A stretch of DNA of 64,000 bases from positions 1,240,001 through 1,304,000 of the forward strand of contig NZ_JAQSLN010000003.1 of NCBI RefSeq assembly GCF_028649655.1, written 5' to 3'. This DNA comes from Halobacteriovorax sp. GB3 (lineage in GTDB: Bacteria; Bdellovibrionota; Bacteriovoracia; Bacteriovoracales; Bacteriovoracaceae). Made by a program: the position numbers and the translations under genes. Shown piece by piece: positions 1 to 64,000 of the stretch. Numbering within the stretch: the stretch's first letter is position 1; each line of letters starts with the position of its first letter. The notes below the pieces were generated by a model, which was not told the origin of the DNA, ran no database searches, and saw only the letters and a program-made list of their open reading frames with translations.

Positions 1-249
1 AAATAGTGAGCGATAAGGAGAACTCTCCAAAGTATCACAAGCGTCATAGACTTCTTTTAGAGAATTAGAACTACGGTACACTTGAAGAAAGTTTTCGTTA
101 CTATCATTCAATCTTGAAAGCATTCTCTTTTTTAAAAAAACAATGGCCCATGAAGCGATACTACATACAATAAGTAAAATTAAAACGCCTTTAACAACCC
201 AGCCTGATGCCAGAATGATTGCCATAATATCTAATGATTGGTGTTCCAT
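1..249 (-). CDS. tolQ: TolQ, N-terminal part (runs off the window edge)
   Basis: Inner-membrane proton-channel subunit of the Tol-Pal system, which keeps the outer membrane attached during constriction. Only the first 83 codons are visible and the frame is open to base 1. The N-terminus has the short periplasmic tail and first membrane helix of TolQ (residues about 12-38, including SIASWAI, which also occurs in E. coli TolQ), followed by the basic cytoplasmic start KKRML and the SLKEVYDA region. AGGAG lies a few bases before the ATG at 249. It is the last visible gene of the sppA-lapB operon. ExbB or MotA-like paralogues are possible, but the N-terminal sequence fits TolQ better. Confidence 0.75.
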   Translation of the reverse strand, partial: MEHQSLDIMAIILASGWVVKGVLILLIVCSIASWAIVFLKKRMLSRLNDSNENFLQVYRSSNSLKEVYDACDTLESSPYRSLF

Positions 250-322
250 TCAAACTCCTATTAAGTTTTTCTTAACTTAAATTATTCTAACAAGTGAAAG
301 TGCAACTGAAAACCGTGGAAGC

Positions 323-1150
323 TTATGCAGACCTACGTTGCTTGTAATAAAGATAGATGCTCGTGGCTAAAAGCATAATTAAATAATGGACTGACTCGAT
401 TGGTCTTGAAAAAACAAAAGGAGAATACTCAGAATTCCAAAATAAATCTTCTCCTAAAAAGATATAGAGTGGAAAAATATAAAGCCCGAGGTAGGGAATC
501 AGACTTTTCCAACTCCTCTGCCCTATTGATATAAAGCTAACCAGAAGGAGAATAGAAAAGAGATAAGGAAAATCAAACCCCTTCGTATAAACAAAAGTAT
601 TTTTTAGGAAAAGAAAATTCATCAAACAATAAAGTACTGTACGCGATAATCTCATTGTCCCTTTTGTCGGATAAATTTGCTCAACCATGTTAATAACAAC
701 GACATCACAACTATAAAAAGTTCCAATCAATAGAAATGAACTTATCATTCCCCAGAAACTAAATTGAGAAAATTCATTGACGACAGGACTTCCTAAAATC
801 AAACAAAAAGCAAAAAGAAATAAAGACACAACCCAAATAAGAGGATCGATAGGCCTTGAATCTTCAATGAGAGAGTCTACAAAAGGTCTACGAGAAGAGG
901 ACCAAATACTGACACACTTTATAACAACAAAACTAGCACAGAGCTTGCAGATCACGGCAATCATCCACGCTTGATCAGTAATCCAATTATCAATGATAGC
1001 GAAGCTATGTGAGAGCTGAAGGTGAAAGAATGTGATGAGAGAAATAACTCCCATATGAACAAACCATAGAACAAAGAAAAAAAGTCCGTAGAGTAAGAAA
1101 TGAGTCAAAAGGTTGTGATCAAAAAAACGATCAAGCCTTTTAACCATCAT
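323..1150 (-). CDS. Multi-pass membrane protein of unknown function
   Basis: About 275 residues with roughly seven to eight hydrophobic segments spread along the whole length, so it is an integral inner-membrane protein. Short basic loops separate the helices and it ends in YYKQRRSA. I recognise no family. The start is placed at 1150 because this ATG overlaps the stop of the preceding gene (ATGA) and follows AAGGAA; an earlier in-frame ATG at 1177 would give a 31-bp overlap and has less support. It lies between a secreted protein gene and tolQ in the same operon, suggesting an envelope role, which is inference from position only. Confidence 0.7.
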   Translation of the reverse strand: MMVKRLDRFFDHNLLTHFLLYGLFFFVLWFVHMGVISLITFFHLQLSHSFAIIDNWITDQAWMIAVICKLCASFVVIKCVSIWSSSRRPFVDSLIEDSRPIDPLIWVVSLFLFAFCLILGSPVVNEFSQFSFWGMISSFLLIGTFYSCDVVVINMVEQIYPTKGTMRLSRTVLYCLMNFLFLKNTFVYTKGFDFPYLFSILLLVSFISIGQRSWKSLIPYLGLYIFPLYIFLGEDLFWNSEYSPFVFSRPIESVHYLIMLLATSIYLYYKQRRSA

Positions 1151-2004
1151 AGAATTTCCTTCTTTGGGCTTAGCCATTTTATTTGCAACTCAGGTGAAGG
1201 ATATATTTTATTATATCCCTTATAGAGAATATTTGTTTTTACGAGAGTCTGAATTTTAGAAAGAAGATCCATGTAGCGATTCCATAGCTCTAAGTCATTT
1301 CTTAAATAACTCTCCATCGATTTTGTCACTGTGTATTGTTCACTGACTTCAAAACCTTTATCCCAAATAACTTCATCGTATTTTGCGAGAACCTTTTTCA
1401 AGATTTCCTTGTCGAGTTTTTTCCCATAGTAATTTGTTCCAAAGAAATCCATCAATGACTTGTCTTCAATCTTTTTTATAAAGTACTCGTTCTTAATACG
1501 AAGATAGTCTTCAAACATAAGAAGAGAGATCTCTGCTTTTGTTAAATCCATTGTTCTAATGAATGGAACAGAAATTAAGAATGTAAATTGATTCTCACTA
1601 GAAGGCAGTGCCATGTGAGTAACGTTTGGAGACTCTGTATAGAGAACTCTAAATTTAACACCAAAGTGACCATACTTATTTAGAAATTTAGAGAAGTATT
1701 CATTCACCCCATAGTCAGGCTTTTTGATATCCCACTTTAATACAGGAGCATTTTTCACGAGCCAAAGCTCTGTAGCGAAGTCCCAGAACTCACTACGGAC
1801 AGGAAGATTATACTTAGACTGCATCTCTTTAACTTTCTGGGCCTTCTTCTCTTTTTCTTTTTCGAGCTTAATTCTAGCCTCTTCATCAAGGCCGTCTTTC
1901 TTTAGGACTTTCTTAATTTTAGAGAAATCAACAAACTCATTTTCAACTTGGGCGTAAGATGAAATTTGAAATAGTAATGAAAGAGGTAAGATGATCTTTT
2001 TCAT
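1147..2004 (-). CDS. Secreted protein with a weak resemblance to an M48-type peptidase lacking its zinc motif
   Basis: 285 residues beginning with a signal peptide (MKKIILPLSLLFQISSYA, then Q) and followed by a very charged helix (residues about 30-65). The middle part (MALPSSENQFTFLISVPFI then a helix with EISLLMFEDYL) is laid out like the strand-loop-helix of M48 metallopeptidases, but the HExxH zinc motif is absent; FEDYL stands in its place. The resemblance is weak and rests on pattern only. AGGGGA precedes the start. It overlaps the upstream gene by four bases (ATGA) and the downstream gene by four, so the three are probably translationally coupled. Confidence 0.7.
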   Translation of the reverse strand: MKKIILPLSLLFQISSYAQVENEFVDFSKIKKVLKKDGLDEEARIKLEKEKEKKAQKVKEMQSKYNLPVRSEFWDFATELWLVKNAPVLKWDIKKPDYGVNEYFSKFLNKYGHFGVKFRVLYTESPNVTHMALPSSENQFTFLISVPFIRTMDLTKAEISLLMFEDYLRIKNEYFIKKIEDKSLMDFFGTNYYGKKLDKEILKKVLAKYDEVIWDKGFEVSEQYTVTKSMESYLRNDLELWNRYMDLLSKIQTLVKTNILYKGYNKIYPSPELQIKWLSPKKEIL

Positions 2005-2432
2005 AGTCCATTCCCCTGTGTCATCGACTTTCCATAATTAAATTGGTCGTAGAGACGCCCCCAATAATACATTTCCGATAAATTCAAATTGAGGCTGTCA
2101 TAGAATTTTGAATATTTCATATTAAAACAATCTCTAACTTTCTTATCAGAGACAAATTCTTTTTGAATATAACCAACATAACCACCAGATTTAATCATAA
2201 GCCAATCTTTTTCAAAGACCGACCGTTCTTTGTCTCCAACTTTGATTGCCATCACTCTGAAGGGATGACCACATTCAAAAGTCGTTAAAATCTGGGAATA
2301 ACGATCAGGGTTTTGATGGAGCTGAGCAAACATAGTTTGCAAATAAGCAACACGAATCACCTTAGCCTTGCTTTTAGCAAAGGAGCTTGTCGTAACAATC
2401 ATTAATGAGATTATGAATAGTTTTTTCATCAT
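2001..2432 (-). CDS. Small secreted protein, SH3-like
   Basis: About 143 residues. The N-terminus MMKKLFIISLMIVTTSSFAKS is a typical signal peptide, so the mature protein is periplasmic or exported. The segment CGHPFRVMAIKVGDKERSVFEKDWLMIKS followed by GYVGYIQKEFV, given here only as a pattern of short pieces (CGHPFRV, DWLMIK, GYVGYI), resembles bacterial SH3 repeats. The start at 2432 follows AAGG and lies five bases after the lapB stop; the longer upstream frame overlaps lapB and has no signal peptide at its beginning. No enzymatic motif is seen. It probably binds a partner or peptidoglycan, which is inference. Confidence 0.7.
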   Translation of the reverse strand: MMKKLFIISLMIVTTSSFAKSKAKVIRVAYLQTMFAQLHQNPDRYSQILTTFECGHPFRVMAIKVGDKERSVFEKDWLMIKSGGYVGYIQKEFVSDKKVRDCFNMKYSKFYDSLNLNLSEMYYWGRLYDQFNYGKSMTQGNGL

Positions 2433-2436
2433 GAAA

Positions 2437-3672
2437 TTAAACCTTCCATCTAAATTGAATCGTCTCCCACTGGTGACACTGAGGACAGCGCCAAAAGATT
2501 TCATCAGAGTTATACCCACATTCACGGCAAAAGTGTTTCGTTAGAGATTGGTGTAGTCCATCCAATAACTTTTTCATATGGGCCATCGCTTCTTGCGTTT
2601 TATCTAACTCAATCAGAAGTTTCACATACTCTGCTTTCATAACTTCTGAAGGATTCTTATTCGTCTCCATCCACTGCTTAAGAACCTCGTAGGCACTTCC
2701 AATTTTCCCATCACTCTTTAATAATCTAACCTTAGAAAGAATAACTGATGGTGATGAGAGAAGTTCCATATCATCAAGATCCAAAAAGAAATCGCGAATC
2801 ATCTTAAAGCGCGTGTTATAAGAATCTTTTTGAGACTCATCTCCTTTGAATCCTTCTTCAAGAGATTCAAAAATAAATGAAGCATACATTGGATGCTCTT
2901 TTAATAATTCGAGAAGAAGTGATTTAGACCCCTCTAGATCTCCCTCTTGGAGTAACAGTCTAAGTCTTAAGATTTTTGCTGATACAGAAGGTGCAAAACG
3001 AAAAGCATCATCTAAATCTTCATGGCATGCACCAAACTCTGCTTTTTCAAAGTGTGCCTTGGCCTTTTGAACAAGAATATGAGAGATCGTCTCTGCCTGG
3101 TTTTCATGTCCAACTTTAGAAAGCATGATGCGATAATTATAGGCCTGATCCCACTCCCCTATATCTTCATAAATACGGCAGAGTGATTGGATGACTTCAT
3201 ATTGATCGCGATTGATTTTTAAAACATCTTTATAAGTTTCAATCGCCTTATCAATGAATCCGCCTTTATCAAAATCGACAGCGAGCTCTTTTAGAGCATG
3301 CAATCGTGAGGATTCAGAAATATTTTCTCTTGCGATCAATGAGCGGTGGATACTAATGGCCTTTTCAATCTCTCCATTACTTCTAAAGAGACCTCCAAGG
3401 GCAAAGTATGTTTCTATTGTTTCTCTGTTAATATCAACGGCATTTAAAAATTCTTTAATCGCGAGGTCTTTATTTCCAGAAATAAGGTATTGAGTAGCAT
3501 TGAGAAAGACTTTTGATTGTGCTTCATAGATTGAATTTCTATAGCGCTTAGAAAGTTTTATACCAGTGTCCTTCTCCATCAAGTAATGATAGAAAAGGAT
3601 TAACATACTACCGAGTGCAATGATGGCCAGCAGGTGGTCCTGGGCCCAAGCGATCAATTGATCAAAAGTCAT
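2437..3672 (-). CDS. lapB: LapB (YciM), LPS assembly regulator
   Basis: LapB is anchored in the inner membrane and presents LpxC to the FtsH protease, setting the rate of lipid A synthesis. The 411-residue protein has the whole family layout: one membrane helix near residues 9-26, a basic stretch, a run of TPR repeats (residues about 50-370), and a C-terminal rubredoxin-like metal-binding knuckle with two Cys-x-x-Cys pairs (CREC and CPQC) and a nearby Trp. AGGGATA precedes the ATG. It starts 9 bases after sppA. In E. coli lapB has other neighbours, so the pairing with sppA and tolQ is lineage-specific. Confidence 0.88.
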   Translation of the reverse strand: MTFDQLIAWAQDHLLAIIALGSMLILFYHYLMEKDTGIKLSKRYRNSIYEAQSKVFLNATQYLISGNKDLAIKEFLNAVDINRETIETYFALGGLFRSNGEIEKAISIHRSLIARENISESSRLHALKELAVDFDKGGFIDKAIETYKDVLKINRDQYEVIQSLCRIYEDIGEWDQAYNYRIMLSKVGHENQAETISHILVQKAKAHFEKAEFGACHEDLDDAFRFAPSVSAKILRLRLLLQEGDLEGSKSLLLELLKEHPMYASFIFESLEEGFKGDESQKDSYNTRFKMIRDFFLDLDDMELLSSPSVILSKVRLLKSDGKIGSAYEVLKQWMETNKNPSEVMKAEYVKLLIELDKTQEAMAHMKKLLDGLHQSLTKHFCRECGYNSDEIFWRCPQCHQWETIQFRWKV

Positions 3673-3681
3673 TCTTTATCC

Positions 3682-4608
3682 CTATTTAAACATCAAGACT
3701 GGAGTTCCGTGAACAAGCCCCTCTAAATTGAGGTTCGTACTCACTTCTTCAACATTTTCTAAAATGTCCCAAATTGTTTTTTTCTTTTTCTTCTTAATTT
3801 CTTTAAATGCAAATTCACCATCAAGACCTAGCTCTTCATGAATTTCGCGACCTGCTGCCCAAAGGCCAGCAAGCTTATCAACAAGTCCATATTGGTATGC
3901 CAGTTCACCTGAGAAAATTTGCCCTTGAGCAAGCTCTCTAATATCACCTTTGATTCTCTCCTTACGAGTTTTCATAATATCTGTGATAAATTGCTCATGA
4001 ACACCACCTAGAAGCGCACCCATCATGGCCTTTTCTTCTTCAGTAATTGGACGATATGGTTGACCGATGTCTTTGTAGCGACCGGCCTTAAGTGGCTGAG
4101 GATTAACTTTCGCAAATTCAAAGAGCTTAGAAAGATCTGTAAACTGCATAATAACACCAATTGAACCTGTTAAAGTTCCTGGGCTTGAATAAATTCTTCT
4201 ACAGGCAGAACCTAGATAGTAACCACCACTAGCGGCAATAGAACCAAAGCTAGCATAGATTGGTTTTCCTTTTGTCGCGCTCTTTTTCTTACTTTCAAAA
4301 GCAGAGTCAATACGACGAATCTCTTCATAGATTTCTTGAGTTGGTCCAACTGCTCCACCTGGTGAGTTGATTCTCATGATGATGGCCTTAATTGAGTCGT
4401 CCTTCTCAGCTTTGTGAAGAAGCTCAACTGTTCTTTTCGAATCCATGATCACGCCGTTCACTTCAATAATACCAATTGAAGCCTTAGTGACAGTTTGGTT
4501 TTCAGTTTCAAAAACCTTCATTGTAAAGCCTGCGAAAATCATCAGAACGATAAAGAAAAGGGCAATCATAATAAGAACACCAGTTACGGCTCTATTTTTC
4601 GTACTCAC
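3682..4608 (-). CDS. sppA: Signal peptide peptidase SppA (S49 family, short form)
   Basis: Membrane serine protease that degrades signal peptides left after secretion. The 308-residue protein has one N-terminal membrane helix (about 12-32) and a single S49 domain, as in the short SppA of Bacillus rather than the duplicated E. coli form. SPGG (82-85) forms the oxyanion region, Ser127 in AASGGYY is the nucleophile and Lys179 in RYKDIG the general base; their spacing of 52 equals that of Ser147/Lys199 in B. subtilis SppA. The start codon is GTG, preceded by GGAG. It is the first gene of the operon running to tolQ. Confidence 0.92.
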   Translation of the reverse strand: MSTKNRAVTGVLIMIALFFIVLMIFAGFTMKVFETENQTVTKASIGIIEVNGVIMDSKRTVELLHKAEKDDSIKAIIMRINSPGGAVGPTQEIYEEIRRIDSAFESKKKSATKGKPIYASFGSIAASGGYYLGSACRRIYSSPGTLTGSIGVIMQFTDLSKLFEFAKVNPQPLKAGRYKDIGQPYRPITEEEKAMMGALLGGVHEQFITDIMKTRKERIKGDIRELAQGQIFSGELAYQYGLVDKLAGLWAAGREIHEELGLDGEFAFKEIKKKKKKTIWDILENVEEVSTNLNLEGLVHGTPVLMFK

Positions 4609-4784
4609 TATTCAACTCCATTTTGCCTAGAACATGACTAGTACCCAACCTTGGGCCAATAATTGTGGTGAGTATATCTTCCCAAAAACATTGAGTTCCG
4701 TAAACATTTAGAGTCTTTTTCTGTGGATTTCTCCTTAAGGTTTGTAAAAATTTGGACGATAATTAAGAAAAGGTGGAGGATTCC

Positions 4785-5066
4785 ATGAAAAAACTTATTT
4801 TATTTATAGTATCAGTGATTATATCAACAGTTCACGCGGAGCAATATCAGGCACCATCTGTTGAGCTTAAAAATGATTACGATCTTTCAAATAGTAAACC
4901 AAAGCAAGAGAATTGGGATTCCAATTTTCGTGTCCAAGAAGAAGCTGAAAGTGATCGTTTCCTAGCATCGGAAGAGGAAGAACAAAAGCGTGGCCCATCT
5001 TCAGAAGCCCCGAAGACTGAGAAAAAAGATCAAGATAAAATGAAAGCTTGGCCTTTAATGGACTAA
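4785..5066 (+). CDS. Small secreted acidic protein
   Basis: 93 residues: a signal peptide (MKKLILFIVSVIISTVHA, cut before EQYQ) and a mature part of about 75 residues dominated by Glu, Lys, Ser and Pro, with no Cys and no recognisable domain, so probably unstructured. The start is the ATG directly after GGTGGAGGA. The stop overlaps the rlmN stop on the other strand by four bases. Function unknown. Confidence 0.65.
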   Translation: MKKLILFIVSVIISTVHAEQYQAPSVELKNDYDLSNSKPKQENWDSNFRVQEEAESDRFLASEEEEQKRGPSSEAPKTEKKDQDKMKAWPLMD

Positions 5067-6175
5067 TCCCAGAGATTAATCTTATCTTCCATTTCACTTT
5101 TTAGTTGTCCACAAGCGGCCAAGATGTCAGAGCCCTTTGTCGTTCTTACTGTCGTAATATAACCTTTTTTCATTAGCTCATTTTGAAACCATTTGATTCT
5201 GTTTTCACTTGGTCTTTTAAAATCACTATCAGGGTATTCATTAAACGGAATAAGATTAATTTTAGAAACCTTCGCATCGAGAAGCTTCTCTAGCGCATCG
5301 ACATCTTCTTTTCTGTCATTGTACTCAGAAATGAGAAGATACTCATATGTGATCCAACGGTGTGCTTTTAGAGGAATTTTCTTAATCGCCTCAAGAAGGC
5401 GATCCAAATCATAGGCCTTATTAATCGGCATTAACTCAGAGCGAATATTATTATGAGCTGCGTGCAAAGAAATCGCGATATTTACTGGTGGAAACTCGTG
5501 TAATTTTTCAATCTGAGGAACGAGTCCAGAAGTTGAAAGGGTGATCTTTCTTTGACCAAGCATAAGGCCATGATCATCAGTAAAGATCTGTGTTGCAACT
5601 TTAACATTTTCAAAATTGTGAAGAGGCTCACCTTGTCCCATGTAGACAATATTTGTTAATTTCTCACCTTTGGACTCTGTATTGAGAAAGTTTTGAACAG
5701 CTAAGAACTGCCCTACAATTTCAGAGCTATCTAAGTGACGAGTCAGACCCATCGTTCCGGTGTGACAAAAAGTACAACCAATAGCACAACCAACCTGCGA
5801 TGAGAGACAAAGAGTTAAGCGATTATTTTTTGCTGGGATGGCCACAGCTTCAACCGTTTTATCATCAGTCATAGCGACGAGAAATTTTCTTGTTCCATCG
5901 ACAGATAAGCCGTTCCAAACAATTCTTGGAAGACGCGTATCGAGATTCTCTGAGATATAAGACTTCACCTTTTTAGAAACATTCGTCCATTCATCTAAAT
6001 TGTGAACGTGCTTTTTGTAAATCCAATCATAAATTTGATTGGCCACAAATTTAGAAAGTCCATTCTCTTGAAAATGGTCCCTTAAATCGTTAATTGTAAA
6101 TGAATAGAGTGATCTCTTTTCTAGGTTTGGTTTCACGTCTTCCCTTTCTCTTTTTGTTTCCCTCTTTTCATACAC
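5063..6175 (-). CDS. rlmN: RlmN, 23S rRNA A2503 / tRNA A37 C2-methyltransferase
   Basis: Radical-SAM enzyme that methylates C2 of A2503 in 23S rRNA and A37 in some tRNAs. The 370-residue protein has the N-terminal helical domain (FVANQIYDWIYKK), then the radical-SAM cluster motif CAIGCTFC, where the three cysteines bind the 4Fe-4S cluster. NIVYMGQGEP (SAM binding) and a late Cys in DILAACGQL, the position of the resolving cysteine, follow. A charged N-terminal tail of about 20 residues precedes the family's usual beginning. No strong Shine-Dalgarno is seen before the ATG. It stands alone, convergent with the small secreted protein. Confidence 0.95.
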   Translation of the reverse strand: MYEKRETKREREDVKPNLEKRSLYSFTINDLRDHFQENGLSKFVANQIYDWIYKKHVHNLDEWTNVSKKVKSYISENLDTRLPRIVWNGLSVDGTRKFLVAMTDDKTVEAVAIPAKNNRLTLCLSSQVGCAIGCTFCHTGTMGLTRHLDSSEIVGQFLAVQNFLNTESKGEKLTNIVYMGQGEPLHNFENVKVATQIFTDDHGLMLGQRKITLSTSGLVPQIEKLHEFPPVNIAISLHAAHNNIRSELMPINKAYDLDRLLEAIKKIPLKAHRWITYEYLLISEYNDRKEDVDALEKLLDAKVSKINLIPFNEYPDSDFKRPSENRIKWFQNELMKKGYITTVRTTKGSDILAACGQLKSEMEDKINLWD

Positions 6176-6432
6176 TTAAATACTATTTGGAACAAGGGAT
6201 TGATTCTAAATTTCAAACCCCATTCTTAAAAATTTCAAAACTCTAAGGTTAGCTTGGACACAAATGACTTAAACTACTAATTTAATTAAGAAAGATAAGT
6301 AGCTTTTCAATTTCACACATTCATATAAAAAAAACAATAAAGTCATAAAGTCATTGTGCAAAATAGATCCTAGCAATATCAATAATATTAATTAACGATT
6401 CCAAAAAGATTTCTGATGACTTGGAGAATTGA

Positions 6433-7287
6433 ATGTTTTTTAAACTATTTGTTTTACTTTTAATTGTGTTTACAAGTTTGAATTCAACAAGCTTTGCGTG
6501 GATGAAGATCAAGACCCCTGAAGAACAATTTCAACAACTTCGTTTTGGACAAGCACTAGAAGAAAAATTGAATCCAAATCAGATTTCCCTACTCGTTTGG
6601 AATATTTTTAAAGGGAATAAAGAGGATTGGTCATCCGATCTAAAAAGCTTAAGCCACAATAAGGACTTAATACTTCTCCAAGAAATGTTACTGAATAAGA
6701 AAATGAAATCTGTGCTCGAGGAGTTTACTAATTATCAATTTGATGGAGCAATTAGCTTTCTCTATGAGAGCGAAAATATCCCTACAGGTGTCATAACTGC
6801 TTCAAGAGCAAAACCATTTGTTAGTAAAGCATTTATAAGCAAAGTGAAAGAACCTATTTTAAGAACACCTAAAACCGGTATGGTTTCTAAGTATAGTTTA
6901 GAAGGGAGAAATGACACACTCCTTGTAATAAATATTCATGCAATTAATTTTGTCTCCCTAAAGAGCTTTTCATCTCAATTAGATGAATATAGTTCAATTC
7001 TTAAATTACATAATGGTCCAATTATCTTTGCAGGCGACTTTAACACATGGTCAAAAGAGAGACTTAATTATCTTCAAAACTACATGAGTGAGTATGATCT
7101 TAAGGCAATTGATTTTCTAGATGATGATAGACTTAAGTTTTTAGGGAATCCTCTCGATTTCATATATGTTCGCGGACTAGATTATTCCTTCGCGCGGGTT
7201 AGAACAGACAGGGAAGGATCAGACCACAAGGCGCTAACAGTAGATTTAAGAGTTAATTTTTTAGATAGAACTGATGATTTAAATTGA
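6433..7287 (+). CDS. Secreted EEP-family hydrolase, YafD-like, copy 1
   Basis: First of three tandem paralogues. 284 residues with a signal peptide (about 1-22, ending SFA). It belongs to the endonuclease/exonuclease/phosphatase fold and resembles E. coli YafD over its whole length. The metal and catalytic motifs are present: LVWN (Asn57), LLQE (Glu84), NIHAIN (His), GDFNTW (Asp/Asn), LDFIY (Asp) and SDHKAL (final Asp-His). Substrate is unknown; DNA, RNA and phosphoesters are all handled by this fold. Export suggests action in the periplasm or outside the cell, for example on prey or environmental nucleic acid, which is inference. The stop overlaps the next gene's start. Confidence 0.85.
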   Translation: MFFKLFVLLLIVFTSLNSTSFAWMKIKTPEEQFQQLRFGQALEEKLNPNQISLLVWNIFKGNKEDWSSDLKSLSHNKDLILLQEMLLNKKMKSVLEEFTNYQFDGAISFLYESENIPTGVITASRAKPFVSKAFISKVKEPILRTPKTGMVSKYSLEGRNDTLLVINIHAINFVSLKSFSSQLDEYSSILKLHNGPIIFAGDFNTWSKERLNYLQNYMSEYDLKAIDFLDDDRLKFLGNPLDFIYVRGLDYSFARVRTDREGSDHKALTVDLRVNFLDRTDDLN

Positions 7288-8111
7288 AGACTAGACAAAT
7301 TATTTTAATATTCATTTTTTTGACCTATTGTATTTCAAGCAGCTTTGCTTGGACAAATATCCAGGTTCCCACTGAAAATGAACAACATTTAAGCTTTGGT
7401 CAAACATTTACCAATGAACTCGATCCTGATGACATTTCCCTTCTCGTTTGGAATATCTACAAGGGAGAAAAGGAAAATTGGCCTAGAGATATAAAGAAAC
7501 TCAGCTACAACAAAGACCTCATACTTTTACAGGAAATGTTGCTCACCGATGAAATGAATGCTGTCTTTGATAGCTTTGTGTACTATCAATTTGATGCCGC
7601 CATAAGTTTTATCTATAAAAAGACAAATGTTCCAACAGGTGTCCTTACAGGATCAATAGCAAGTCCTTCTATGGCGAAGGCCATGAGAACACAAAAAAGA
7701 GAGCCCGTTCTTAAAACTCCAAAAACGAGTTTAGTTACGAAGTATAAATTAAAAGGAAGAGATGACTCACTTTTGGTCATCAATATTCACTCGATTAACT
7801 TTGTCTCACTTAAAACCTTTATCTCTCAATTTACAAAGTTCAACACTACTTTAAAAGAGCATAAAGGCCCTATTATTTTCGCTGGAGACTTTAATACTTG
7901 GTCTAAAGAAAGATTTAACTTCATGGATCGCTTCATGAGCTCTCATAATCTTAAGGCCATCGAATTTGATCAAGATGATAGAATGACATTCTTTGGTAAT
8001 CCTCTAGACTATATTTTTATCAAAGGACTAAATTACTCAGATGCTAAAGTATTATCTGACTTTACTAGTTCTGATCACAAACCACTGACAGTTAAGTTAA
8101 ACGTACTTTAA
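7284..8111 (+). CDS. Secreted EEP-family hydrolase, YafD-like, copy 2
   Basis: Second paralogue, 275 residues. The start is a TTG whose last bases overlap the stop of copy 1 (TTGA), with no clear Shine-Dalgarno, so it is probably translated by coupling. Signal peptide about 1-22 (ends SSFA). All catalytic motifs are kept: LVWNIYKGE, LLQEM, NIHSIN, GDFNTW, LDYIF and SDHKPL. It is clearly a duplicate of the flanking genes but diverged along its whole length, so the duplication is old rather than an assembly artefact. Confidence 0.85.
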   Translation: MKTRQIILIFIFLTYCISSSFAWTNIQVPTENEQHLSFGQTFTNELDPDDISLLVWNIYKGEKENWPRDIKKLSYNKDLILLQEMLLTDEMNAVFDSFVYYQFDAAISFIYKKTNVPTGVLTGSIASPSMAKAMRTQKREPVLKTPKTSLVTKYKLKGRDDSLLVINIHSINFVSLKTFISQFTKFNTTLKEHKGPIIFAGDFNTWSKERFNFMDRFMSSHNLKAIEFDQDDRMTFFGNPLDYIFIKGLNYSDAKVLSDFTSSDHKPLTVKLNVL

Positions 8112-8224
8112 AATTTCTAACGACAAGACTCATAAGCTAGCGGGAATTCGCAATTTTTTTTATTGCCATCTCCCACGAAACTCCTTCAAACTATGTAGAG
8201 AAATACATAAAAGAAGGATTTTTT

Positions 8225-9058
8225 ATGCTAATGAGATGGAGCTTAGTGGGCATCATTGCCCTTTTTGGACTACAAGCAAATTGTCATGCTTGGCCTAATT
8301 TAAAAATTCCCACTAAAAATAAAATGCAGATTAAATTCGGGCAAGCTCAAAGTGAAGAGCTTGATCCAGAACATATTTCATTGCTCGTTTGGAATATGTA
8401 CAAAGGCGAGAAAGAATCCTGGTCTGAAGATATCAATGAACTTGGTCAAAGTAGAGACATCCTTATTCTCCAAGAAATGTTTTTAAACGAAAAAATGAAA
8501 TCAACATTTGAAGAATTTAAAGATCACCAATTCGATGCAGGGATTAGTTTTATCTATGAAGAAGATATGATTCCAACAGGAGTAATTACCGCTTCTAAAG
8601 TAGAACCGATCTTCTCCAACGCTGTGAGATCACCAAGAAGAGAGCCAATCATTAAGACGCCTAAGATGAGTATGGTTACGAAGTACAAATTGAAAGGCTT
8701 AAAAGAGAGCCTTCTCGTTCTCAACATTCACGCGGTTAATTTTGTTTCGACAAAGAAGCTCTCCTATCAATTATATAATTTAGCATCAATTGCTAAAGAA
8801 CATAAAGGCCCTATTATTTTCGCGGGAGACTTCAATACATGGTCAAAGAAAAAAGCAAATCTACTCTTTGATCTTATGAATCGACTCGGACTGAAAGTTG
8901 TAAAATTTGATAAAGAACATGATGATAGAATGCGCGTCTTTGGAAGAATTATAGACTTTATTTTTATCAAAGGTCTAAGTTATAGCGATGCCAAAGTTTG
9001 GGGGCAAATTGAAGGTTCCGATCATAAGGCCATGACCGTCAATTTAAAAGTTAATTAA
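8225..9058 (+). CDS. Secreted EEP-family hydrolase, YafD-like, copy 3
   Basis: Third paralogue, 277 residues, separated from copy 2 by 113 bases and provided with its own AAGAAGGA ribosome site. Signal peptide about 1-22 (ends CHA). Motifs LVWNMYKGE, LQEMF, NIHAVN, GDFNTW, IDFIF and SDHKAM are all present, so it should be catalytically competent. Together the three genes form a small secreted-hydrolase locus. I see nothing in the sequence that tells their substrates apart. Confidence 0.85.
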   Translation: MLMRWSLVGIIALFGLQANCHAWPNLKIPTKNKMQIKFGQAQSEELDPEHISLLVWNMYKGEKESWSEDINELGQSRDILILQEMFLNEKMKSTFEEFKDHQFDAGISFIYEEDMIPTGVITASKVEPIFSNAVRSPRREPIIKTPKMSMVTKYKLKGLKESLLVLNIHAVNFVSTKKLSYQLYNLASIAKEHKGPIIFAGDFNTWSKKKANLLFDLMNRLGLKVVKFDKEHDDRMRVFGRIIDFIFIKGLSYSDAKVWGQIEGSDHKAMTVNLKVN

Positions 9059-9126
9059 AATATCTCCAGAGAGTTAAGATAACCTATTGATTTATTGATA
9101 TTTATTTTAACTCTCCTCTTCTTTAA

Positions 9127-9155
9127 TTGTTTCGTAAATTAGCTTCATTTATAAT
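9127..9155 (+). promoter_or_regulatory. Probable sigma-70-type promoter of the CheX-like gene
   Basis: TTGTTT, then exactly 17 bases, then a perfect TATAAT. It would start transcription near 9162, about 20 bases before the ATG at 9183, with AGGA in between. The -35 element matches the consensus at three of six positions only. Confidence 0.5.
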
Positions 9156-9182
9156 AAGAGAAATCTCAAATTAGGAAAAATA

Positions 9183-10046
9183 ATGTCCAATTCCAACGTG
9201 GTTTTCGCCTCTACAAAGCCAGAGTTTTTAGGTGAGCTAAATGACAAAATCAACGGTCAGGCTCAAACCAAAATCATTACGACTGCAGAAGATCTTCTGG
9301 AAGAATTTCAAGGCCACAAAATTGATCTACTCTATTTAGAAGATAGTTTTGGACTAGATAAAACCAAAGAAATTTTAAATGCCTATCTCAATTCCGAGGG
9401 AGGAAAAAGAGGCTATATTTTTCTTGGCTCTGAAAATTTTCAAGAGATAAAGCCCATTCTCGAAGAGGTCAAAGTTCAAAATCTTAAAGCGATTTTTCTT
9501 CCAGCTGATGCAACAAAGGTATCGAGTAATCTACTCAATCTCATTACAGAATTTGAAAACAAAGGAAAGAATAGCTACAACGTTGATACCCAGTTTATGA
9601 AACATTTCATTGATTCAGCCGTATCAACATTTGAACAATGGACTCAAGGAGAAGTGAAGGCCCTTAAACCACACCTTCTCTCTAAAACCAAAGATAAAAA
9701 TATTGGAGTAAGAGGTAAACTTGTTATTGAATCGAGTTTCTTTAATGGGACCTTTTTCATTTCATTCCCTGTCGATACTTATAAGCAAATATATGAGCAA
9801 ATGACAGGAATCCCCTTTGAAGGATTTAACGATGAAAACTGTGACCTCGCCTCAGAATTCGTTAATATTGTATACGGTGGAGCTAAAACCAATCTCAATG
9901 TCCACAATTACAACCTTGGCATGCTTATTCCAACCTATTCACGCGCTAAAACAATCGATAGCCCTTTTGACATTATCGTCATTCCACTCGATACAAAAAT
10001 GGGACCAGTCTATTTAAAGATTTGTCCGGATTATCTTGAGAAATAA
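9183..10046 (+). CDS. CheX-like protein with a degenerate receiver-like N-terminal domain
   Basis: 287 residues. The C-terminal part (about 135-287) looks like the CheX/CheC-type phosphatase fold: it contains DLASEFVNIVYGGAKTNL, with the ExxN signature (Glu and Asn in SEFVN) that CheX uses to dephosphorylate CheY~P. The N-terminal part (1-125) has the alternating strand-helix pattern of a receiver (VVFASTK, DLLYLED, GYIFLGS, KAIFLPADA). The usual phospho-Asp position is not convincing, so it may be an inactive receiver. Proteins of this kind act in chemotaxis or related two-component signalling. No che genes lie nearby. AGGA precedes the ATG. Confidence 0.7.
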   Translation: MSNSNVVFASTKPEFLGELNDKINGQAQTKIITTAEDLLEEFQGHKIDLLYLEDSFGLDKTKEILNAYLNSEGGKRGYIFLGSENFQEIKPILEEVKVQNLKAIFLPADATKVSSNLLNLITEFENKGKNSYNVDTQFMKHFIDSAVSTFEQWTQGEVKALKPHLLSKTKDKNIGVRGKLVIESSFFNGTFFISFPVDTYKQIYEQMTGIPFEGFNDENCDLASEFVNIVYGGAKTNLNVHNYNLGMLIPTYSRAKTIDSPFDIIVIPLDTKMGPVYLKICPDYLEK

Positions 10047-10110
10047 TTACCTTTATTAATTCATATGATAGCTCGATAAGAACCTATCACGGTTTTTAAA
10101 GGAGATAGAT

Positions 10111-10719
10111 ATGAGTATTAATATTCAAATGATTAGAGAATCATTCGATGTCGCTCGCCCAATTGGGATGGAAGTAGTTTCAAAGTTTTATGAATTTCTC
10201 TTTCAGGACTACCCCCAAGCAAGACCCCTCTTTGAAAACGTCAATATGGAAGCGCAGAAGAAACAACTTCTAGGAGCTCTTGTTCTGGCCGTAGATAATT
10301 TGGATAACCCAGAAAAGCTTAGAGACTATCTTCTAAAGTCTGGAAAGAGACACGTCGGTTATGGTGTAGAAGAAGATCACTACCCACTTGTTGGTCAAAC
10401 GCTTTTAAAAACATTCGCGCATTTTTTCCAAGACAAGTGGACGAATGAATTACAAAATGAGTGGATCAAAGTTTATGAATTCATCGCCAATACAATGATC
10501 GAAGGTGCCTCTCAAAAAGAAGAAGGTGCTGATGTACTAGAGATAACTCATGGACATATTAGATCTAAGGCCAAAGATATTTGTCATCAAATTTTAATGG
10601 AATCTATTGATGATCAAATTGATGACACAATTCGCGATGTGATGAGAGCCAAAGTAAGAAAAGTCATCTTAGAAGTGTTGGAAGAAGAATCAACAAGCAT
10701 CTTAAAAAAAGCGGCCTAA
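10111..10719 (+). CDS. Bacterial globin with a C-terminal extension
   Basis: 202 residues. Residues 1-135 match single-domain bacterial globins of the Vitreoscilla/flavohaemoglobin type: Phe41 in RPLFENV fits the CD1 position, and His81 in GKRHVGYGVEEDHYPLVG is the haem-binding proximal His in its typical context. After the globin come about 60 residues of charged, probably helical sequence with no flavin reductase domain. Role may be oxygen or NO binding, or sensing through the tail; this is open. AAAGGAG precedes the ATG. It is convergent with the histidine kinase, only one base apart, with no terminator visible between them. Confidence 0.85.
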   Translation: MSINIQMIRESFDVARPIGMEVVSKFYEFLFQDYPQARPLFENVNMEAQKKQLLGALVLAVDNLDNPEKLRDYLLKSGKRHVGYGVEEDHYPLVGQTLLKTFAHFFQDKWTNELQNEWIKVYEFIANTMIEGASQKEEGADVLEITHGHIRSKAKDICHQILMESIDDQIDDTIRDVMRAKVRKVILEVLEEESTSILKKAA

Positions 10720-10720
10720 T

Positions 10721-12568
10721 TTAGAGTGCTCTTTTTAAATTAAAAGAGAATGTTGAGCCTCTATTTTCTTCACTTTGAACTTTAAGTATAGAGCCATGTT
10801 CTTTAATAATATCAAAAGAAAGGGGTAGGCCAAAACCTGTCCCTTGTTCTCCAGACGTCCCTTCTCTTGTGGTCTTTACATTTTTTAAAAAGAGTTTTGG
10901 TAGAAGATCTTTCGGAACTCCAACTCCATTGTCAGAGACAGAGATATGAATATCGTCTTGTTCCTCATGAGCAATCAGATGAATAGAACTTCCCTTATTA
11001 CTAAATTTAATTGCATTCGAAAGAAGATTAATTAGAACCTGCTCTAAGCGGTCTGGATCAGCCTCAACTTTTAAGTATTCATCAATATCAACTTTAATAT
11101 CGACTTGCTTACTCTTTGCGAAGTGAGAAACTTCAAATAAAGCTTTCATCGCCAATTCTTTGAATCGTATTGTTTTAAATTCAATTTTTACCTTACCTGC
11201 GCGAATCGCAGTGATATCTAAAATATCATTAACGAGGCTGAAACATTTCTTAGCACTCTTCTTAATTATGGGGATTACTTCCTTAGAAGATTCCGGTTCC
11301 TGCTCTAATACTTCTAGGAGCGAGGTGATTGTTGAAAGAGGGCTTCTGATGTCGTGAGAGACAATGCCGACAAAGTCATTGAGAGTTTCATTAGTGGCCC
11401 TAAGCTTCTCTGCACTCTGTCTAGCTTCCTGTTCTTTACGAGTTAATTCCTCTGTTCTCTTTTTCACAAGACGATCTAAAAGAATCACCATGAAAAAGAG
11501 AAAGATAAGTGTCCCAGTTCCAATGGCCAGAGGTACTCGAATCTCTTCATAAATATTTTTCGGATATTGATGAATTTTCGAATTAGACGGTAACTTTGAG
11601 AGATCAATCTTAAATCGAGCAAGAACTTTATAATCAAACTCAGGGTAAAATCCCGTTTTCGCAACAATAGGAATATCTTCTACTGAACGACCTTTTAAAA
11701 TCTCCAAGGCCATATTTCCAGCATCCCTTCCATGTTCGATAGCATTGGTCATATAGCCACCTACAATCCCATTGCCTATAAGGAGACTCCCCCACATTCC
11801 ATAAATAGGTACAGAGCTGAGTTCACTCATTTTTTTAAGCTCTGTAAAAAAAGAAAAATAGCGACCAGCTTTATCTTGGTGAGCAGCTAACAATAAAATA
11901 ACTGATCCTTTTTTTAATTGGCCTGTTTTATCGAATAATTCGTTTAATGTGTAATTTTCCCATACTGTAATTTTTAAGTTTTTAAGGTTCATCTCCCTTA
12001 TTTCAGCAAGGGCTTCCTCTTTTATCATTTGACCAAAACTCGTAAGATCTGAGAGCAAAATGATCTCTTTTGTCTTTGGATGAAGAGTTTGAATTAATTC
12101 TATATTTCTCTTAGCTTCAAGCCCTTCTAAAATACCAGTAACATTTTTTCGACTCTTGTAGATCTCTTGGTTCATCACATTTAAACCAGCGAACACAATA
12201 GGGACATTCGTAAAGAGCTCCTCTTTAATGCTTAAAAGAAAGTTCAAAGCATAATCATCTGTTGTTATAATCACATCAGGGTACTCTTCAGCATATTTGT
12301 AGCGAAAGAGATCTAAGAGTTTTTCAAAGTACTTCGCATCATTTAAAAATCTTCTTCCCGCAAGAAATTCAACATGGATTTTTTCATTCTCTATATAACC
12401 ATCAAGGGCCTCTCTAATTCCATCGACTTGATCGTGTGTCCATTGATATTGGGGAGTATAAGAATTGAGAATGAGTACTTTTTTATGAAAAAGGTTTCTC
12501 GCACCAAAGGTTGAACTGGCACAAAGAAACATGACAGAAATGAATATTAATTTGAGCAATAGTTTCAT
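10721..12568 (-). CDS. Sensor histidine kinase with an ABC-type substrate-binding periplasmic domain
   Basis: 615 residues. Signal peptide (1-22); a periplasmic domain (about 28-320) of the ABC_sub_bind kind, beginning VLILNSY and continuing with PDVIITTDD and VPIVFAGLN; one membrane helix near 348-367; a short coiled coil; then HisKA with the phospho-His in VSHDIRSP and an HATPase domain with N box (NLLSNAIKFSN), G1 (DNGVGVP) and G2 (GTGFGLPLS). It should sense a small ligand outside the inner membrane and phosphorylate a response regulator. No receiver is fused to it and no response regulator lies beside it. No clear Shine-Dalgarno precedes the ATG. Confidence 0.88.
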   Translation of the reverse strand: MKLLLKLIFISVMFLCASSTFGARNLFHKKVLILNSYTPQYQWTHDQVDGIREALDGYIENEKIHVEFLAGRRFLNDAKYFEKLLDLFRYKYAEEYPDVIITTDDYALNFLLSIKEELFTNVPIVFAGLNVMNQEIYKSRKNVTGILEGLEAKRNIELIQTLHPKTKEIILLSDLTSFGQMIKEEALAEIREMNLKNLKITVWENYTLNELFDKTGQLKKGSVILLLAAHQDKAGRYFSFFTELKKMSELSSVPIYGMWGSLLIGNGIVGGYMTNAIEHGRDAGNMALEILKGRSVEDIPIVAKTGFYPEFDYKVLARFKIDLSKLPSNSKIHQYPKNIYEEIRVPLAIGTGTLIFLFFMVILLDRLVKKRTEELTRKEQEARQSAEKLRATNETLNDFVGIVSHDIRSPLSTITSLLEVLEQEPESSKEVIPIIKKSAKKCFSLVNDILDITAIRAGKVKIEFKTIRFKELAMKALFEVSHFAKSKQVDIKVDIDEYLKVEADPDRLEQVLINLLSNAIKFSNKGSSIHLIAHEEQDDIHISVSDNGVGVPKDLLPKLFLKNVKTTREGTSGEQGTGFGLPLSFDIIKEHGSILKVQSEENRGSTFSFNLKRAL

Positions 12569-12621
12569 AAGACTATTGTAAATTAAAACTGTTCAGGAAT
12601 TATGAATAAGATGACTTAATT

Positions 12622-13026
12622 TTAATTGAAGAACTTATTAAAGAAGCCTTTCTTCTTACGTTCAATATTTTGAATGATATTTCCTTCACTTAGAAGCTTT
12701 TCAATAAGCTCGCCCGAGTCAGAAACCTCTTGTAAAGACGAGTTATATTGCTCAACAGAGTGTAAACTAATGAATGAAAAGTCAAACTCTTCACACACTC
12801 TAAAAGCAAAACGATTGAGATCATCTAGGCCATCAAAAGGGCCAACGGCCTCTCCTGGATTAATCTTAGTAGAATATTCGTGTTCAAATAATTCTTGAAT
12901 ATGGTTTTTCTCTAAAACGCCTGAGTCACAAAAAAGTGTACTGAGATAATAAAGACCACCCTCTTCTACTGAAGCAGTTTTATAATGGTAAACCCCAACA
13001 ACACCTTCGTTAAAAACCTTATCCAT
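12622..13026 (-). CDS. Small cytoplasmic protein of unknown function
   Basis: 134 residues, acidic, no signal peptide or membrane helix, ending in a basic RKKKGFFNKFFN tail that could form an amphipathic helix. It contains VVGVYHYKTASV near the N-terminus and a DLNRFAFRVCEEF helix. I do not recognise a family. It starts 8 bases after the glycosidase-like gene with AGGGAAGG in front of the ATG, so the two are probably co-transcribed and may act together. Confidence 0.6.
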   Translation of the reverse strand: MDKVFNEGVVGVYHYKTASVEEGGLYYLSTLFCDSGVLEKNHIQELFEHEYSTKINPGEAVGPFDGLDDLNRFAFRVCEEFDFSFISLHSVEQYNSSLQEVSDSGELIEKLLSEGNIIQNIERKKKGFFNKFFN

Positions 13027-13034
13027 GACCTTCC

Positions 13035-14813
13035 CTAAGAATAAATTCCAAAATCAAAATTAACAGACGCTCCAGGAAGCATTTCAACCGTAACAGTATT
13101 ATTATGTGTCTCTACCGTTACATTCATTTGATCTAATACTTTAATAAGTGCAAAGTTCTTCGGTAAAGAGAAAATCACTTTCTTCTTATAAGAACTTTCA
13201 TTGTAAACACCTAGTCTTCTCACTTCTTCATAGCTCAATTCACTTGCCGAAGTTGACCTTCTTCTCCAAGAAATATCAACGCCATCAGGTAAATCCACTT
13301 TTAAATGACGTGTTTCAAAAGTAGAAAAGACTTTGTTCCAAAATGAGCTTGCTTTATCTTTTGAAAGCGAAACCAATGGAGCTCCATCAATGAGAACCAA
13401 ACGCCCCTCGCCAAGAGAGATATTTTGCACTCTTGTATGGTAATTAAGTTTTTCAAGTTGAAGAGAGTTTTCCAAATAAAATGATTCAAGCCTTCTTTGA
13501 AGTTCATCGCCGAGTCCTCTCGTATCGAGAATAACTCGCCCACCGTTCATAAAGAACTTAAGCATTGCATGAAAGCGCTCTTTTGATAGACTTCCACCAT
13601 CGATTAAACGAATAGTATCTGTCATAGCAATCGATTCATCCCACTTAAACGTATCCATCTTTTTATACTGATGAGCATGGTAAAAGTCTTCTTCGATAAA
13701 ATCGATAAGACCATTATCTTTCCATACGTTCTCAATATGAAAATCATTTTCGTAGACTTCCATAAAACTAAGAGGTCTAAAAAATGATGAATTTTCTTCA
13801 TCATAGAAAACATCTGTGAACTTTAATGGAATTTGAGACTGAGATACGAGATCATCAAGAACAGTCTTTAAGACATGCCCTTTATTCTTAGTTGGGATTA
13901 AAACACTTGAAGGAATGATATCACGACTAAGAGATGAGAAAACGTCTCTTGTATAGGTTTTGCGATCATAGTGATCACTCAAACGATTAAAAAAGTCCTC
14001 ATTGGAACTAGAGAGAAAAGAGAATTCAACAGTTCCCTCCCAATTTCCACTAAGAGACGATTCAGCACTGGCCTTATAAAGGTCTCTAATTGTATTTCTA
14101 AATTCGCTCTTTAAAAGAGCTTCATCTTGGGCATTTGATATAAGAGGAGTATCATCATTTGGGTCATCTTTTAGTTTCTCTTCTCTCTTGGCCTGAATAA
14201 AACGGCCAAATGCCTGTTCAAAGGCCTTCGAAGTGTCATTAAAAAATGACTGAAACTGTCCCTCAACCATGGTTCCACAGTTAATCCCGTAGACGTCCTC
14301 ACCGATTCCCTTTTCTGAGAAATAGCGACCAAGGGCCTTTACAAATCTAGCATAGCCCTGAAAAACTCTTGGATCGTAGAAAGAAAAAATCTTTGTTAAC
14401 TTTTTCTCCGAGTCTAAGAAAGCATGGGCCATTCCATTTGGACCAGAGGCAAGAGATCTCGAAAGTAGATGAGGAACACCACCATTTGTTAAAAATGGAG
14501 CTGGAGACAGCGGTAAAAGAAAGACGATCTCGCGCCCAAGGTTGTGCGCAATATCCACTAGTTTTTTAAGATCAGTCTCAGGACGAGTCTCAGCAAAATC
14601 AAACTGATCCCCTGTGTCACTGTGAAAAGCCCAGTTAATTGGTACCAAAACCTTACCAACAATTGGACAATCGGCCAATTTACTCTCCCAAAGTGAGGCA
14701 GAGGTCTTCCAGTAGAAAAACAAGTTTTCTCCAGGAAAGACAACGTCATTGTCGCGTGGTACTGGTGTGGTTAGGCTCAAATTCTCTCCGCTAAAATAAG
14801 TACTTTCTTCCAT
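13035..14813 (-). CDS. Putative glycoside-hydrolase-like protein (GH35/GH42-like TIM barrel)
   Basis: 592 residues with no signal peptide. The N-terminal 220 residues follow the pattern of GH35/GH42 beta-galactosidase-type barrels: an NWAFHS segment, DFAETRPETDLKKLVDIAHNLG, then LLPLSPAPF and GGVPHLLS, and later VYGINCGTMVEGQF where such enzymes carry the Asn-Glu acid/base. Here that place reads MVEGQ, so the catalytic Glu is not certain. A later part (about 400-500) looks like the GATase-like trimerisation domain (FMNGGRVILDTRG). AGGGATT precedes the start. It may handle a cytoplasmic glycan or envelope precursor; the assignment rests on pattern only. Confidence 0.5.
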   Translation of the reverse strand: MEESTYFSGENLSLTTPVPRDNDVVFPGENLFFYWKTSASLWESKLADCPIVGKVLVPINWAFHSDTGDQFDFAETRPETDLKKLVDIAHNLGREIVFLLPLSPAPFLTNGGVPHLLSRSLASGPNGMAHAFLDSEKKLTKIFSFYDPRVFQGYARFVKALGRYFSEKGIGEDVYGINCGTMVEGQFQSFFNDTSKAFEQAFGRFIQAKREEKLKDDPNDDTPLISNAQDEALLKSEFRNTIRDLYKASAESSLSGNWEGTVEFSFLSSSNEDFFNRLSDHYDRKTYTRDVFSSLSRDIIPSSVLIPTKNKGHVLKTVLDDLVSQSQIPLKFTDVFYDEENSSFFRPLSFMEVYENDFHIENVWKDNGLIDFIEEDFYHAHQYKKMDTFKWDESIAMTDTIRLIDGGSLSKERFHAMLKFFMNGGRVILDTRGLGDELQRRLESFYLENSLQLEKLNYHTRVQNISLGEGRLVLIDGAPLVSLSKDKASSFWNKVFSTFETRHLKVDLPDGVDISWRRRSTSASELSYEEVRRLGVYNESSYKKKVIFSLPKNFALIKVLDQMNVTVETHNNTVTVEMLPGASVNFDFGIYS

Positions 14814-14905
14814 GATAATCCCTATTTATTCATTCTAGCAGTAATGAAAAAATGATGTAAAGCACACAAATCACTATTCTTACGTAAAAGGCACATTGCG
14901 CAAAG

Positions 14906-14934
14906 TTGTGAAACCACATCAATTTTGCTATAAA
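14906..14934 (+). promoter_or_regulatory. Probable sigma-70-type promoter of the acyl-CoA dehydrogenase gene
   Basis: TTGTGA, 17 bases, TATAAA. Predicted start of transcription near 14941, about 45 bases before the ATG at 14987. A second TATAAA at about 14944 lies slightly downstream and could be an alternative -10. Confidence 0.5.
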
Positions 14935-14986
14935 CTTCTGGCTATAAACCATCGACATAAATAAGAACAACAATAAAGGATACGCT

Positions 14987-16129
14987 ATGTGGTACTTCAC
15001 AGAAGAAGAAAAACAGTTGCAAGAAGTTTGCCGCGACTTTGCTAGAAACGAACTCGCGCCTCATGCTGAAAAGCATGATCATGACGAGTCTTTCAATCTT
15101 GATGCCTTCAAAAAAATGGGGGAACTCGGAGTTCTAGGGATTACAGCGGATCCACAATACGGTGGAGCCGGAATGGGTGCTCTCGCTGCGACAATTGTTA
15201 TGGAAGAATTTGGTAAGGCCTGCGCTGGTTCTACTCTTTCATACCTCGCTCACTCAATGCTTTGTGTAAATAACCTTCAAAACAACGCAAGTGACGAACA
15301 AAAAGCTAAATATCTTCCAAAACTCATCACTGGTGAGCATATTGGGTGTATGGGAATGAGTGAGCCAGAATATGGTTCAGATGCCGTTGGAATCCAAACA
15401 AAGGCGGAAGATAAGGGAGACCACTACCTTCTTAATGGAACGAAGATGTGGATCACAAATGCTCAGTACTCAGACATTGCCTACGTTTACACGAGAACTG
15501 GAAGCGACAGAAAAGACCTTTCAACTTTCATTCTAGAAAAAGACAAGGGTCACTATGAAGTTGGAAAGCCAATTCATAAAATGGGTATGAGAAGCTCACC
15601 TACTGGAGAGCTTATTTTTGACAATGCTAAAGTTGGTAAAGAGCAGCTTGTTGGAAATGTTGGAGACTCAATCTATCACATGATGAAGAACCTAGAGATC
15701 GAAAGAATTACAATCTCAGGGATCTCACTAGGTATTGCTCAAGCTTGCGTTGACCAATGTCTAAAATACGCAACAGAAAGAAAGCAATTTGGAAAAGAGA
15801 TTGGAAACTTCCAGCTCATTCAAAAGATGCTTGCAGAGATGGCGACAGAAACAGAGATGATGAGATCTTTCCTCTACAATACAGCTAAAATGTATGACGA
15901 AGGAAAACTTGGAAACGTAGCCGCTGCACAAGTTAAACTTGCGATCCCTAAGATGGCTACAAAGATTGCTCTGGATGCCATCCAACTTCACGGTGGATAT
16001 GGATACTCAAGAGAGTTCCCAGTTGAAAGAATGATGAGAGATAATAAACTTAATGAAATTGGTGCTGGAACTAATGAAGTTATGATTATGATCATCGCAA
16101 AAAACATGCTTAAAGAAATGATGAAATAA
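14987..16129 (+). CDS. Acyl-CoA dehydrogenase, isovaleryl-CoA dehydrogenase type
   Basis: FAD enzyme oxidising an acyl-CoA to the enoyl-CoA. 380 residues with the family's three domains; FAD/substrate motifs MSEPEYGSDAVG and KMWITNAQ are present. The usual catalytic Glu in the C-terminal YEGT motif is missing: this protein reads EIGAGTNEV, as in isovaleryl-CoA dehydrogenase. That enzyme takes its base from an earlier helix (human Glu254), and this protein has a Glu at the matching place (NLEIERITISG, about residue 237). This points to leucine degradation or another branched substrate. The gene has its own promoter and terminator and is not next to the usual carboxylase genes. Confidence 0.88.
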   Translation: MWYFTEEEKQLQEVCRDFARNELAPHAEKHDHDESFNLDAFKKMGELGVLGITADPQYGGAGMGALAATIVMEEFGKACAGSTLSYLAHSMLCVNNLQNNASDEQKAKYLPKLITGEHIGCMGMSEPEYGSDAVGIQTKAEDKGDHYLLNGTKMWITNAQYSDIAYVYTRTGSDRKDLSTFILEKDKGHYEVGKPIHKMGMRSSPTGELIFDNAKVGKEQLVGNVGDSIYHMMKNLEIERITISGISLGIAQACVDQCLKYATERKQFGKEIGNFQLIQKMLAEMATETEMMRSFLYNTAKMYDEGKLGNVAAAQVKLAIPKMATKIALDAIQLHGGYGYSREFPVERMMRDNKLNEIGAGTNEVMIMIIAKNMLKEMMK

Positions 16130-16134
16130 TAAAT

Positions 16135-16159
16135 GGCCCTCACAAGAGGGCCTTTTTTT
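16135..16159 (+). terminator. Intrinsic terminator of the acyl-CoA dehydrogenase gene
   Basis: GGCCCTC, loop ACAA, GAGGGCC, then seven T. The T run ends over the stop codon of the MurA-like gene on the other strand. Confidence 0.9.
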
Positions 16160-17651
16160 ATTCATCAACTAATTCGATATCAATACCTTGATCTTGCAAT
16201 TTCTCTAAAATATCTGAATAACCTCTAAAAAGGTGCTTCACATCATGAATTTCCACATCTCCATTTGAGCGTGATGCCATCATGATAAGGGCCGCAGCTG
16301 CCCTTAAGTCAGTTGCCTTTGCTGAAGTAGAATTGAAAACGGCATTTTCACTCCCATTAATAGTGGCCAAATTTCCATCTCTAACAATGTCTGTTCCCAT
16401 ATCATTAAAGTATGGCACGTGCATGAAGCGGTTTTCAAAGAGTGTTTCCATAATTGTAGACTCCCCTTCAACCGTTGATAGCAACGCCATAAAAGGCGAT
16501 TGAAGGTCCGTTGGAAAACCTGGGTGTGGTAGAGTTTTTACATTAATAGGCTTTAATTCACTTGGAAAAACTTCAATGTAGTCTTCACCAATATCCATCT
16601 TAGCACCCATTTGCTTAAGTGCCTCGAGTGCTCCACCCATATGATTTGGATTGAAGCCTTTAATCTTAATCTGTGATTTCGTCATCAAGGCCATCATGAC
16701 ATATGTACCGGCCTCAATTCTATCGCCAATCGGCCTATAGTGAACTTCTTTAAGTTCTTTAACTCCTACAATTTTTAATACACCTGGAGCTGACCAAGAA
16801 ATCTGGGCTCCCATGGCATTGAGAAAATTCATGAGATCATCAATCTCAGGCTCTCTCGCAGCATTTTCAATAATCGTCGTTCCCTTCGCAAGAACTGCAG
16901 CACTCATGATATTTTGAGTTGCTCCAACACTTGGAAAGTGAAACTTAACTTTCCCGCCTTTAAGATGTACATCTTCAGGGAAATCAACTCTCTTAGCAGC
17001 TTGTAGGTAATCCTCACCTTCATCAAAGAAAGCACCCATCGCTTTAAGCCCCTCAACATGTAGATCATATGGGCGAGATCCAATTGGACATCCTCCAGGA
17101 AGAGCAACGCGACCAGCACCTGTTCTTGCCATTAATGGCCCTAGAACAAGCATTGAGGCCCTCATATTTTTAACCATGTCACAAACGGCCATATTAGATT
17201 TAATTTTTTGAGCATGAAAAGTTGTACGATTTCCTTCTACAGAAATCTTCACTCCTAAACTCGAAAGAATAGACTTTAACTTATCAATATCTGAAATTTT
17301 TGGAAGATCATATAAATGAACCGGTTTATCAGAAACCAGTAAACTTGTAACAATTGGTAGGATCGCATTCTTTGCAGGATTGATCGTGATATCTTTTGTA
17401 AGCTTAAAAGGCCCTTTAACCACAACCTTTTTTCCAACTCCTTTTAAAGAGAGAGACTCATCAACAAAAGCGGCCATGGTGTCACCATCATTATAAAGTT
17501 TCTTCTCAATTAAAAGAGCATTGAGATTATGAGTGTGCTCTTTCATCATTTGATAACAATTACGTCTCTTTCTAACTTCATTTGTTAAATCAGAGCTCGC
17601 ATAAGTCGCACTCGCCGCAAAAAGTAATGTCGTAATAATTAAAGTTTTCAT
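16158..17651 (-). CDS. MurA-like UDP-GlcNAc enolpyruvyl transferase with an apparent signal peptide
   Basis: MurA adds enolpyruvate from PEP to UDP-GlcNAc, the first committed step of peptidoglycan synthesis, in the cytoplasm. The C-terminal 420 residues are a full MurA: the KNA motif (PAKNAILPI), MRASMLVLGPL, the PEP-binding Cys in PGGCPIGSRPYDLH (about residue 188), TDLQSPF (catalytic Asp), ENRFMHV and TDLRAAAAL. Unusually, about 80 residues precede it, starting MKTLIITTLLFAASATYASS, which looks exactly like a signal peptide. No Shine-Dalgarno is visible at this ATG, nor a strong one at internal Met35/36 or Met59, so the start is uncertain. It may be a second MurA. The cell's main copy is not in this window. 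Confidence 0.85.
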   Translation of the reverse strand: MKTLIITTLLFAASATYASSDLTNEVRKRRNCYQMMKEHTHNLNALLIEKKLYNDGDTMAAFVDESLSLKGVGKKVVVKGPFKLTKDITINPAKNAILPIVTSLLVSDKPVHLYDLPKISDIDKLKSILSSLGVKISVEGNRTTFHAQKIKSNMAVCDMVKNMRASMLVLGPLMARTGAGRVALPGGCPIGSRPYDLHVEGLKAMGAFFDEGEDYLQAAKRVDFPEDVHLKGGKVKFHFPSVGATQNIMSAAVLAKGTTIIENAAREPEIDDLMNFLNAMGAQISWSAPGVLKIVGVKELKEVHYRPIGDRIEAGTYVMMALMTKSQIKIKGFNPNHMGGALEALKQMGAKMDIGEDYIEVFPSELKPINVKTLPHPGFPTDLQSPFMALLSTVEGESTIMETLFENRFMHVPYFNDMGTDIVRDGNLATINGSENAVFNSTSAKATDLRAAAALIMMASRSNGDVEIHDVKHLFRGYSDILEKLQDQGIDIELVDE

Positions 17652-17752
17652 AGGGATAGTTAAAGCAAGATCCGGGCCAATTCTAATAAGTATTATTGAG
17701 GGAATACAAACGAATGTTGTCTAAACTTTATACACATGTCGTGAAATTCAAG

Positions 17753-18472
17753 TTACTTTATCGAATCGATAGCACCAATGAAAAAGAAAGGAATTTCACC
17801 CTGAGAATTTTTAGAATCGACGATATTTAGAATATCCCGATTGGCCTTTTTTTGAATCGTTTGAATCTTTTTAATGGCCTTCGGGCAAAGTGATTCTGAG
17901 AAATTAAAATAAAGGTTTGCATGTTCCTCATTGCCACGAACTTTTATGAAATCACTAACAGCTTTAAAATTTTCAATGAACCTCTCATCTGACATTCTGA
18001 AATATTCGTGAACATTAAAAAAGAAACTCTCTCTCTCTTCTAAGACTCCACTTTTTACCATTTTCTCAGCACTCATAAGACCGAAATCACCAAAGAGCCT
18101 TTGAACTTCAGACTTCTCGACTCCATTTGAATTGGCGGCCAATTTATAAATAAGATAGCTCTGCTGATCAGGAATAAATCGATCGACATCAAAAGCGACA
18201 CTTCCCTTTTCAGGGAGAAAGAACTCTTCTTTAACATAGTTTTTTAAATCACCTTGAAGGCTTTCAGCAATAACCATCAAGTCATCAGTCTTAAAAATAA
18301 AAGACAAGATCTTAAGCAAGTTGTCATTCTTTGGAGGTCTAACAAGTTCACAATTTTTTATTCTTCGCAAACTCGTTTCAGGCACTCCCATATTGATTGC
18401 CAAAGAATTCAAACTAAGCTGCGGTCTTTGTTTTAAATAGTTTGAGATTAATGTTGATAACTCTTCAATCAC
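17753..18472 (-). CDS. Putative transcription regulator with N-terminal helix-turn-helix
   Basis: About 239 residues if the GTG at 18472 is used; it has AAGGA eight bases upstream and lies just after the stop of the preceding gene. An in-frame ATG at 18544 would overlap that gene by 68 bases and is less likely. LSLNSLAINMGVPETSLRRI near the N-terminus is a good helix-turn-helix. The rest is helical and has no ligand motif that I recognise. The overall plan recalls the TIGR02147/DUF4423 regulators that are numerous in Bdellovibrio, but the likeness is weak. It is coupled to the secreted protein gene upstream and may act with it. Confidence 0.6.
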   Translation of the reverse strand: MIEELSTLISNYLKQRPQLSLNSLAINMGVPETSLRRIKNCELVRPPKNDNLLKILSFIFKTDDLMVIAESLQGDLKNYVKEEFFLPEKGSVAFDVDRFIPDQQSYLIYKLAANSNGVEKSEVQRLFGDFGLMSAEKMVKSGVLEERESFFFNVHEYFRMSDERFIENFKAVSDFIKVRGNEEHANLYFNFSESLCPKAIKKIQTIQKKANRDILNIVDSKNSQGEIPFFFIGAIDSIK

Positions 18473-18476
18473 AACA

Positions 18477-19241
18477 CTAATCCTTTTTGTAAACATCCAT
18501 AGAGATTTTTGGCAGCGCTCGCTCGTAATCGACGACTGACTCAAAAGTTGATCTCATATTTAAAAAACGCGACAAAGCACTTCCATTTTCAGACATTCTT
18601 CTCATTTGCTCAGCATCGATTCTAAAATTGACTCCAATTTTAGAGCCTCCTCCACCGCCACTTCTTTCACCACCAAGAGACATTTGATCAGTATCTTTCC
18701 ATGATTGATAATGAATAAGGTCTTTTGTTTGATCAAGATTAGAGATGGCAACCATAGAAATACGATCACCCTTTGCATATTCTTGGTGAACATAATCTTC
18801 TAGACTTTGATGCTTCTTCCAACTCTCTAGCGTCGTAGCACTGAGGCCGTGATTTAATAAGTTCCCATAGAAAAGAGATTCGTAGGTCGATGCTTTACGA
18901 GTTTTTTCGAATGAGTCCAATGACTTATTAAAAATAGAATTTGAACATTCCTGTATTTGAATATTTTTGTATTTCTTCTCAATTCTATCGTAATAGCGAT
19001 GCTTTGATGGAATGAGGTCAACTTTATGAAACGTTCTTTGACCTATAAGAAGATTCGTAATCGACAGGACTGGAACCTTTTCATCTACTCCGCTCCATTC
19101 AATCGGACGCAAAAAACCTTGCTCAAAACAGAGTTTATTAAGCGGATAAGAAGAGTTGTTAATCGTGATCTCTGGAACAATTCCAGCAAATGATATTGTG
19201 CTCGATAAAAAAGCGAAGAGAATGATAATAGAACTTTTCAT
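18477..19241 (-). CDS. Secreted protein of unknown function with a glycine linker
   Basis: 254 residues. Signal peptide MKSSIIILFAFLSSTISFA. Residues about 25-190 form an unrecognised domain with two Cys (LCFEQG and IQECSNS); then comes a flexible GGERSGGGGGSK linker and a C-terminal stretch with NFRIDAEQMRRMSENG. AAGG lies about 12 bases before the ATG. It is followed within five bases by the helix-turn-helix gene; exported protein plus cytoplasmic regulator pairs are a plausible sensory arrangement, but nothing here proves a link. Confidence 0.65.
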   Translation of the reverse strand: MKSSIIILFAFLSSTISFAGIVPEITINNSSYPLNKLCFEQGFLRPIEWSGVDEKVPVLSITNLLIGQRTFHKVDLIPSKHRYYDRIEKKYKNIQIQECSNSIFNKSLDSFEKTRKASTYESLFYGNLLNHGLSATTLESWKKHQSLEDYVHQEYAKGDRISMVAISNLDQTKDLIHYQSWKDTDQMSLGGERSGGGGGSKIGVNFRIDAEQMRRMSENGSALSRFLNMRSTFESVVDYERALPKISMDVYKKD

Positions 19242-19305
19242 TCTATAGACATACCTTATTTAAAATTTTGGAGAAATAAAGACATTTCATTTGATAATAA
19301 TTACA

Positions 19306-19331
19306 GACCCGAGAACTTTCATTCTCGGGTC
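19306..19331 (-). terminator. Stem-loop after the cysteine-rich secreted protein gene
   Basis: GACCCGAGAA, a six-base loop, TTCTCGGGTC: a perfect 10-bp stem 12 bases after the stop at 19343. Downstream on the minus strand the sequence is AT-rich but has no clean T run, so it may end transcription weakly or protect the 3' end. Confidence 0.6.
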
Positions 19332-19342
19332 CTTATGCACAA

Positions 19343-19813
19343 CTACAGACATGCAGGAATTGTGTAGTTCCAAGAGCTTACAACTTTTCCTAGGACGTCA
19401 TCTCCGTCTTCTCTTTCAACTTTATATTTTTTGATTGTATAAGTAAGTGGCTTATCTGTTGTTGTGTATTCAACATCTAAACAACCTTCCTCACCACTTC
19501 CATCTCTACCCCACTGAACACATTTTCCTGTAGTTTTTGTAGCAGCTCCAAAAAGCATAAGGCTTCCATATTTTAGACAACCGTTTTCAGCATCAAGGTA
19601 CTCGTTTCTAGAGTTAAATTTTCTAGAGTACTGAACACATTTATTTTTTGCTAGAGCTTGGAAAGTTCCATCAGCATTTTGACAAATGTCAGTAACTTTA
19701 GTGCTTTGGAATTCAAATCCATTCTCAAGTAGCATTTGTGGAACAACTGTTTTTGTTCTTGCAGCTGCAGAAGTAGCAACAAGTGTTAGTCCAATTAGAA
19801 TCATTTTTTTCAT
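19343..19813 (-). CDS. Small cysteine-containing secreted protein
   Basis: 156 residues starting MKKMILIGLTLVATSAAA, a signal peptide with an AAA-type cleavage site. The ATG at 19813 follows AGGGAGA at the right distance; the frame is open further upstream but without such support. The mature part holds seven Cys (in ICQ, CVQ, GCL, KCVQ, GCL and the C-terminal ACL among others), probably paired as disulfides in the periplasm or outside. Two GCL and two CVQ motifs alternate, suggesting an internal duplication of a short Cys module. Function unknown. Confidence 0.7.
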   Translation of the reverse strand: MKKMILIGLTLVATSAAARTKTVVPQMLLENGFEFQSTKVTDICQNADGTFQALAKNKCVQYSRKFNSRNEYLDAENGCLKYGSLMLFGAATKTTGKCVQWGRDGSGEEGCLDVEYTTTDKPLTYTIKKYKVEREDGDDVLGKVVSSWNYTIPACL

Positions 19814-20093
19814 AGTAAGTCTCCCTAATCTGTTTGTGTTTTGATGGGGAGAAATTAGTTTTTCAGACATCGTTATTCAATTAAATACCTCTACAAAAAG
19901 AATCTATTTCCCCAGCTTTCAAAGCAGTTTTTTTTGGCGAAACCTAACTAGCGAATTAAGCACAATGCGTTTTCGCCGTTTTTTGTAAATGGCGAACTCT
20001 TCAAAGAGATTTGAAGATGTTTTTTTTACACTTCACCTCATTAACAAGAACTATTTATGTATAATCGCCTCTCTTTTAGAAGAGGAATCCCCT

Positions 20094-21710
20094 ATGAAAC
20101 TCACTTTTTTATTATCTGCTATTCTTTCTCTACCATCACTTGCCTTTATTGATTTAAAAGTACCTTCAATGGAAGAAGATTTCTTTCAAATGAAATCACT
20201 TCCACTAAAAACAGAATTTAAAATAATCGAAGTTGATGGTATTCCAACTTATCGAATTGAATACATCACTCTTTCTTATCAACCACAAACGATTCAAAAA
20301 TCGATGATAAGACTTGTTGATGAAGTGACTCTTGAAAAAGAAACTTACATTCAAGAAGGTAAAGTTAAAACACTCTTAGAGAAATACAATTACGACAAAG
20401 AGAGTGAGCAATTAACTCATATCGACTCATACAACGATTCAAATCAAGTCATCACAAGAAAGATGAACTCTCCTTTAGACCTTATGCCGATTGAAATTCA
20501 CTATAGCTACGAAAGTAAGCGCGAAAAGAAGGCCTTTGCTTTTGATGTCTTTGTAAGAGATACAAATAAATTGCTCTATCATTATGATCAAAATAAAGTC
20601 TTTGATTTAAAGACCGCCTACCCTCAATCATCACAATCTGAACTTGATAAGAAGCTTAAAAATTTACGAAACTCTAAACGCCTCAAAGTAGCATTAATAG
20701 ACTCGGGACTCGATCATCATCACCCGGCCTTAGCAGAAAAATTGGCGATTAATTTCAATGATCCAATCGATGGGATAGATAATGATCAAAACGGTTTTGT
20801 CGACGATTACATTGGACTTCAGGCCTTAAGTGGTGTGGGTTTTCCTCTGGAGTCGATTAGACCAGATCGAGAGATCTACCCTCTTTCTCATGGAACTCAT
20901 GTCGGTCACATCATGGTATCAGGGGTTTCAAATGTAGCACTCTTTCCTTTTGTAGGAGAATACGGAGAAGCTTACTTTCTAAAGCAAATCTCTGATAAAA
21001 TCACAGACGAGAAAATTGACTTCGTCAATATGAGCTTTAGTTTTCCTCATTGGTCGCTCCAAGACATTCCTAAAAAAACATTCATGAATCTAAAATTTAT
21101 GATTCTAAAAAATAAAGAGACACTCTTTTTTGCAGCAGCAGGAAATGACTATCAAAGAGTTATTCACTATGGTCGAAATGGTGTGTACCCAGCATCTTTT
21201 CCAATGGAAAATATACTCACAGTTGGAGCTCTCAATACTGCAACCTTTTCCAAAGATGACGCTCATACTTATAACGTTGCCGACTATTCAAATATTTCAA
21301 ATCTTGTCGTCGATATTTTTGCACCAGGAACAGATATTTTGGCTGCATCTCTTGGCGGTGGATTAATCAAACATTCCGGTACATCGATGGCAACACCTTG
21401 GATGGTAAATCAATCCATAAAGTTAAAGAAGACCTATCCAGAACTTACGAATCGACAAATTAGAGACCTCTTTCTTTATACGGCTTATATTCCAAACATT
21501 GATGAACCTCTTCCTTGCTCTTCAGGAGGAATGGTTTTTCCTACGAGAGCGCACGCCCTTGCAAAGAGATTTTTAAAGAATAAAACAAAATCGATAAAAG
21601 AACTTGCCCTAGAAATGCGGGCTCAAAAAGAGCTTCTTCTCCAAGGAGAAGAATCAAATGCGAACTATCTTGAAAAGCTTCAAACTCTTTGGAAGATGCG
21701 CCTACTTTAA
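20094..21710 (+). CDS. Secreted subtilisin-like serine protease (S8)
   Basis: 538 residues from the ATG at 20094, which follows AGAGGA and begins a signal peptide (MKLTFLLSAILSLPSLAF); a longer in-frame start at 19989 lacks both. Residues about 20-190 are a pro- or accessory domain. The S8 catalytic domain has Asp in ALIDSGLDHHHP (about 203), His in HGTHVGH (about 267), the oxyanion Asn in AAAGND and Ser in SGTSMATPW (about 428). Secreted proteases of this kind are plentiful in predatory bacteria and could digest prey protein; that use is inference. It is convergent with a small membrane protein gene, overlapping it by four bases. A lone TATAAT at 20060 may belong to its promoter. Confidence 0.92.
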   Translation: MKLTFLLSAILSLPSLAFIDLKVPSMEEDFFQMKSLPLKTEFKIIEVDGIPTYRIEYITLSYQPQTIQKSMIRLVDEVTLEKETYIQEGKVKTLLEKYNYDKESEQLTHIDSYNDSNQVITRKMNSPLDLMPIEIHYSYESKREKKAFAFDVFVRDTNKLLYHYDQNKVFDLKTAYPQSSQSELDKKLKNLRNSKRLKVALIDSGLDHHHPALAEKLAINFNDPIDGIDNDQNGFVDDYIGLQALSGVGFPLESIRPDREIYPLSHGTHVGHIMVSGVSNVALFPFVGEYGEAYFLKQISDKITDEKIDFVNMSFSFPHWSLQDIPKKTFMNLKFMILKNKETLFFAAAGNDYQRVIHYGRNGVYPASFPMENILTVGALNTATFSKDDAHTYNVADYSNISNLVVDIFAPGTDILAASLGGGLIKHSGTSMATPWMVNQSIKLKKTYPELTNRQIRDLFLYTAYIPNIDEPLPCSSGGMVFPTRAHALAKRFLKNKTKSIKELALEMRAQKELLLQGEESNANYLEKLQTLWKMRLL

Positions 21711-22015
21711 CTAGGCCCAATCAACTTAAAAATAATCGGATTAATTATCGAGTTAAACAAGATAAAAACTCCGATAAAGAGTAAGAATACCACAAAGGGG
21801 TACGAGTCGATTCCAAACTCATCCCCTAGAGGGCCTTGAAGATAGCTATCCTCAATGTGGATCGGAGCTCTCAAATCCGTCTTTGAATACTCTTTTCCCA
21901 TAAAACATTCCCCTGTTTTTTTCCCACTTATAATTTTAAGCTGATCTATGTCATAAAAATAAGGAAAAATGACCAAATCCCCAGTTTTTAAGGGTGTCTC
22001 AAGGCTCACGTACAC
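21707..22015 (-). CDS. Small membrane protein
   Basis: 102 residues from a GTG start preceded by AAGGGG. The N-terminal 65 residues look like a small beta domain (TGDLVIFPYFYDIDQLKI, split here as TGDLVIFPY and FYDIDQLKI). One strongly hydrophobic helix follows (about 72-95: FVVFLLFIGVFILF), so it is tail-anchored. Its stop overlaps the protease stop on the other strand by four bases. No family recognised. Confidence 0.6.
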   Translation of the reverse strand: MYVSLETPLKTGDLVIFPYFYDIDQLKIISGKKTGECFMGKEYSKTDLRAPIHIEDSYLQGPLGDEFGIDSYPFVVFLLFIGVFILFNSIINPIIFKLIGPS

Positions 22016-22125
22016 AATTTCAACCCCTTAGAGATTTCTATATCTAGGTGCGACTTGGCTGAATCATGATAAATTGCTAAAAATACTCTCTTAATACCGA
22101 CAATTAGCTCTCACGGAGTCATCGC

Positions 22126-23259
22126 ATGAATGAATTGCAACTTGAACTAAAGAACCAATTAGCAAAGTTTTGCTTAGCAAATATTGAACCTCATATGGAA
22201 GAAGATGATCACGCCGAGAATTTTCGCAAGGACCTCTTCCAACAATTGGGAGAACTAGGTTTCACAGGAATGACTCTTCCAGAACAATATGGTGGTATGG
22301 GCCTCTCTTACGAAGACCTCTGTGTTGCTCTTAGTGAAATCGCAAAATACTCTGTTTCCTATGCCGTTACTATTTCTGTTTCAACAATGACTCAGGCTAT
22401 CCTCAATGAATTTGGAACAGAAAAACAAAAAGAAACATATCTTCCTGCTCTTACGAGTGGTGAAGAAATTGGTGCATTCGCTCTAAGTGAATCACACTCT
22501 GGTTCAGACGCCGCCGGTCTTAAAACGACAGCTAAAAAAGTAGAAGGCGGATACATTCTTAATGGTACGAAAATGTGGATCACTTCTGGCGGTATTGCTA
22601 AAACCTATATTGTAATGGCAAGAACTGGAGAAGAAGGGGCCAAGGGAATTTCAGCTTTCATCATTAGAGATGGAATGGAAGGATTCAGCTACGGAAAGAA
22701 AGAAAAGAAAATGGGATGGAAAGTTTCTCCGACAAGAGAACTCGTTTTCGAAAATTGTTTTGTGCCTGAAGAAAACCTACTTAGAGAAGAAGGCTTTGGT
22801 TTCAAAGTTGCGATGGCCGCACTTGATAAGGGACGTATCACAATTGGTTCAATTGCAACAGGTCTTGCTCAAAGAGCTCTCGATGAAGCAGTAAAATACT
22901 CTTTGGAAAGAAAACAATTTAATAGGGCCATTTTTGATTTCCAAGGACTTCAATTCATGATGGCAGATATGGCCACAGATGTTGAATCATCTCGCCTCCT
23001 TGTAACAGAAGCTGCAAAGCTTTATGATGCAGGAACTCCAAATCAAAAACTAGCATGTATGGCAAAACTCAAAGCAACAGATACAGCGATGAAAGTAACA
23101 ACAGATGCTGTTCAAATTTTTGGTGGAGTTGGTTATACAACAGAATACCCTGTTGAACGTTTTATGAGAGATGCAAAAGTTCTACAGATCGTAGAGGGAA
23201 CAAACCAAATTCAAAAAGTTGTTATTGCAAGGTCTCTTAAAAAAGAATATTCAAATTAG
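22126..23259 (+). CDS. Acyl-CoA dehydrogenase (short/medium-chain type)
   Basis: 377 residues, FAD enzyme of fatty-acid or acyl-CoA oxidation in the cytoplasm. Motifs: ALSESHSGSDAAG and TKMWITSGG (FAD and substrate), LDKGRITIGSIATG, and the C-terminal IVEGTNQIQK, which holds the catalytic Glu at the position used by short- and medium-chain enzymes. Substrate chain length cannot be read from sequence alone. It is followed nine bases later by pgi, an unusual partner, and the two are probably one transcript. Confidence 0.9.
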   Translation: MNELQLELKNQLAKFCLANIEPHMEEDDHAENFRKDLFQQLGELGFTGMTLPEQYGGMGLSYEDLCVALSEIAKYSVSYAVTISVSTMTQAILNEFGTEKQKETYLPALTSGEEIGAFALSESHSGSDAAGLKTTAKKVEGGYILNGTKMWITSGGIAKTYIVMARTGEEGAKGISAFIIRDGMEGFSYGKKEKKMGWKVSPTRELVFENCFVPEENLLREEGFGFKVAMAALDKGRITIGSIATGLAQRALDEAVKYSLERKQFNRAIFDFQGLQFMMADMATDVESSRLLVTEAAKLYDAGTPNQKLACMAKLKATDTAMKVTTDAVQIFGGVGYTTEYPVERFMRDAKVLQIVEGTNQIQKVVIARSLKKEYSN

Positions 23260-23268
23260 GAATTGGGC

Positions 23269-24519
23269 ATGCTTACATTTAATTTTTCACAAAATATAAA
23301 GAATCAATTTAATGAAACAGAACTTGCAAATAAGTTTTCTAAAATTATCAACGATGAAAAACTAGGTTTCTTCAAACTTGTTGAGAGACAAGAACTTATT
23401 AGCGAATCAAAAATTGCCTTTGAAAAATTTAAAACTAAAAAGCATTTTGTCCATGTTGGTATTGGAGGAAGTTCTCTTGGAACCGAGATGCTTATTAAAG
23501 CTCTTAACAACAATCCAGAGGTAAAATTCACTTTCATCAACAATATTGATCCTGATGAAATCTACGATCAAATAAAACAGGTAAATTTAAAAGAGGCCGT
23601 GTTCTTTTTCTGTTCAAAGTCAGGGGGAACAGCTGAGCCAATGGCCGCCATGGCCATTATTACAAACCTTCTCGAGCAAGAAGGCATTCCACTTAATGAT
23701 CTTAAAAACCACTATGTTTTTGCAACTGATCCACTTAAGAGTGAGTTGCTTAATATTGGACGTGAACTTGGGATTCAATGCCTAGAGATACCTTCAAATG
23801 TCGGGGGACGCTTTAGTGCCCTTAGCCCTGTAGGCCTTTTTCCAGCACTCTTTGCTAAAATAAATATCGATGAACTCTTTCTAGGTGCAAAAGAATTTGG
23901 TGAGACTTTGAAAGAAGAGTCTGCGACGAATCCCCTTTTTACTTGTTCTCAGTATCTTCTAAAACTAAAAGATAGTGGCATTAACCAAACTGTTCTTATG
24001 CCTTACTCATCAAAACTTAGAGAACTCTCATTTTGGTTTACTCAATTATGGGCAGAGAGTTTAGGAAAGAAATTTGATCTCAATGGCAATATCATCAATA
24101 CAGGATTAACCCCTATTCCTGCCTACGGACCTACTGACCAACACTCTCAAATGCAACTTTTTATGGAAGGACCATTTGATAAGTGCCTTGTTCTTTTGGA
24201 AGTTGAGAATTTTCATCAAGATTTTTCTTTGAAGTCTAACTTCAAAGGACGTGCTTTTGAAAAGTTAAATGGCCACAAACTCAGTGATCTCATGAAGGCC
24301 GAGTTTCATGGTACACTTAGGGCCCTAAAGGAAGCTGAAAGACCGTTCATCCACATATCGATCAATCAACTTAATGAAAGAACTTTAGCGAGCTTAGTTC
24401 TCTTTTTTGAGTCACTTACAGCTCTTATGGGCGATCTGATGCAAATAAATCCTTTTGACCAGCCTGGAGTTGAGGCCGGAAAGATCTTTGCTTACGAATT
24501 TTTAGAAAAAGGCCAATAA
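23269..24519 (+). CDS. pgi: Glucose-6-phosphate isomerase (short form)
   Basis: Interconverts glucose 6-phosphate and fructose 6-phosphate. About 416 residues, the shorter length class of the family. Sugar-phosphate isomerase (SIS) features are clear: HVGIGGSSLGTEM, FFCSKSGGTAEPMA (phosphate loop), NVGGRFSALSPVG (catalytic region), YGPTDQHSQMQLFMEGP and, near the C-terminus, NPFDQPGVEAGK with the conserved Gln and Lys. The ATG at 23269 is preferred over the TTG at 23263 because AGGA lies eight bases before it. Confidence 0.93.
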   Translation: MLTFNFSQNIKNQFNETELANKFSKIINDEKLGFFKLVERQELISESKIAFEKFKTKKHFVHVGIGGSSLGTEMLIKALNNNPEVKFTFINNIDPDEIYDQIKQVNLKEAVFFFCSKSGGTAEPMAAMAIITNLLEQEGIPLNDLKNHYVFATDPLKSELLNIGRELGIQCLEIPSNVGGRFSALSPVGLFPALFAKINIDELFLGAKEFGETLKEESATNPLFTCSQYLLKLKDSGINQTVLMPYSSKLRELSFWFTQLWAESLGKKFDLNGNIINTGLTPIPAYGPTDQHSQMQLFMEGPFDKCLVLLEVENFHQDFSLKSNFKGRAFEKLNGHKLSDLMKAEFHGTLRALKEAERPFIHISINQLNERTLASLVLFFESLTALMGDLMQINPFDQPGVEAGKIFAYEFLEKGQ

Positions 24520-24610
24520 AAAACTAAAAAGAATGGCCATTGTGTTCGATAAGCAGAGAAGATAAAATCAAAAAAAACAGTATGTTAGTTTTCATAGAAG
24601 GAATTTTTTT

Positions 24611-25516
24611 ATGAGTGATGATGCTACAGTCGTACTTACGGACATTAAATCTGCTCTTGCTTCAGCTGAGAAGGAAGCGGCAGAAAAACCTGCTGCACTC
24701 TTAGTAGTAGGAGGAGAGCTAAATGGAACGATCTTCGATCTCGACGAAGAGTTGGTTATCGTTGGGCGCTCGCCGGAAGTAAAGATTAGCTTAGAATTTA
24801 ACGGTATTTCCAGACAGCACTTCAAATTAATCGCAGGAGATGAAACATTTCTTGTAGAAGATGCAGGCTCTAAGAACGGAACTTACGTCAATAACAAAAA
24901 GATTGAAGGACAATACGCTCTTAAAAAGGGCGACATTATTAAAATCGGAAGTATCGCTCTTAAGTTTCTACCAAAAGGTGATCCAGAGAGATTAACTTAC
25001 GATAAGCTCAATCTCGAGGCCAATACAGATAAACACACAGGATGCTTTAACAAGGCTTACTTCAACGACAAGATCGAACTTGAAGTTAAAAAGTCTAAAG
25101 TCACAGGTAGCCCTCTTTCGTTAATCGTTTTCGATTTAGATCATTTCAAAAAGCTTAATGACAACTATGGTCACGATGCTGGAGACTTTGTTCTAAAAGA
25201 AGGCGCAGGCATCATTAGAAAAAATGGTGTTCGTGATATCGATATTTTCGCTCGCTACGGTGGAGAGGAATTCGTTATTCTTCTTCCTAAGACGAATCTT
25301 AAACAAGCTTTTGAGATTGCTGAGCGTCTGAGAAAACTTCTTGAAACTCATAAATTTGTTTATGACTCTCAAGTACTTCCTGTATCTGCTTCAATTGGAG
25401 TGGCCGACTACCGTCAGGGAGTTAAAACAGGAACAGACCTTTTCAAAAGGGCCGATGAAGCTGTATATAAAGCTAAGCAAGGTGGAAGAAACCAAGTTCA
25501 GTTTTATAGGGCATAA
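24611..25516 (+). CDS. FHA-GGDEF diguanylate cyclase, DgcB-like
   Basis: Makes c-di-GMP from two GTP. 301 residues: an N-terminal tail (1-25) with two Thr (TVVLTD, residues 6 and 10); an FHA domain (about 40-118: IVGRSPEV, ISRQHFKL, DAGSKNGTYVNN); and a GGDEF domain (about 135-301) with RYGGEEFVILLP as active site and FDLDHFKKLNDNYGHDAGD before it. No RxxD inhibitory site is evident. Bdellovibrio DgcB, which controls prey invasion, has the same FHA-GGDEF plan and its FHA binds its own phosphorylated N-terminal Thr; the tail here would allow the same. AGAAGGA precedes the start. It overlaps mutL by one base. Confidence 0.9.
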   Translation: MSDDATVVLTDIKSALASAEKEAAEKPAALLVVGGELNGTIFDLDEELVIVGRSPEVKISLEFNGISRQHFKLIAGDETFLVEDAGSKNGTYVNNKKIEGQYALKKGDIIKIGSIALKFLPKGDPERLTYDKLNLEANTDKHTGCFNKAYFNDKIELEVKKSKVTGSPLSLIVFDLDHFKKLNDNYGHDAGDFVLKEGAGIIRKNGVRDIDIFARYGGEEFVILLPKTNLKQAFEIAERLRKLLETHKFVYDSQVLPVSASIGVADYRQGVKTGTDLFKRADEAVYKAKQGGRNQVQFYRA

Positions 25517-27279
25517 TGATATCGAATAAAATACATTTATTACCAGAACATTTAATTGACCAGATTAAGGCCGGAGAAGTTATTGAACGTCCGGCCTCGA
25601 TCATAAAAGAGCTACTCGAAAACTCTATCGATGCCGGCTCAGATAAAATCAATATTCAAATTCGCGATAATGGACTCGAGCTTATTAGCATCGAAGACAA
25701 TGGGCATGGAATGGGTTTTGAAGACCTTCCCTATGCCTTTTGCCGTCATGCAACCTCTAAGATTGAGCGCTTCGAAGATATATACTCTCTTCACAGTTAT
25801 GGTTTTCGTGGGGAGGCCCTTGCCAGTATGGCAAGTATAGCTAGAATTACTTGTACTTCGACTCCCGCTGAAAATCTAAACGCCGGCGGAAAGATCATTA
25901 TCCACGGAGGAGAAACCAAGGCCCACTCCGAGCATCAAGGAAGAAGAGCAGGAACTTCTTTTTATATTAAAGATCTCTTCTACAATACACCTGCCAGACT
26001 TAAATTTATCAAGTCAAAGACATCAGAGAAGAACTCTCTAAAAAGAGTTTTAAATGCATTTATCTTATCAAATCCTCATGTCACCTTTTCTCTTAAGTGG
26101 GATGACAAAGAAAAAGATATTTATCGTAAATCTGATGATGGTTCATTTGAAAAAAGAGCAAAGCAAATTCTCTTTAAAAAGAAGGCAGAAGAGCATGAAA
26201 AAACGCTGCTCGAAATTAGCGGAGCCTATGAAGACTACAAAATTAGCGGATATGTAAGTCAATACTCTTCAAGAGGTAATGCTGGAAAGAATCAGTATCT
26301 CTTTATCAATGGTAGACTTTTCACTGACCGACAAATTCATCAAACAATCATCAGAAATATGGAAAAGCTTTGGCCATTGGGAGAAAGCGGGCACTACTTT
26401 GTTATGCTGACAACTCCTCCTTCAGGAGTTGATGTCAATGTCCATCCCAATAAGACTCAGGTAAAGTTTTTTAAACCAAGTCTCGTATTCTCAATGGTCA
26501 GTGCTGCAATAAAGAAGACCATCTCTGAATATAGAGAAAAAATGGGTGGTTCAACTAACCTACTCTCTTCTTTGCAAAACGAACAAAGAGAACTCTTTAG
26601 TGATGAGGTTAACAAAGGTCTCGCTCTTGAGAACTTCTCTCAAACACCTTTCTCACTAGGAATAGACTTAAATCAATCCCAGTCGAGTTACGGTTATCAA
26701 GATTCAAATCAACACTCTTCTTTTCAACAAAAAGAGACCGGTTCACTTTCAACTGATTATATAAAGCTTTCTTCAGGCTTCTCTTTAATGAAAGATGAAA
26801 ATTCAAACCAAATGCTTCTTCTTAATCACTCACTTATTATGGGACAGTATCTTGGTGCGAATTTCTCAATTAAGGAATCTCTTCAAGAAAAAGATACAAC
26901 TCCTCTTCTTATTAGTGAGCCATTTGAATTAGCAAAGGGAAAGATCGATCAATTCTTCGAAGTTCTTCAACATGTTGGCCTAGAAGTCGATCGACTAGAT
27001 GAAGATGTTATTGCTCTTAGAAGTATTCCAAATTTTCTCAATGAGTTCCCTATTAGAGAGACTCTCTCCCCATTTTTTAGGGATATCCAAAAATATAATG
27101 AGCTTTCAATTGAAGATGTTTCTGAATATTTCTTCAATCAATATAGAGTAGAGTTTCACAGTCATATTGAAATGGAATTAAAGCTTATGTGTAAGAGGCT
27201 CTCTATGACAACTCTACTGAGCTCTAAGGCCATCGTTCCACTAACGGATAAAAACCTCTGGAGCCTATTCAATGAATAA
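25516..27279 (+). CDS. mutL: DNA mismatch repair protein MutL (no endonuclease motif)
   Basis: Links MutS to strand removal in mismatch repair. 587 residues. The GHKL ATPase half is complete: IKAGEVIERPASIIKEL, NSIDAG, DNGHGM, RHATSKI and YGFRGEALASMASI. A variable linker follows (about 330-420), then a dimerisation domain starting LIMGQYLGANF. In endonuclease-type MutL the next strand carries DQHAxxExxxxE; that motif is absent, and the region is shortened to SIKESLQEKDTTPLLI. The CPHGRP motif near the C-terminus is missing too. It overlaps miaA by eight bases, and the mutL-miaA order is the same as in enterobacteria. Confidence 0.92.
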   Translation: MISNKIHLLPEHLIDQIKAGEVIERPASIIKELLENSIDAGSDKINIQIRDNGLELISIEDNGHGMGFEDLPYAFCRHATSKIERFEDIYSLHSYGFRGEALASMASIARITCTSTPAENLNAGGKIIIHGGETKAHSEHQGRRAGTSFYIKDLFYNTPARLKFIKSKTSEKNSLKRVLNAFILSNPHVTFSLKWDDKEKDIYRKSDDGSFEKRAKQILFKKKAEEHEKTLLEISGAYEDYKISGYVSQYSSRGNAGKNQYLFINGRLFTDRQIHQTIIRNMEKLWPLGESGHYFVMLTTPPSGVDVNVHPNKTQVKFFKPSLVFSMVSAAIKKTISEYREKMGGSTNLLSSLQNEQRELFSDEVNKGLALENFSQTPFSLGIDLNQSQSSYGYQDSNQHSSFQQKETGSLSTDYIKLSSGFSLMKDENSNQMLLLNHSLIMGQYLGANFSIKESLQEKDTTPLLISEPFELAKGKIDQFFEVLQHVGLEVDRLDEDVIALRSIPNFLNEFPIRETLSPFFRDIQKYNELSIEDVSEYFFNQYRVEFHSHIEMELKLMCKRLSMTTLLSSKAIVPLTDKNLWSLFNE

Positions 27280-28240
27280 GCTGGTTATTATTTCGGGACC
27301 GACATCTAGTGGAAAAACCTCAACAAGTATCTCTTTAGCGACAGAACTTAAGAAGCTTGGAATTTCTTCGGCCATTGTAAACTTTGATTCTCTTCTCTTT
27401 TATAAAGAGTTGACTATTGGGACAGCGAAACCAACCAATGAGGAACTAGAACAAGTTGAACATCACCTTGTGAATATTTCTTCTGCTAAAGAGCCCCTTA
27501 ATGCCTCCGACTATATAAAGTTGGCCGAAGAGAAGATTATAGAGCTTTTTAAACAGAATAAGATCGTTTTCCTTGTTGGAGGCTCAGGATTTTATCTTCG
27601 TGCACTTATTAAAGGAATGTATGAAAGTAGAACTCCCAATGAGCAGCTTCAAAAAGAGCTTGATCAATTATACAAAGAACAAGGTATAGCACCTTTTCTC
27701 TCATATTTAGAAGAGCACGACCCTCAATCACTCGTTAATCTACACGAGAATGATCACTATCGTTTAATCAGGGCCGTAGAACATCACAAAATGACCGGTG
27801 AGCCGATCTCGAAGGAAAAAGAGCGCTTCGATCAGAAAAACCCTTATGATTTTTCAGAAAACGGCCATCCAGATTGGGATATATTTCACCTCTACTTAGA
27901 TCTTCCAAAAGATGAACATTGGGAAATTATCCAAAAAAGAACTCAAAAGATGTTTGATGATGGACTTGTCGATGAAGTTCAGTCACTTCTTGATCAAGGC
28001 TTTAGCGGTCTTGAAAAACCTCTTCAGTCGATTGGTTATAAAGAGACAGTGGGCTATCTCCGAGGGGAATACTCAACAATAAATAATTGCCAAGAGAGAC
28101 TCAATATCTCAACAAGACAATTGGCCAAGTCCCAAAGAACTTTCTTTAAGAAAGTAAGCCCTAAAGTGCAATACCACCCACTTCAAGATAAACAAAAAAT
28201 ACACCAAGATCTTTTGAAATTTATTACACAGAAGAATTAA
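27272..28240 (+). CDS. miaA: tRNA dimethylallyltransferase MiaA
   Basis: Adds a dimethylallyl group to N6 of A37 in tRNAs reading UNN codons. 322 residues. P-loop GPTSSGKTS at the N-terminus, the NFDSLLFYKELTIGTAKP block (DSxQVYxxxxIGTAKP in other MiaA, with LLFY replacing QVY), FLVGGSGFYLRAL, and the C-terminal IGYKETVGYLRGE and RQLAKSQRTFFKK segments, the last gripping tRNA. Standard length. No hfq follows, unlike in E. coli; a 75-base gap separates it from ppsR. Confidence 0.93.
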   Translation: MNKLVIISGPTSSGKTSTSISLATELKKLGISSAIVNFDSLLFYKELTIGTAKPTNEELEQVEHHLVNISSAKEPLNASDYIKLAEEKIIELFKQNKIVFLVGGSGFYLRALIKGMYESRTPNEQLQKELDQLYKEQGIAPFLSYLEEHDPQSLVNLHENDHYRLIRAVEHHKMTGEPISKEKERFDQKNPYDFSENGHPDWDIFHLYLDLPKDEHWEIIQKRTQKMFDDGLVDEVQSLLDQGFSGLEKPLQSIGYKETVGYLRGEYSTINNCQERLNISTRQLAKSQRTFFKKVSPKVQYHPLQDKQKIHQDLLKFITQKN

Positions 28241-28315
28241 GGGCCTATTATTTCTTTCTTCTTTTGTTAATATAAATTGAGATAAAATAGATCCAAACAA
28301 TTAAGGAAGGCCTCT

Positions 28316-29182
28316 ATGTCACCTCTTACGAAGAGACTAAAGATCATTATCATTTCTGATGGAACAGGAGAAACGGCAACTGCTATTTCCAGAGCAATTA
28401 TGACTCAATTTCCTGAAAGAGATGTCTACTTCACTCGCTATAAAAATGTTCGCTCGAAAGATCAAATTACTGCAATTTTTGATGAAGCGGCCATTCACCA
28501 CGACCTGATTATTTATACGGTTGTAACAAGTGAGCTTAGAGAATTTATTGGAGAACAAGCTCGAGTAAAACACGTTCGTGCACTCGACCTTATTGGACCG
28601 GCCCTTACGACATTTGCCAATTACTTTGAACAAGAGCCAAAGGCCGAGCCAGGACTTCTTCACGCCGTTAATGATGATTATTATAAAAGAGTTGAGGCCA
28701 TGGAATTTACTCTAAACCATGATGATGGAAGAAACCTTGCCTCTCTTCACCTTGCCGATGTTATTCTCGTTGGTATTTCGAGAACATCAAAGACACCTCT
28801 TTCAGTTTATCTTTGTCAGCACGGACTGAAGGTCGTCAATATTCCAATCATTTCTAATCAACCTTTACCTGTCGAACTTCGTGAAGTTGATCAAAGAAAG
28901 ATCTTCGCATTAACAATTGATCCGGATGCTCTTATGGGTATTAGAAGAAATAGACTCACAAGATTAGGAGCACAAAATCACACAGGTGATTATGCTGACC
29001 ATATGAAAGTTATCGAAGAAATTGAGTGGGCCAATGAATTATTTGCAGAAAATAAAAGATGGCCAGTTTTCAATGTTACCGACAAAGCACTCGAAGAGAC
29101 AGCGGCAGACATCATGAAGCTTATTAATATGAGAAAGAATAATATTTTCAAACAGCTCAAAAGAGAGCAAAAAGAAGATTAA
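28316..29182 (+). CDS. ppsR: PEP synthase / pyruvate phosphate dikinase regulatory protein (DUF299)
   Basis: Bifunctional ADP-dependent kinase and Pi-dependent pyrophosphorylase that switches PEP synthase or PPDK off and on by Thr phosphorylation. 288 residues. Family motifs: IIISDGTGETATAISRA at the N-terminus, VNDDYYKRVEAMEFTLNHDDG, the P-loop VGISRTSKTPLSVYL, VVNIPI, and a C-terminal MRKNNIFKQL. The target enzyme gene is not in the window. The following gene starts two bases after its stop, so they are likely co-transcribed. Confidence 0.92.
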   Translation: MSPLTKRLKIIIISDGTGETATAISRAIMTQFPERDVYFTRYKNVRSKDQITAIFDEAAIHHDLIIYTVVTSELREFIGEQARVKHVRALDLIGPALTTFANYFEQEPKAEPGLLHAVNDDYYKRVEAMEFTLNHDDGRNLASLHLADVILVGISRTSKTPLSVYLCQHGLKVVNIPIISNQPLPVELREVDQRKIFALTIDPDALMGIRRNRLTRLGAQNHTGDYADHMKVIEEIEWANELFAENKRWPVFNVTDKALEETAADIMKLINMRKNNIFKQLKREQKED

Positions 29183-29184
29183 AG

Positions 29185-30519
29185 ATGGGAATATTTAAAA
29201 ACTTTCCTAATATCACCGTTAACTTTTCAAATGCACTAGGCGCAACTTTATATAGTGAAAGTGGAAAACGATTAGGAAAGCTAAAAGATTTTTTCGTCGA
29301 TTATGAAGAAGTATATCCTCTCGTTATCGCCATCCAATTTGTCAGAAATAATCAATATTTCTATATCGACTGGGATGACATTAAAGAATTTTCTTATAAG
29401 AGAATCACCATTAAAGAAGGTGCCTTTGAAGGAAGAAGCCGCACCTATCCAAAGACTCCAAAGAATAAAGTCATTACGAGTCTTTTGGCCAACCAATTTG
29501 CAGGTAAAGCTGAAGAATACCCTCCTCTTGGAAAGATCGTTCTTGATAAGCAAATTGTTGATACGGCAGGAAAAAAAGTAGTACGAGTTAATGATATTCA
29601 ACTGATCAAAGCAGGGAAATTCTTAAGAGTTACCCACGCCTCTATTGGACTTCGTTCGATGCTTAGAAGATTGGGTTATGAGAGACCAGTCGATAAACTC
29701 GTTAAGACCTTTAAGCCTCACGCAAAATATTTAAAGAGCGAAGTACTCATTAATTGGAAATATGTTCACGCGATTCCAAGTAGAAATATTCAAAGCTCAG
29801 TAAAATTAAATCTTTCAAATGAAGATATTAAAGGACTTCACCCTGCTGACTTAGCCGATATTCTTGAAGATCTCGATGCTCACGGACGTGACTTAATCTT
29901 TAAAAATCTCGATCCAAAAACAGCTGCTGAAACACTTTCCGAACTCGAAGAAGATGTCCAAACGACACTGATGAAAAAGGAAACTGCAGAAAAAGCAGCG
30001 AAAATTATCGAGAATATGGATACAGATGATGCTGCCGATATTCTTCACGATCTTGGAGAAGCTAAGGCCAATGCAATCATCGATAAAATAGAAGATGAAG
30101 AGACAAAAGAAGAAGTTCAAGAACTCCTTGAATACGATGAAGATACTGCTGGAGGACTGATGTCCACAGAGGTCTTTGAAGTAAGAGAGCATCTTAAAAA
30201 ATCAGATATTTTAGAATTCATTACAAAAGAGCACGAAGACTTAGAGACAATCTATGATCTCTACGTTATCGATAACTCTAATAGACTTATTGGAACTTGT
30301 TCTCTTAGAGACCTTCTCATTCACAAAGAAGATGTCATCATCGGTGATATAATGAATGAGGATGATATGAAAACTCTTCCTCCAGATACTTCATGGAAAG
30401 ATGTCGCAAGTTTTATGAGTAAATATAATCTCATAAACGTTCCTATTATTGATAAAGAAAAAGAATTACTTGGAATTGTCTCTGTAGATGATTTACTTCC
30501 ATGGCTTCTCGATGAGTAG
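29185..30519 (+). CDS. PRC-barrel / MgtE_N / CBS-pair protein without a membrane domain
   Basis: 444 residues, soluble. Two PRC-barrel-like parts (about 12-70 and 115-165: LYSESGKRLGKLKDFF, VVRVNDIQLIKAGK); an MgtE_N superhelix (about 215-315: LHPADLADILEDL, DTDDAADILHDL, EYDEDTAGGLM); and a pair of CBS domains (about 316-444, ending IVSVDDLLPWLL). These are the cytoplasmic Mg2+-sensing parts of the MgtE channel, but the channel's membrane helices are absent. The Nramp-like transporter gene follows at 17 bases, an arrangement known from other bacteria. It probably gates or regulates that transporter according to metal or nucleotide level, which is inference. Confidence 0.85.
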   Translation: MGIFKNFPNITVNFSNALGATLYSESGKRLGKLKDFFVDYEEVYPLVIAIQFVRNNQYFYIDWDDIKEFSYKRITIKEGAFEGRSRTYPKTPKNKVITSLLANQFAGKAEEYPPLGKIVLDKQIVDTAGKKVVRVNDIQLIKAGKFLRVTHASIGLRSMLRRLGYERPVDKLVKTFKPHAKYLKSEVLINWKYVHAIPSRNIQSSVKLNLSNEDIKGLHPADLADILEDLDAHGRDLIFKNLDPKTAAETLSELEEDVQTTLMKKETAEKAAKIIENMDTDDAADILHDLGEAKANAIIDKIEDEETKEEVQELLEYDEDTAGGLMSTEVFEVREHLKKSDILEFITKEHEDLETIYDLYVIDNSNRLIGTCSLRDLLIHKEDVIIGDIMNEDDMKTLPPDTSWKDVASFMSKYNLINVPIIDKEKELLGIVSVDDLLPWLLDE

Positions 30520-30535
30520 GGCCTAAAGGTATAAC

Positions 30536-31798
30536 GTGGATATTGATAGACCAAACATTCCCCCATTCGTAAAAAAGATTATTGTTCTTCTTGGAATCAT
30601 TGGACCAGGTCTCATAACAGCAAATATTGACAATGATGCCGGTGGAATTGCAACCTACTCACTAGCGGGAGCAAAAACAGGATTTAGACTTCTGTGGACT
30701 CTCCTCCCTATCACTGTTGCTCTCATTATGGTTCAAGAGATGTCTGCAAGAATGGGTATTGTTTCAGGAAAAGGGCTTGCCGATCTAATTAGAGAAAAGT
30801 TTGGACTTAAGGTTACTTTCTATACTCTCTTCTTTTTAATTTTTGCCGACCTTGGAAACACTATGGCCGAGTTCGCAGGAATTGCCTCCGCAGGAGAAAT
30901 ATTCGGTATATCCAAGTACATTTCAGTTCCCATTTGCTCGCTCTTTGTATGGCTTTTAATCCTAAAAGGTGATTATAAAATTGTTGAAAGAGTCTTTATA
31001 GCGGGATGTACAGTCTATCTAGCCTATATTGTATCCGGTTTTATCATTAAGCCAGACTGGATGGAAGTGACGAAAGCGGCACTGATTCCAAATATTTCAT
31101 CAATTAACTTCAAAGATATGCCCATTATCGTCGGTCTTGTCGGAACTTCCATAACCCCTTGGATGCAATTCTATATTCAAGCAGCCGTTGTTGAGAAGGG
31201 AATCTCTGTTAAGCATTTAACACACTCTAAAATTGATGTTGTCGTTGGCTGTACGTTCATGGTCCTTGTTACCATGTTTATCATAATCTGTTGTGCGGTT
31301 ACATTGCATGAAGCGGGCGTTCCTATTACAGGAGCAGCCGATGCAGCCGTGGCGCTCGCTCCTTTAGCAGGTCCCTACTCTTCTGTGCTATTTGGAATTG
31401 GTCTTTTCAATGCATCTATTTTTGCAGCAGCTCTTCTTCCCCTTGCTACAAGTTACTATGTCTGTGAAGGTATGGGCTGGGAATCGGGAGTGGATAAATC
31501 TTTTGACGAAGCACCACACTTCTTTACAATTTTCACGGCCCTCATTGTTATAGGTGCGGCCATGATTCTTATACCAGGAATCAATCTTTTTAATATTTTG
31601 ATTTGGTCACAGGTCATCAATGGAATTTTAATTCCAATCATTCTCTTGTTCATTATCAATCTCTGTAATGATCCAGATGTTATGGGAGAATATACCAATA
31701 CAGCGACATACAATTTTTTCAGCTACGGAATTGTCGCTCTCATGATTCTCATTAATTTAGCTTTGATTTATTACGAAGCAATAAGACCGCTTCTGTAA
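30536..31798 (+). CDS. Nramp-family divalent metal transporter with divergent metal-site motifs
   Basis: 420 residues with about eleven membrane helices, a proton-coupled or related divalent-cation carrier. The Nramp pattern is evident (GPGLITANIDNDAGGIATYS in helix 1, VQEMSARMG in helix 3). The canonical metal ligands are changed: DPGN of helix 1 reads DNDAGG, and the MPH of helix 6 reads ITPWMQFYIQ. Such changes are seen in Nramp relatives that carry Mg2+ or have other selectivity, and the MgtE_N/CBS neighbour points the same way. The start is GTG with AAGG upstream. The stop lies inside a hairpin shared with the kinase gene. Confidence 0.85.
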   Translation: MDIDRPNIPPFVKKIIVLLGIIGPGLITANIDNDAGGIATYSLAGAKTGFRLLWTLLPITVALIMVQEMSARMGIVSGKGLADLIREKFGLKVTFYTLFFLIFADLGNTMAEFAGIASAGEIFGISKYISVPICSLFVWLLILKGDYKIVERVFIAGCTVYLAYIVSGFIIKPDWMEVTKAALIPNISSINFKDMPIIVGLVGTSITPWMQFYIQAAVVEKGISVKHLTHSKIDVVVGCTFMVLVTMFIIICCAVTLHEAGVPITGAADAAVALAPLAGPYSSVLFGIGLFNASIFAAALLPLATSYYVCEGMGWESGVDKSFDEAPHFFTIFTALIVIGAAMILIPGINLFNILIWSQVINGILIPIILLFIINLCNDPDVMGEYTNTATYNFFSYGIVALMILINLALIYYEAIRPLL

Positions 31799-31827
31799 GC
31801 TTACCGACTTAGTCGATAAGCTTACAG
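31793..31827. terminator. Long hairpin covering the stops of two convergent genes
   Basis: Inverted repeat: CTGTAAGCTTA, then an inner CGACT-T-AGTCG, then TAAGCTTACAG, with one unpaired position on each side. It contains the stop of the transporter (31796-31798) and of the kinase (31809-31811). No T run follows on either strand, so it is terminator-like but not a classic intrinsic terminator. Confidence 0.55.
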
Positions 31828-33800
31828 AGATCAACTGCAATACTATCTTCTACAGTGACTTTTAAAGACTTCTCTAGAGACTCTCCATCTCTTTTATAAT
31901 AAAGAGTATACTCTTTTGGCGCTGGCTTACCATTCTCATTTACATTAGTGGCAAGTCGAATACCGTATTTTTTAGTAATGGGTAGGCTTTCAACTCTTTG
32001 TTCACCAAAGAGGTTAAAAGAGATATTACCAAAGACGCAACGAGATGAAGTAATTAGAACACCATAATAAGCAAACGGCATTCTTTTAATCACAAGCTCA
32101 TTTCCAGTCTTCTCACTATACGTCGCTTTATGAATAAAGTGTCTGCGATTATTAGTCTCAACTCTTACTGTTACTTCCTGATTCAGTGGAACTTCGATAG
32201 CCCCAATGATATCTGGAGTGACCTGTTTTCCATTGACGAAGATTTTCTTATGTCGCTCACGCTCATAATTAGTAATAAGTAGGCTTCCCATTTCTTTAAC
32301 TTGAGAAGGCACTCTATTTGAATCATCTTCTACTGTAGTGCTCGTTGAACCAGCAACATTAGGAACTTCTTTGCGCCCCTCTAAGTATTGATAACCTCCA
32401 TAGGCAACAACACCAGCAATTGCAGCAGCAATGAGTCCTCCAGTAGAACTTTTCTCTTTTTTCTTAATTTGGCGTACAGATGTTCCAGACTTTCTTGGAT
32501 TCTTATTCAAGCTTGTGACATTCGTTCTCGTCTTGCTCGATGAAACCTGTCTCTTAGTATTTGTATCACCAATTTCAAGTTCAACCTCTGTCTTCTCTGA
32601 TGGTGAAGCACTGGCCTTTGAATTAGGTTTTGCTACAGCACTTTTAGTTGAGCCTTTAATACTGGATTTAACCGTAGATCTTGTTCTTTCCTCTTCAAAA
32701 CCAAAGTCGAGAACAACCTCAGCACTTCTTTGTTTCTGCTGTGCTGAATTTGATATTGTTGATTTATTTGATCCTGAACGAATCATCTCAAAGTACTTGC
32801 GCACATCGATTTTTCCGAAACGAAAGAGTCTCTCTCTGTCTTTGCGAATTTCATCTTTAAAGACTGAGTTAATGAGATGAACCGTTTGCTTTGAAGAAAA
32901 TTGAGGATATTTCTTATAAAGAAACACTTTCAATGTATCACCAAAGTCTTGCATATCTTTGAATCTCTTTTCTCGATTCTTTTGCAAGGCCTTCAATACA
33001 ATCAGATCAAGTTCTTTTGGAACTGCTGGATTGATTTTTGACGGTGGAATGATTTTACATTCCTGTATCTTCTTTAGAACTGCTAAATCATTCGCGGCCT
33101 TAAATAGCTTTTGACCAGTTAGCAATTCCCACAGAGTGATCCCAACAGCGAATTGATCATAACGATGATCGAGCTTCTCACCTTCTAGATATTCAGGTGC
33201 AAGATAAGAGAGCTTCCCCTTAATCGTACCCGCTTGTGTCGCTTCAGAACTTTTTTCTGACTTCGCAATACCAAAGTCAATGACTTTAACAGTTCCATCA
33301 AAGTTAAGCATAATATTATGAGGAGATATATCTCTGTGGATAATATTTGCTTTTTGACCTGTTAGCTTATCAGTAAAGTTGTGTGCGTAATGAAGAGCAA
33401 AACAAACATCTGAAACGATATTTGCCGCAACAGAAGGTGGAAAGAATCCTTTAAACTCGCCATCTTTGATTTTTTTAATTTTATCAGAGTATTCTTTTAA
33501 GTTACGTCCATCGAGGTATTCCATTGATACGAAGAGTTGCTCGTTATACATACCACTATCAATGATCTGAACAATATTTGGATGGTGTAATTGGAAAGTT
33601 AGACGAACTTCATCATCAAACATTTGCTTGAATGAATCATCTTTTGAATATTGGGGTTGAACCATTTTAATCGCAACAATTCTCGACTCCTGTTCAGTTA
33701 ACTGAAAGGCGCGACAAATCTTTGCCATTCCCCCATCAACCAGGTGGTCTAAAATTAAATAATTGCCAAAAAGTTCATATTCGTCTTTTACGTCTGCCAT
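31809..33800 (-). CDS. Membrane Ser/Thr protein kinase (Hanks type)
   Basis: 663 residues. Kinase domain (about 10-290) with glycine loop LVDGGMAKICRA, VAIK lysine, HRDISPHNIML catalytic loop (the Ser-Pro-His variant common in delta-proteobacterial kinases), DFGIAKS and APEYLEG, so it should be active. A long low-complexity Ser/Lys-rich linker follows. One membrane helix near 455-470 leads to a C-terminal domain of about 190 residues on the other side of the membrane, with two Cys (SSRCVFG and VDLCKLI). The ATG at 33800 fits AGGAG better than the GTG nine bases upstream. Inputs and targets are unknown. Confidence 0.92.
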   Translation of the reverse strand: MADVKDEYELFGNYLILDHLVDGGMAKICRAFQLTEQESRIVAIKMVQPQYSKDDSFKQMFDDEVRLTFQLHHPNIVQIIDSGMYNEQLFVSMEYLDGRNLKEYSDKIKKIKDGEFKGFFPPSVAANIVSDVCFALHYAHNFTDKLTGQKANIIHRDISPHNIMLNFDGTVKVIDFGIAKSEKSSEATQAGTIKGKLSYLAPEYLEGEKLDHRYDQFAVGITLWELLTGQKLFKAANDLAVLKKIQECKIIPPSKINPAVPKELDLIVLKALQKNREKRFKDMQDFGDTLKVFLYKKYPQFSSKQTVHLINSVFKDEIRKDRERLFRFGKIDVRKYFEMIRSGSNKSTISNSAQQKQRSAEVVLDFGFEEERTRSTVKSSIKGSTKSAVAKPNSKASASPSEKTEVELEIGDTNTKRQVSSSKTRTNVTSLNKNPRKSGTSVRQIKKKEKSSTGGLIAAAIAGVVAYGGYQYLEGRKEVPNVAGSTSTTVEDDSNRVPSQVKEMGSLLITNYERERHKKIFVNGKQVTPDIIGAIEVPLNQEVTVRVETNNRRHFIHKATYSEKTGNELVIKRMPFAYYGVLITSSRCVFGNISFNLFGEQRVESLPITKKYGIRLATNVNENGKPAPKEYTLYYKRDGESLEKSLKVTVEDSIAVDLCKLID

Positions 33801-33891
33801 AGAGTACACTCTCCTAGTTACTCATTTCGGCATTTTAAGCTGAATATTTAGCGACTAACACATGGATATAAAGAATTCTTTAAATTTATCT

Positions 33892-34410
33892 TTATTTCAA
33901 CAAGTTAACAGATTTGTATCCAGGAAACGTCACTGATAAGTCTTTTGACTTTTCCTCTTTGCTACAAAGAAGGTTGAGACTGTAAAGCTGGAGTGAGAGC
34001 AGTTCGAAGTCTGGATGCAATTTGATATTTCTTTGGAAATTAGGCAACAAATACTCTTTATAACCCTGGCGTTCCATATCAGAGAAGAGCATACGTTTAG
34101 ATATTTTATCTGAATCAAGGTGATAACTTAGAACAAGGTAGTGGTCTCTACAGTCAGCAAGAAGCGCTTTTTCCGAAGGAGAAAGCCACTTACGAAAACG
34201 AGTATCATCATCTAACTTAGTGATTAAAAGATCAAATTGAAGAGTTAATTCGTGAAACCATGAAATACGTTTAAATTCTAGAGACTCATCCCACTGACTT
34301 GTCTTATAGACACCTCTTTTAAGAGTAAACTCACCTTCTTTAATGATATTTTTAGAAAGGTTTGTACAAGAGATTAAGAAAAGTAGACTGAAAAGAAGTC
34401 CTAAACGCAT
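33892..34410 (-). CDS. Lipoprotein of unknown function
   Basis: 172 residues with a lipoprotein signal peptide ending LFLISC-T (lipobox), so it is lipid-anchored after export. The mature part is helical and holds two further Cys (ADCRDH and NLLCSKEE) that may form a disulfide. The ATG at 34410 follows AAGG at eight bases; an in-frame GTG nine bases upstream overlaps the stop of the preceding gene. It is the last gene of a three-gene unit with the GYF-PilZ and hydrolase-like genes. Confidence 0.75.
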   Translation of the reverse strand: MRLGLLFSLLFLISCTNLSKNIIKEGEFTLKRGVYKTSQWDESLEFKRISWFHELTLQFDLLITKLDDDTRFRKWLSPSEKALLADCRDHYLVLSYHLDSDKISKRMLFSDMERQGYKEYLLPNFQRNIKLHPDFELLSLQLYSLNLLCSKEEKSKDLSVTFPGYKSVNLLK

Positions 34411-34415
34411 ATTAT

Positions 34416-35315
34416 TCACCTTATTTTATTTTTTATCCAATTATAAAGGGCCTGAAAAAATTTGTCTCTATTTAATTCATTAAAAAGGTCGTGTCCAAAA
34501 CTTGGCAACTCGAGAGAATCGAAGAGCCTCTTATCTCCGCCCTTGATAAAGAGTTTTGTCATGTCATGATCACAAAAATAGTCTCTCCATCCTATGACAA
34601 CAAAGGTCGGAACATCAATATAATATGAAATTTGTCTTAGTTTTTTAGATGTCGAATAGACTTCCTGCAACAAAGAATTTGAAATGAAGTGATTCACAAG
34701 AGGGTCACTATCGTAGGCCATGGCCTTGACTTCATCCTGAGTTAACTCTAGACCATGTATATGGTAAGGAACACGCACTTTCTTTGTCAGAGATCCAAAA
34801 ATAGATTCATCCATTTTCCCTAGATAACGAGGAAACTCCATTTTCAATCGAATACATGGATTAGTTAAAATGAGCCCCGTAATTCTCTTAGAAAAATCTT
34901 CTGAATAAAGAGAAACATTATTTAAAGCAACTAAACTCCCTACTCCATGTCCGAGAACAAATGTAGGAACTTCACTATTCACAATAGAACTCAAGTAATG
35001 TTGTAAATCTCGAGAATAGTCATTAAAACTTTCAACATAACTTCTTGCTCCACTACTCAGTCCATGACCTTTTAAATCAATCCAAGAAATGGCCAAATCA
35101 TCCAATTTCTTTTTTTCAAGAAATGAAACGATTTCTAAATAACGGCCGTGATGCTCACTAATATCATGAATGATAATGAGATGGGCCTTCGCTTCTTTAT
35201 CTGGAGAATAAGTTTTAAAATAGATTTTTTCTTTGGAACAATGAGAAGGGAAATTTCCTATATTAAATTTCCCTTTCATTTTTTTTTCTTTTATTTGAGC
35301 TTTATCATTAAACAT
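34416..35315 (-). CDS. Alpha/beta-hydrolase homologue lacking the nucleophilic serine
   Basis: 299 residues, similar to monoacylglycerol-lipase/lysophospholipase-type hydrolases (HLIIIHDISEHHGRY, DLKGHGLSSG). The nucleophile elbow, normally GHSMG, reads GHGVG, so Ser is Gly at residue 124 (codon GGA). The acid (Asp245 in GWRDYF) and the His (His275 in FGHDLF) are still there. It is thus probably not a classical serine hydrolase and may bind a ligand or act by other chemistry. No signal peptide. It overlaps the GYF-PilZ gene by eight bases; no Shine-Dalgarno is seen, which fits coupled translation. Confidence 0.8.
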   Translation of the reverse strand: MFNDKAQIKEKKMKGKFNIGNFPSHCSKEKIYFKTYSPDKEAKAHLIIIHDISEHHGRYLEIVSFLEKKKLDDLAISWIDLKGHGLSSGARSYVESFNDYSRDLQHYLSSIVNSEVPTFVLGHGVGSLVALNNVSLYSEDFSKRITGLILTNPCIRLKMEFPRYLGKMDESIFGSLTKKVRVPYHIHGLELTQDEVKAMAYDSDPLVNHFISNSLLQEVYSTSKKLRQISYYIDVPTFVVIGWRDYFCDHDMTKLFIKGGDKRLFDSLELPSFGHDLFNELNRDKFFQALYNWIKNKIR

Positions 35316-36093
35316 CGTATGTATATTGTTCGATCACAGTCTTGGCACCCGTATTCAATTCACTAAAACGAATTGAAAAACCTTGGCCACCATCGAGTAA
35401 TCTAACAATTCTTCCTTCAGCAGTAAATCGCACATCACTATTATCAGGATGTACATTAATTGAAACAGAATCACCTACTGCTGCGGGAAAATCAGAAACT
35501 AAGATCTGCATTCCACCAACAGAGATATCGCGACAAATACCTTCAAATACTTCTTCATTATCATGAAAGAGAAGTCTCGCCACAAATGGCCTTCTAACAT
35601 CAACTCTTCTCTCTGTCTCTTCAATAATTGGAGGAGCCGTTTGAAAAACTTTTTCAAAGATTGGTAGATCTGCTAGAAAAGTCCAGTTCTCCATCCCATG
35701 AACAAAGATAAAAGTCTTTTCATTGATTCTATTTTCGTCAAAAGCTCTTTTTAATTGTTTCATATTATAAGGGCCATACTCTGTCTCAGTCGCGCCACGA
35801 TCAATACCAATCTTGATCATAAAAACTCGATCACTTTCAGAGATTGAATCCCAATCAACACCTCGTTTAATTTCTCCAAAATCAATCGTAGGAATTTCCT
35901 CGATGGCATCATCTGTTTGTTCGAGAATGTGCTGTAACTCAGAGACATCTTTTAGATGAACCCAATTATCAAATCCTTTTTTCCAAACATAGCTATCTGG
36001 ACCGAGGACTTCATCAGTCACTAAATCCTTTAAGTCAGCTTCCCTAACTGGACCAACTCTTTCACTTCCCTGTACATAATACCAATTCACCAT
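35308..36093 (-). CDS. GYF_2 - GYF_2 - PilZ protein, c-di-GMP binding
   Basis: 261 residues, cytoplasmic. Two GYF_2-like domains (about 1-50: WYYVQGSERVGPV to FDNWVHL, and about 75-145: YGPYNMKQLKRAF to MENWTFL) are followed by a PilZ domain (about 160-255) with both c-di-GMP motifs, an Arg-rich RRPFVAR stretch and DISVGGMQ. PilZ proteins turn c-di-GMP level into a change of motility, secretion or envelope function; GYF domains usually bind proline-rich or membrane partners. AGGGGAG precedes the ATG. It is the first gene of the unit with the hydrolase-like protein and lipoprotein. Confidence 0.85.
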   Translation of the reverse strand: MVNWYYVQGSERVGPVREADLKDLVTDEVLGPDSYVWKKGFDNWVHLKDVSELQHILEQTDDAIEEIPTIDFGEIKRGVDWDSISESDRVFMIKIGIDRGATETEYGPYNMKQLKRAFDENRINEKTFIFVHGMENWTFLADLPIFEKVFQTAPPIIEETERRVDVRRPFVARLLFHDNEEVFEGICRDISVGGMQILVSDFPAAVGDSVSINVHPDNSDVRFTAEGRIVRLLDGGQGFSIRFSELNTGAKTVIEQYTYDV

Positions 36094-36267
36094 TGCGGTA
36101 CTCCCCTAAATAAAACGATCAACCCCTATTTTAAAGCTTTGAAAAGACTAACTTAACAGGGAAAAAAACGCCGCGAAGCAACACGTTTTTAAATAAAAAT
36201 GAAAAGCTCAAGTTTATTCAGAAAATTTCCGATAAGCCATTGAGCTCTAATATCCTAAGGATAATTT

Positions 36268-37857
36268 ATGAAAGTAAAATTTCTTCTTATACTCACGCTA
36301 ACTCTTCTTTTTTCTTGTGGAAAAGAACAGTTTTCAATCAATACCCTAACTGATCAGGGCACTGTTCCTGAAACCAATACAATTAACAACTACAAGTGTA
36401 CAAAATACACTCTCGTTCGCCCTGAAGTTGATTTGCTCTTTCTTTGGGACAACTCTTCAAGTCAATTTAATACAAAAGCTGAGATCAAAACAGCTCTGAA
36501 CAATGTCATTAATAATATTTCCAATCGCTTTGATTACAACGTGCTTATGGCACCTCTTATTGGAACTGGAAATAGCAATACCTACTTTTTTAGCTACTCA
36601 GGTCACACGCCGGGATCAGGTATAACAAAAATAGATAAAAGTAATGCTGCCAATGTGCTTGGAAATTTTCCAACAGGTGGAGCAACTGAAGAGGCAGGGG
36701 TTCAAAGAGCAGTTGATCTTTTACAGAATAACCAAACCAATGGTGTCTTTAGAGATGGCGCTTATACAATTGTCGTTGTCATGTCCAATGAAGATGACAA
36801 CTCATATAATCAAAGTAAAAACTTTGAAACACCACAGTTCAAGGACCCTTACATTAAGGCCAAGACTCAAGACCTTCTATGTTTAAGAGGAAATTACTCT
36901 CCAGATAGTACGAAATACAGTAGTAGTTTTTCGACGTTTGGATCAAACTGCACAGGGGCGAATCGACTGAATAGCCCTATGATGAGATTTATCTCTATCA
37001 CGGCACTTGGTTCTTCATCGAGTTGCCAAGCGACAGTTGGAAGCCACAATAAAGGTGTTGTTTATAAAACTGTTTCCAATAGTATTTATACAACAAGCTA
37101 CACAAATGATATTACAGCTCCGACAGATCAAAATTCGAGAGTCTTCTATTCAGGTGAAACCAACGATGCCTATGATATTTGTCGTGGAAATTACCAACAC
37201 ATCTTTGACGGTGTAAATAATGCGATTCAAGATACAGTACTGAAACATAAGTACCAATACTGGCCAGTTGCTGATTCTTCGACATCAATCGATAAGGCTA
37301 CAATTAACGTACAAACAAATACTGGAAAGCAATTCTATCCAATTGATGATGATCTAACGATCTCAACTGATTCAAGTGGAAAAGATACAGATCAATATGG
37401 AAACCCAGTCAATGGATTTCGCTACTTCAATACGAATCAAACGGTTAATACGAGATTCTACCCATCAGCAGGAGAATCATATACTGGAAAAGTCATTGAG
37501 CTCTATGGTGATGCAAAAGAAGTCGTATGGCCTGAATGCTTTATGGTATCAGCGAAGGCACCAAAAACTTACTACGGCTATATCTCAATGAACTCAAAGC
37601 CAGTTGAATCAACAATTAAAGTAACGATCAATGGTGTCTCGATTCCACAAAGCTCGACTAATGGATGGCAACTCGTAAAGACCAATGGAGAGGCCGCCTA
37701 TATTGAACATCAAAATATCAAAGTCAAAGGTGCAAGTGATAATAGCGAAGCTATTCCGGGAATCTTTGAAACAGGCTACTTTGTTAAGCTCTATGGAAGT
37801 GCTATTTATACAGATGGTGCGACGAAATCAGTTAATTATGAGCCCGCTGGGCAATAG
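36268..37857 (+). CDS. VWA-domain lipoprotein
   Basis: 529 residues. Lipoprotein signal peptide ending LLFSC-G. A von Willebrand A-type domain (about 50-330): DLLFLWDNSSSQ supplies the DxSxS metal-site motif, PTGGATEEAGVQRAV the middle loop and VVVMSNEDDNSY the third. An extra C-terminal part of about 200 residues looks beta-rich. Such lipoproteins bind proteins or surfaces through a metal ion and are frequent in Bdellovibrio relatives; the partner is unknown. AAGGA precedes the ATG. It is transcribed alone, ending at a hairpin shared with the convergent gene. Confidence 0.85.
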   Translation: MKVKFLLILTLTLLFSCGKEQFSINTLTDQGTVPETNTINNYKCTKYTLVRPEVDLLFLWDNSSSQFNTKAEIKTALNNVINNISNRFDYNVLMAPLIGTGNSNTYFFSYSGHTPGSGITKIDKSNAANVLGNFPTGGATEEAGVQRAVDLLQNNQTNGVFRDGAYTIVVVMSNEDDNSYNQSKNFETPQFKDPYIKAKTQDLLCLRGNYSPDSTKYSSSFSTFGSNCTGANRLNSPMMRFISITALGSSSSCQATVGSHNKGVVYKTVSNSIYTTSYTNDITAPTDQNSRVFYSGETNDAYDICRGNYQHIFDGVNNAIQDTVLKHKYQYWPVADSSTSIDKATINVQTNTGKQFYPIDDDLTISTDSSGKDTDQYGNPVNGFRYFNTNQTVNTRFYPSAGESYTGKVIELYGDAKEVVWPECFMVSAKAPKTYYGYISMNSKPVESTIKVTINGVSIPQSSTNGWQLVKTNGEAAYIEHQNIKVKGASDNSEAIPGIFETGYFVKLYGSAIYTDGATKSVNYEPAGQ

Positions 37858-37864
37858 AATATAA

Positions 37865-37891
37865 GAGCGAAGTACACCTAGTACTTCGCTC
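37865..37891. terminator. Perfect hairpin between two convergent genes
   Basis: GAGCGAAGTAC, loop ACCTA, GTACTTCGCTC: an 11-bp perfect stem. The loop and one arm contain the stop codon and last codons of the minus-strand gene. No T run follows on either side, as with the hairpin at 31793. Confidence 0.6.
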
Positions 37892-39029
37892 CATTTGTCT
37901 TAGATAAGTTTACTTGATCAACCATTCTTTGCAGTTTAATCGCCGGATATAATTTTTTAATTAACCCGTAATTGATAACGGCAACCTTCTTATTGAGATC
38001 CCCGACAATAACATCATCAGAGAGCTTGGCCAATACGGCATCTTGAAGATCTCCTTCATTAAGGGCAATCCCCTGCTCTTCACCAATACGAATAATTTCA
38101 CCCATATCACAGAGAACTTCTCCATCACGTAGCTCTCTTCCTGGATAAGCAAGAAGAGGTTTACCGGCCGAGTCTTTCGTTGGCCCTGGAGGATTTTTCG
38201 TATAGTAATCAATAAAGACGCTAAAGAGCTGAAGACAGCGATCTCCAATAACAATTTTTTTAGCATCTTCTTTTAATCTTTCACTGTTAATAAAACTTAG
38301 CATCCCCTTTAAAGTCTCAGGACTTTTCAGCTGGATGTGTTTTGGTTGCCCTTCATCGTCAGCAACGATATCAAGGAAGCTTCCTTTTTGCATAATTTGA
38401 AAAAATTCTTCAAACTTAATTTCCTGAATATTGAAAATATCAAAAGTATAAAATTTCAGACGATTCAGGTGAACTTCCCACATTCCACTCTCTTTCTTTT
38501 CACCATGTGATTTAAAAGTGAGATAGAAAACAGTAAGAAGACGAGTGATATCCTGATTATTAAAAAATTTGTAATCAGCAACTTTTCCACTACCAGCAAA
38601 GCCTACAGAGTTACTTTCAAGCTCTTTTACGCGATCATTTGTCTTTCTTAAACGATCAGCAAGAGTTGTAATAATCGTTCTAAACCATGGGTTTAGATTT
38701 TGAATTGTTTTATGAAAAGCATTAAAAGAAATCTCGATAACTTCAGTCGTGACAATGGCCTGAGCAGAACATGATCTTCTTCTCGACTTTTCATCGAAGT
38801 AGGCCATCTCCCCTAAAACTTCACCTGCACGCAAGATAGCAAGTTCAACAAACCCTCTTCCCTTTGGAAGAAAGAGCCTTAATTGACCTTTTTGAATAAT
38901 GAAAAGAGATTCAGCGGGATCGTTTTGCTTGAAAAGAGTTTCACCTGGTTTTAAAACTCTAATCCCTGATTTTTTTGAAGCGGCAGCTTTTTTCTTTGCT
39001 GCAGTTTTTTTAACCGGCGTCCCTGCCAT
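37878..39029 (-). CDS. Cyclic-nucleotide-binding-domain protein
   Basis: 383 residues, cytoplasmic. The N-terminus is Lys/Ala rich (KKTAAKKKAAASKK), possibly nucleic-acid binding. A cNMP-binding (Crp-type) domain follows (about 22-140: LKPGETLFKQNDPAESLFIIQKG, split here as LKPGETLFKQ and FIIQKG, then GEVLGEMAYFDEKSRRRSCSA, the phosphate-binding cassette). No helix-turn-helix is seen directly after it; the C-terminal 220 residues form an unrecognised helical domain. It may report cAMP or c-di-GMP to another protein. AAGGG precedes the ATG. A hairpin separates it from the thiolase gene upstream. Confidence 0.75.
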   Translation of the reverse strand: MAGTPVKKTAAKKKAAASKKSGIRVLKPGETLFKQNDPAESLFIIQKGQLRLFLPKGRGFVELAILRAGEVLGEMAYFDEKSRRRSCSAQAIVTTEVIEISFNAFHKTIQNLNPWFRTIITTLADRLRKTNDRVKELESNSVGFAGSGKVADYKFFNNQDITRLLTVFYLTFKSHGEKKESGMWEVHLNRLKFYTFDIFNIQEIKFEEFFQIMQKGSFLDIVADDEGQPKHIQLKSPETLKGMLSFINSERLKEDAKKIVIGDRCLQLFSVFIDYYTKNPPGPTKDSAGKPLLAYPGRELRDGEVLCDMGEIIRIGEEQGIALNEGDLQDAVLAKLSDDVIVGDLNKKVAVINYGLIKKLYPAIKLQRMVDQVNLSKTNGAKY

Positions 39030-39051
39030 AATTAACCCTTAGTCTGAGAGT

Positions 39052-39078
39052 TGAGAGAGAGCATCCTACTCTCTCTCA
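39052..39078 (-). terminator. Stem-loop after the thiolase gene
   Basis: TGAGAGAGAG, a seven-base loop, CTCTCTCTCA; a 10-bp stem eight bases beyond the thiolase stop on the minus strand. No T run follows, so termination may be partial. Confidence 0.5.
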
Positions 39079-39085
39079 TATTAAA

Positions 39086-40249
39086 TTAAAGTCTTTCTAC
39101 AATTAAACTAAGTGCTTCACCACCACCAATACAGATTGAGGCCATTCCGTATTTTGCAGATTTTCTTTCCATCGCATTCATAAGTGTAACGACAATACGA
39201 GTTCCAGAACATCCAATTGGGTGACCTAGAGAAACACCACCACCAAAAACGTTTACCTTAGCATGATCGATATTTAATTCTTTCATTGCTGCCATTGTAA
39301 CCGTTGCAAAAGCTTCGTTAACTTCGAAAAGGTCAATATCTTCTAGTTTTAATCCAGCTTTATCTAATGACTTTTTCATTGCTTCTACAGGAGCTGTTGT
39401 AAACCAAGTCGGGTTTTGAGCATGTGAAGCATAAGAGACGATTTTAAACTTAGCTTGGTCTTTATATTCTTCACCAGCTAGAACAACTGCCGCTGCTCCA
39501 TCATTAATAGTCGAAGCATTTGCCGCTGTAATCGTTCCATCTTTTTCAAATGCTGGACGAAGAGCTGGAATCTTATCAAATTTAGCTTTGAATGGACCCT
39601 CATCTTCCTCAACAACAGTCTCGCCTTTGCGCCCTTTGATTATAACAGGTTCAATTTCGTCCTTAAATACACCTTCTTTAATGGCATTTTGTGCCCTTTT
39701 AAACGATTCAATTGAGAAATTATCTTGGTCTTCTCTAGTGAATTCGAATTTACGAACACACTCTTCCGCACAATTTCCCATAGGACGATCTGAGTAAACA
39801 TCCCATAGTCCATCCCATTGCATAGCATCTTTCATTTCAGCTGCACCAAACTTAGAAACTCCCGTACGAGAATTCATAATAAGGTGTGGAGCTAGTGACA
39901 TATTCTCCATTCCACCGGCCACAACAACTTGATTGTCACCTGCAAGAATTGACTGTGCACCCATAATGATTGTCTTTAGACCTGAACCACAAACTTTATT
40001 AACTGTTGTAGCAGGTGTTGACTCAGGTAGCTCAGCAAAGAGAGTCGCTTGACGCGCCGGAGCCTGCCCTACACCAGCAGTAACAACGTTCCCCATGAAG
40101 ACTTCATCTACTTTAGAACCATCAACATTGGCCTTCTTTAGGGCCCCTTGAATTGCCGTGGCCCCGAGCTTTGGAGCTGGCACGCTTGAAAGCGCTCCTA
40201 AAAAACTTCCACTTGGTGTACGTGCACCAGATAAAATATAAACACTCAT
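39086..40249 (-). CDS. Acetyl-CoA acetyltransferase (thiolase)
   Basis: 387 residues. Condenses two acetyl-CoA to acetoacetyl-CoA, or splits 3-ketoacyl-CoA in beta-oxidation. Catalytic Cys in NKVCGSGLK (about residue 89), His in GHPIGCSGTR, and second Cys in SICIGGGEAL, where most thiolases read CIGGGMG. The ATG at 40249 is chosen since AAGGA lies eight bases before it and MSVYILSGARTPSG is the family's usual beginning. The acyl-CoA dehydrogenase, enoyl-CoA hydratase and 3-hydroxyacyl-CoA dehydrogenase genes of this window could supply its substrate. Confidence 0.93.
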   Translation of the reverse strand: MSVYILSGARTPSGSFLGALSSVPAPKLGATAIQGALKKANVDGSKVDEVFMGNVVTAGVGQAPARQATLFAELPESTPATTVNKVCGSGLKTIIMGAQSILAGDNQVVVAGGMENMSLAPHLIMNSRTGVSKFGAAEMKDAMQWDGLWDVYSDRPMGNCAEECVRKFEFTREDQDNFSIESFKRAQNAIKEGVFKDEIEPVIIKGRKGETVVEEDEGPFKAKFDKIPALRPAFEKDGTITAANASTINDGAAAVVLAGEEYKDQAKFKIVSYASHAQNPTWFTTAPVEAMKKSLDKAGLKLEDIDLFEVNEAFATVTMAAMKELNIDHAKVNVFGGGVSLGHPIGCSGTRIVVTLMNAMERKSAKYGMASICIGGGEALSLIVERL

Positions 40250-40456
40250 AATTCCCGTCCTTTTTACTCTGATAATTATTCGCTCCATTAAAGCATAAAC
40301 GATAAATAACGTTAAGACTCTAAGCAGCGATACTATCTCATTTCAACGACTTGGCCCATTAAACTTTTCTTGTTCATGCCCCGATAAGGAGTATTGTGAC
40401 GAATCCTTGTTATTAGATATGCTGCCGCAAAAAATGAAATGAAATTAAGGTCAATG

Positions 40457-41257
40457 ATGAAAACCAACATGATTCTCATCCTCTTTTTTCTGATCACGAC
40501 AAGTGTCCAGGCAAACTACTTTCTATTAAAGAAAGGATTTCTAATCACAGAAAGAGGAACTGTCGTTCCTGCAATATCAAAAATGGAAAAGAAATATAGT
40601 CCAAAGTTTTTTCCAAGAGACTATGAATTGTACTTTGAGAGTGAAAAAAGCTATCTCAATTTTCTAAAAGAAGCTTCTATTGTTAGAGAAAAAAGAGGAA
40701 TTAATTGTCACGAATACATACTCTATAAAGGCGAGATTGTTGTTCACAAACGTTTCAATAGAATGGAACAATGCTTTGAAAAAGAATATGAAAACTACAG
40801 TTGTAATCTCATAGAAGAAAAAAATGAAATAAATGCTAGCTATACGATTTCCTATGAAACAAATCTCATAAGAAATTGCCTCATGCACCTGACTTATCAA
40901 GGTGAAAGAATCAATAATCAGACAGAAATGAAAGATTGCAAAGAAGTGAAAATTTCATTTCGAGACCTCAACTATCCAGACAGAAGAGATAATTCATCGA
41001 TTCAAGATCTCTACTACGTAACGGATAAAGGACTTGTCGCGAAAATTCATAAGCAACCCTTTCTTGAGGACTATTATAAAAGAGATGGTAAATTTTATTT
41101 TGAAACGAAGAAGGCCTACAACCAATTTAGCAGTGACACAAAAGTTTTTTACAAAAGAGAGCAAAAGCTCATTGGCTTTGAATGTATAGAGATCACGAGT
41201 ATAAATGGCTTTGAGAAGAGGCGTTCCGTTAAAAATACTCTTTGTATCAATTTATAA
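40457..41257 (+). CDS. Secreted protein with an internal duplication
   Basis: 266 residues. Signal peptide MKTNMILILFFLITTSVQA; the ATG at 40457 has AAGG six bases upstream (earlier ATGs at 40439 and 40454 are in frame). Two regions resemble one another: RDYELYFESEKSYLNF (residues about 55-71) and RDGKFYFETKKAYNQF (about 213-229), each followed by a charged stretch and a Cys (INCHEY, FECIEI). So the protein probably arose from two copies of one module. Six further Cys suggest disulfides. No family recognised. It is convergent with the paralogue array, six bases away. Confidence 0.65.
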   Translation: MKTNMILILFFLITTSVQANYFLLKKGFLITERGTVVPAISKMEKKYSPKFFPRDYELYFESEKSYLNFLKEASIVREKRGINCHEYILYKGEIVVHKRFNRMEQCFEKEYENYSCNLIEEKNEINASYTISYETNLIRNCLMHLTYQGERINNQTEMKDCKEVKISFRDLNYPDRRDNSSIQDLYYVTDKGLVAKIHKQPFLEDYYKRDGKFYFETKKAYNQFSSDTKVFYKREQKLIGFECIEITSINGFEKRRSVKNTLCINL

Positions 41258-41263
41258 AAAAAC

Positions 41264-42520
41264 TTAGAACCAAGAGAAGTTCTTCATCAAACTTCTAATT
41301 TTCTTTCTCATTGGAATTAAAATATGTTTTTTGTATCCACTATATTGTCGAGAATAAATTTTTGAAACCCGATACTGATCATATTCGCTCCACCAACGTA
41401 TTTCACCGCAATTTAATTCAACATTCTCCGAGATATTCTTAATCATGTTCCCAACATCTAACCCATAAAAAACCGATTCTAAATGAGATAAGATAACTCG
41501 ACTTAATTCAGGCTTTAATCCAAGTTGACGGCAAGAAGACCTTGCAGCGATCATATTCATAAGAGAAAGAACACTTCCTCTAACTTCTTCACTTTTAATG
41601 CGTTCTTTAAGATGAGGAACCGTTTCAAAGACTTGATTTCTCTTTTCTTTGGAAGCAACACTTGAAGAATAAATAACAATCGCATCTAAAAAGGATGACT
41701 CTGATTTAAAAGAGAAACTTCCATCCACTTCTGCGTCACGATAGAGATTCGTAAAGATCTCGATAATGACTTGACTGAAAAAAGGATGAAAATTCTCAAT
41801 CATACTCGCACCATAAGTATAGCGAATCCCACCAGAAGAGAGAAAATCGAGAACAGTTTGCTTATAAGTATTGATAAGATGATCGATCTTCTCTCGCCCC
41901 TCTTTTTTCGTATGAAGCTTTGAAGATAGTAAGTAAGCATTTTTTAAATCATCATAGTTGTTATGCTTATCTGATAAAGAAAGAACTCTATCCCACACCT
42001 CTTTAGCAAGGTTATTTAAATCTAAAAGAGAATCCCAATCATTGCTCTCTAATAGAAACTCATAGGACAGGTGAATACTCTCTCTAGTTGGAAACCCATA
42101 ATTAAGTCTAATTGTCCTTGGCATATTTTGAATCGGTTTAACCCCGAGGGCCAAGTCGGGATAACTTCCAAACTCATCAACCAAAAGCTCTTTACCTAGA
42201 TGATAAAAGACAAGTTTCTCACTCAAATCAAGACGAGATTTTCCATAGTCCTGATCCTTAGAAGAAACGCCATAACGAGAATCATAGAGATAACTTTTTC
42301 TAAACTTTGGCGGGAATCCCCTCTCACACATGATCTTCTCGAGACTATTACTTTTAAAAAAATGCTCTAACTTAAAATCTCCGACCTGCTGATATTGTCC
42401 ATCACAACTATCGTTTTGATAGATACTAACTTTCTCAAACCCATAAACAGAGAATGAGAAAAAGGCCTGAAGCGCGCAGAGAAGAGAGAGATAGAATAGT
42501 ACTTTTATCTTTAAGTTCAA
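41264..42520 (-). CDS. Paralogue array member E, secreted protein of an unrecognised family
   Basis: Last gene of the five-gene array. 418 residues if the TTG at 42520 is used; it follows AGGG by seven bases, lies just after the stop of member D, and starts a signal peptide (NLKIKVLFYLSLLCALQAFF). The longer open frame to 42664 overlaps member D heavily. Shared family plan: first Cys, then SLE...CER.FP, YGV.S..Q.Y, LSYEFLLESNDWDSLLDLN, KLHTKKEGREKIDHLI, a core DFLSSGGIRYTYGAS...FHPFF.QVIIEIF, then C-RQLGLKPELSR and LNCGE. Four Cys are conserved. Mostly helical. No known catalytic motif. Confidence 0.75.
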   Translation of the reverse strand: MNLKIKVLFYLSLLCALQAFFSFSVYGFEKVSIYQNDSCDGQYQQVGDFKLEHFFKSNSLEKIMCERGFPPKFRKSYLYDSRYGVSSKDQDYGKSRLDLSEKLVFYHLGKELLVDEFGSYPDLALGVKPIQNMPRTIRLNYGFPTRESIHLSYEFLLESNDWDSLLDLNNLAKEVWDRVLSLSDKHNNYDDLKNAYLLSSKLHTKKEGREKIDHLINTYKQTVLDFLSSGGIRYTYGASMIENFHPFFSQVIIEIFTNLYRDAEVDGSFSFKSESSFLDAIVIYSSSVASKEKRNQVFETVPHLKERIKSEEVRGSVLSLMNMIAARSSCRQLGLKPELSRVILSHLESVFYGLDVGNMIKNISENVELNCGEIRWWSEYDQYRVSKIYSRQYSGYKKHILIPMRKKIRSLMKNFSWF

Positions 42521-42521
42521 A

Positions 42522-43736
42522 TCAATACCCTGCCCAATCAGTCTTTTTAAATAGTTTAACCGCCTTTTTTCTAAAAGGGATGAGAATATCTTTTTCAAAA
42601 TATTTATAAGCAGCATTATAAAGAATCGAATGAACCTTTCTGCCCATAAGCTCTGTCTTTCCACAATTGAGACTTAGATTCCCTTGTGTATTTTTGAAGA
42701 TATTCGAAATTTCAGTACTGTATAAATAGTTATTCATACTAGAAATGATTGAACGACTTAATTCGGGCTTTAATCCTAACTGAAAGCAATTCTTATTCGC
42801 TACCGCCATATTAATCAATGAGAGTATACCTGCTTGATACTCAAAGTGTTGATAGGCATTAGATGATATTTGAAAAATTTCTCTTACCTTCTTATCGTAT
42901 TTTTCATTAACAAAAAGCGAGGCATAAAGAATTTTCGAATAGCTATAAAGATCAGCATCCTTTATTCGTCTCTTATCAATAAGGGAGCTGATGAATGATT
43001 CAGAGTAAAATTCAATGATCGTCTGCATAAAGAAAGGGTGAAACTCACTAATAAGTGAAGCACCATATGTATAGCGAACTCCACTCGAGCTTAAAAAGTC
43101 CAATACACTTTTTTGGTAGTTAAAAATAAGTTCGTCAATTTCTTTTCTTCCACTTCTTTTTGAATGCAACTTTTTGTCGAAAATATAGGCATTCTTTAAT
43201 GAATCATAATCATGATGTAAATCAGACATCGAAAGAACGGTTTTCCAAACATTAGCAGCTTGTCTATTTAATTCATAAATACCGTCCCAATCATTACTTT
43301 CTAACAAAAAGTCATAGGACAAGTTAATATCTTTATAATAATCAAATCCATATTGTTGCCCTAAAAAATCTTCTGAAAATACAGGATAATGTCCATCTTT
43401 TGAAATATGAACGTTAACACGCTTAGAAAGGTTTACATGTGAAAGAGAAAAAGACTCAGAATTTCTTATAACTGGTGCGTCATAATTTTGAACATTAGAA
43501 GGCACTCCATACTTATTTGATTGTATCGACTTTCTATTTTTATGATCCGGAAACATTCTTTCACATAAACGGTATTCAAGACTATTTTCATCTATCGGAT
43601 TTACGATCTCTACGGTAGTGGCCAGAGATACTTTAATTCCAGGGCAGTATCCTTGCTCATTAACTTCAAAGTTAATTGCAAACGCCTTCACAGAAGACAA
43701 AAATAATAAAGAGAGTGCAAAATTTATCTTACCCAT
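42522..43736 (-). CDS. Paralogue array member D, secreted protein of an unrecognised family
   Basis: 404 residues, signal peptide MGKINFALSLLFLSSVKAFA. Start follows GGGAGA and overlaps member C by 13 bases. It has the full family plan: GYCPG, SLEYRLCERMFP, KYGVPSNVQNYD, SKDGHYP, LSYDFLLESNDWDGIYELN, KKLHSKRSGRKEIDELI, DFLSSSGVRYTYGASLI, FHPFFMQTIIEFY, NCFQLGLKPELSRS and LNCGK. The block from NDWD to HPFF is the best conserved and probably the functional core. The Lys/Arg-rich KLHSKR segment followed by an aromatic core could bind a polyanion or glycan; this is a guess. Confidence 0.8.
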   Translation of the reverse strand: MGKINFALSLLFLSSVKAFAINFEVNEQGYCPGIKVSLATTVEIVNPIDENSLEYRLCERMFPDHKNRKSIQSNKYGVPSNVQNYDAPVIRNSESFSLSHVNLSKRVNVHISKDGHYPVFSEDFLGQQYGFDYYKDINLSYDFLLESNDWDGIYELNRQAANVWKTVLSMSDLHHDYDSLKNAYIFDKKLHSKRSGRKEIDELIFNYQKSVLDFLSSSGVRYTYGASLISEFHPFFMQTIIEFYSESFISSLIDKRRIKDADLYSYSKILYASLFVNEKYDKKVREIFQISSNAYQHFEYQAGILSLINMAVANKNCFQLGLKPELSRSIISSMNNYLYSTEISNIFKNTQGNLSLNCGKTELMGRKVHSILYNAAYKYFEKDILIPFRKKAVKLFKKTDWAGY

Positions 43737-44965
43737 TTATAATTCATCTCCCAATCCACAGAATCCAAAAAGCGTTTTCCATTTTCCCTAAAAGGTTTAA
43801 CGATGCTTTTTCCAAATTGCGGATAATAAATATTATAAATTCTTGATTGTAATTGAATGTCTGGAAAAAATAGACTATCTACATTTCCACAACTCTGTCT
43901 TATATCAGATTTTAGATACATCATGATTTGCTTTGAAACCTGTCTATACTTATCAGTATGAATTCCTAGTAAGACTGAACGAGAAATTTCCGGTTTGAGG
44001 CCAAGTTGTAAGCATTCTGTTTCAGTTGCGGCCATACTCAATATAGAAATGATTGCTCCACGATGTTCGTATTTAGAAAGTAGCTCTTCAAAATTTTCAA
44101 TCCAGTGAGAATAAGCAATCATCATATTAGGATTTGCAATGAGAGTTGCATTCAAAAGCTGATAATCAAGTCTAAAATTGAACTCTGAAAATCTATCTCT
44201 ATCAACGAAATCAATTGCAAAGAGTTCAGAAGCAAACTCAATCACAATTTGTAAAAAGAAAGGGTGAAAATGATCAATAAGAGAAACACCATACGTATAA
44301 CGCCCACCACTTGATGAAAGAAAATCAAATACATTTTTCTGATATGCTTTGATCATATGATCTATCTCTTTTCTGCCTTTTCTTTTTGAATGGAGTTTTT
44401 TTCCAAAAACATAAGCATTTTTCAAAGAGTCATAGTCTTGGTGAATATCAGATTTCTCTAAAATCAAATCCCATATTTTTGAAGCCTGAATATTTAAATC
44501 CAATAGGCCTTGCCAATCCTGTGATTCGATTAAATAGTCATAAGATAGTGCAATTTCATTAGGCCAATCCGTATCAAAACCATATTCCTCTTCAAAAAAC
44601 TTAGGATATTTTGGATATTCCCCATCACTCGAAACATTGACAAGAATAGGAGTTGTAGTAAATTCCATGGACGCACGCAGAACTTTAAAATGATCGATCT
44701 CTTTTATTTTAGGTGCACGATAATTTTGAGCTCGAGATGGAACTCCATAATCACGAGATGCGAGAGCTTTTTTATCATTCAAATCAGGAAATAGTCTCTC
44801 ACAGAACTTGGCTTCAAGAGAGTTTCTAAAAAAAATGTTTTTATTCGCTTCATTGAAACGCTTATCTTCGCATGTATTATTCTTATCAATCCGATAATTC
44901 GAGGCACTACTTTTTAATGAGATAAGTGAGCAAGAAAAAATGATGAGAATCAAAGAGGTCTTCAT
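43724..44965 (-). CDS. Paralogue array member C, secreted protein of an unrecognised family
   Basis: 413 residues, signal peptide MKTSLILIIFSCSLISLKSSA. The ATG at 44965 follows a strong AAGGAGG and overlaps the stop of member B (ATGA). Family features: NTCEDK, SLEAKFCERLFPD, YGVPSRAQNYR, SSDGEYPKYP, LSYDYLIESQDWQGLLDLN, KKLHSKRKGRKEIDHMI, DFLSSSGGRYTYGVSLI, FHPFFLQIVIEF, CLQLGLKPEISRS and SCGN. The last Cys is shifted slightly (QSCG). All four family cysteines are present. Confidence 0.8.
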   Translation of the reverse strand: MKTSLILIIFSCSLISLKSSASNYRIDKNNTCEDKRFNEANKNIFFRNSLEAKFCERLFPDLNDKKALASRDYGVPSRAQNYRAPKIKEIDHFKVLRASMEFTTTPILVNVSSDGEYPKYPKFFEEEYGFDTDWPNEIALSYDYLIESQDWQGLLDLNIQASKIWDLILEKSDIHQDYDSLKNAYVFGKKLHSKRKGRKEIDHMIKAYQKNVFDFLSSSGGRYTYGVSLIDHFHPFFLQIVIEFASELFAIDFVDRDRFSEFNFRLDYQLLNATLIANPNMMIAYSHWIENFEELLSKYEHRGAIISILSMAATETECLQLGLKPEISRSVLLGIHTDKYRQVSKQIMMYLKSDIRQSCGNVDSLFFPDIQLQSRIYNIYYPQFGKSIVKPFRENGKRFLDSVDWEMNYKWVR

Positions 44966-45999
44966 AGCTGAACCTCCTTCCAATCAATTTGTCTCAAATC
45001 CTTTTCTGCTCTCTTTCTAACAAGCTTCAGATAAGATTTATTAAAACTTCCAATAGCGCTATTATAAAAGTTTGTCGGACTTAGAAAGCAATTATAAATG
45101 AGATTTTGCTGAATATTTGTAAAAATATGATTTACACTTAGTTCATAGATAACAGGTTTAAAATGAATTAAAGAATTAAGACTAACCTCAGGAAGGAGAC
45201 CAATTTGATCACAATTTTTATTCGAGGCCACCATCGCAATCAATGAAACGAGGCTCCCTTTAAACTCTCTTTTTCGATACAGGCTTTCGTCTATATTTTC
45301 AATTCTTAAAATATTTCCAATGAGTTCTTCATCACCCAAGATTGATCCATAGAGAATCAGAGAATCTTTTTGAAGTTGTTCAGCATCAAATCTCCTTCTA
45401 TCAATACCTGCATATAAGAAAGACTTAGAAAATATTTCGACCAGAACTTGAACAAAGAAGGGATGAAATTGATCAACAAGTGAAGCACCATAAGTATAAT
45501 GAACACTACCAGAAGAGAGATAGTCATAGACTTTCTTTTTAAAGTTTATAATCTCTTTTTCCAATTCCTTTCTGATCTTTCTCTTAGAATGAAGTTTATT
45601 CCCTTTTAGATAAGCACGATTAAGCTCTTCATAGCTTTTGTGTAGATTAGTTGTCTTTAGTAACTTCTTCCATAGTCTATGTGAATCATTATTGAGCTCT
45701 ACAAGAGAATCCCAATCATTACTCTCTAATAAGTACTCGTATGAAAGATGAATATCGTCAATTCCATCAAGGCCATAAGAAATGTCTCTCCCATAGACAT
45801 ATCGATCTCCACGATCAAAGCTTGGATAGCTTCCTTCAAGAGATACTTGTAATTTCTTTTTAAAATTAAAAAGAGCGGCCGCATAATGGTGAAAAAGAAG
45901 TTCAGTCTTATCAGTAAGCTTCGTTTCACTATATGAAGCCGCGGCCAAGAGACTTGGCGAGCAGAAAGTAAAAAATAGAATTAAACAAAGCTTTTTCAT
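44962..45999 (-). CDS. Paralogue array member B, short form, secreted
   Basis: 345 residues, signal peptide MKKLCLILFFTFCSPSLLAAA. The ATG at 45999 follows AGG inside the 153-bp leader repeat; the frame stays open through the leader, but that is untranslated sequence by my reading. It lacks the N-terminal region with the CER.FP and YGVPS motifs and so misses both N-terminal cysteines, but keeps the core (LSYEYLLESNDWDSLVELN, NKLHSKRKIRKELEKEI, DYLSSGSVHYTYGASLV, FHPFFVQVLVEIF) and both C-terminal cysteines (NCDQIGLLPEVS, YNCFL). It has its own sigma-54-like promoter. Confidence 0.8.
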   Translation of the reverse strand: MKKLCLILFFTFCSPSLLAAASYSETKLTDKTELLFHHYAAALFNFKKKLQVSLEGSYPSFDRGDRYVYGRDISYGLDGIDDIHLSYEYLLESNDWDSLVELNNDSHRLWKKLLKTTNLHKSYEELNRAYLKGNKLHSKRKIRKELEKEIINFKKKVYDYLSSGSVHYTYGASLVDQFHPFFVQVLVEIFSKSFLYAGIDRRRFDAEQLQKDSLILYGSILGDEELIGNILRIENIDESLYRKREFKGSLVSLIAMVASNKNCDQIGLLPEVSLNSLIHFKPVIYELSVNHIFTNIQQNLIYNCFLSPTNFYNSAIGSFNKSYLKLVRKRAEKDLRQIDWKEVQL

Positions 46000-46142
46000 T
46001 AAACAACCTGTTACAAGGTGATACATCTGTCCATTTTTTACACAGAAAACCTTTAAATTTGGATACTTAATCAAGTATTTCGTTATTATGTTGCATGTAT
46101 AGTGCCAAAGGTTTTCTCTTTGAGCTCGAACATAAACAAACA
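45990..46142 (-). repeat. 153-bp leader repeat, copy 1 (before member B)
   Basis: Matches the copy at 47448-47600 at 151 of 153 positions with no gap, by direct reading. It covers the first codons (MKK), the ribosome site, the 5' leader and the promoter region. The coding sequences on each side are far more diverged. Inside lie a 16-base hairpin (ATACTTGATTAAGTAT, 46063-46078) and an 11-base inverted repeat (AGAAAACCTTT, arms 46044-46054 and 46107-46117). Confidence 0.9.
46092..46108 (-). promoter_or_regulatory. Sigma-54-type (-24/-12) promoter, copy 1
   Basis: Minus strand reads TTGGCACTATACATGCA. GG and GC are 12 bases apart, as sigma-54 requires, and TGGCAC and TGCA match the -24 and -12 elements. 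Transcription would start near 46081, giving a leader of about 80 bases that opens with the small hairpin. One arm of the 11-base inverted repeat overlaps the -24 element. Confidence 0.6.
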
Positions 46143-46164
46143 AGAATGGACCAATTGAACTTCT

Positions 46165-47457
46165 TTAGAATTCGTTACGTTTTCTAAAGAGCTTGAGCAT
46201 ATCTTTATTGAGACCTTTATATTCTGAATGATAGAGATTCGAATAATAAATTCCATACTCTTCATCCTTTCCAATTCCACAGTTATGAGCAATATTTCCG
46301 CTAATATTAGTGAAGATCTTACTCACTGTCTGGTGATAATAGATAGGATCAAAACCTAAAAACAAAGTACGACTGATTTCCGGTTTGAGACCAAGTTGAA
46401 AACAATCTTTTGTTGCCGTCATAGAAAGTAATGAAAGAAGACTCCCTTTTACTTCATTATTAGCAAAGTAAGTATTCCACTGAGTGTCATCGTTCGAAAC
46501 TAAACGAATCACTTCCTGGTCACCAAAAGCTGCAACAAAGAGCGCCAATGACTCTTTTTCATAGTCATGTCCTTTCTTTCTTTTACCATCGACTTTCGCA
46601 TAATTGAAAGAACTAAAAAACATTTCTAAAAGGACTTGAGTAAAGAATGGGTGGAATGAATTAAGCATCGAAACACCATAGGTATAGCGAATACTTCCAG
46701 AAGAGAGAAAATCGTAAACTTGTCTTTTGTAAGCTTTAATCATCTTATTTATCGATCTTCTTTCCAACCAGTTTGAGTGTAACTTCTCCCCTTGAATATA
46801 AGCATTATTCAGTTCATCATAAGAACTATGAAGATTTGATTTCTCAAGAATAGATCTCCACATTACTGAAGCTTCCTTATTCAGCTCCAGTATCATTTCC
46901 CAATCGTTACTTGTTCTCACGTAATCCAAGCTTAGATCAATTACTGTCAAAGAATTAAAACCATATTCTATATCGATTTTCATATGACGATTAATCGACT
47001 TTTCATTTTTTATAACTTCTGGGTGTTTTCCATTTTTTGAAACAAGAATTTTTCCAGGTGTACTTTTGTGAAAGATAGAATTTCCTGAAGAACTAGGAAT
47101 TCCAAGGTAGCTTTGTACAGAAAGCTTCTCATAATCAAAACGGCTCTTATAATGTGATACAATAGCTTCTTCAAAATAATCAATTTTAAAGTCATCGTAA
47201 TTTTGAAAAGCTGATGGCACACCAAACCTTTGATCATACAAAGATCTCCTCGTTGCATCGGCAGGAAACATTCTTTCACATAACCGATACTCAAGTGAAC
47301 CTTTTTGAATATTAATAAAAGCACCGCTGTTTTTCACATTAATCTTTTCGCAATGTCCCTCATCGTCTCTAACAAAAGTCGATTGCCCCAGTGACTCTGA
47401 GGCCAATAGGAACAGAGAAAACAAAACGGATAATTGAAGAAAACAATGCTTTTTCAT
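46165..47457 (-). CDS. Paralogue array member A, secreted protein of an unrecognised family
   Basis: First gene of the array, 430 residues, signal peptide MKKHCFLQLSVLFSLFLLASESLG. The ATG at 47457 is the same leader-embedded start as in member B. Family features: GHCEKI, SLEYRLCERMFPADATRRS, FGVPSAFQNYDD, SKNGKHP, LSLDYVRTSNDWEMILELN, EKLHSNWLERRSINKMI (less basic than in its sisters), DFLSSGSIRYTYGVSML, FHPFFTQVLLEMF, DCFQLGLKPEISRT and HNCG. An extra insertion of about 40 residues lies between the YGVPS block and the SKNGKHP block. Confidence 0.8.
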   Translation of the reverse strand: MKKHCFLQLSVLFSLFLLASESLGQSTFVRDDEGHCEKINVKNSGAFINIQKGSLEYRLCERMFPADATRRSLYDQRFGVPSAFQNYDDFKIDYFEEAIVSHYKSRFDYEKLSVQSYLGIPSSSGNSIFHKSTPGKILVSKNGKHPEVIKNEKSINRHMKIDIEYGFNSLTVIDLSLDYVRTSNDWEMILELNKEASVMWRSILEKSNLHSSYDELNNAYIQGEKLHSNWLERRSINKMIKAYKRQVYDFLSSGSIRYTYGVSMLNSFHPFFTQVLLEMFFSSFNYAKVDGKRKKGHDYEKESLALFVAAFGDQEVIRLVSNDDTQWNTYFANNEVKGSLLSLLSMTATKDCFQLGLKPEISRTLFLGFDPIYYHQTVSKIFTNISGNIAHNCGIGKDEEYGIYYSNLYHSEYKGLNKDMLKLFRKRNEF

Positions 47458-47600
47458 TAAACAACCTGTTACAAGGTGATACATCTGCCCATTTTTTAGA
47501 CAGAAAACCTTTAAATTTGGATACTTAATCAAGTATTTCGTTATTATGTTGCATGTATAGTGCCAAAGGTTTTCTCTTTGAGCTCGAACATAAACAAACA
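47448..47600 (-). repeat. 153-bp leader repeat, copy 2 (before member A)
   Basis: Partner of the copy at 45990-46142, offset 1458 bases, with two substitutions. It has the same inverted repeat arms (47502-47512 and 47565-47575), small hairpin, promoter and ribosome site. Sequence identity stops at 47600, upstream of the promoter. Confidence 0.9.
47550..47566 (-). promoter_or_regulatory. Sigma-54-type (-24/-12) promoter, copy 2
   Basis: Identical to copy 1: TTGGCACTATACATGCA on the minus strand, with transcription predicted to start near 47539 and read through the array. No enhancer-binding protein gene lies in the window. Confidence 0.6.
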
Positions 47601-47681
47601 TAACTGGCCCAAAAAAGCCCCTTGAAAGCCCTGCTTTTTCAAGGTATTACCATTAATTCAAATTTAAAGGAGAACAACAGA

Positions 47682-48122
47682 ATGTTATCGAGAATAGAAC
47701 ACGATAAACCAGCACTTAACCTACCCGAGCAATGGAAAGAAAGTGTGACTGAGCTTCTACAAAACTCATACGGGACACAATGTTCAAAGAAGAGTAAAGT
47801 TTTTGAAGTTTATGGACAGTCCTACCCAAGTGAAGTGCTTGTGATGGTATGTCTCCTTGATGCCAATGATAAAATGGCCACACCTATCTCATATTTCGCT
47901 TCGGCAAATCTAGATGATAAGACAAATCCTGAAAAAATCATGGATACTCTTGTTGATTCTGTAGGTGTTTTCTTTGACGAGTATTTTCAAACGGAAAATT
48001 GGGATGATTACACAAATCAATGGAATGAGACAAAAATGAATAACGTTGATTTCTATTATAAGACAACCAGAGAAAATGTTGGTCTAACACTCAAGGCCGA
48101 TGAAATTTTAAAATTTGTATAA
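47682..48122 (+). CDS. Small cytoplasmic protein of unknown function
   Basis: 146 residues, no signal peptide or membrane helix. The ATG at 47682 follows AAAGGAG; the open frame upstream to 47622 starts at a TTG inside a hairpin and is unlikely. It has an alpha-beta pattern with a beta stretch EVYGQSYPSEVLVMVCLL and an acidic C-terminal half rich in Trp, Asn and Asp (ENWDDYTNQWNET). It is divergent from the paralogue array and ends at a strong two-way terminator. I recognise no family. Confidence 0.65.
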   Translation: MLSRIEHDKPALNLPEQWKESVTELLQNSYGTQCSKKSKVFEVYGQSYPSEVLVMVCLLDANDKMATPISYFASANLDDKTNPEKIMDTLVDSVGVFFDEYFQTENWDDYTNQWNETKMNNVDFYYKTTRENVGLTLKADEILKFV

Positions 48123-48153
48123 AAAAAGCCCCGATTAATTCGGGGCTTTTTTT
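48121..48153. terminator. Bidirectional intrinsic terminator
   Basis: Seven A, GCCCCGA, loop TTAAT, TCGGGGC, seven T. The A run serves as T run on the minus strand, so it ends both the gene at 47682 and the gene at 48152. Confidence 0.93.
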
Positions 48154-49264
48154 ATTCTTCAAATTGTGGCTTATTTTGAGCTTTCGTTTCGTAGGCGATA
48201 TCAGAATCGTCTGAATCATAAGCATCATCGTCCATATTGAAGTCATCTTCATCAGCATCAATATCAAGTTCTTTAAGAATACTGAAAAATGATTTTTCAT
48301 CATCAAGATCACCAAGGATTGATTCGATGTACTTCATTGGATATTTAGCAACAAGCTCTTGGATAAATTGCTGTAACTTACCTTCTTCAAGAATGGCCTG
48401 CTTACGTTTAATTTCTTTCCAATTTTTGATGTAGTGAAAACGACAATAACCCATTGTTGTGGCCGGGTTATCACATGCCTTCTCAATACACTCATCAATA
48501 CTATTAAAGAAGAAATCGATTGTTTTAATCGCATCAAAGATATCTTTAAGCTTATAGTCTTCAGCAAGTCCTACAACTTCCTCAGCTACAACTTCTTTAA
48601 GGTCCTTAATCAGCTCATTTTTCTTTTTCTTAGTCATATCGAGAACAGGCTCTTGCGCCTCCTCTTCTTCAAGACCTAGATCAAGTTCAAGCTTTTCTTC
48701 TTTTGCTTTTTTCTTAGATTTTTTTTCTTCAACAACTTCAGCAACTTCTTCTTCAACCTCTTCAAGCTCTTCAACTTCTACTTTTGCAGATGCTTTCTTA
48801 GCTGTCGCTTTAGTCGTTTTCTTTTTAGCCGTTGTTTTTTTCTTTTCAGTCGCCTTCTTTACAGGAGTTGCTTTTTTAGCAACTTTCTTAGCGGCAACCT
48901 TCTTAGCAGTTTTTTTCTTTGCAGCAGGAGCTGCTTTTTTAACAGTCTTCTTTTTTGACGTGGCTTTTTTTGCAGTCGCCTTTTTAGATGCTGTTGTTTT
49001 CTTAGCAACTTTCTTTGCAACTTTTTTAGCTGTCTTCTTTTTAGTTGCTACTTTTTTCGCAGTTTTCTTAGAGGCCGTCGTTGTCTTCTTTTTAGAAGCC
49101 GAAGTTTTCTTAGCAACCTTTTTAGCTGTCTTTTTCTTGGCTGTAGAAGCTTTTTTAGCAACTTTTTTCGTTGTTTTCTTCTTAGCAGTAGAAGTAGCTA
49201 CTTTTTTCTTAGCAGTTTTCTTTGCTGTCTTCTTTTTAGAAGTTGCAGTTTTCTTTTTGGCCAT
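48152..49264 (-). CDS. Histone H1-like lysine-rich protein with a C-terminal Cys/His cluster
   Basis: 370 residues in two parts. Residues 1-165 are almost only Lys, Ala, Thr and Ser in AKKKTAKK-type repeats, as in the histone H1 tail and the H1-like proteins of several bacteria, which bind and compact DNA. After an acidic linker (EVEELEEVEEEVAEVVEE), residues about 215-370 form a folded helical domain with CIEKACDNPATTMGYCRFH, a likely zinc site (Cys-x4-Cys-x8-Cys-x2-His). The tail is very acidic (DADEDDFNMDDDAYDSDDSD). The ATG at 49264 follows GGAGA. Role in nucleoid compaction is inference. Confidence 0.8.
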   Translation of the reverse strand: MAKKKTATSKKKTAKKTAKKKVATSTAKKKTTKKVAKKASTAKKKTAKKVAKKTSASKKKTTTASKKTAKKVATKKKTAKKVAKKVAKKTTASKKATAKKATSKKKTVKKAAPAAKKKTAKKVAAKKVAKKATPVKKATEKKKTTAKKKTTKATAKKASAKVEVEELEEVEEEVAEVVEEKKSKKKAKEEKLELDLGLEEEEAQEPVLDMTKKKKNELIKDLKEVVAEEVVGLAEDYKLKDIFDAIKTIDFFFNSIDECIEKACDNPATTMGYCRFHYIKNWKEIKRKQAILEEGKLQQFIQELVAKYPMKYIESILGDLDDEKSFFSILKELDIDADEDDFNMDDDAYDSDDSDIAYETKAQNKPQFEE

Positions 49265-49318
49265 ATTAACTTTCTCCAAGATCTTTTTTACTAAGCCCAT
49301 GAGATTTATTTACTTATA

Positions 49319-49347
49319 GAAAAATGGGGATGCTTCAGCATCCCCAT
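49319..49347 (-). terminator. Intrinsic terminator of the hbd-crt-acyl-CoA dehydrogenase operon
   Basis: On the minus strand ATGGGGATGCT, GA, AGCATCCCCAT, then TTTT. The stem is 11 bp with a very short nominal loop. It lies about 70 bases after the acyl-CoA dehydrogenase stop. Confidence 0.75.
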
Positions 49348-49416
49348 AGTGATTACTATGAACTTTAAAGTTCTGATCTTTATTCGTATCAAAAACTGCT
49401 TAATTGAGCAATACCG

Positions 49417-50556
49417 TTATTGAACTTCTTTAATTTCGTTCGCAGCAATAACGATTCTTTGCACTTCACTTGTTCCCTCATAGATCTCAGTAATTTTCGC
49501 ATCACGAAAATATCTCTCTACAGGGTATTCTTTAGTATATCCATTCCCACCACAAAGCTGAACGGCCTTAGTAGCGATCCACATTGATGCTTCAGCAGCG
49601 AAGAGCTTCGCGTGAGCAGATTCTTTTGTGTAGTTCTTCTTCTCATCTTTTAGACGCGAGGCTTCATAAATAAGAAGTTTAGATGCTGCAATCTTAGTAC
49701 TCATATCTGCAAGCATAAATTGTACACCTTGCAGATTTGAAAGCGGTGCTCCAAATTGAATTCTCTCAGTTGTATACTTTCTTGCATACTCAAAAGCAGC
49801 TCTTGCAATTCCAAGTGCCTGAGAAGCAATACCAATACGTCCACCATCAAGAGTGGCCATAGCTACTCTAAAACCTTTCTCGTAATCACCAAGAAGGTTC
49901 TCTTTTGGAACTTTAACAGAATCAAAAGCAAGTTGTGCTGTCGAAGACCCCTTAATACCAAGCTTATCTTCGATTTTAACGATGCTATAACCTTCAGTAG
50001 CCGTCTCAACGATGAATGCTGAAATACCTTTGTAATTTGGTGTCTTTGTCGTTTTAGCAAAAACGATAGCAATATCTGCTTCGCGACCATTTGTAATCCA
50101 GTTTTTCATCCCTGTGATTTCGTAGTGGTCACCCTTATCTTCAGCAAATGTTGTCAGTGAACCTGCATCAGAACCAGCACCTGGCTCAGAGAGAGCGAAA
50201 CAACCAATATGCTCACCTGAAGCTAGTCTTGGAAGGTACTTTTTCTTTTGCTCTTCTGTTCCAAAAGCAAGAATTGGCCATACACAAAGAGATGTGTGGG
50301 CCGAAACAAGTACTCCTGTTGAAGCACAGGCTTTAGAAAGCTCTTCAACGATAAGAGAGTAAGATGTGTAATCCATCCCGGCTCCACCGTATTCTTCTGG
50401 AATATATGAACCTAGAAGTCCATTTTCACCAAGCTTAGCGATTAGCTCAGCTGGAATTTGTTGATTCTTATCGATGTCATGTGCTAGTGGTGCAACTTCT
50501 GCTTCTGCAAATTTTTGAACCATGTCACGAATTTCTTGAAAATCACTCAAGCTCAT
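49417..50556 (-). CDS. Acyl-CoA dehydrogenase, butyryl-CoA dehydrogenase type
   Basis: 379 residues from the ATG at 50556 (AGGGGAG upstream; the longer frame overlaps the hydratase gene). Motifs ALSEPGAGSDAGS, MKNWITNG, LDGGRIGIASQALG and the C-terminal EIYEGTSEVQR with the catalytic Glu of short-chain enzymes. Works with an electron-transfer flavoprotein, not encoded here. It is the third gene of an operon with crt and hbd, so all three steps from acyl-CoA to 3-ketoacyl-CoA are encoded together; the thiolase at 39086 would complete the cycle. Confidence 0.92.
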   Translation of the reverse strand: MSLSDFQEIRDMVQKFAEAEVAPLAHDIDKNQQIPAELIAKLGENGLLGSYIPEEYGGAGMDYTSYSLIVEELSKACASTGVLVSAHTSLCVWPILAFGTEEQKKKYLPRLASGEHIGCFALSEPGAGSDAGSLTTFAEDKGDHYEITGMKNWITNGREADIAIVFAKTTKTPNYKGISAFIVETATEGYSIVKIEDKLGIKGSSTAQLAFDSVKVPKENLLGDYEKGFRVAMATLDGGRIGIASQALGIARAAFEYARKYTTERIQFGAPLSNLQGVQFMLADMSTKIAASKLLIYEASRLKDEKKNYTKESAHAKLFAAEASMWIATKAVQLCGGNGYTKEYPVERYFRDAKITEIYEGTSEVQRIVIAANEIKEVQ

Positions 50557-50566
50557 TTTTCTCCCC

Positions 50567-51376
50567 TTATTTCCCTGTAAATTTTGGTGCTCTTTTTTCC
50601 ATAAAAGCAACGGTTCCCTCTTTCATATCTTCAGAGTTGAAGATATTTCCAAAAGCTCGTGCTTCCACATCTAGACCTGCTGCAATAGTCAGATCATTTC
50701 CTTCATTCATCACTTTCTTCGCTTCATAAACAGCAAGCGGTGAATTTCTCATCATCTTAGAAAAATACTTTGTCGCCGCTTCCATCATCTCTTCCTTTGT
50801 TTCAAAGAGAGAGACAACAAGTCCAATTTGCAGTGCTTCTTGCGCTCCTACATTGCGTCCAGAGTATGTAATTTCCTTTGCTCTATTTCTTCCTACAAGT
50901 TTCGATAATCTTTGAGATCCCCCAAAACCAGGAATCAAGCCAAGCTTCACTTCAGGTTGTCCAAAAACAGCAGTATTTGTCGCAAAAATAAAATCACAAC
51001 TCATTGCCATCTCACATCCACCACCAAGTGCGTACCCGTTAACACAGGCAATGACTGGAACATTTAAAGATTCAAAAAGAAGCGTATTTTCCTGACCAAG
51101 ACGAGCAAATGTCTCAGCTTCAGAAGCACTCATTGTAGTCATTCCTTTAATGTCAGCTCCTGCAATAAACGCCTTGTCGCCAGCACCTGTAAGAATCAAA
51201 CCCTTAACTAGTGAAAAGTCAGTGTTCTTTTCTTGAATTTCTTTTAAAAGAGCATTCAATTCAGTGTGGACTTGCTCGCTTAATGCATTTAAAGCTTTTG
51301 GGCGATTAACTGTAATCGTTCCAATGTCACTTTCAACGCTAAATTCAATCGTTTCAAATTTAGTTGTTATAGTCAT
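50567..51376 (-). CDS. crt: Enoyl-CoA hydratase (crotonase)
   Basis: Adds water to enoyl-CoA. 269 residues, crotonase fold. [11 protein letters not shown] forms the oxyanion hole, and both catalytic Glu are present, in [13 protein letters not shown] and in [16 protein letters not shown]. Start overlaps the hbd stop by 17 bases with AGAGG upstream. The C-terminus [10 protein letters not shown] is that of short crotonases. Crt-type specificity for short chains is inferred from the hbd and butyryl-type dehydrogenase neighbours. Confidence 0.92.
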
Positions 51377-52217
51377 AAAAACCTCTACCTACTTTTCTTC
51401 CAAGTCTTCCTGCAAGTACGTATTTTTTTAGAAGTGGACATGGTCTATACTTTGTATCGCCTAGCCCATCGTGAAGAACTTCCATAATGGCAAGACATGT
51501 ATCGAGACCGATGAAATCGGCAAGAGTAAGGGGACCCATTGGCTGGTTTGTACCAAGCTTCATGGCCACATCAATATCTTCAACAGAAGCAACACCTTCA
51601 TAAAGTGCATAAACTGCTTCGTTAATCATTGGCATAAGAATTCTATTAACAGCAAACCCTGGAACATCTTCAGCTCTTACAAATGTCTTTCCCATTTTCT
51701 CTGAAACAGCTTGAACAGTATCAAATGTCTCATCACTTGTTTCAAGGCCGCGAATTCCTTCAACTAACTTCATTACAGGAACTGGGTTCATAAAGTGCAT
51801 CCCAGCAACATCTGCTGCACGCTTTGTAACAGCAGCGATTTCTGTAATAGAGATTGATGATGTATTCGTCGCTAGAATTGCTCCATCCTTAACGATCTCA
51901 TCAAGATTCTTAAAAATCTCAAATTTAATTTTCTTATTTTCAGTTGCTGCTTCGATAACAAGATCACAGTCTTTAACAGCATCAAGAGATGTAGATACTT
52001 CTAAATTGGCCATTGTCTTAGAAACAAAGCTTTCATCCCACTTTCCTTTCTCAACTCCTCTATCAAGTTGTTTTTTAATAAATCCATGACCTTTTTCAAG
52101 TCCTTCAGCAGAGATATCATACATAACAACAGAGTAGTCACTCATGGCCGCTACTTGAGCAATCCCACGCCCCATCTGACCAGCGCCTACAACACCGATT
52201 TTCTTGATGTCTTTCAT
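51360..52217 (-). CDS. hbd: 3-hydroxybutyryl-CoA dehydrogenase
   Basis: Oxidises 3-hydroxyacyl-CoA with NAD(P) or the reverse. 285 residues, stand-alone form. Rossmann motif [14 protein letters not shown], then [25 protein letters not shown] (catalytic His), a Glu in the VRAEDVPGF region and [16 protein letters not shown] in the C-terminal domain. AAGGA precedes the ATG. First gene of the hbd-crt-dehydrogenase operon. Short-chain preference is typical of this length class. Confidence 0.94.
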
Positions 52218-52488
52218 AAATAATTCCTTTTTAAATGTTCAAAAAGTGTGATGTTCAAAATAAATCCTGCGGATCATACCTGTTTGAAATCAAAAGCTCA
52301 ATTTGTGCTGCGACAGTGCTAACATACTGATACCTTATAAAAAATGTCGCTCGGCCCAAAAAATCTACACTTCGGCCAAAATAGTCTTGCCAATCCCTCG
52401 ATTTTGATTTAAAAACTACAATCTGAATAAACTTTACAAACTGCATTAATTATAAAGTTGAACAAATCTATAACGGTAGGAGTTGATT

Positions 52489-52749
52489 GTGGCAAACCAC
52501 AAGTCTGCGGTAAAAAGAACTAGACAAAATAAAATTAGAAACGAAAGAAACACAGTAAAAAGATCTGCAACAAGAACTGCGATTAAGAAAGTTCGTGAAG
52601 CAATCGAAGCTGGTGACAAAGCTAAAGCTAATGAGCTTCTAGTAAATGCTCAAAAACTTATTGCGAAGCTTGCGAAAGCAAACATCGTTAAAAAGAACAA
52701 TGCTTCTAGAAAGACTTCTCGTCTAGCTAGCCAAGTAAGCAAGCTTTAA
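52489..52749 (+). CDS. rpsT: Ribosomal protein S20
   Basis: 86 residues, small-subunit protein binding 16S rRNA. Starts at GTG 52489 with AGGAG six bases upstream, giving ANHKSAVKR, the usual S20 beginning; an in-frame TTG six bases earlier is less likely. Three-helix, Lys/Arg/Ala-rich sequence of typical length ending KTSRLASQVSKL. Monocistronic, with its own terminator. The 270 bases before it, back to hbd, hold the two divergent promoter regions and no convincing gene. Confidence 0.95.
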   Translation: MANHKSAVKRTRQNKIRNERNTVKRSATRTAIKKVREAIEAGDKAKANELLVNAQKLIAKLAKANIVKKNNASRKTSRLASQVSKL

Positions 52750-52776
52750 TTCTTAAAGAATACAAAAAATAATAAA

Positions 52777-52806
52777 GGTGCTCATTCTCATGAGTGCCTT
52801 TTTTTG
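52777..52806 (+). terminator. Intrinsic terminator of rpsT
   Basis: GGTGCTCAT, loop TCTC, ATGAGTGCC (two G-T pairs), then a run of T. Confidence 0.85.
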
Positions 52807-52857
52807 TTTCTAGACTTCAATTCTTTTAGAGTTTCTCTTTTTACTTTCTTTTTAAAT

Positions 52858-53802
52858 TTATCTTGGTGACCTAAAGTACTTCATCTTTAGTTCGTTCAAT
52901 AGCGCTTGATTTTTCGACTTCGCTAGAACTTCTAATTCAGAAAACATTCTTAGTGCCCGAACGAGATCATCATGATTCCAAACTCGTGATAATTTTTGAA
53001 TTTCTTGATCATACTTACTCAATCGTGCTTTCTTGCTCGCATAACTTGGATCAAGAACTTTAAAAAGGTGGGATTGCATGAAGGTAAATATCCCTCGAAG
53101 AGATTCATAGTCTTCTCCAAGGCCTAGTAGTTTTTCAAAAAAACGTTTGAACTTCTTGGAACAAAAAGTATCCGCGAGTTCGAATTGATCAATTTTCGAT
53201 ATTTCAATTAACTCACGCGCTTGTTCTAGGGATAAACTCCCCTCTTCGCCAGCGTGAAGTTTAAGAAGGTTTACAGCATTGAAAAAGTGAAGTCCATCAT
53301 TCTCGATGGCATTTAAGATGTAATTCTTAATTTGGGGGGCCAATTTTACATTTAGAGAATCGCAAAAAAAGTCGAGATACTTTGCCGACTCCCAAAATTT
53401 AGGCGGATCAATCTTTGTAAATGTGCCCTTCGTTGCCTTCTCCAATTGATCGAAAACTTTTGATGTCTTATTGAAAGAGAAAATTAGAACTCTTCCCTCA
53501 ACACTAACTGGGTTTTCTTTTAGAAAATTAATCACTTGGCTTGAAAGCGACTGAGACTCTAGCACGAGATAAGAATCATGACTCGAGAAGAAGTCAACAG
53601 TATTGAATGTATTCTCTATCCAAGCGCTCGTTAACTCACTGGCATGAAGAATATGAAGACTTCCCTGCTGAATCGTTCTTGGTATAGCATCAAGGATGAG
53701 ACGCTCACAGAAGATATCTGGAAAACTAAGGCCAAAAATACCTGAGCGAGAGTAGTCATGTTGATTTTTTTTATATTCCCAAGCAAAGCATTTAAAAGGC
53801 AT
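52858..53802 (-). CDS. holA: DNA polymerase III delta subunit (HolA)
   Basis: Clamp-loader wrench that opens the sliding clamp. 314 residues, divergent in sequence; recognised by its C-terminal helical domain (about 195-310, including KFKRFFEKLLGLGED), the RecA-like N-terminal half with SLHILHASEL and SYLVLESQSLSSQ, and above all its position right after lptE, the same order as in E. coli and many other Gram-negatives. AGAGG precedes the ATG, which overlaps the lptE stop by 11 bases. Confidence 0.8.
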   Translation of the reverse strand: MPFKCFAWEYKKNQHDYSRSGIFGLSFPDIFCERLILDAIPRTIQQGSLHILHASELTSAWIENTFNTVDFFSSHDSYLVLESQSLSSQVINFLKENPVSVEGRVLIFSFNKTSKVFDQLEKATKGTFTKIDPPKFWESAKYLDFFCDSLNVKLAPQIKNYILNAIENDGLHFFNAVNLLKLHAGEEGSLSLEQARELIEISKIDQFELADTFCSKKFKRFFEKLLGLGEDYESLRGIFTFMQSHLFKVLDPSYASKKARLSKYDQEIQKLSRVWNHDDLVRALRMFSELEVLAKSKNQALLNELKMKYFRSPR

Positions 53803-54466
53803 TTAAAACAACCTCTCTAAAAGTATTAGCAGAAGACTTAGCAAGATCTTCTATACTCTCGTTGAAGACTCTTTGGTTTCGCGTAAAGTTAACAACTCCA
53901 CCTTCATCGACCGACTCAGAGGATTCGATAATCTTTGAAACACTCGCTGTAATAGGAAATACTTCATTAAATACAATCTTCGAATTTTGGGAAATATATT
54001 TTCCAAGATCACCTGATACGAGTTCCATTTCTTCTTTAGTAGGTCTTCTAATGATAATAATTCTAAGCGAGAGTGTATAAAGAACTGAACTTGGAAGATA
54101 AAATGACTGACGAGCACCAATAGATTTTGCGAGGGCTCCATCAATAAAGACATTGGATTGCCTTTTAATTGTACTCTTAGCAAAGTTCGATGAATCCAAT
54201 ATCCCAAGCATAATCGCATCAGCTTTAGAGTGGGCCCCCGATGTAATTCGAATCTCAGGAAAGGCCGAGATTGATTTCATATATTCATAGGTAAACACTC
54301 CCGAAATATTGGGAATTGTCGTCCTATTGATAAACATTGGGACACTAATGTGTTTAATTCCATAGTTTTTGAAAGGGTTTGACCTCTTTTTGAAGTGATA
54401 TCCACTACATGAAGACAAAAGAGTAACGAGGAATAAACAATAAAAGATATTGAAAGACTTTTTCAT
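53792..54466 (-). CDS. lptE: LPS-assembly lipoprotein LptE
   Basis: Plug of the LptD outer-membrane channel that inserts LPS. 224 residues, with lipobox LLSSC-SGYHF and the family's early strand pattern (IKHISVPMFINRTTIPNISGVFTYEYM, seen as ISVPMF, NRTT, VFTYEYM). A C-terminal NTFREVVLNAF helix follows. It is followed directly by holA, as in most Gram-negatives. No strong Shine-Dalgarno at the start. It is divergent from dciA, with an 85-base gap carrying both promoters. Confidence 0.88.
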   Translation of the reverse strand: MKKSFNIFYCLFLVTLLSSCSGYHFKKRSNPFKNYGIKHISVPMFINRTTIPNISGVFTYEYMKSISAFPEIRITSGAHSKADAIMLGILDSSNFAKSTIKRQSNVFIDGALAKSIGARQSFYLPSSVLYTLSLRIIIIRRPTKEEMELVSGDLGKYISQNSKIVFNEVFPITASVSKIIESSESVDEGGVVNFTRNQRVFNESIEDLAKSSANTFREVVLNAF

Positions 54467-54551
54467 AACGTTGCTACTATATCTTAAGCCATTTGGGGTT
54501 GTCGAAACTTTTTGTCAGAGCTATGATGCTTTGAATTACTCAGGTGAACAA

Positions 54552-55082
54552 ATGAAATTTAAATCACTCAAAGATCTGTTAAAAGATAATGCCTTTCAAA
54601 ATATCAAATCTTCTTCATACGAAAGCAACAGTCGCTACGGTGATGATACATTTGATTTTTTGACTCTTATTAAGAACTGGCATGAAATCATTGGTGAAAA
54701 ATTCGCAAAACTGACGATTCCTCTAAAAATCCAATACGGTACACTAACAATACTTTGTAATCACTCTGCTTTTGCACAACATCTTGGCTTTCTAGAAGAG
54801 CAAATTAAGCTTAAAATTGAAGCGAGATACCCGGCGCTGAAAGGCAAAATTAAAAGAATCAATTTTCAAAATAATCCGCGTCACTTTATGCAACAAGTTG
54901 AGTCTTATAGAAAAGAAGAGATCGTCAAAGAAGAGCCACCTGAAAAGCAGATTCACAAATACTCTCCACGCTACAAAGAACTTGAAAAGAAGGCCATAGA
55001 GCTATTTAAAGATTTAGAAGAAGATGAAACGAAAACAAGCTTGATTTCAATCTACATCCAATCTCACTATTTCGAAGATTGA
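54552..55082 (+). CDS. dciA: DciA-like protein (DUF721), helicase loader
   Basis: 176 residues. N-terminal SLKDLLKDNAFQNI and the LIKNWHEIIGEKFAKLTIPLKIQYGTLTILCNHSAFAQHLGFLEEQI region (seen as NWHEIIG, TLTILCNHSAFAQHL) are characteristic of DUF721/DciA, which loads DnaB helicase in bacteria lacking DnaC. The C-terminal tail is charged and probably disordered. The ATG at 54552 follows AGGTG. The frame is open upstream to 54450, but that part overlaps lptE. Its last 36 bases overlap the convergent methyltransferase gene. Confidence 0.8.
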   Translation: MKFKSLKDLLKDNAFQNIKSSSYESNSRYGDDTFDFLTLIKNWHEIIGEKFAKLTIPLKIQYGTLTILCNHSAFAQHLGFLEEQIKLKIEARYPALKGKIKRINFQNNPRHFMQQVESYRKEEIVKEEPPEKQIHKYSPRYKELEKKAIELFKDLEEDETKTSLISIYIQSHYFED

Positions 55083-55631
55083 GTATCGGCCAAATTCCTT
55101 TTTCACTATGGCCTTATAATCCTTGAGTGTTGGCCTTTCTCTTAAGACTAAAAACATTTTCCCATTTTCACGAAGTCGATCGTAAAATAAATGAATAAAT
55201 TCACTTAAACTGCCTTCTTCAAACTGACGGCAAATATTTTTGTTTTTATTTTTTCCAGGTCTAACTTGGGAGGGATCAAAGTATGGAGGATTCGCCAGAA
55301 TAAAATCAAAATCATTTTTGAGACCAACAGCAAAATCTCGATAGTGTTTGATATGATAACGAACAAAAGGTTCACTGTGAGTGAGTGAGATATTTTCTTC
55401 AAGATGCTCTTGATATTCATTTTGAATTTCAACAAGATCAATCTGGAGAGGTTTATTAAACTTCGTTAAGACCTCAAGTCCGATCACACCGCAACCACTA
55501 AAGACATCTAAAACACTGGCTCCTTCAAAAAGAAAGTCACTTGCGATTAAATAATCAGCAAGAGCGATTGAATCCTCGCTAAAGTGATAGAAATCAGGCT
55601 GGGAGTAATTTAATATGCTCTTTAACTTCAT
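55047..55631 (-). CDS. N6-adenine methyltransferase, TrmN6/YfiC-like
   Basis: 194 residues, SAM-dependent. SAM loop DVFSGCGVIGLEVL (about 42-55), then ILANPPYF, the NPPY motif of amino-methylating enzymes, with FLVLRERP later. Length and plan (YSQPDFYHFSEDSIALADYLI at the N-terminus, a pattern close to QPxxGYRFSxDSxLLA) fit the tRNA1(Val) A37 N6-methylase group. An rRNA or protein target is also possible. Its start overlaps the tsaC stop by 38 bases, so translation is likely coupled. Confidence 0.75.
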   Translation of the reverse strand: MKLKSILNYSQPDFYHFSEDSIALADYLIASDFLFEGASVLDVFSGCGVIGLEVLTKFNKPLQIDLVEIQNEYQEHLEENISLTHSEPFVRYHIKHYRDFAVGLKNDFDFILANPPYFDPSQVRPGKNKNKNICRQFEEGSLSEFIHLFYDRLRENGKMFLVLRERPTLKDYKAIVKKEFGRYSIFEIVRLDVD

Positions 55632-56181
55632 TAACTCGAAAACCTTCTCTTAAAAATTGAAACTCTCCATTTTCTTTCATAAGAAGAATACTTGAAGAAT
55701 GACCTGAAGGCTTGAGAGAATTCAAGTTTAAGAATTTACAATCCGGTGCATATTGTTGATGGAATTTTTTTGCTTCATTTTCATCAATACAAGGAGCCTG
55801 TCCCGTTAGATTGAGACTCGTTGTTGAAATGGGACTTCCAACTTTTTGAATGATTTCTCTAAGAATCTCATCTTTTAAAACTCTAAGGCAAACAAAGCTA
55901 CTTCCACAGCTGACATGTTTAGGAATTTCTGTTTTGGCCAATGTTAGAGGTACACCTAATGTAGCCTCTAAGCTAAAGAATGTTTCTAACCACTCTTTTC
56001 CAAATACTTTATCGATCTCAAAATATTCAAGTAAGTGTTCAACGGAATAAAATAAAATTGATAATGGCTTTGAAGTGTCTGTCCCTTTAATTTTAGCAAT
56101 TTCAAGGTAAGTTTTATTATCAAAAATATCGCCGCCAATGCCCCACACAGTATCTGTAGGATAAATATAAATATCACTCAT
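55594..56181 (-). CDS. tsaC: Threonylcarbamoyl-AMP synthase (TsaC/YrdC/Sua5 type)
   Basis: Makes L-threonylcarbamoyl-AMP for the t6A37 modification of tRNAs reading ANN codons. 195 residues. Motifs YPTDTVWGIGGD at the N-terminus, KIKGTDTSKPLSIL (nucleotide/bicarbonate site, with the usual K-R replaced by K-G-T), FVCLRVL and PISTTSLNLTGQAP. The ATG at 56181 overlaps the stop of the preceding frame (ATGA). No Sua5 C-terminal domain. The frame's last 38 bases overlap the methyltransferase gene. Confidence 0.9.
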   Translation of the reverse strand: MSDIYIYPTDTVWGIGGDIFDNKTYLEIAKIKGTDTSKPLSILFYSVEHLLEYFEIDKVFGKEWLETFFSLEATLGVPLTLAKTEIPKHVSCGSSFVCLRVLKDEILREIIQKVGSPISTTSLNLTGQAPCIDENEAKKFHQQYAPDCKFLNLNSLKPSGHSSSILLMKENGEFQFLREGFRVNEVKEHIKLLPA

Positions 56182-57161
56182 AGTACTAACCACCATAGAT
56201 AACTTTCATTAAAATCACCAAGCTTTAAAAGACTATACAGTGCATAGGAGCTACCTTGTCCAGAGAGAAGTTGTTGTAGATAAAAGTTTCTATTAATTGA
56301 AAACAAAGCATCTTTAATCTCCAAGTTACTTTGTTTAAAAGAACTTCGAACGACTTCTTGTTGAAAAAGAGAATTCGCCACAAAACGATTAAATATATCC
56401 TTTGAGTTCTCCATTTCCTTAATTTTTTTAACGAGAATTTCTCGTTTGATTTCATGTCTTGGCCAATCAAACTCAAAGACCATATATTGATCGATATCCA
56501 TACGATCGATTTTCTCAAGAGTCGTCACTGAATTGAAATAATCAGTTAATTCTTTCTTAGTTCCATTTCGATATAAGGCCTCAACCCAAGTTGGATAAAA
56601 CAACTTATTATTCTCGATATTTTTGAGTATTTCTCTGATATCAGAAATAGTTGGAAGACTTTCCTCGTATGAAATACCATCAAATTGATTGAAGTAAAAT
56701 TTAAAAGCCGTTTTCCAAAAATCATTTTCTAAATTATTAAAATAAAGATTAAGAAGCTCCTTAAAGAATTTATCATCAAGTTTTTGTGAACTTTCCTCTA
56801 AAAAAAGAACCCTTCTTGGATCAGTATGTAGCAATTCTGCAATAGCCGTTTTAAACCAACTCTGATTATTAGCTCTTAGTGCAATTAAAGGCATAAAAAG
56901 TCTTTCAATAAAAAGAGAATGAGATTCTTTTATATAATTTTTAAATTTCTTATTTTCAAAATAGAGCTGATGTTTTTTAAGGTCCGCAATATTCAAATTA
57001 AAATACTTTTCAATTACATTAAGCTCAAGTAACTGGTCATAATTCTTTTGGCCCATAACTTCATTGGCCATATTAAATTTTTCAGGAGCTAAGTTGTATT
57101 GTTTTAATAGAGATTGTTTTTGATTAGCATTAAATGTCGGATTATCGAGTAGCTGATTCAT
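56178..57161 (-). pseudogene. Downstream part of a frame-broken gene (C-terminal domain, unknown function)
   Basis: The ATG at 57161 would give 327 residues but has no good ribosome site. The same frame is open without a stop for a further 83 codons upstream to about 57410, where it meets the A10 tract that ends the gene at 57392-58381. One extra A joins them into a single protein of about 760 residues, with this part behind the membrane helix and so probably periplasmic. The sequence is helical, Asn/Phe/Leu rich, perhaps a repeat superhelix, with two Cys (TECSDF, LKCSSI) in the part before 57161. It may be a true split gene, a slippage product or a sequencing error. Function unknown. Confidence 0.6.
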
Positions 57162-57391
57162 AATCTTTAAATCAACAGGAAATATACTAGAGCACTTTAA
57201 CTCTAAGCTTCTCCAAGCATGATCGATATTTTGTTTTTTTAATAAAATATAAAATAACTTCGTTTCGAATTTTTCAAAATCACTACACTCAGTTGGGCTT
57301 CTCTTTAGCGTCGAGACGACGAGTCGTGGACCGAGAATTGAAACTTCAGGCGATATACTTCCGTGAGAAAATTCAACACGATCCTTAGCAA

Positions 57392-58381
57392 TTAAACTTT
57401 TTTTTTTATATCAAGACTTAAAATTTCCTGGGCAGAAACGGAACTTATAAATGGTAGATCTTTTCTAAGAACTTTTGTCCAATAATAATAAACCCCATAG
57501 AATGCCGCAAAAACAAGACTTAGCAGTAAAACGATTAAGATAAAATCATTTCTATAAGACTTCTTTGGTCCAGCCTCTTTTGTCGCCTTAGAGCTTTTCT
57601 TTTTCTTTTTTGATGGTTCTTTTTTTAAGACTTGTAACTCTTCCAAACTTTTTTGAGCAGCTTCTGTTTTAGGCTGACTCAACTTAATTGGATTTTCTTT
57701 TGGCAAACTTCTTTTTGGACTGACACTTTCTCTTGGAAGTTCCTCTTGAACTTCCTCAACGGGAATATCAACTTCGAAAGTTGGAACTTCATTATCTACA
57801 TCTGTTGAACTAACTTCAAGATCGGGATAGGCAAGATCGTCATCATCCGGAATTAAAGCGTTCTCATCGCTCAAATCAATTTCAGAAGGTTCAACTTTAG
57901 TCTCTTTCTTCTTTGGATTACCTGGAGATTTAAGCATTTCAGGATCAAAGCTCATCGATACCTTGGTTATATCATCGACCTCTTCAGACTCATCAAATGT
58001 GAGATTATCCATATCGGGATAAGCGAGATCATCATCTGAAGGAATGAGCTCACCTTCATCAGTAGTATAGCTTTTACTTTTTTCTTTTACTTCTTGAGGG
58101 AGACCCGATGGCTTAAAAGAAGCTGTCGTCTCTCTTTTTAGAGAGTGGGCCGTTAGAACATTTTCCGCTTCAGAGATCGGATTAAAAGTTTGAGGGATAT
58201 CACCAAAGACATACTTGTCTAGAAGATCTTTTTCTCGAATTTTAAACCAATAACCGTTACCGGAGACTACTTCATCCTCTCCTACAAGCGAACCTTTATT
58301 GATAAACTCAATGAGTTTCGCCTTAGAAATTGGTCCCAAGATCTTGTTTGATCTCGTTCTGATTAGCCAATTCTTTTCCAT
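57392..58381 (-). CDS. GYF_2-domain membrane protein (upstream part of a frame-broken gene)
   Basis: 329 residues from the ATG at 58381 (AAAGGA upstream). A GYF_2-like N-terminal domain (about 1-55: WLIRTRSNKILGPISKAKL, GYWFKIREKD), a long acidic, Ser/Pro-rich linker in which the motif PSDDDLAYPDM / IPDDDDLAYPDL occurs twice, a Lys-rich stretch, and one membrane helix (about 286-310: FILIVLLLSLVFAAFYGVYYY). It stops 22 residues beyond the helix, immediately after an A10 tract. As it stands it would be a tail-anchored protein. It follows mlaD by ten bases and probably belongs to the mla operon. Confidence 0.75.
   Translation of the reverse strand: MEKNWLIRTRSNKILGPISKAKLIEFINKGSLVGEDEVVSGNGYWFKIREKDLLDKYVFGDIPQTFNPISEAENVLTAHSLKRETTASFKPSGLPQEVKEKSKSYTTDEGELIPSDDDLAYPDMDNLTFDESEEVDDITKVSMSFDPEMLKSPGNPKKKETKVEPSEIDLSDENALIPDDDDLAYPDLEVSSTDVDNEVPTFEVDIPVEEVQEELPRESVSPKRSLPKENPIKLSQPKTEAAQKSLEELQVLKKEPSKKKKKSSKATKEAGPKKSYRNDFILIVLLLSLVFAAFYGVYYYWTKVLRKDLPFISSVSAQEILSLDIKKKV
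57398..57407 (-). other. A10 homopolymer at a frame break
   Basis: Ten A on the coding (minus) strand. The upstream frame reads three Lys, Val, stop; the downstream frame opens at a TGA 13 bases earlier and reads three Lys, Ser, Leu and onward. Adding one A, or removing two, fuses both frames. Confidence 0.85.
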
Positions 58382-58391
58382 AGAATCCTTT

Positions 58392-59762
58392 CTATAGGAA
58401 GAACCCCAACAATCCTTTGAGGTCCTCGTCATTAAACCTGAGTCCTGCTGCAAATGTAGCACTTCTATTGTCGTCTAAGATGTCCTCACCCGCAACTCTT
58501 CCGTAAAGAACGTTCCAAATTTGGATTTCAGTAGACAATCTTAAGTTAAATCCAATGTCATCTCTGTAGTCGAAAAGTTCAGCCGAAACTTTTGATCCAA
58601 GAGAGTAAAGATGATAATCCACACCAAGACCTGCCGTTGACTCGATGAAACCACCACGAAGAGTCCAGTCATGGATCTGACGACCAAGCTGAACATCAAA
58701 GCGAAGCTTGTCTTTTACACGCTCACGCTCAATTTCATTTGTTTCTGTACCATTAATAATTCGAGTTGTTTGAGTCTCAGACTCAGGCCCAAACTCAGAA
58801 GTAGAAACACCAATGAGGTAAAATCTCTCTGGTGATGGATAAATTTTAAGGTGAGCATAAGAGTCAGCACCAAAGTCAGTATTAGCCCCCGTAAAGACAG
58901 AAACCTCAGTTCTAATAGCATCAACTCTATTAACCATCTTTTTAACGCCAGCAAGAGTTTCTTTAACTTCGTCTGCGATCTCTTCTTCAACTAAAATCTT
59001 TCCAAGAGTTCCGCGTCCGCCTTTGATATCGGCAACCATCTCTTTAAGATCAGATGTTAATCTTTCAGCATTGGCCAAAATCTTTTTCACATCGGCCATA
59101 GCACTTTCTGGTTCATTATTATCTGTTTGAAAAGCAATTTGCTCTGAGAAGTCTTCAAGATTAGCAATCATTGTATTGATCTTCTCTTCATTCCCATTCA
59201 TGATTCTTTTAAGTGATGCTGTAACTTCTTTTGTATTGGCTGCAAGGGCCTTCACATCTTCAAGAATCACTTTAATTGGAGGTTTCTCACCAGCAGGAGC
59301 AACTGAGTCCTTCAAGCTTGAAACGATAATCTTAACATCTTTCATAATTTCATTAGCTTCACGAACGAGGGCATCAACCCCTCCTCCTTCATCGGCCTTA
59401 ATGAAACTATCTTCAGTAAGCATCTGATTTGATTCCCCGATAAAGAGCTCAAGATATTTATCTCCAAGAAAACCAACAGACTTAATTCTTAGGCGAGAAT
59501 CTTTTACGATACGAACGTCTTTTAAAACTTCAAAAGCGATGTGGGCATTATTTCCCTTAAGTTCAATTGACTTGATTCTCCCAGCATTAATCCCAGCAAC
59601 TTTAATTGGAGTTTTTGGAAAAATACCAGAAGCATCGCGAACAATTGTCTTATAAGTGACATAATCACCAAATCCAGATTGATTTGAAGTAACTTTTAGC
59701 GACAGAACAATTACTGCGGCCATGGTTACAAGGGCCATCAACCCAACTTTAAATTCATTCAT
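58392..59762 (-). CDS. mlaD: MCE-domain protein MlaD with a long C-terminal extension
   Basis: Substrate-binding ring protein of a phospholipid ABC transporter. 456 residues: one N-terminal membrane anchor (about 6-25), an MCE domain (about 35-115: VRDASGIFPKTPIKVAGINAGRI, here FPKTPIKVAGI, GFLGDKYLEL), a coiled-coil region (about 120-300) and a beta-rich C-terminal domain of about 150 residues with alternating aromatic strands, ending in LLGFFL, as seen in outer-membrane barrels. E. coli MlaD is only 183 residues. AAGGA precedes the ATG. Follows mlaF. Confidence 0.88.
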   Translation of the reverse strand: MNEFKVGLMALVTMAAVIVLSLKVTSNQSGFGDYVTYKTIVRDASGIFPKTPIKVAGINAGRIKSIELKGNNAHIAFEVLKDVRIVKDSRLRIKSVGFLGDKYLELFIGESNQMLTEDSFIKADEGGGVDALVREANEIMKDVKIIVSSLKDSVAPAGEKPPIKVILEDVKALAANTKEVTASLKRIMNGNEEKINTMIANLEDFSEQIAFQTDNNEPESAMADVKKILANAERLTSDLKEMVADIKGGRGTLGKILVEEEIADEVKETLAGVKKMVNRVDAIRTEVSVFTGANTDFGADSYAHLKIYPSPERFYLIGVSTSEFGPESETQTTRIINGTETNEIERERVKDKLRFDVQLGRQIHDWTLRGGFIESTAGLGVDYHLYSLGSKVSAELFDYRDDIGFNLRLSTEIQIWNVLYGRVAGEDILDDNRSATFAAGLRFNDEDLKGLLGFFL

Positions 59763-59812
59763 CTTCGTTTCCTTGCCTAATGCAACAGTCTTACCCGAGT
59801 CAAACTATCAAC

Positions 59813-60565
59813 TTATAAGTTAATAAACTCTTTCACAAGAGGGTGCTCAGAGTTCTTGAAATCTTTTGCCGGTAAGTACTCAACAATATTACCACGGTCT
59901 AAAAAAGCGATGAAGTCGGAAATTTCGAGGGTCGCCTTAATATCGTGGGAAATAATAATTGATGTAAGTTGTATATCTTTGTGGTTTTCAGATGTCTCAG
60001 TAATGAGATCGTTAACCATTTTTGTTGTAATAGGGTCAAGACCCGTTGTTGGCTCATCATAGAGCATAATTTGTGGACTAAGAGCGAGAGCTCTAGCTAG
60101 TCCTACTCTTTTTCTCATTCCACCAGAGAGCTCAGATGGAAGTTTATCGTGTGAAACTTCTTGAAGTCCAACAGACTCGAGAAGTTCTTTAACACGCTGA
60201 TCAATTTGAGAAGCCGTCATCTTGGTAAATTCTTTTAAAGGAAAGGCAACGTTACCTGAAGCAGTGAACGAATCAAAGAGAGCTGCATATTGAAAGAGCA
60301 TTCCAAAATTCTTTCTAAACTCTCTTAGCTCCATCGATGTTAACTCAGACAAGTTATTTCCAAGGACACTGACAGAACCCTCTGTAGGATTTAGAAGTCC
60401 AAGAATATGTTTCATCATTGTCGACTTCCCAGCTCCAGAGAAGCCTAGAATTGTCGTTATTTTTCCTCTAGCAATATCAAAGTTCAAATTATTGAGAATT
60501 GTATGCTGCCCAAACGTCTTAGTGACGTTCTTAAAAGAAACAGCAGGGTTATCAAATTGCAACAT
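59813..60565 (-). CDS. mlaF: MlaF, ATPase of the Mla-type lipid transporter
   Basis: 250 residues. Walker A GFSGAGKST, Q-loop LFQYAALFDS, signature LSGGMRKRVGLARALAL, Walker B IMLYDEPTTGLDPI and the switch His in IIISHDI. Signature and GLDP wording are those of the MlaF/Ttg2A group. Powers the MlaE permease from the cytoplasmic side. AGAGGA precedes the ATG, ten bases after mlaE. Confidence 0.93.
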   Translation of the reverse strand: MLQFDNPAVSFKNVTKTFGQHTILNNLNFDIARGKITTILGFSGAGKSTMMKHILGLLNPTEGSVSVLGNNLSELTSMELREFRKNFGMLFQYAALFDSFTASGNVAFPLKEFTKMTASQIDQRVKELLESVGLQEVSHDKLPSELSGGMRKRVGLARALALSPQIMLYDEPTTGLDPITTKMVNDLITETSENHKDIQLTSIIISHDIKATLEISDFIAFLDRGNIVEYLPAKDFKNSEHPLVKEFINL

Positions 60566-60574
60566 AAATCCTCT

Positions 60575-61375
60575 TTATAAAATATGAACCAAAAAGCTTG
60601 TTAAGAAGTAATCGAGAACAAGAACAGAAATCATTCCCCAAACAACGGCGAGGTTCGTTCCCTTCCCTACTCCTGCTGCACCTTTTCTAACTTCAAAACC
60701 AAAGTAAGTTCCAATAACAGCAATAACAAAACCAAAAACAAAGGCCTTTAAAATCCCTTGTACAATATCGGCCACAAACATAAACTCACCAAGTTTTGAT
60801 AAGTAAATCGTCTCATCAATCATCAGGGCCTTTGTCCCAACAATGATCGATCCAATATTTCCGATAAATTGAAATAAAACAGTAAGCATTGGAAGCGCTA
60901 AAGTAGCAGCAAGAATTCTTGGAACTCCAAGGTACTGAAGAGAAGAGATTCCCATGACTTCAAGTGCATCAATTTGCTCAGTAACTTTCATTGTTCCAAT
61001 TTCAGCGGCCATGGCGGCACCAGCTCGACCAGCAACAATCAGGCCAGTAAGAACAGGAGCTAACTCTCTTGCCAAAGTGATCGCAACAACTGGACCAACT
61101 AAGGAGTCGACAGAGATGAGCTTAAAACCAAAGTAAGTTTGGTAGGCCATAACCATCCCAGTAAATGATCCCGAAAGAAGGACAATAAACAGTGAGCGGT
61201 TCCCAATGAAGTACATTTGATCAAAGAAAAGTTTCCAACGAAATGGAGGCTTGAAACACCAGTAGAAGAACCTTGAAATAAAGCTCATGATACGGCCTAA
61301 TCCTGCTACATTTTTTATAACAGTTTTGCCTAAGAGTTCTGTAAATTTAACGAACGCTGTATTGATGTGGGTCAC
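60575..61375 (-). CDS. mlaE: MlaE, permease of the Mla-type lipid transporter
   Basis: 266 residues, about five to six membrane helices. Family motifs: LSGSFTGMVMAYQTY, ARELAPVLTGLIVAGRAGAAMAAEIGTMKVTEQIDALEVMG (seen as RELAPVLTGL, GRAGAAMAAEIGTM, EQIDALEVMG) and VPRILA. Starts at GTG with weak ribosome site. First gene of mlaE-mlaF-mlaD; no mlaC or mlaB in the window. The transporter moves phospholipid between inner and outer membranes; direction is not shown by sequence. Confidence 0.93.
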   Translation of the reverse strand: MTHINTAFVKFTELLGKTVIKNVAGLGRIMSFISRFFYWCFKPPFRWKLFFDQMYFIGNRSLFIVLLSGSFTGMVMAYQTYFGFKLISVDSLVGPVVAITLARELAPVLTGLIVAGRAGAAMAAEIGTMKVTEQIDALEVMGISSLQYLGVPRILAATLALPMLTVLFQFIGNIGSIIVGTKALMIDETIYLSKLGEFMFVADIVQGILKAFVFGFVIAVIGTYFGFEVRKGAAGVGKGTNLAVVWGMISVLVLDYFLTSFLVHIL

Positions 61376-61512
61376 CTAATTTCCAATTTTAACTTATTGC
61401 GACTATTTTACTAAAGAAAACATAACTTGGCGAACAATTAACACTGGAAGTCATTCATATTTACTAGCGATTTTTCTCAAATCCGAAAGAGCCTTTATTT
61501 AAGCACATCTAG

Positions 61513-62640
61513 TCAAACATAGACTCTCGGTACGCGCGCCGTTAGGTGTAGAAAAATTTCATAGGGGATGGTCCCCGTCTCATCTGAAAGTCGCATAATT
61601 GATTTTGGATCATTGGACCATATGACGAATTTATCATCTACTTTTAACTGGTCGTAGGCATCTTTATCAAAAACAATCTGGGCCATATCCATATTAACTC
61701 GACCAGTCACTTTTCCTTCATGACCTTTGTGCTCTAGAGTGGCCCCCATATAGCGTGTAGAAAAACCATCACCATAGCCTAGTGCTATGATTGCACACAG
61801 CCCGTCTTTAGAAACGGGAGTTGCTCCGTAACCAATAGGCTGACCCTTCTCAACAGGAAAGACTTTGATGATATAAGTTTCAAGACTTGAAATATTTCTT
61901 CCCGTCCACTTTGACAAATGGCGATAAGGCCCAATAAGTGATGTCGGTCCATACATCATCAGACCTGGACGAACGTGGGTATTATCAAGGCCAAAACCTT
62001 GCTCAATAGTTCCAGAATTTGAAAGAGATGTTCTCTCTAGTTCAATATTCGCATCGCTAAATGCTTTTTTAATTTCATTAAATTTTTCGCGTTGGAAAAT
62101 ATTTCTTTTATTCTTTTCCATTGAAAGAGAAGCCGAAGAGAGGTGCGACAAAAGGTGGTAAACACTCTTTCTCCCCTTTCTTTTTAGAAGATCTATAACC
62201 TCTTCAGTTCTTTCGTGATGAATCCCTAGACGATTCATTCCCGTATTAAACTTCAAACAAAGTGGGAAATTTTGAAAATCTTGATTATCTAAAACGTATC
62301 TTAAATCATCCATATTCGACAGAACTGGTATGATTCGACGATTGAGATAAATTTCAGAGCATTCTTTAAGACCGAGCTGAACGTCGGAAAAAACATAGAC
62401 TTCGAATTCGAGATCAAAGAGTTCGTCGCGAAGATTGAGCGCCTCACCTAAAGTGGCACATCCAAACTCTTTTATTCCAAGTTCTACAACTGCGAAGCGA
62501 ACGATAGGAAGAACTCCGTGCCCATAAGCATCGGCCTTCACCATGAAGAGGACTTCGTTATTAGGACAAATTTCTTTTAACTTTTTATAATTATCAGCAA
62601 GGACACCTAAGTCCACTAGCATTCTGCTTCTAAATCGCAT
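61513..62640 (-). CDS. alr: Alanine racemase
   Basis: Makes D-alanine for peptidoglycan. 375 residues, PLP enzyme of fold type III. The PLP Lys lies in FMVKADAYGHG near residue 35; RPGLMMYGP and YGATPVSKDG follow, and the second base region reads IIALGYGDGFSTRYM (catalytic Tyr) with GRVNMDMAQI. Full length. AGGA precedes the ATG, six bases after the gene upstream. The 137 bases after it hold no gene and no obvious terminator. Confidence 0.94.
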   Translation of the reverse strand: MRFRSRMLVDLGVLADNYKKLKEICPNNEVLFMVKADAYGHGVLPIVRFAVVELGIKEFGCATLGEALNLRDELFDLEFEVYVFSDVQLGLKECSEIYLNRRIIPVLSNMDDLRYVLDNQDFQNFPLCLKFNTGMNRLGIHHERTEEVIDLLKRKGRKSVYHLLSHLSSASLSMEKNKRNIFQREKFNEIKKAFSDANIELERTSLSNSGTIEQGFGLDNTHVRPGLMMYGPTSLIGPYRHLSKWTGRNISSLETYIIKVFPVEKGQPIGYGATPVSKDGLCAIIALGYGDGFSTRYMGATLEHKGHEGKVTGRVNMDMAQIVFDKDAYDQLKVDDKFVIWSNDPKSIMRLSDETGTIPYEIFLHLTARVPRVYV

Positions 62641-62646
62641 GCGATC

Positions 62647-64000
62647 CTAAATTGTTAAATCCGGAGCATCTCCCCAGATAATTTGTTTTGTCTTTTCTTT
62701 CTTTTCTTCAGCAATCATTTGGTTGGCCATTGTAAACTCTAGCCCATCCATCAATTGAAAATATGCTTTAGAAGAAATCGGAGACATTCTAAGCATCGGT
62801 TTCAAAGACTGTACTAATACGAGATCAGTTTCTTCGAAAAAACGCCAGAAAGGATAGCGCCCAATAAGTCCTTTCACAAGCTTAAACGCATCTTCACTGT
62901 AATTTTCATTCACGAGAAGACCCATGTTTTGAACACCCATTGAAACAATTCTTAGTGAGTCAATTTGTAAGTGATCAAGTCTAGCAACAAAGTCCGCGTG
63001 AAACTCTTTCCAGTAAAAACGCACATTTTTTTGTGAGCGAATATAGTCGATAAGATCAGAGAAATCGATATTCATCAAGGCCACATCGCCTTTCAATAAA
63101 TTACTTGGAAGAACTTTATCTCCAGGAAGTTTACCAAAAGCATGAGAATCGAGAGTGCTCATTAACTCCCATGGATTTAAAAAGATTCCCTTAGATAAAT
63201 TGCGTGGGTTTTCTTTAAGTTTATGGTGCTCACAAACTCCACTTAAGTAGCGCTCAAAGAGATCCCAATTGAAATGATTGAGCATTTGCTCATCTTCACA
63301 TTGGATAAACATGAGCATATCTGGGTTTTTCTTCATTCCCATTATATTGAGACAAATAAGGTTTTCACCCATGAGATCAAAGGCCACTTGTGAAGCGAGA
63401 TTTTGTGCGAAACCTTCAATACCATTTTTACAAAGTTGCCCTAGCCAAAGAGAAGGAATTGAAAAATACTTATCGCTACTTCCCTCTAGACCAACAAGTT
63501 TTTTTCCATTCGCTGATAATTCAAAGCAAGTATACTGTTCAATCTCATCATACTTAGAAAAAACTCTTTCAATTGAACTAATAAAAGATTCATCATTTCT
63601 CGATTTCTCAAAATCCTCACTCATGCGATAAAGAAGATCGTTGTAGTGATTCATTTCTTGGAAACGTTGATTGGCCATAACAACGCGCTCAACTTTCGTA
63701 TCAACATCTTTAGTTAAGGCCTTAAGCGTTTCATTTTCTCTATCGAGTTTATAAAAATGATTCACTCTTTTTAAGAGTGCTTTAATCTGATCAGAGTATC
63801 CGAGCTCATTTTTAATAAAGCCCAAACTTAAGCAATCAAAAGCTTGTTTCATAAGGGCCTGTGTTTCGTCTGTGTAATAGAAAACAAGTGGAAGTTCATC
63901 ATTTTGAACAAAGGGATGGGCCGCAAGAAATAACTCTCCATCACTCATCATTTTAACATCAACAACACTTAGAGATGGAACGTCATGAATAATCCCATTC
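62647..64000 (-). CDS. Receiver-like protein with a large unrecognised C-terminal part (runs off the window)
   Basis: The frame continues to the window edge through 63999, so the beginning is missing; an ATG at 63951 is internal. The visible N-terminal part fits a receiver domain from its phospho-Asp onward: LSVVDVKMMSDGEL (Asp in VVDV), LVFYYTDET (Thr position) and GFIKNEL (conserved Lys). A coiled coil follows (about 75-110), then a domain of about 300 residues with a GAF-like plan (DESFISSIERVF, ICLNIMGMKK) and no catalytic motif I know. The output is unknown. Its stop is six bases before alr, an unlikely functional link. Confidence 0.65.
   Translation of the reverse strand, partial: NGIIHDVPSLSVVDVKMMSDGELFLAAHPFVQNDELPLVFYYTDETQALMKQAFDCLSLGFIKNELGYSDQIKALLKRVNHFYKLDRENETLKALTKDVDTKVERVVMANQRFQEMNHYNDLLYRMSEDFEKSRNDESFISSIERVFSKYDEIEQYTCFELSANGKKLVGLEGSSDKYFSIPSLWLGQLCKNGIEGFAQNLASQVAFDLMGENLICLNIMGMKKNPDMLMFIQCEDEQMLNHFNWDLFERYLSGVCEHHKLKENPRNLSKGIFLNPWELMSTLDSHAFGKLPGDKVLPSNLLKGDVALMNIDFSDLIDYIRSQKNVRFYWKEFHADFVARLDHLQIDSLRIVSMGVQNMGLLVNENYSEDAFKLVKGLIGRYPFWRFFEETDLVLVQSLKPMLRMSPISSKAYFQLMDGLEFTMANQMIAEEKKEKTKQIIWGDAPDLTI

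Follow-up and report, generated by a model that had tools for sequence, protein, structure and literature searches.

Halobacteriovorax sp. GB3 carries a tandem array of five genes for putatively exported proteins of an undescribed family, here called F, within the 64,000-nucleotide stretch of its DNA that was analysed (the window). From comparisons of sequence and gene order, we conclude that F is a component of a sparse, accessory seven-gene exported system of the Bdellovibrionota, and that the array goes back to the F gene of the corresponding gene cluster, of which it is not a complete copy. By the same evidence, F has left the cluster in the genus of the window and was amplified there.

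The array occupies positions 41264-47457 of the window, and all five genes lie head to tail, as the preliminary description had stated, on the minus strand. They are gA (46165-47457, 430 aa; recognised from its open reading frame, alignment and N-terminal hydrophobic segment, and preceded by a 153-bp leader), gB (44962-45999, 345 aa), gC (43724-44965, 413 aa), gD (42522-43736, 404 aa; the source of our structure model) and gE (41264-42520, 418 aa). A gap of 165 nt separates gA from gB, the start of gC overlaps the stop of gB by 4 nt, gD overlaps gC by 13 nt, and gE begins with a TTG codon 1 nt past the gD stop. Touching or overlapping gene ends had therefore been described correctly, but not their count: five genes form four junctions, and three of these touch or overlap. 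The reading frames of all five genes are intact. Convergent with the array, a plus-strand gene at 40439-41257 ends 6 bp from gE and encodes a 272-aa exported protein with no family match; its counterpart was not seen at the corresponding locus of the congeneric Bacteriovorax sp. BSW11_IV. Also adjoining the array is a minus-strand gene (48152-49300) for a lysine/alanine-rich repetitive protein of histone-like make-up, which is kept at the BSW11_IV locus with 70% identity.

Every pair of array proteins is homologous, with 32-41% identity in the aligned columns and BLASTP E values of about 1e-55 to 1e-99. All five start with a hydrophobic stretch of the signal-peptide type, which exceeds any later segment in strength; this bears out the signal peptides assigned before and points to export. 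The motifs NDWD, KLHSKR, YTYG, FHPFF and QLGLKPE are likewise present, with variants. The four ordered cysteines of the preliminary description hold for four of the five proteins; gB is without the N-terminal block that carries the first two and has the second pair only, and it reads NCF where the others have NCG. We define the F family by the core SxDW...LN...W - (T)YG..S...[FH]HP[FL]F.Q..E - C...GL.PE - CG, which was found in the five window proteins, a sixth copy from the same genome, the eight proteins of BSW11_IV and those of G044, G051 and G052. The F proteins of G265, G187 and G269 are divergent but significant matches, and the family retains core residues, cysteines and ordered motifs across great distances. 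Cysteine loss is pairwise: C31 and C58 (gD numbering) are missing in gB, L006 and L018, and all four core cysteines are missing in the F protein of G349. This joint loss of two cysteines at a time in several divergent members suggests disulfides C31-C58 and C317-C358, a pattern that agrees with export.

Searches of Pfam, NCBIfam, PHROGs, PADLOC and the PDB sequences returned no match to F above threshold, the best being at chance level, and F was rightly called an unrecognised family. Relatives were found neither in phages, plasmids and viral contigs nor by tblastn against our genome contig collection. A role of the array in anti-phage defence was rejected, as PADLOC gave no match, and so was homology of F to the cluster proteins A, C or D, for which profile comparison gave no relation. 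The AlphaFold model of gD (pLDDT 88.5, pTM 0.89) is largely helical: a helical core, starting near residue 137, follows a small N-terminal part of mixed structure, and the model lacks repeats and an evident anchor. It had no convincing match in the PDB (best Foldseek E value 0.49) or among viral structure models; the best VIA match, to armadillo/HEAT-like rows, reached Z 4.3 over 131 residues, and these comparisons barely covered residues 1-111. The absence of a PDB match is not proof of a new fold.

F is rare. Of 369 phylum genomes, nine have it (7 of 182 by genus); in the window's family it is present in five genomes and missing in the other 124 of 129. A repeat search of the phylum with all 22 F sequences added no further genome. 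The divergent members had hmmsearch E values of 5e-10 (G265), 1.6e-7 (one of those of G269) and 5e-5 (G187) at a search space of 1000, and the G269 proteins a profile-profile E value of 2.5e-8. Two further matches were rejected: that of G050 (L025, L104), seen in this single genome, as chance, because the gene codes for a sensor histidine kinase with a CEVLGLKSEISR stretch similar to an F motif, and the weak one of G013 (L039) because no F-like gene exists at that place. Copy number varies among relatives (5+1, 3+5, 3, 1). Besides the array, the genome of the window has a sixth, shorter F copy (G000:C3:1310738-1311673); the eight F genes of BSW11_IV include a tandem of three, and G044, G051 and G052, of the same family, have one each. 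The sixth copy lies 106 bp upstream of a subtilase-like gene on the same strand (L061:8450-10135), a second neighbourhood of F with a protease gene, and a 31% identical relative of the subtilase-like gene lies in the window at 19989-21710.

The phylogeny of F agrees with the local amplification proposed in the preliminary description, since the five window genes form one clade (support 100/99). The three tandem genes of BSW11_IV (95/90) and the three of G269 (100/100) do so as well. Because each array is a single clade, tandem amplification of F arose, on this tree, separately in at least three lineages. The sixth gene of the window genome instead groups with one of the scattered copies of BSW11_IV (100/99). 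The sequence diversity that had been remarked upon is also evident between genomes: the three-gene array of BSW11_IV stands at the corresponding chromosomal place, and the F proteins of the two arrays are at best about 30% identical, although the flanking orthologues are 60-91% identical. Identity between the cluster proteins of BSW11_IV and those of the window genome is 29-43%, compared with 56-81% for the genes beside the cluster, and therefore the whole system, and not F alone, changes fast. Synonymous sites within the array are saturated (pS 0.60-0.76), which makes dN/dS uninformative, and positive selection on F cannot be judged for this reason.

The 153-bp leader occurs in two copies in the whole genome, one ending at the start of gA (47448-47600, minus strand) and the other at the start of gB (45990-46142, minus strand), which are identical at 151 of 153 positions. 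The gA and gB proteins downstream share no more than about 41% identity, which marks the copying or conversion of the leader as a recent event. Its presence before gB as well as gA indicates that gB probably has a promoter of its own. Both copies contain the inverted 11-bp arms AGAAAACCTTT/AAAGGTTTTCT (47565-47575 and 47502-47512 in the first copy, 46107-46117 and 46044-46054 in the second) at a spacing of about 50 bp, and these may represent an operator. The arms are absent from the REG-A-B-C-D-E cluster on contig C1. That the leader is a structured RNA is not supported, since Rfam gave no match and folding z-scores were -0.4 and -1.2.

The cluster consists of a STAND-type regulator (REG), four proteins predicted to be exported (A to D), the small and likewise exported E, and F. 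F is physically inside it in seven genomes, and not so in the genome of the window, where REG-A-B-C-D-E lies without F on another contig (G000:C1, about 791.5-800.4 kb). In the window's genus, these six genes stand in front of a gene judged by eye to be lipB-like, and F is found elsewhere. In G044, G051 and G052, a single F gene is divergent from the regulator gene of about 1000 residues, with the small exported E behind F and the genes for exported A to D following the regulator, spread over two contigs in G052. G349, from a different family, has the same-strand run REG-A-B-C-E-F, with F last. A search with gene C added G265, G269 and G187, which represent three further families, and in each of them D is directly followed by F: the ends overlap in G265 and, for the first of three tandem F genes, in G269, and the genes are adjacent in G187. 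The genomes with F and those with a strong gene C (E value at most 2e-13) are the identical nine of 369, and strong matches to E among the 129 genomes of the family are confined to the five with F; as the profiles derive from these very genomes, this co-occurrence is partly ascertained and the agreement not fully independent, and remote homologues may exist below detection. A search of the genome contig collection with D gave four relatives, namely BSW11_IV and three MAGs. A literature search found nothing on this gene set.

Tandem pairs of divergent C-like genes with an A-like gene occur in G104 (L085:8736-11483) and G088 (L086:7565-10319) without a regulator, D or F, another expansion of one cluster component. 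Adjoining F on the opposite strand in G349 is a gene for an exported protein (L058:3589-4572) whose CCxEHDxAYW motif resembles phospholipase A2 by eye. By the same kind of inspection, the gene after F in G265 (L088:4279-6504) resembles a degenerate D without HExxH.

All eight D proteins checked contain HE[MIV][IV]H, a form of HExxH, together with NE[YF]xA, and D is probably a zinc protease acting outside the cytoplasm. The same pair of motifs is found in gluzincins (M1 aminopeptidases, M34-type catalytic cores), in which the NE[YF]xA downstream of HExxH can supply the third ligand. Overlap of these cores with the D model (pLDDT 71.6) is weak: several gluzincins align over the same stretch, residues 97-337, at Z of about 4-6, below 8 and level with unrelated helical matches. 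Unlike gluzincins, the putative metallopeptidase D has no Pfam or NCBIfam peptidase match and has large flanking parts without relatives. The regulator comprises a P-loop NTPase with Walker A, a TPR-like middle and a C-terminal winged helix resembling Trans_reg_C, an arrangement common to STAND-type activators such as MalT/SARP-like proteins; it differs from these in that all its matches are below the Pfam cut-offs and that it is here always tied to the cluster gene set. The regulator of G269 has no recognisable Walker A in the frame read.

We tentatively favour, with a confidence somewhat short of even, the explanation that gene F was amplified locally to give the window array, and that an exported proteolytic system has the F proteins as its diversified partners. 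The STAND-type regulator would sense a signal and turn on the exported genes, D would act as a protease outside the cytoplasm, and the F proteins would be disulfide-bonded helical partners of the D/E machinery, serving as target adaptor, chaperone or inhibitor. Tandem F copies would then widen the range of targets or counterparts handled. A physical partnership of F with D/E is plausible; for the window's genus it is suggested by co-occurrence, as F is not adjacent to D or E there, and a fast-changing F array could equally represent surface or substrate proteins. More doubtful is the wider generalisation that this is a STAND-switched exported proteolytic system of Bdellovibrionota in which a tandem F repertoire sets the specificity, or the self-protection, of one metallopeptidase, a logic comparable to that of other diversified effector or immunity repertoires.

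The position of F next to D (the two genes overlap in G265 and G269 and are neighbours in G187) and the recurrent tandem amplification of F would also suit periplasmic immunity or inhibitor proteins, which guard the producer, or the predator in the prey periplasm, from its own or competitors' D-type proteases. Tandem F arrays would then act like strings of orphan immunity genes. The EsaG/TipC immunity arrays associated with type VII secretion behave likewise and share with F the tandem non-identical paralogues, the locally conserved blocks permitting recombination and the variable copy number (PMC9484751). A near-identical leader before gA and gB, whose proteins are about 41% identical, fits recombination between paralogues, and 106 bp separate the sixth F gene from a subtilase-like gene. 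We nevertheless consider this role unlikely, as F adjoins E and not D in G044, G051, G052 and G349, BSW11_IV combines eight F genes with one D, and no toxic activity of D is known. EsaG and TipC, moreover, are immunity proteins of Firmicutes tied to known toxins (PMC9484751), whereas F resembles no known family in sequence, and the cluster to which it belongs encodes six exported proteins besides a regulator.

Similarly improbable, in our judgement, is that F comprises surface or secreted binding proteins (adhesins, or proteins for recognition of prey or environment) diversified by selection, as the preliminary description had proposed, with D and the others processing or assembling them. The exported pattern, paired cysteines, fast change and amplification of F are in line with such a function, as is the obligate predatory lifestyle of the F-bearing BSW11_IV (PMC4511183). 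However, no known adhesin domain or fold was found in F, the protein is helical without repeats or an evident anchor, and its absence from 124 of the family's 129 genomes argues against general prey recognition. Proteins of the Bdellovibrio predatosome such as Bd0675 are also exported and without known domains, a comparison by category only, and Bd0675 is mostly beta and of 14 kDa (PMC8616854), whereas F is largely helical and has about 400 residues. A neutral, lineage-specific expansion of an exported housekeeping or storage protein, diverging fast under weak constraint, would accord with the saturated synonymous sites, which leave dN/dS uninformative, and with the differing copy numbers (5+1, 3+5, 3, 1). 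We regard it as very unlikely in view of the five intact reading frames, the core residues, cysteines and ordered motifs kept over great distances, the recurrence of amplification in three lineages and the strict co-occurrence of F with the cluster.

Because most relatives lack F (124 of the 129 genomes of the family), we conclude that the F system is accessory and not core to predation. Our results connect the array, until now an orphan, with an exported system of seven genes that is found in several families of predatory bacteria and of their relatives; this cluster offers candidate partners for F, namely a probable zinc protease, a regulator and small exported proteins. Within this system, F is also an example of a single component that was amplified in tandem more than once. 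Should F set the target range of the system or shield its producer, the encounters of these bacteria could be read from the array.
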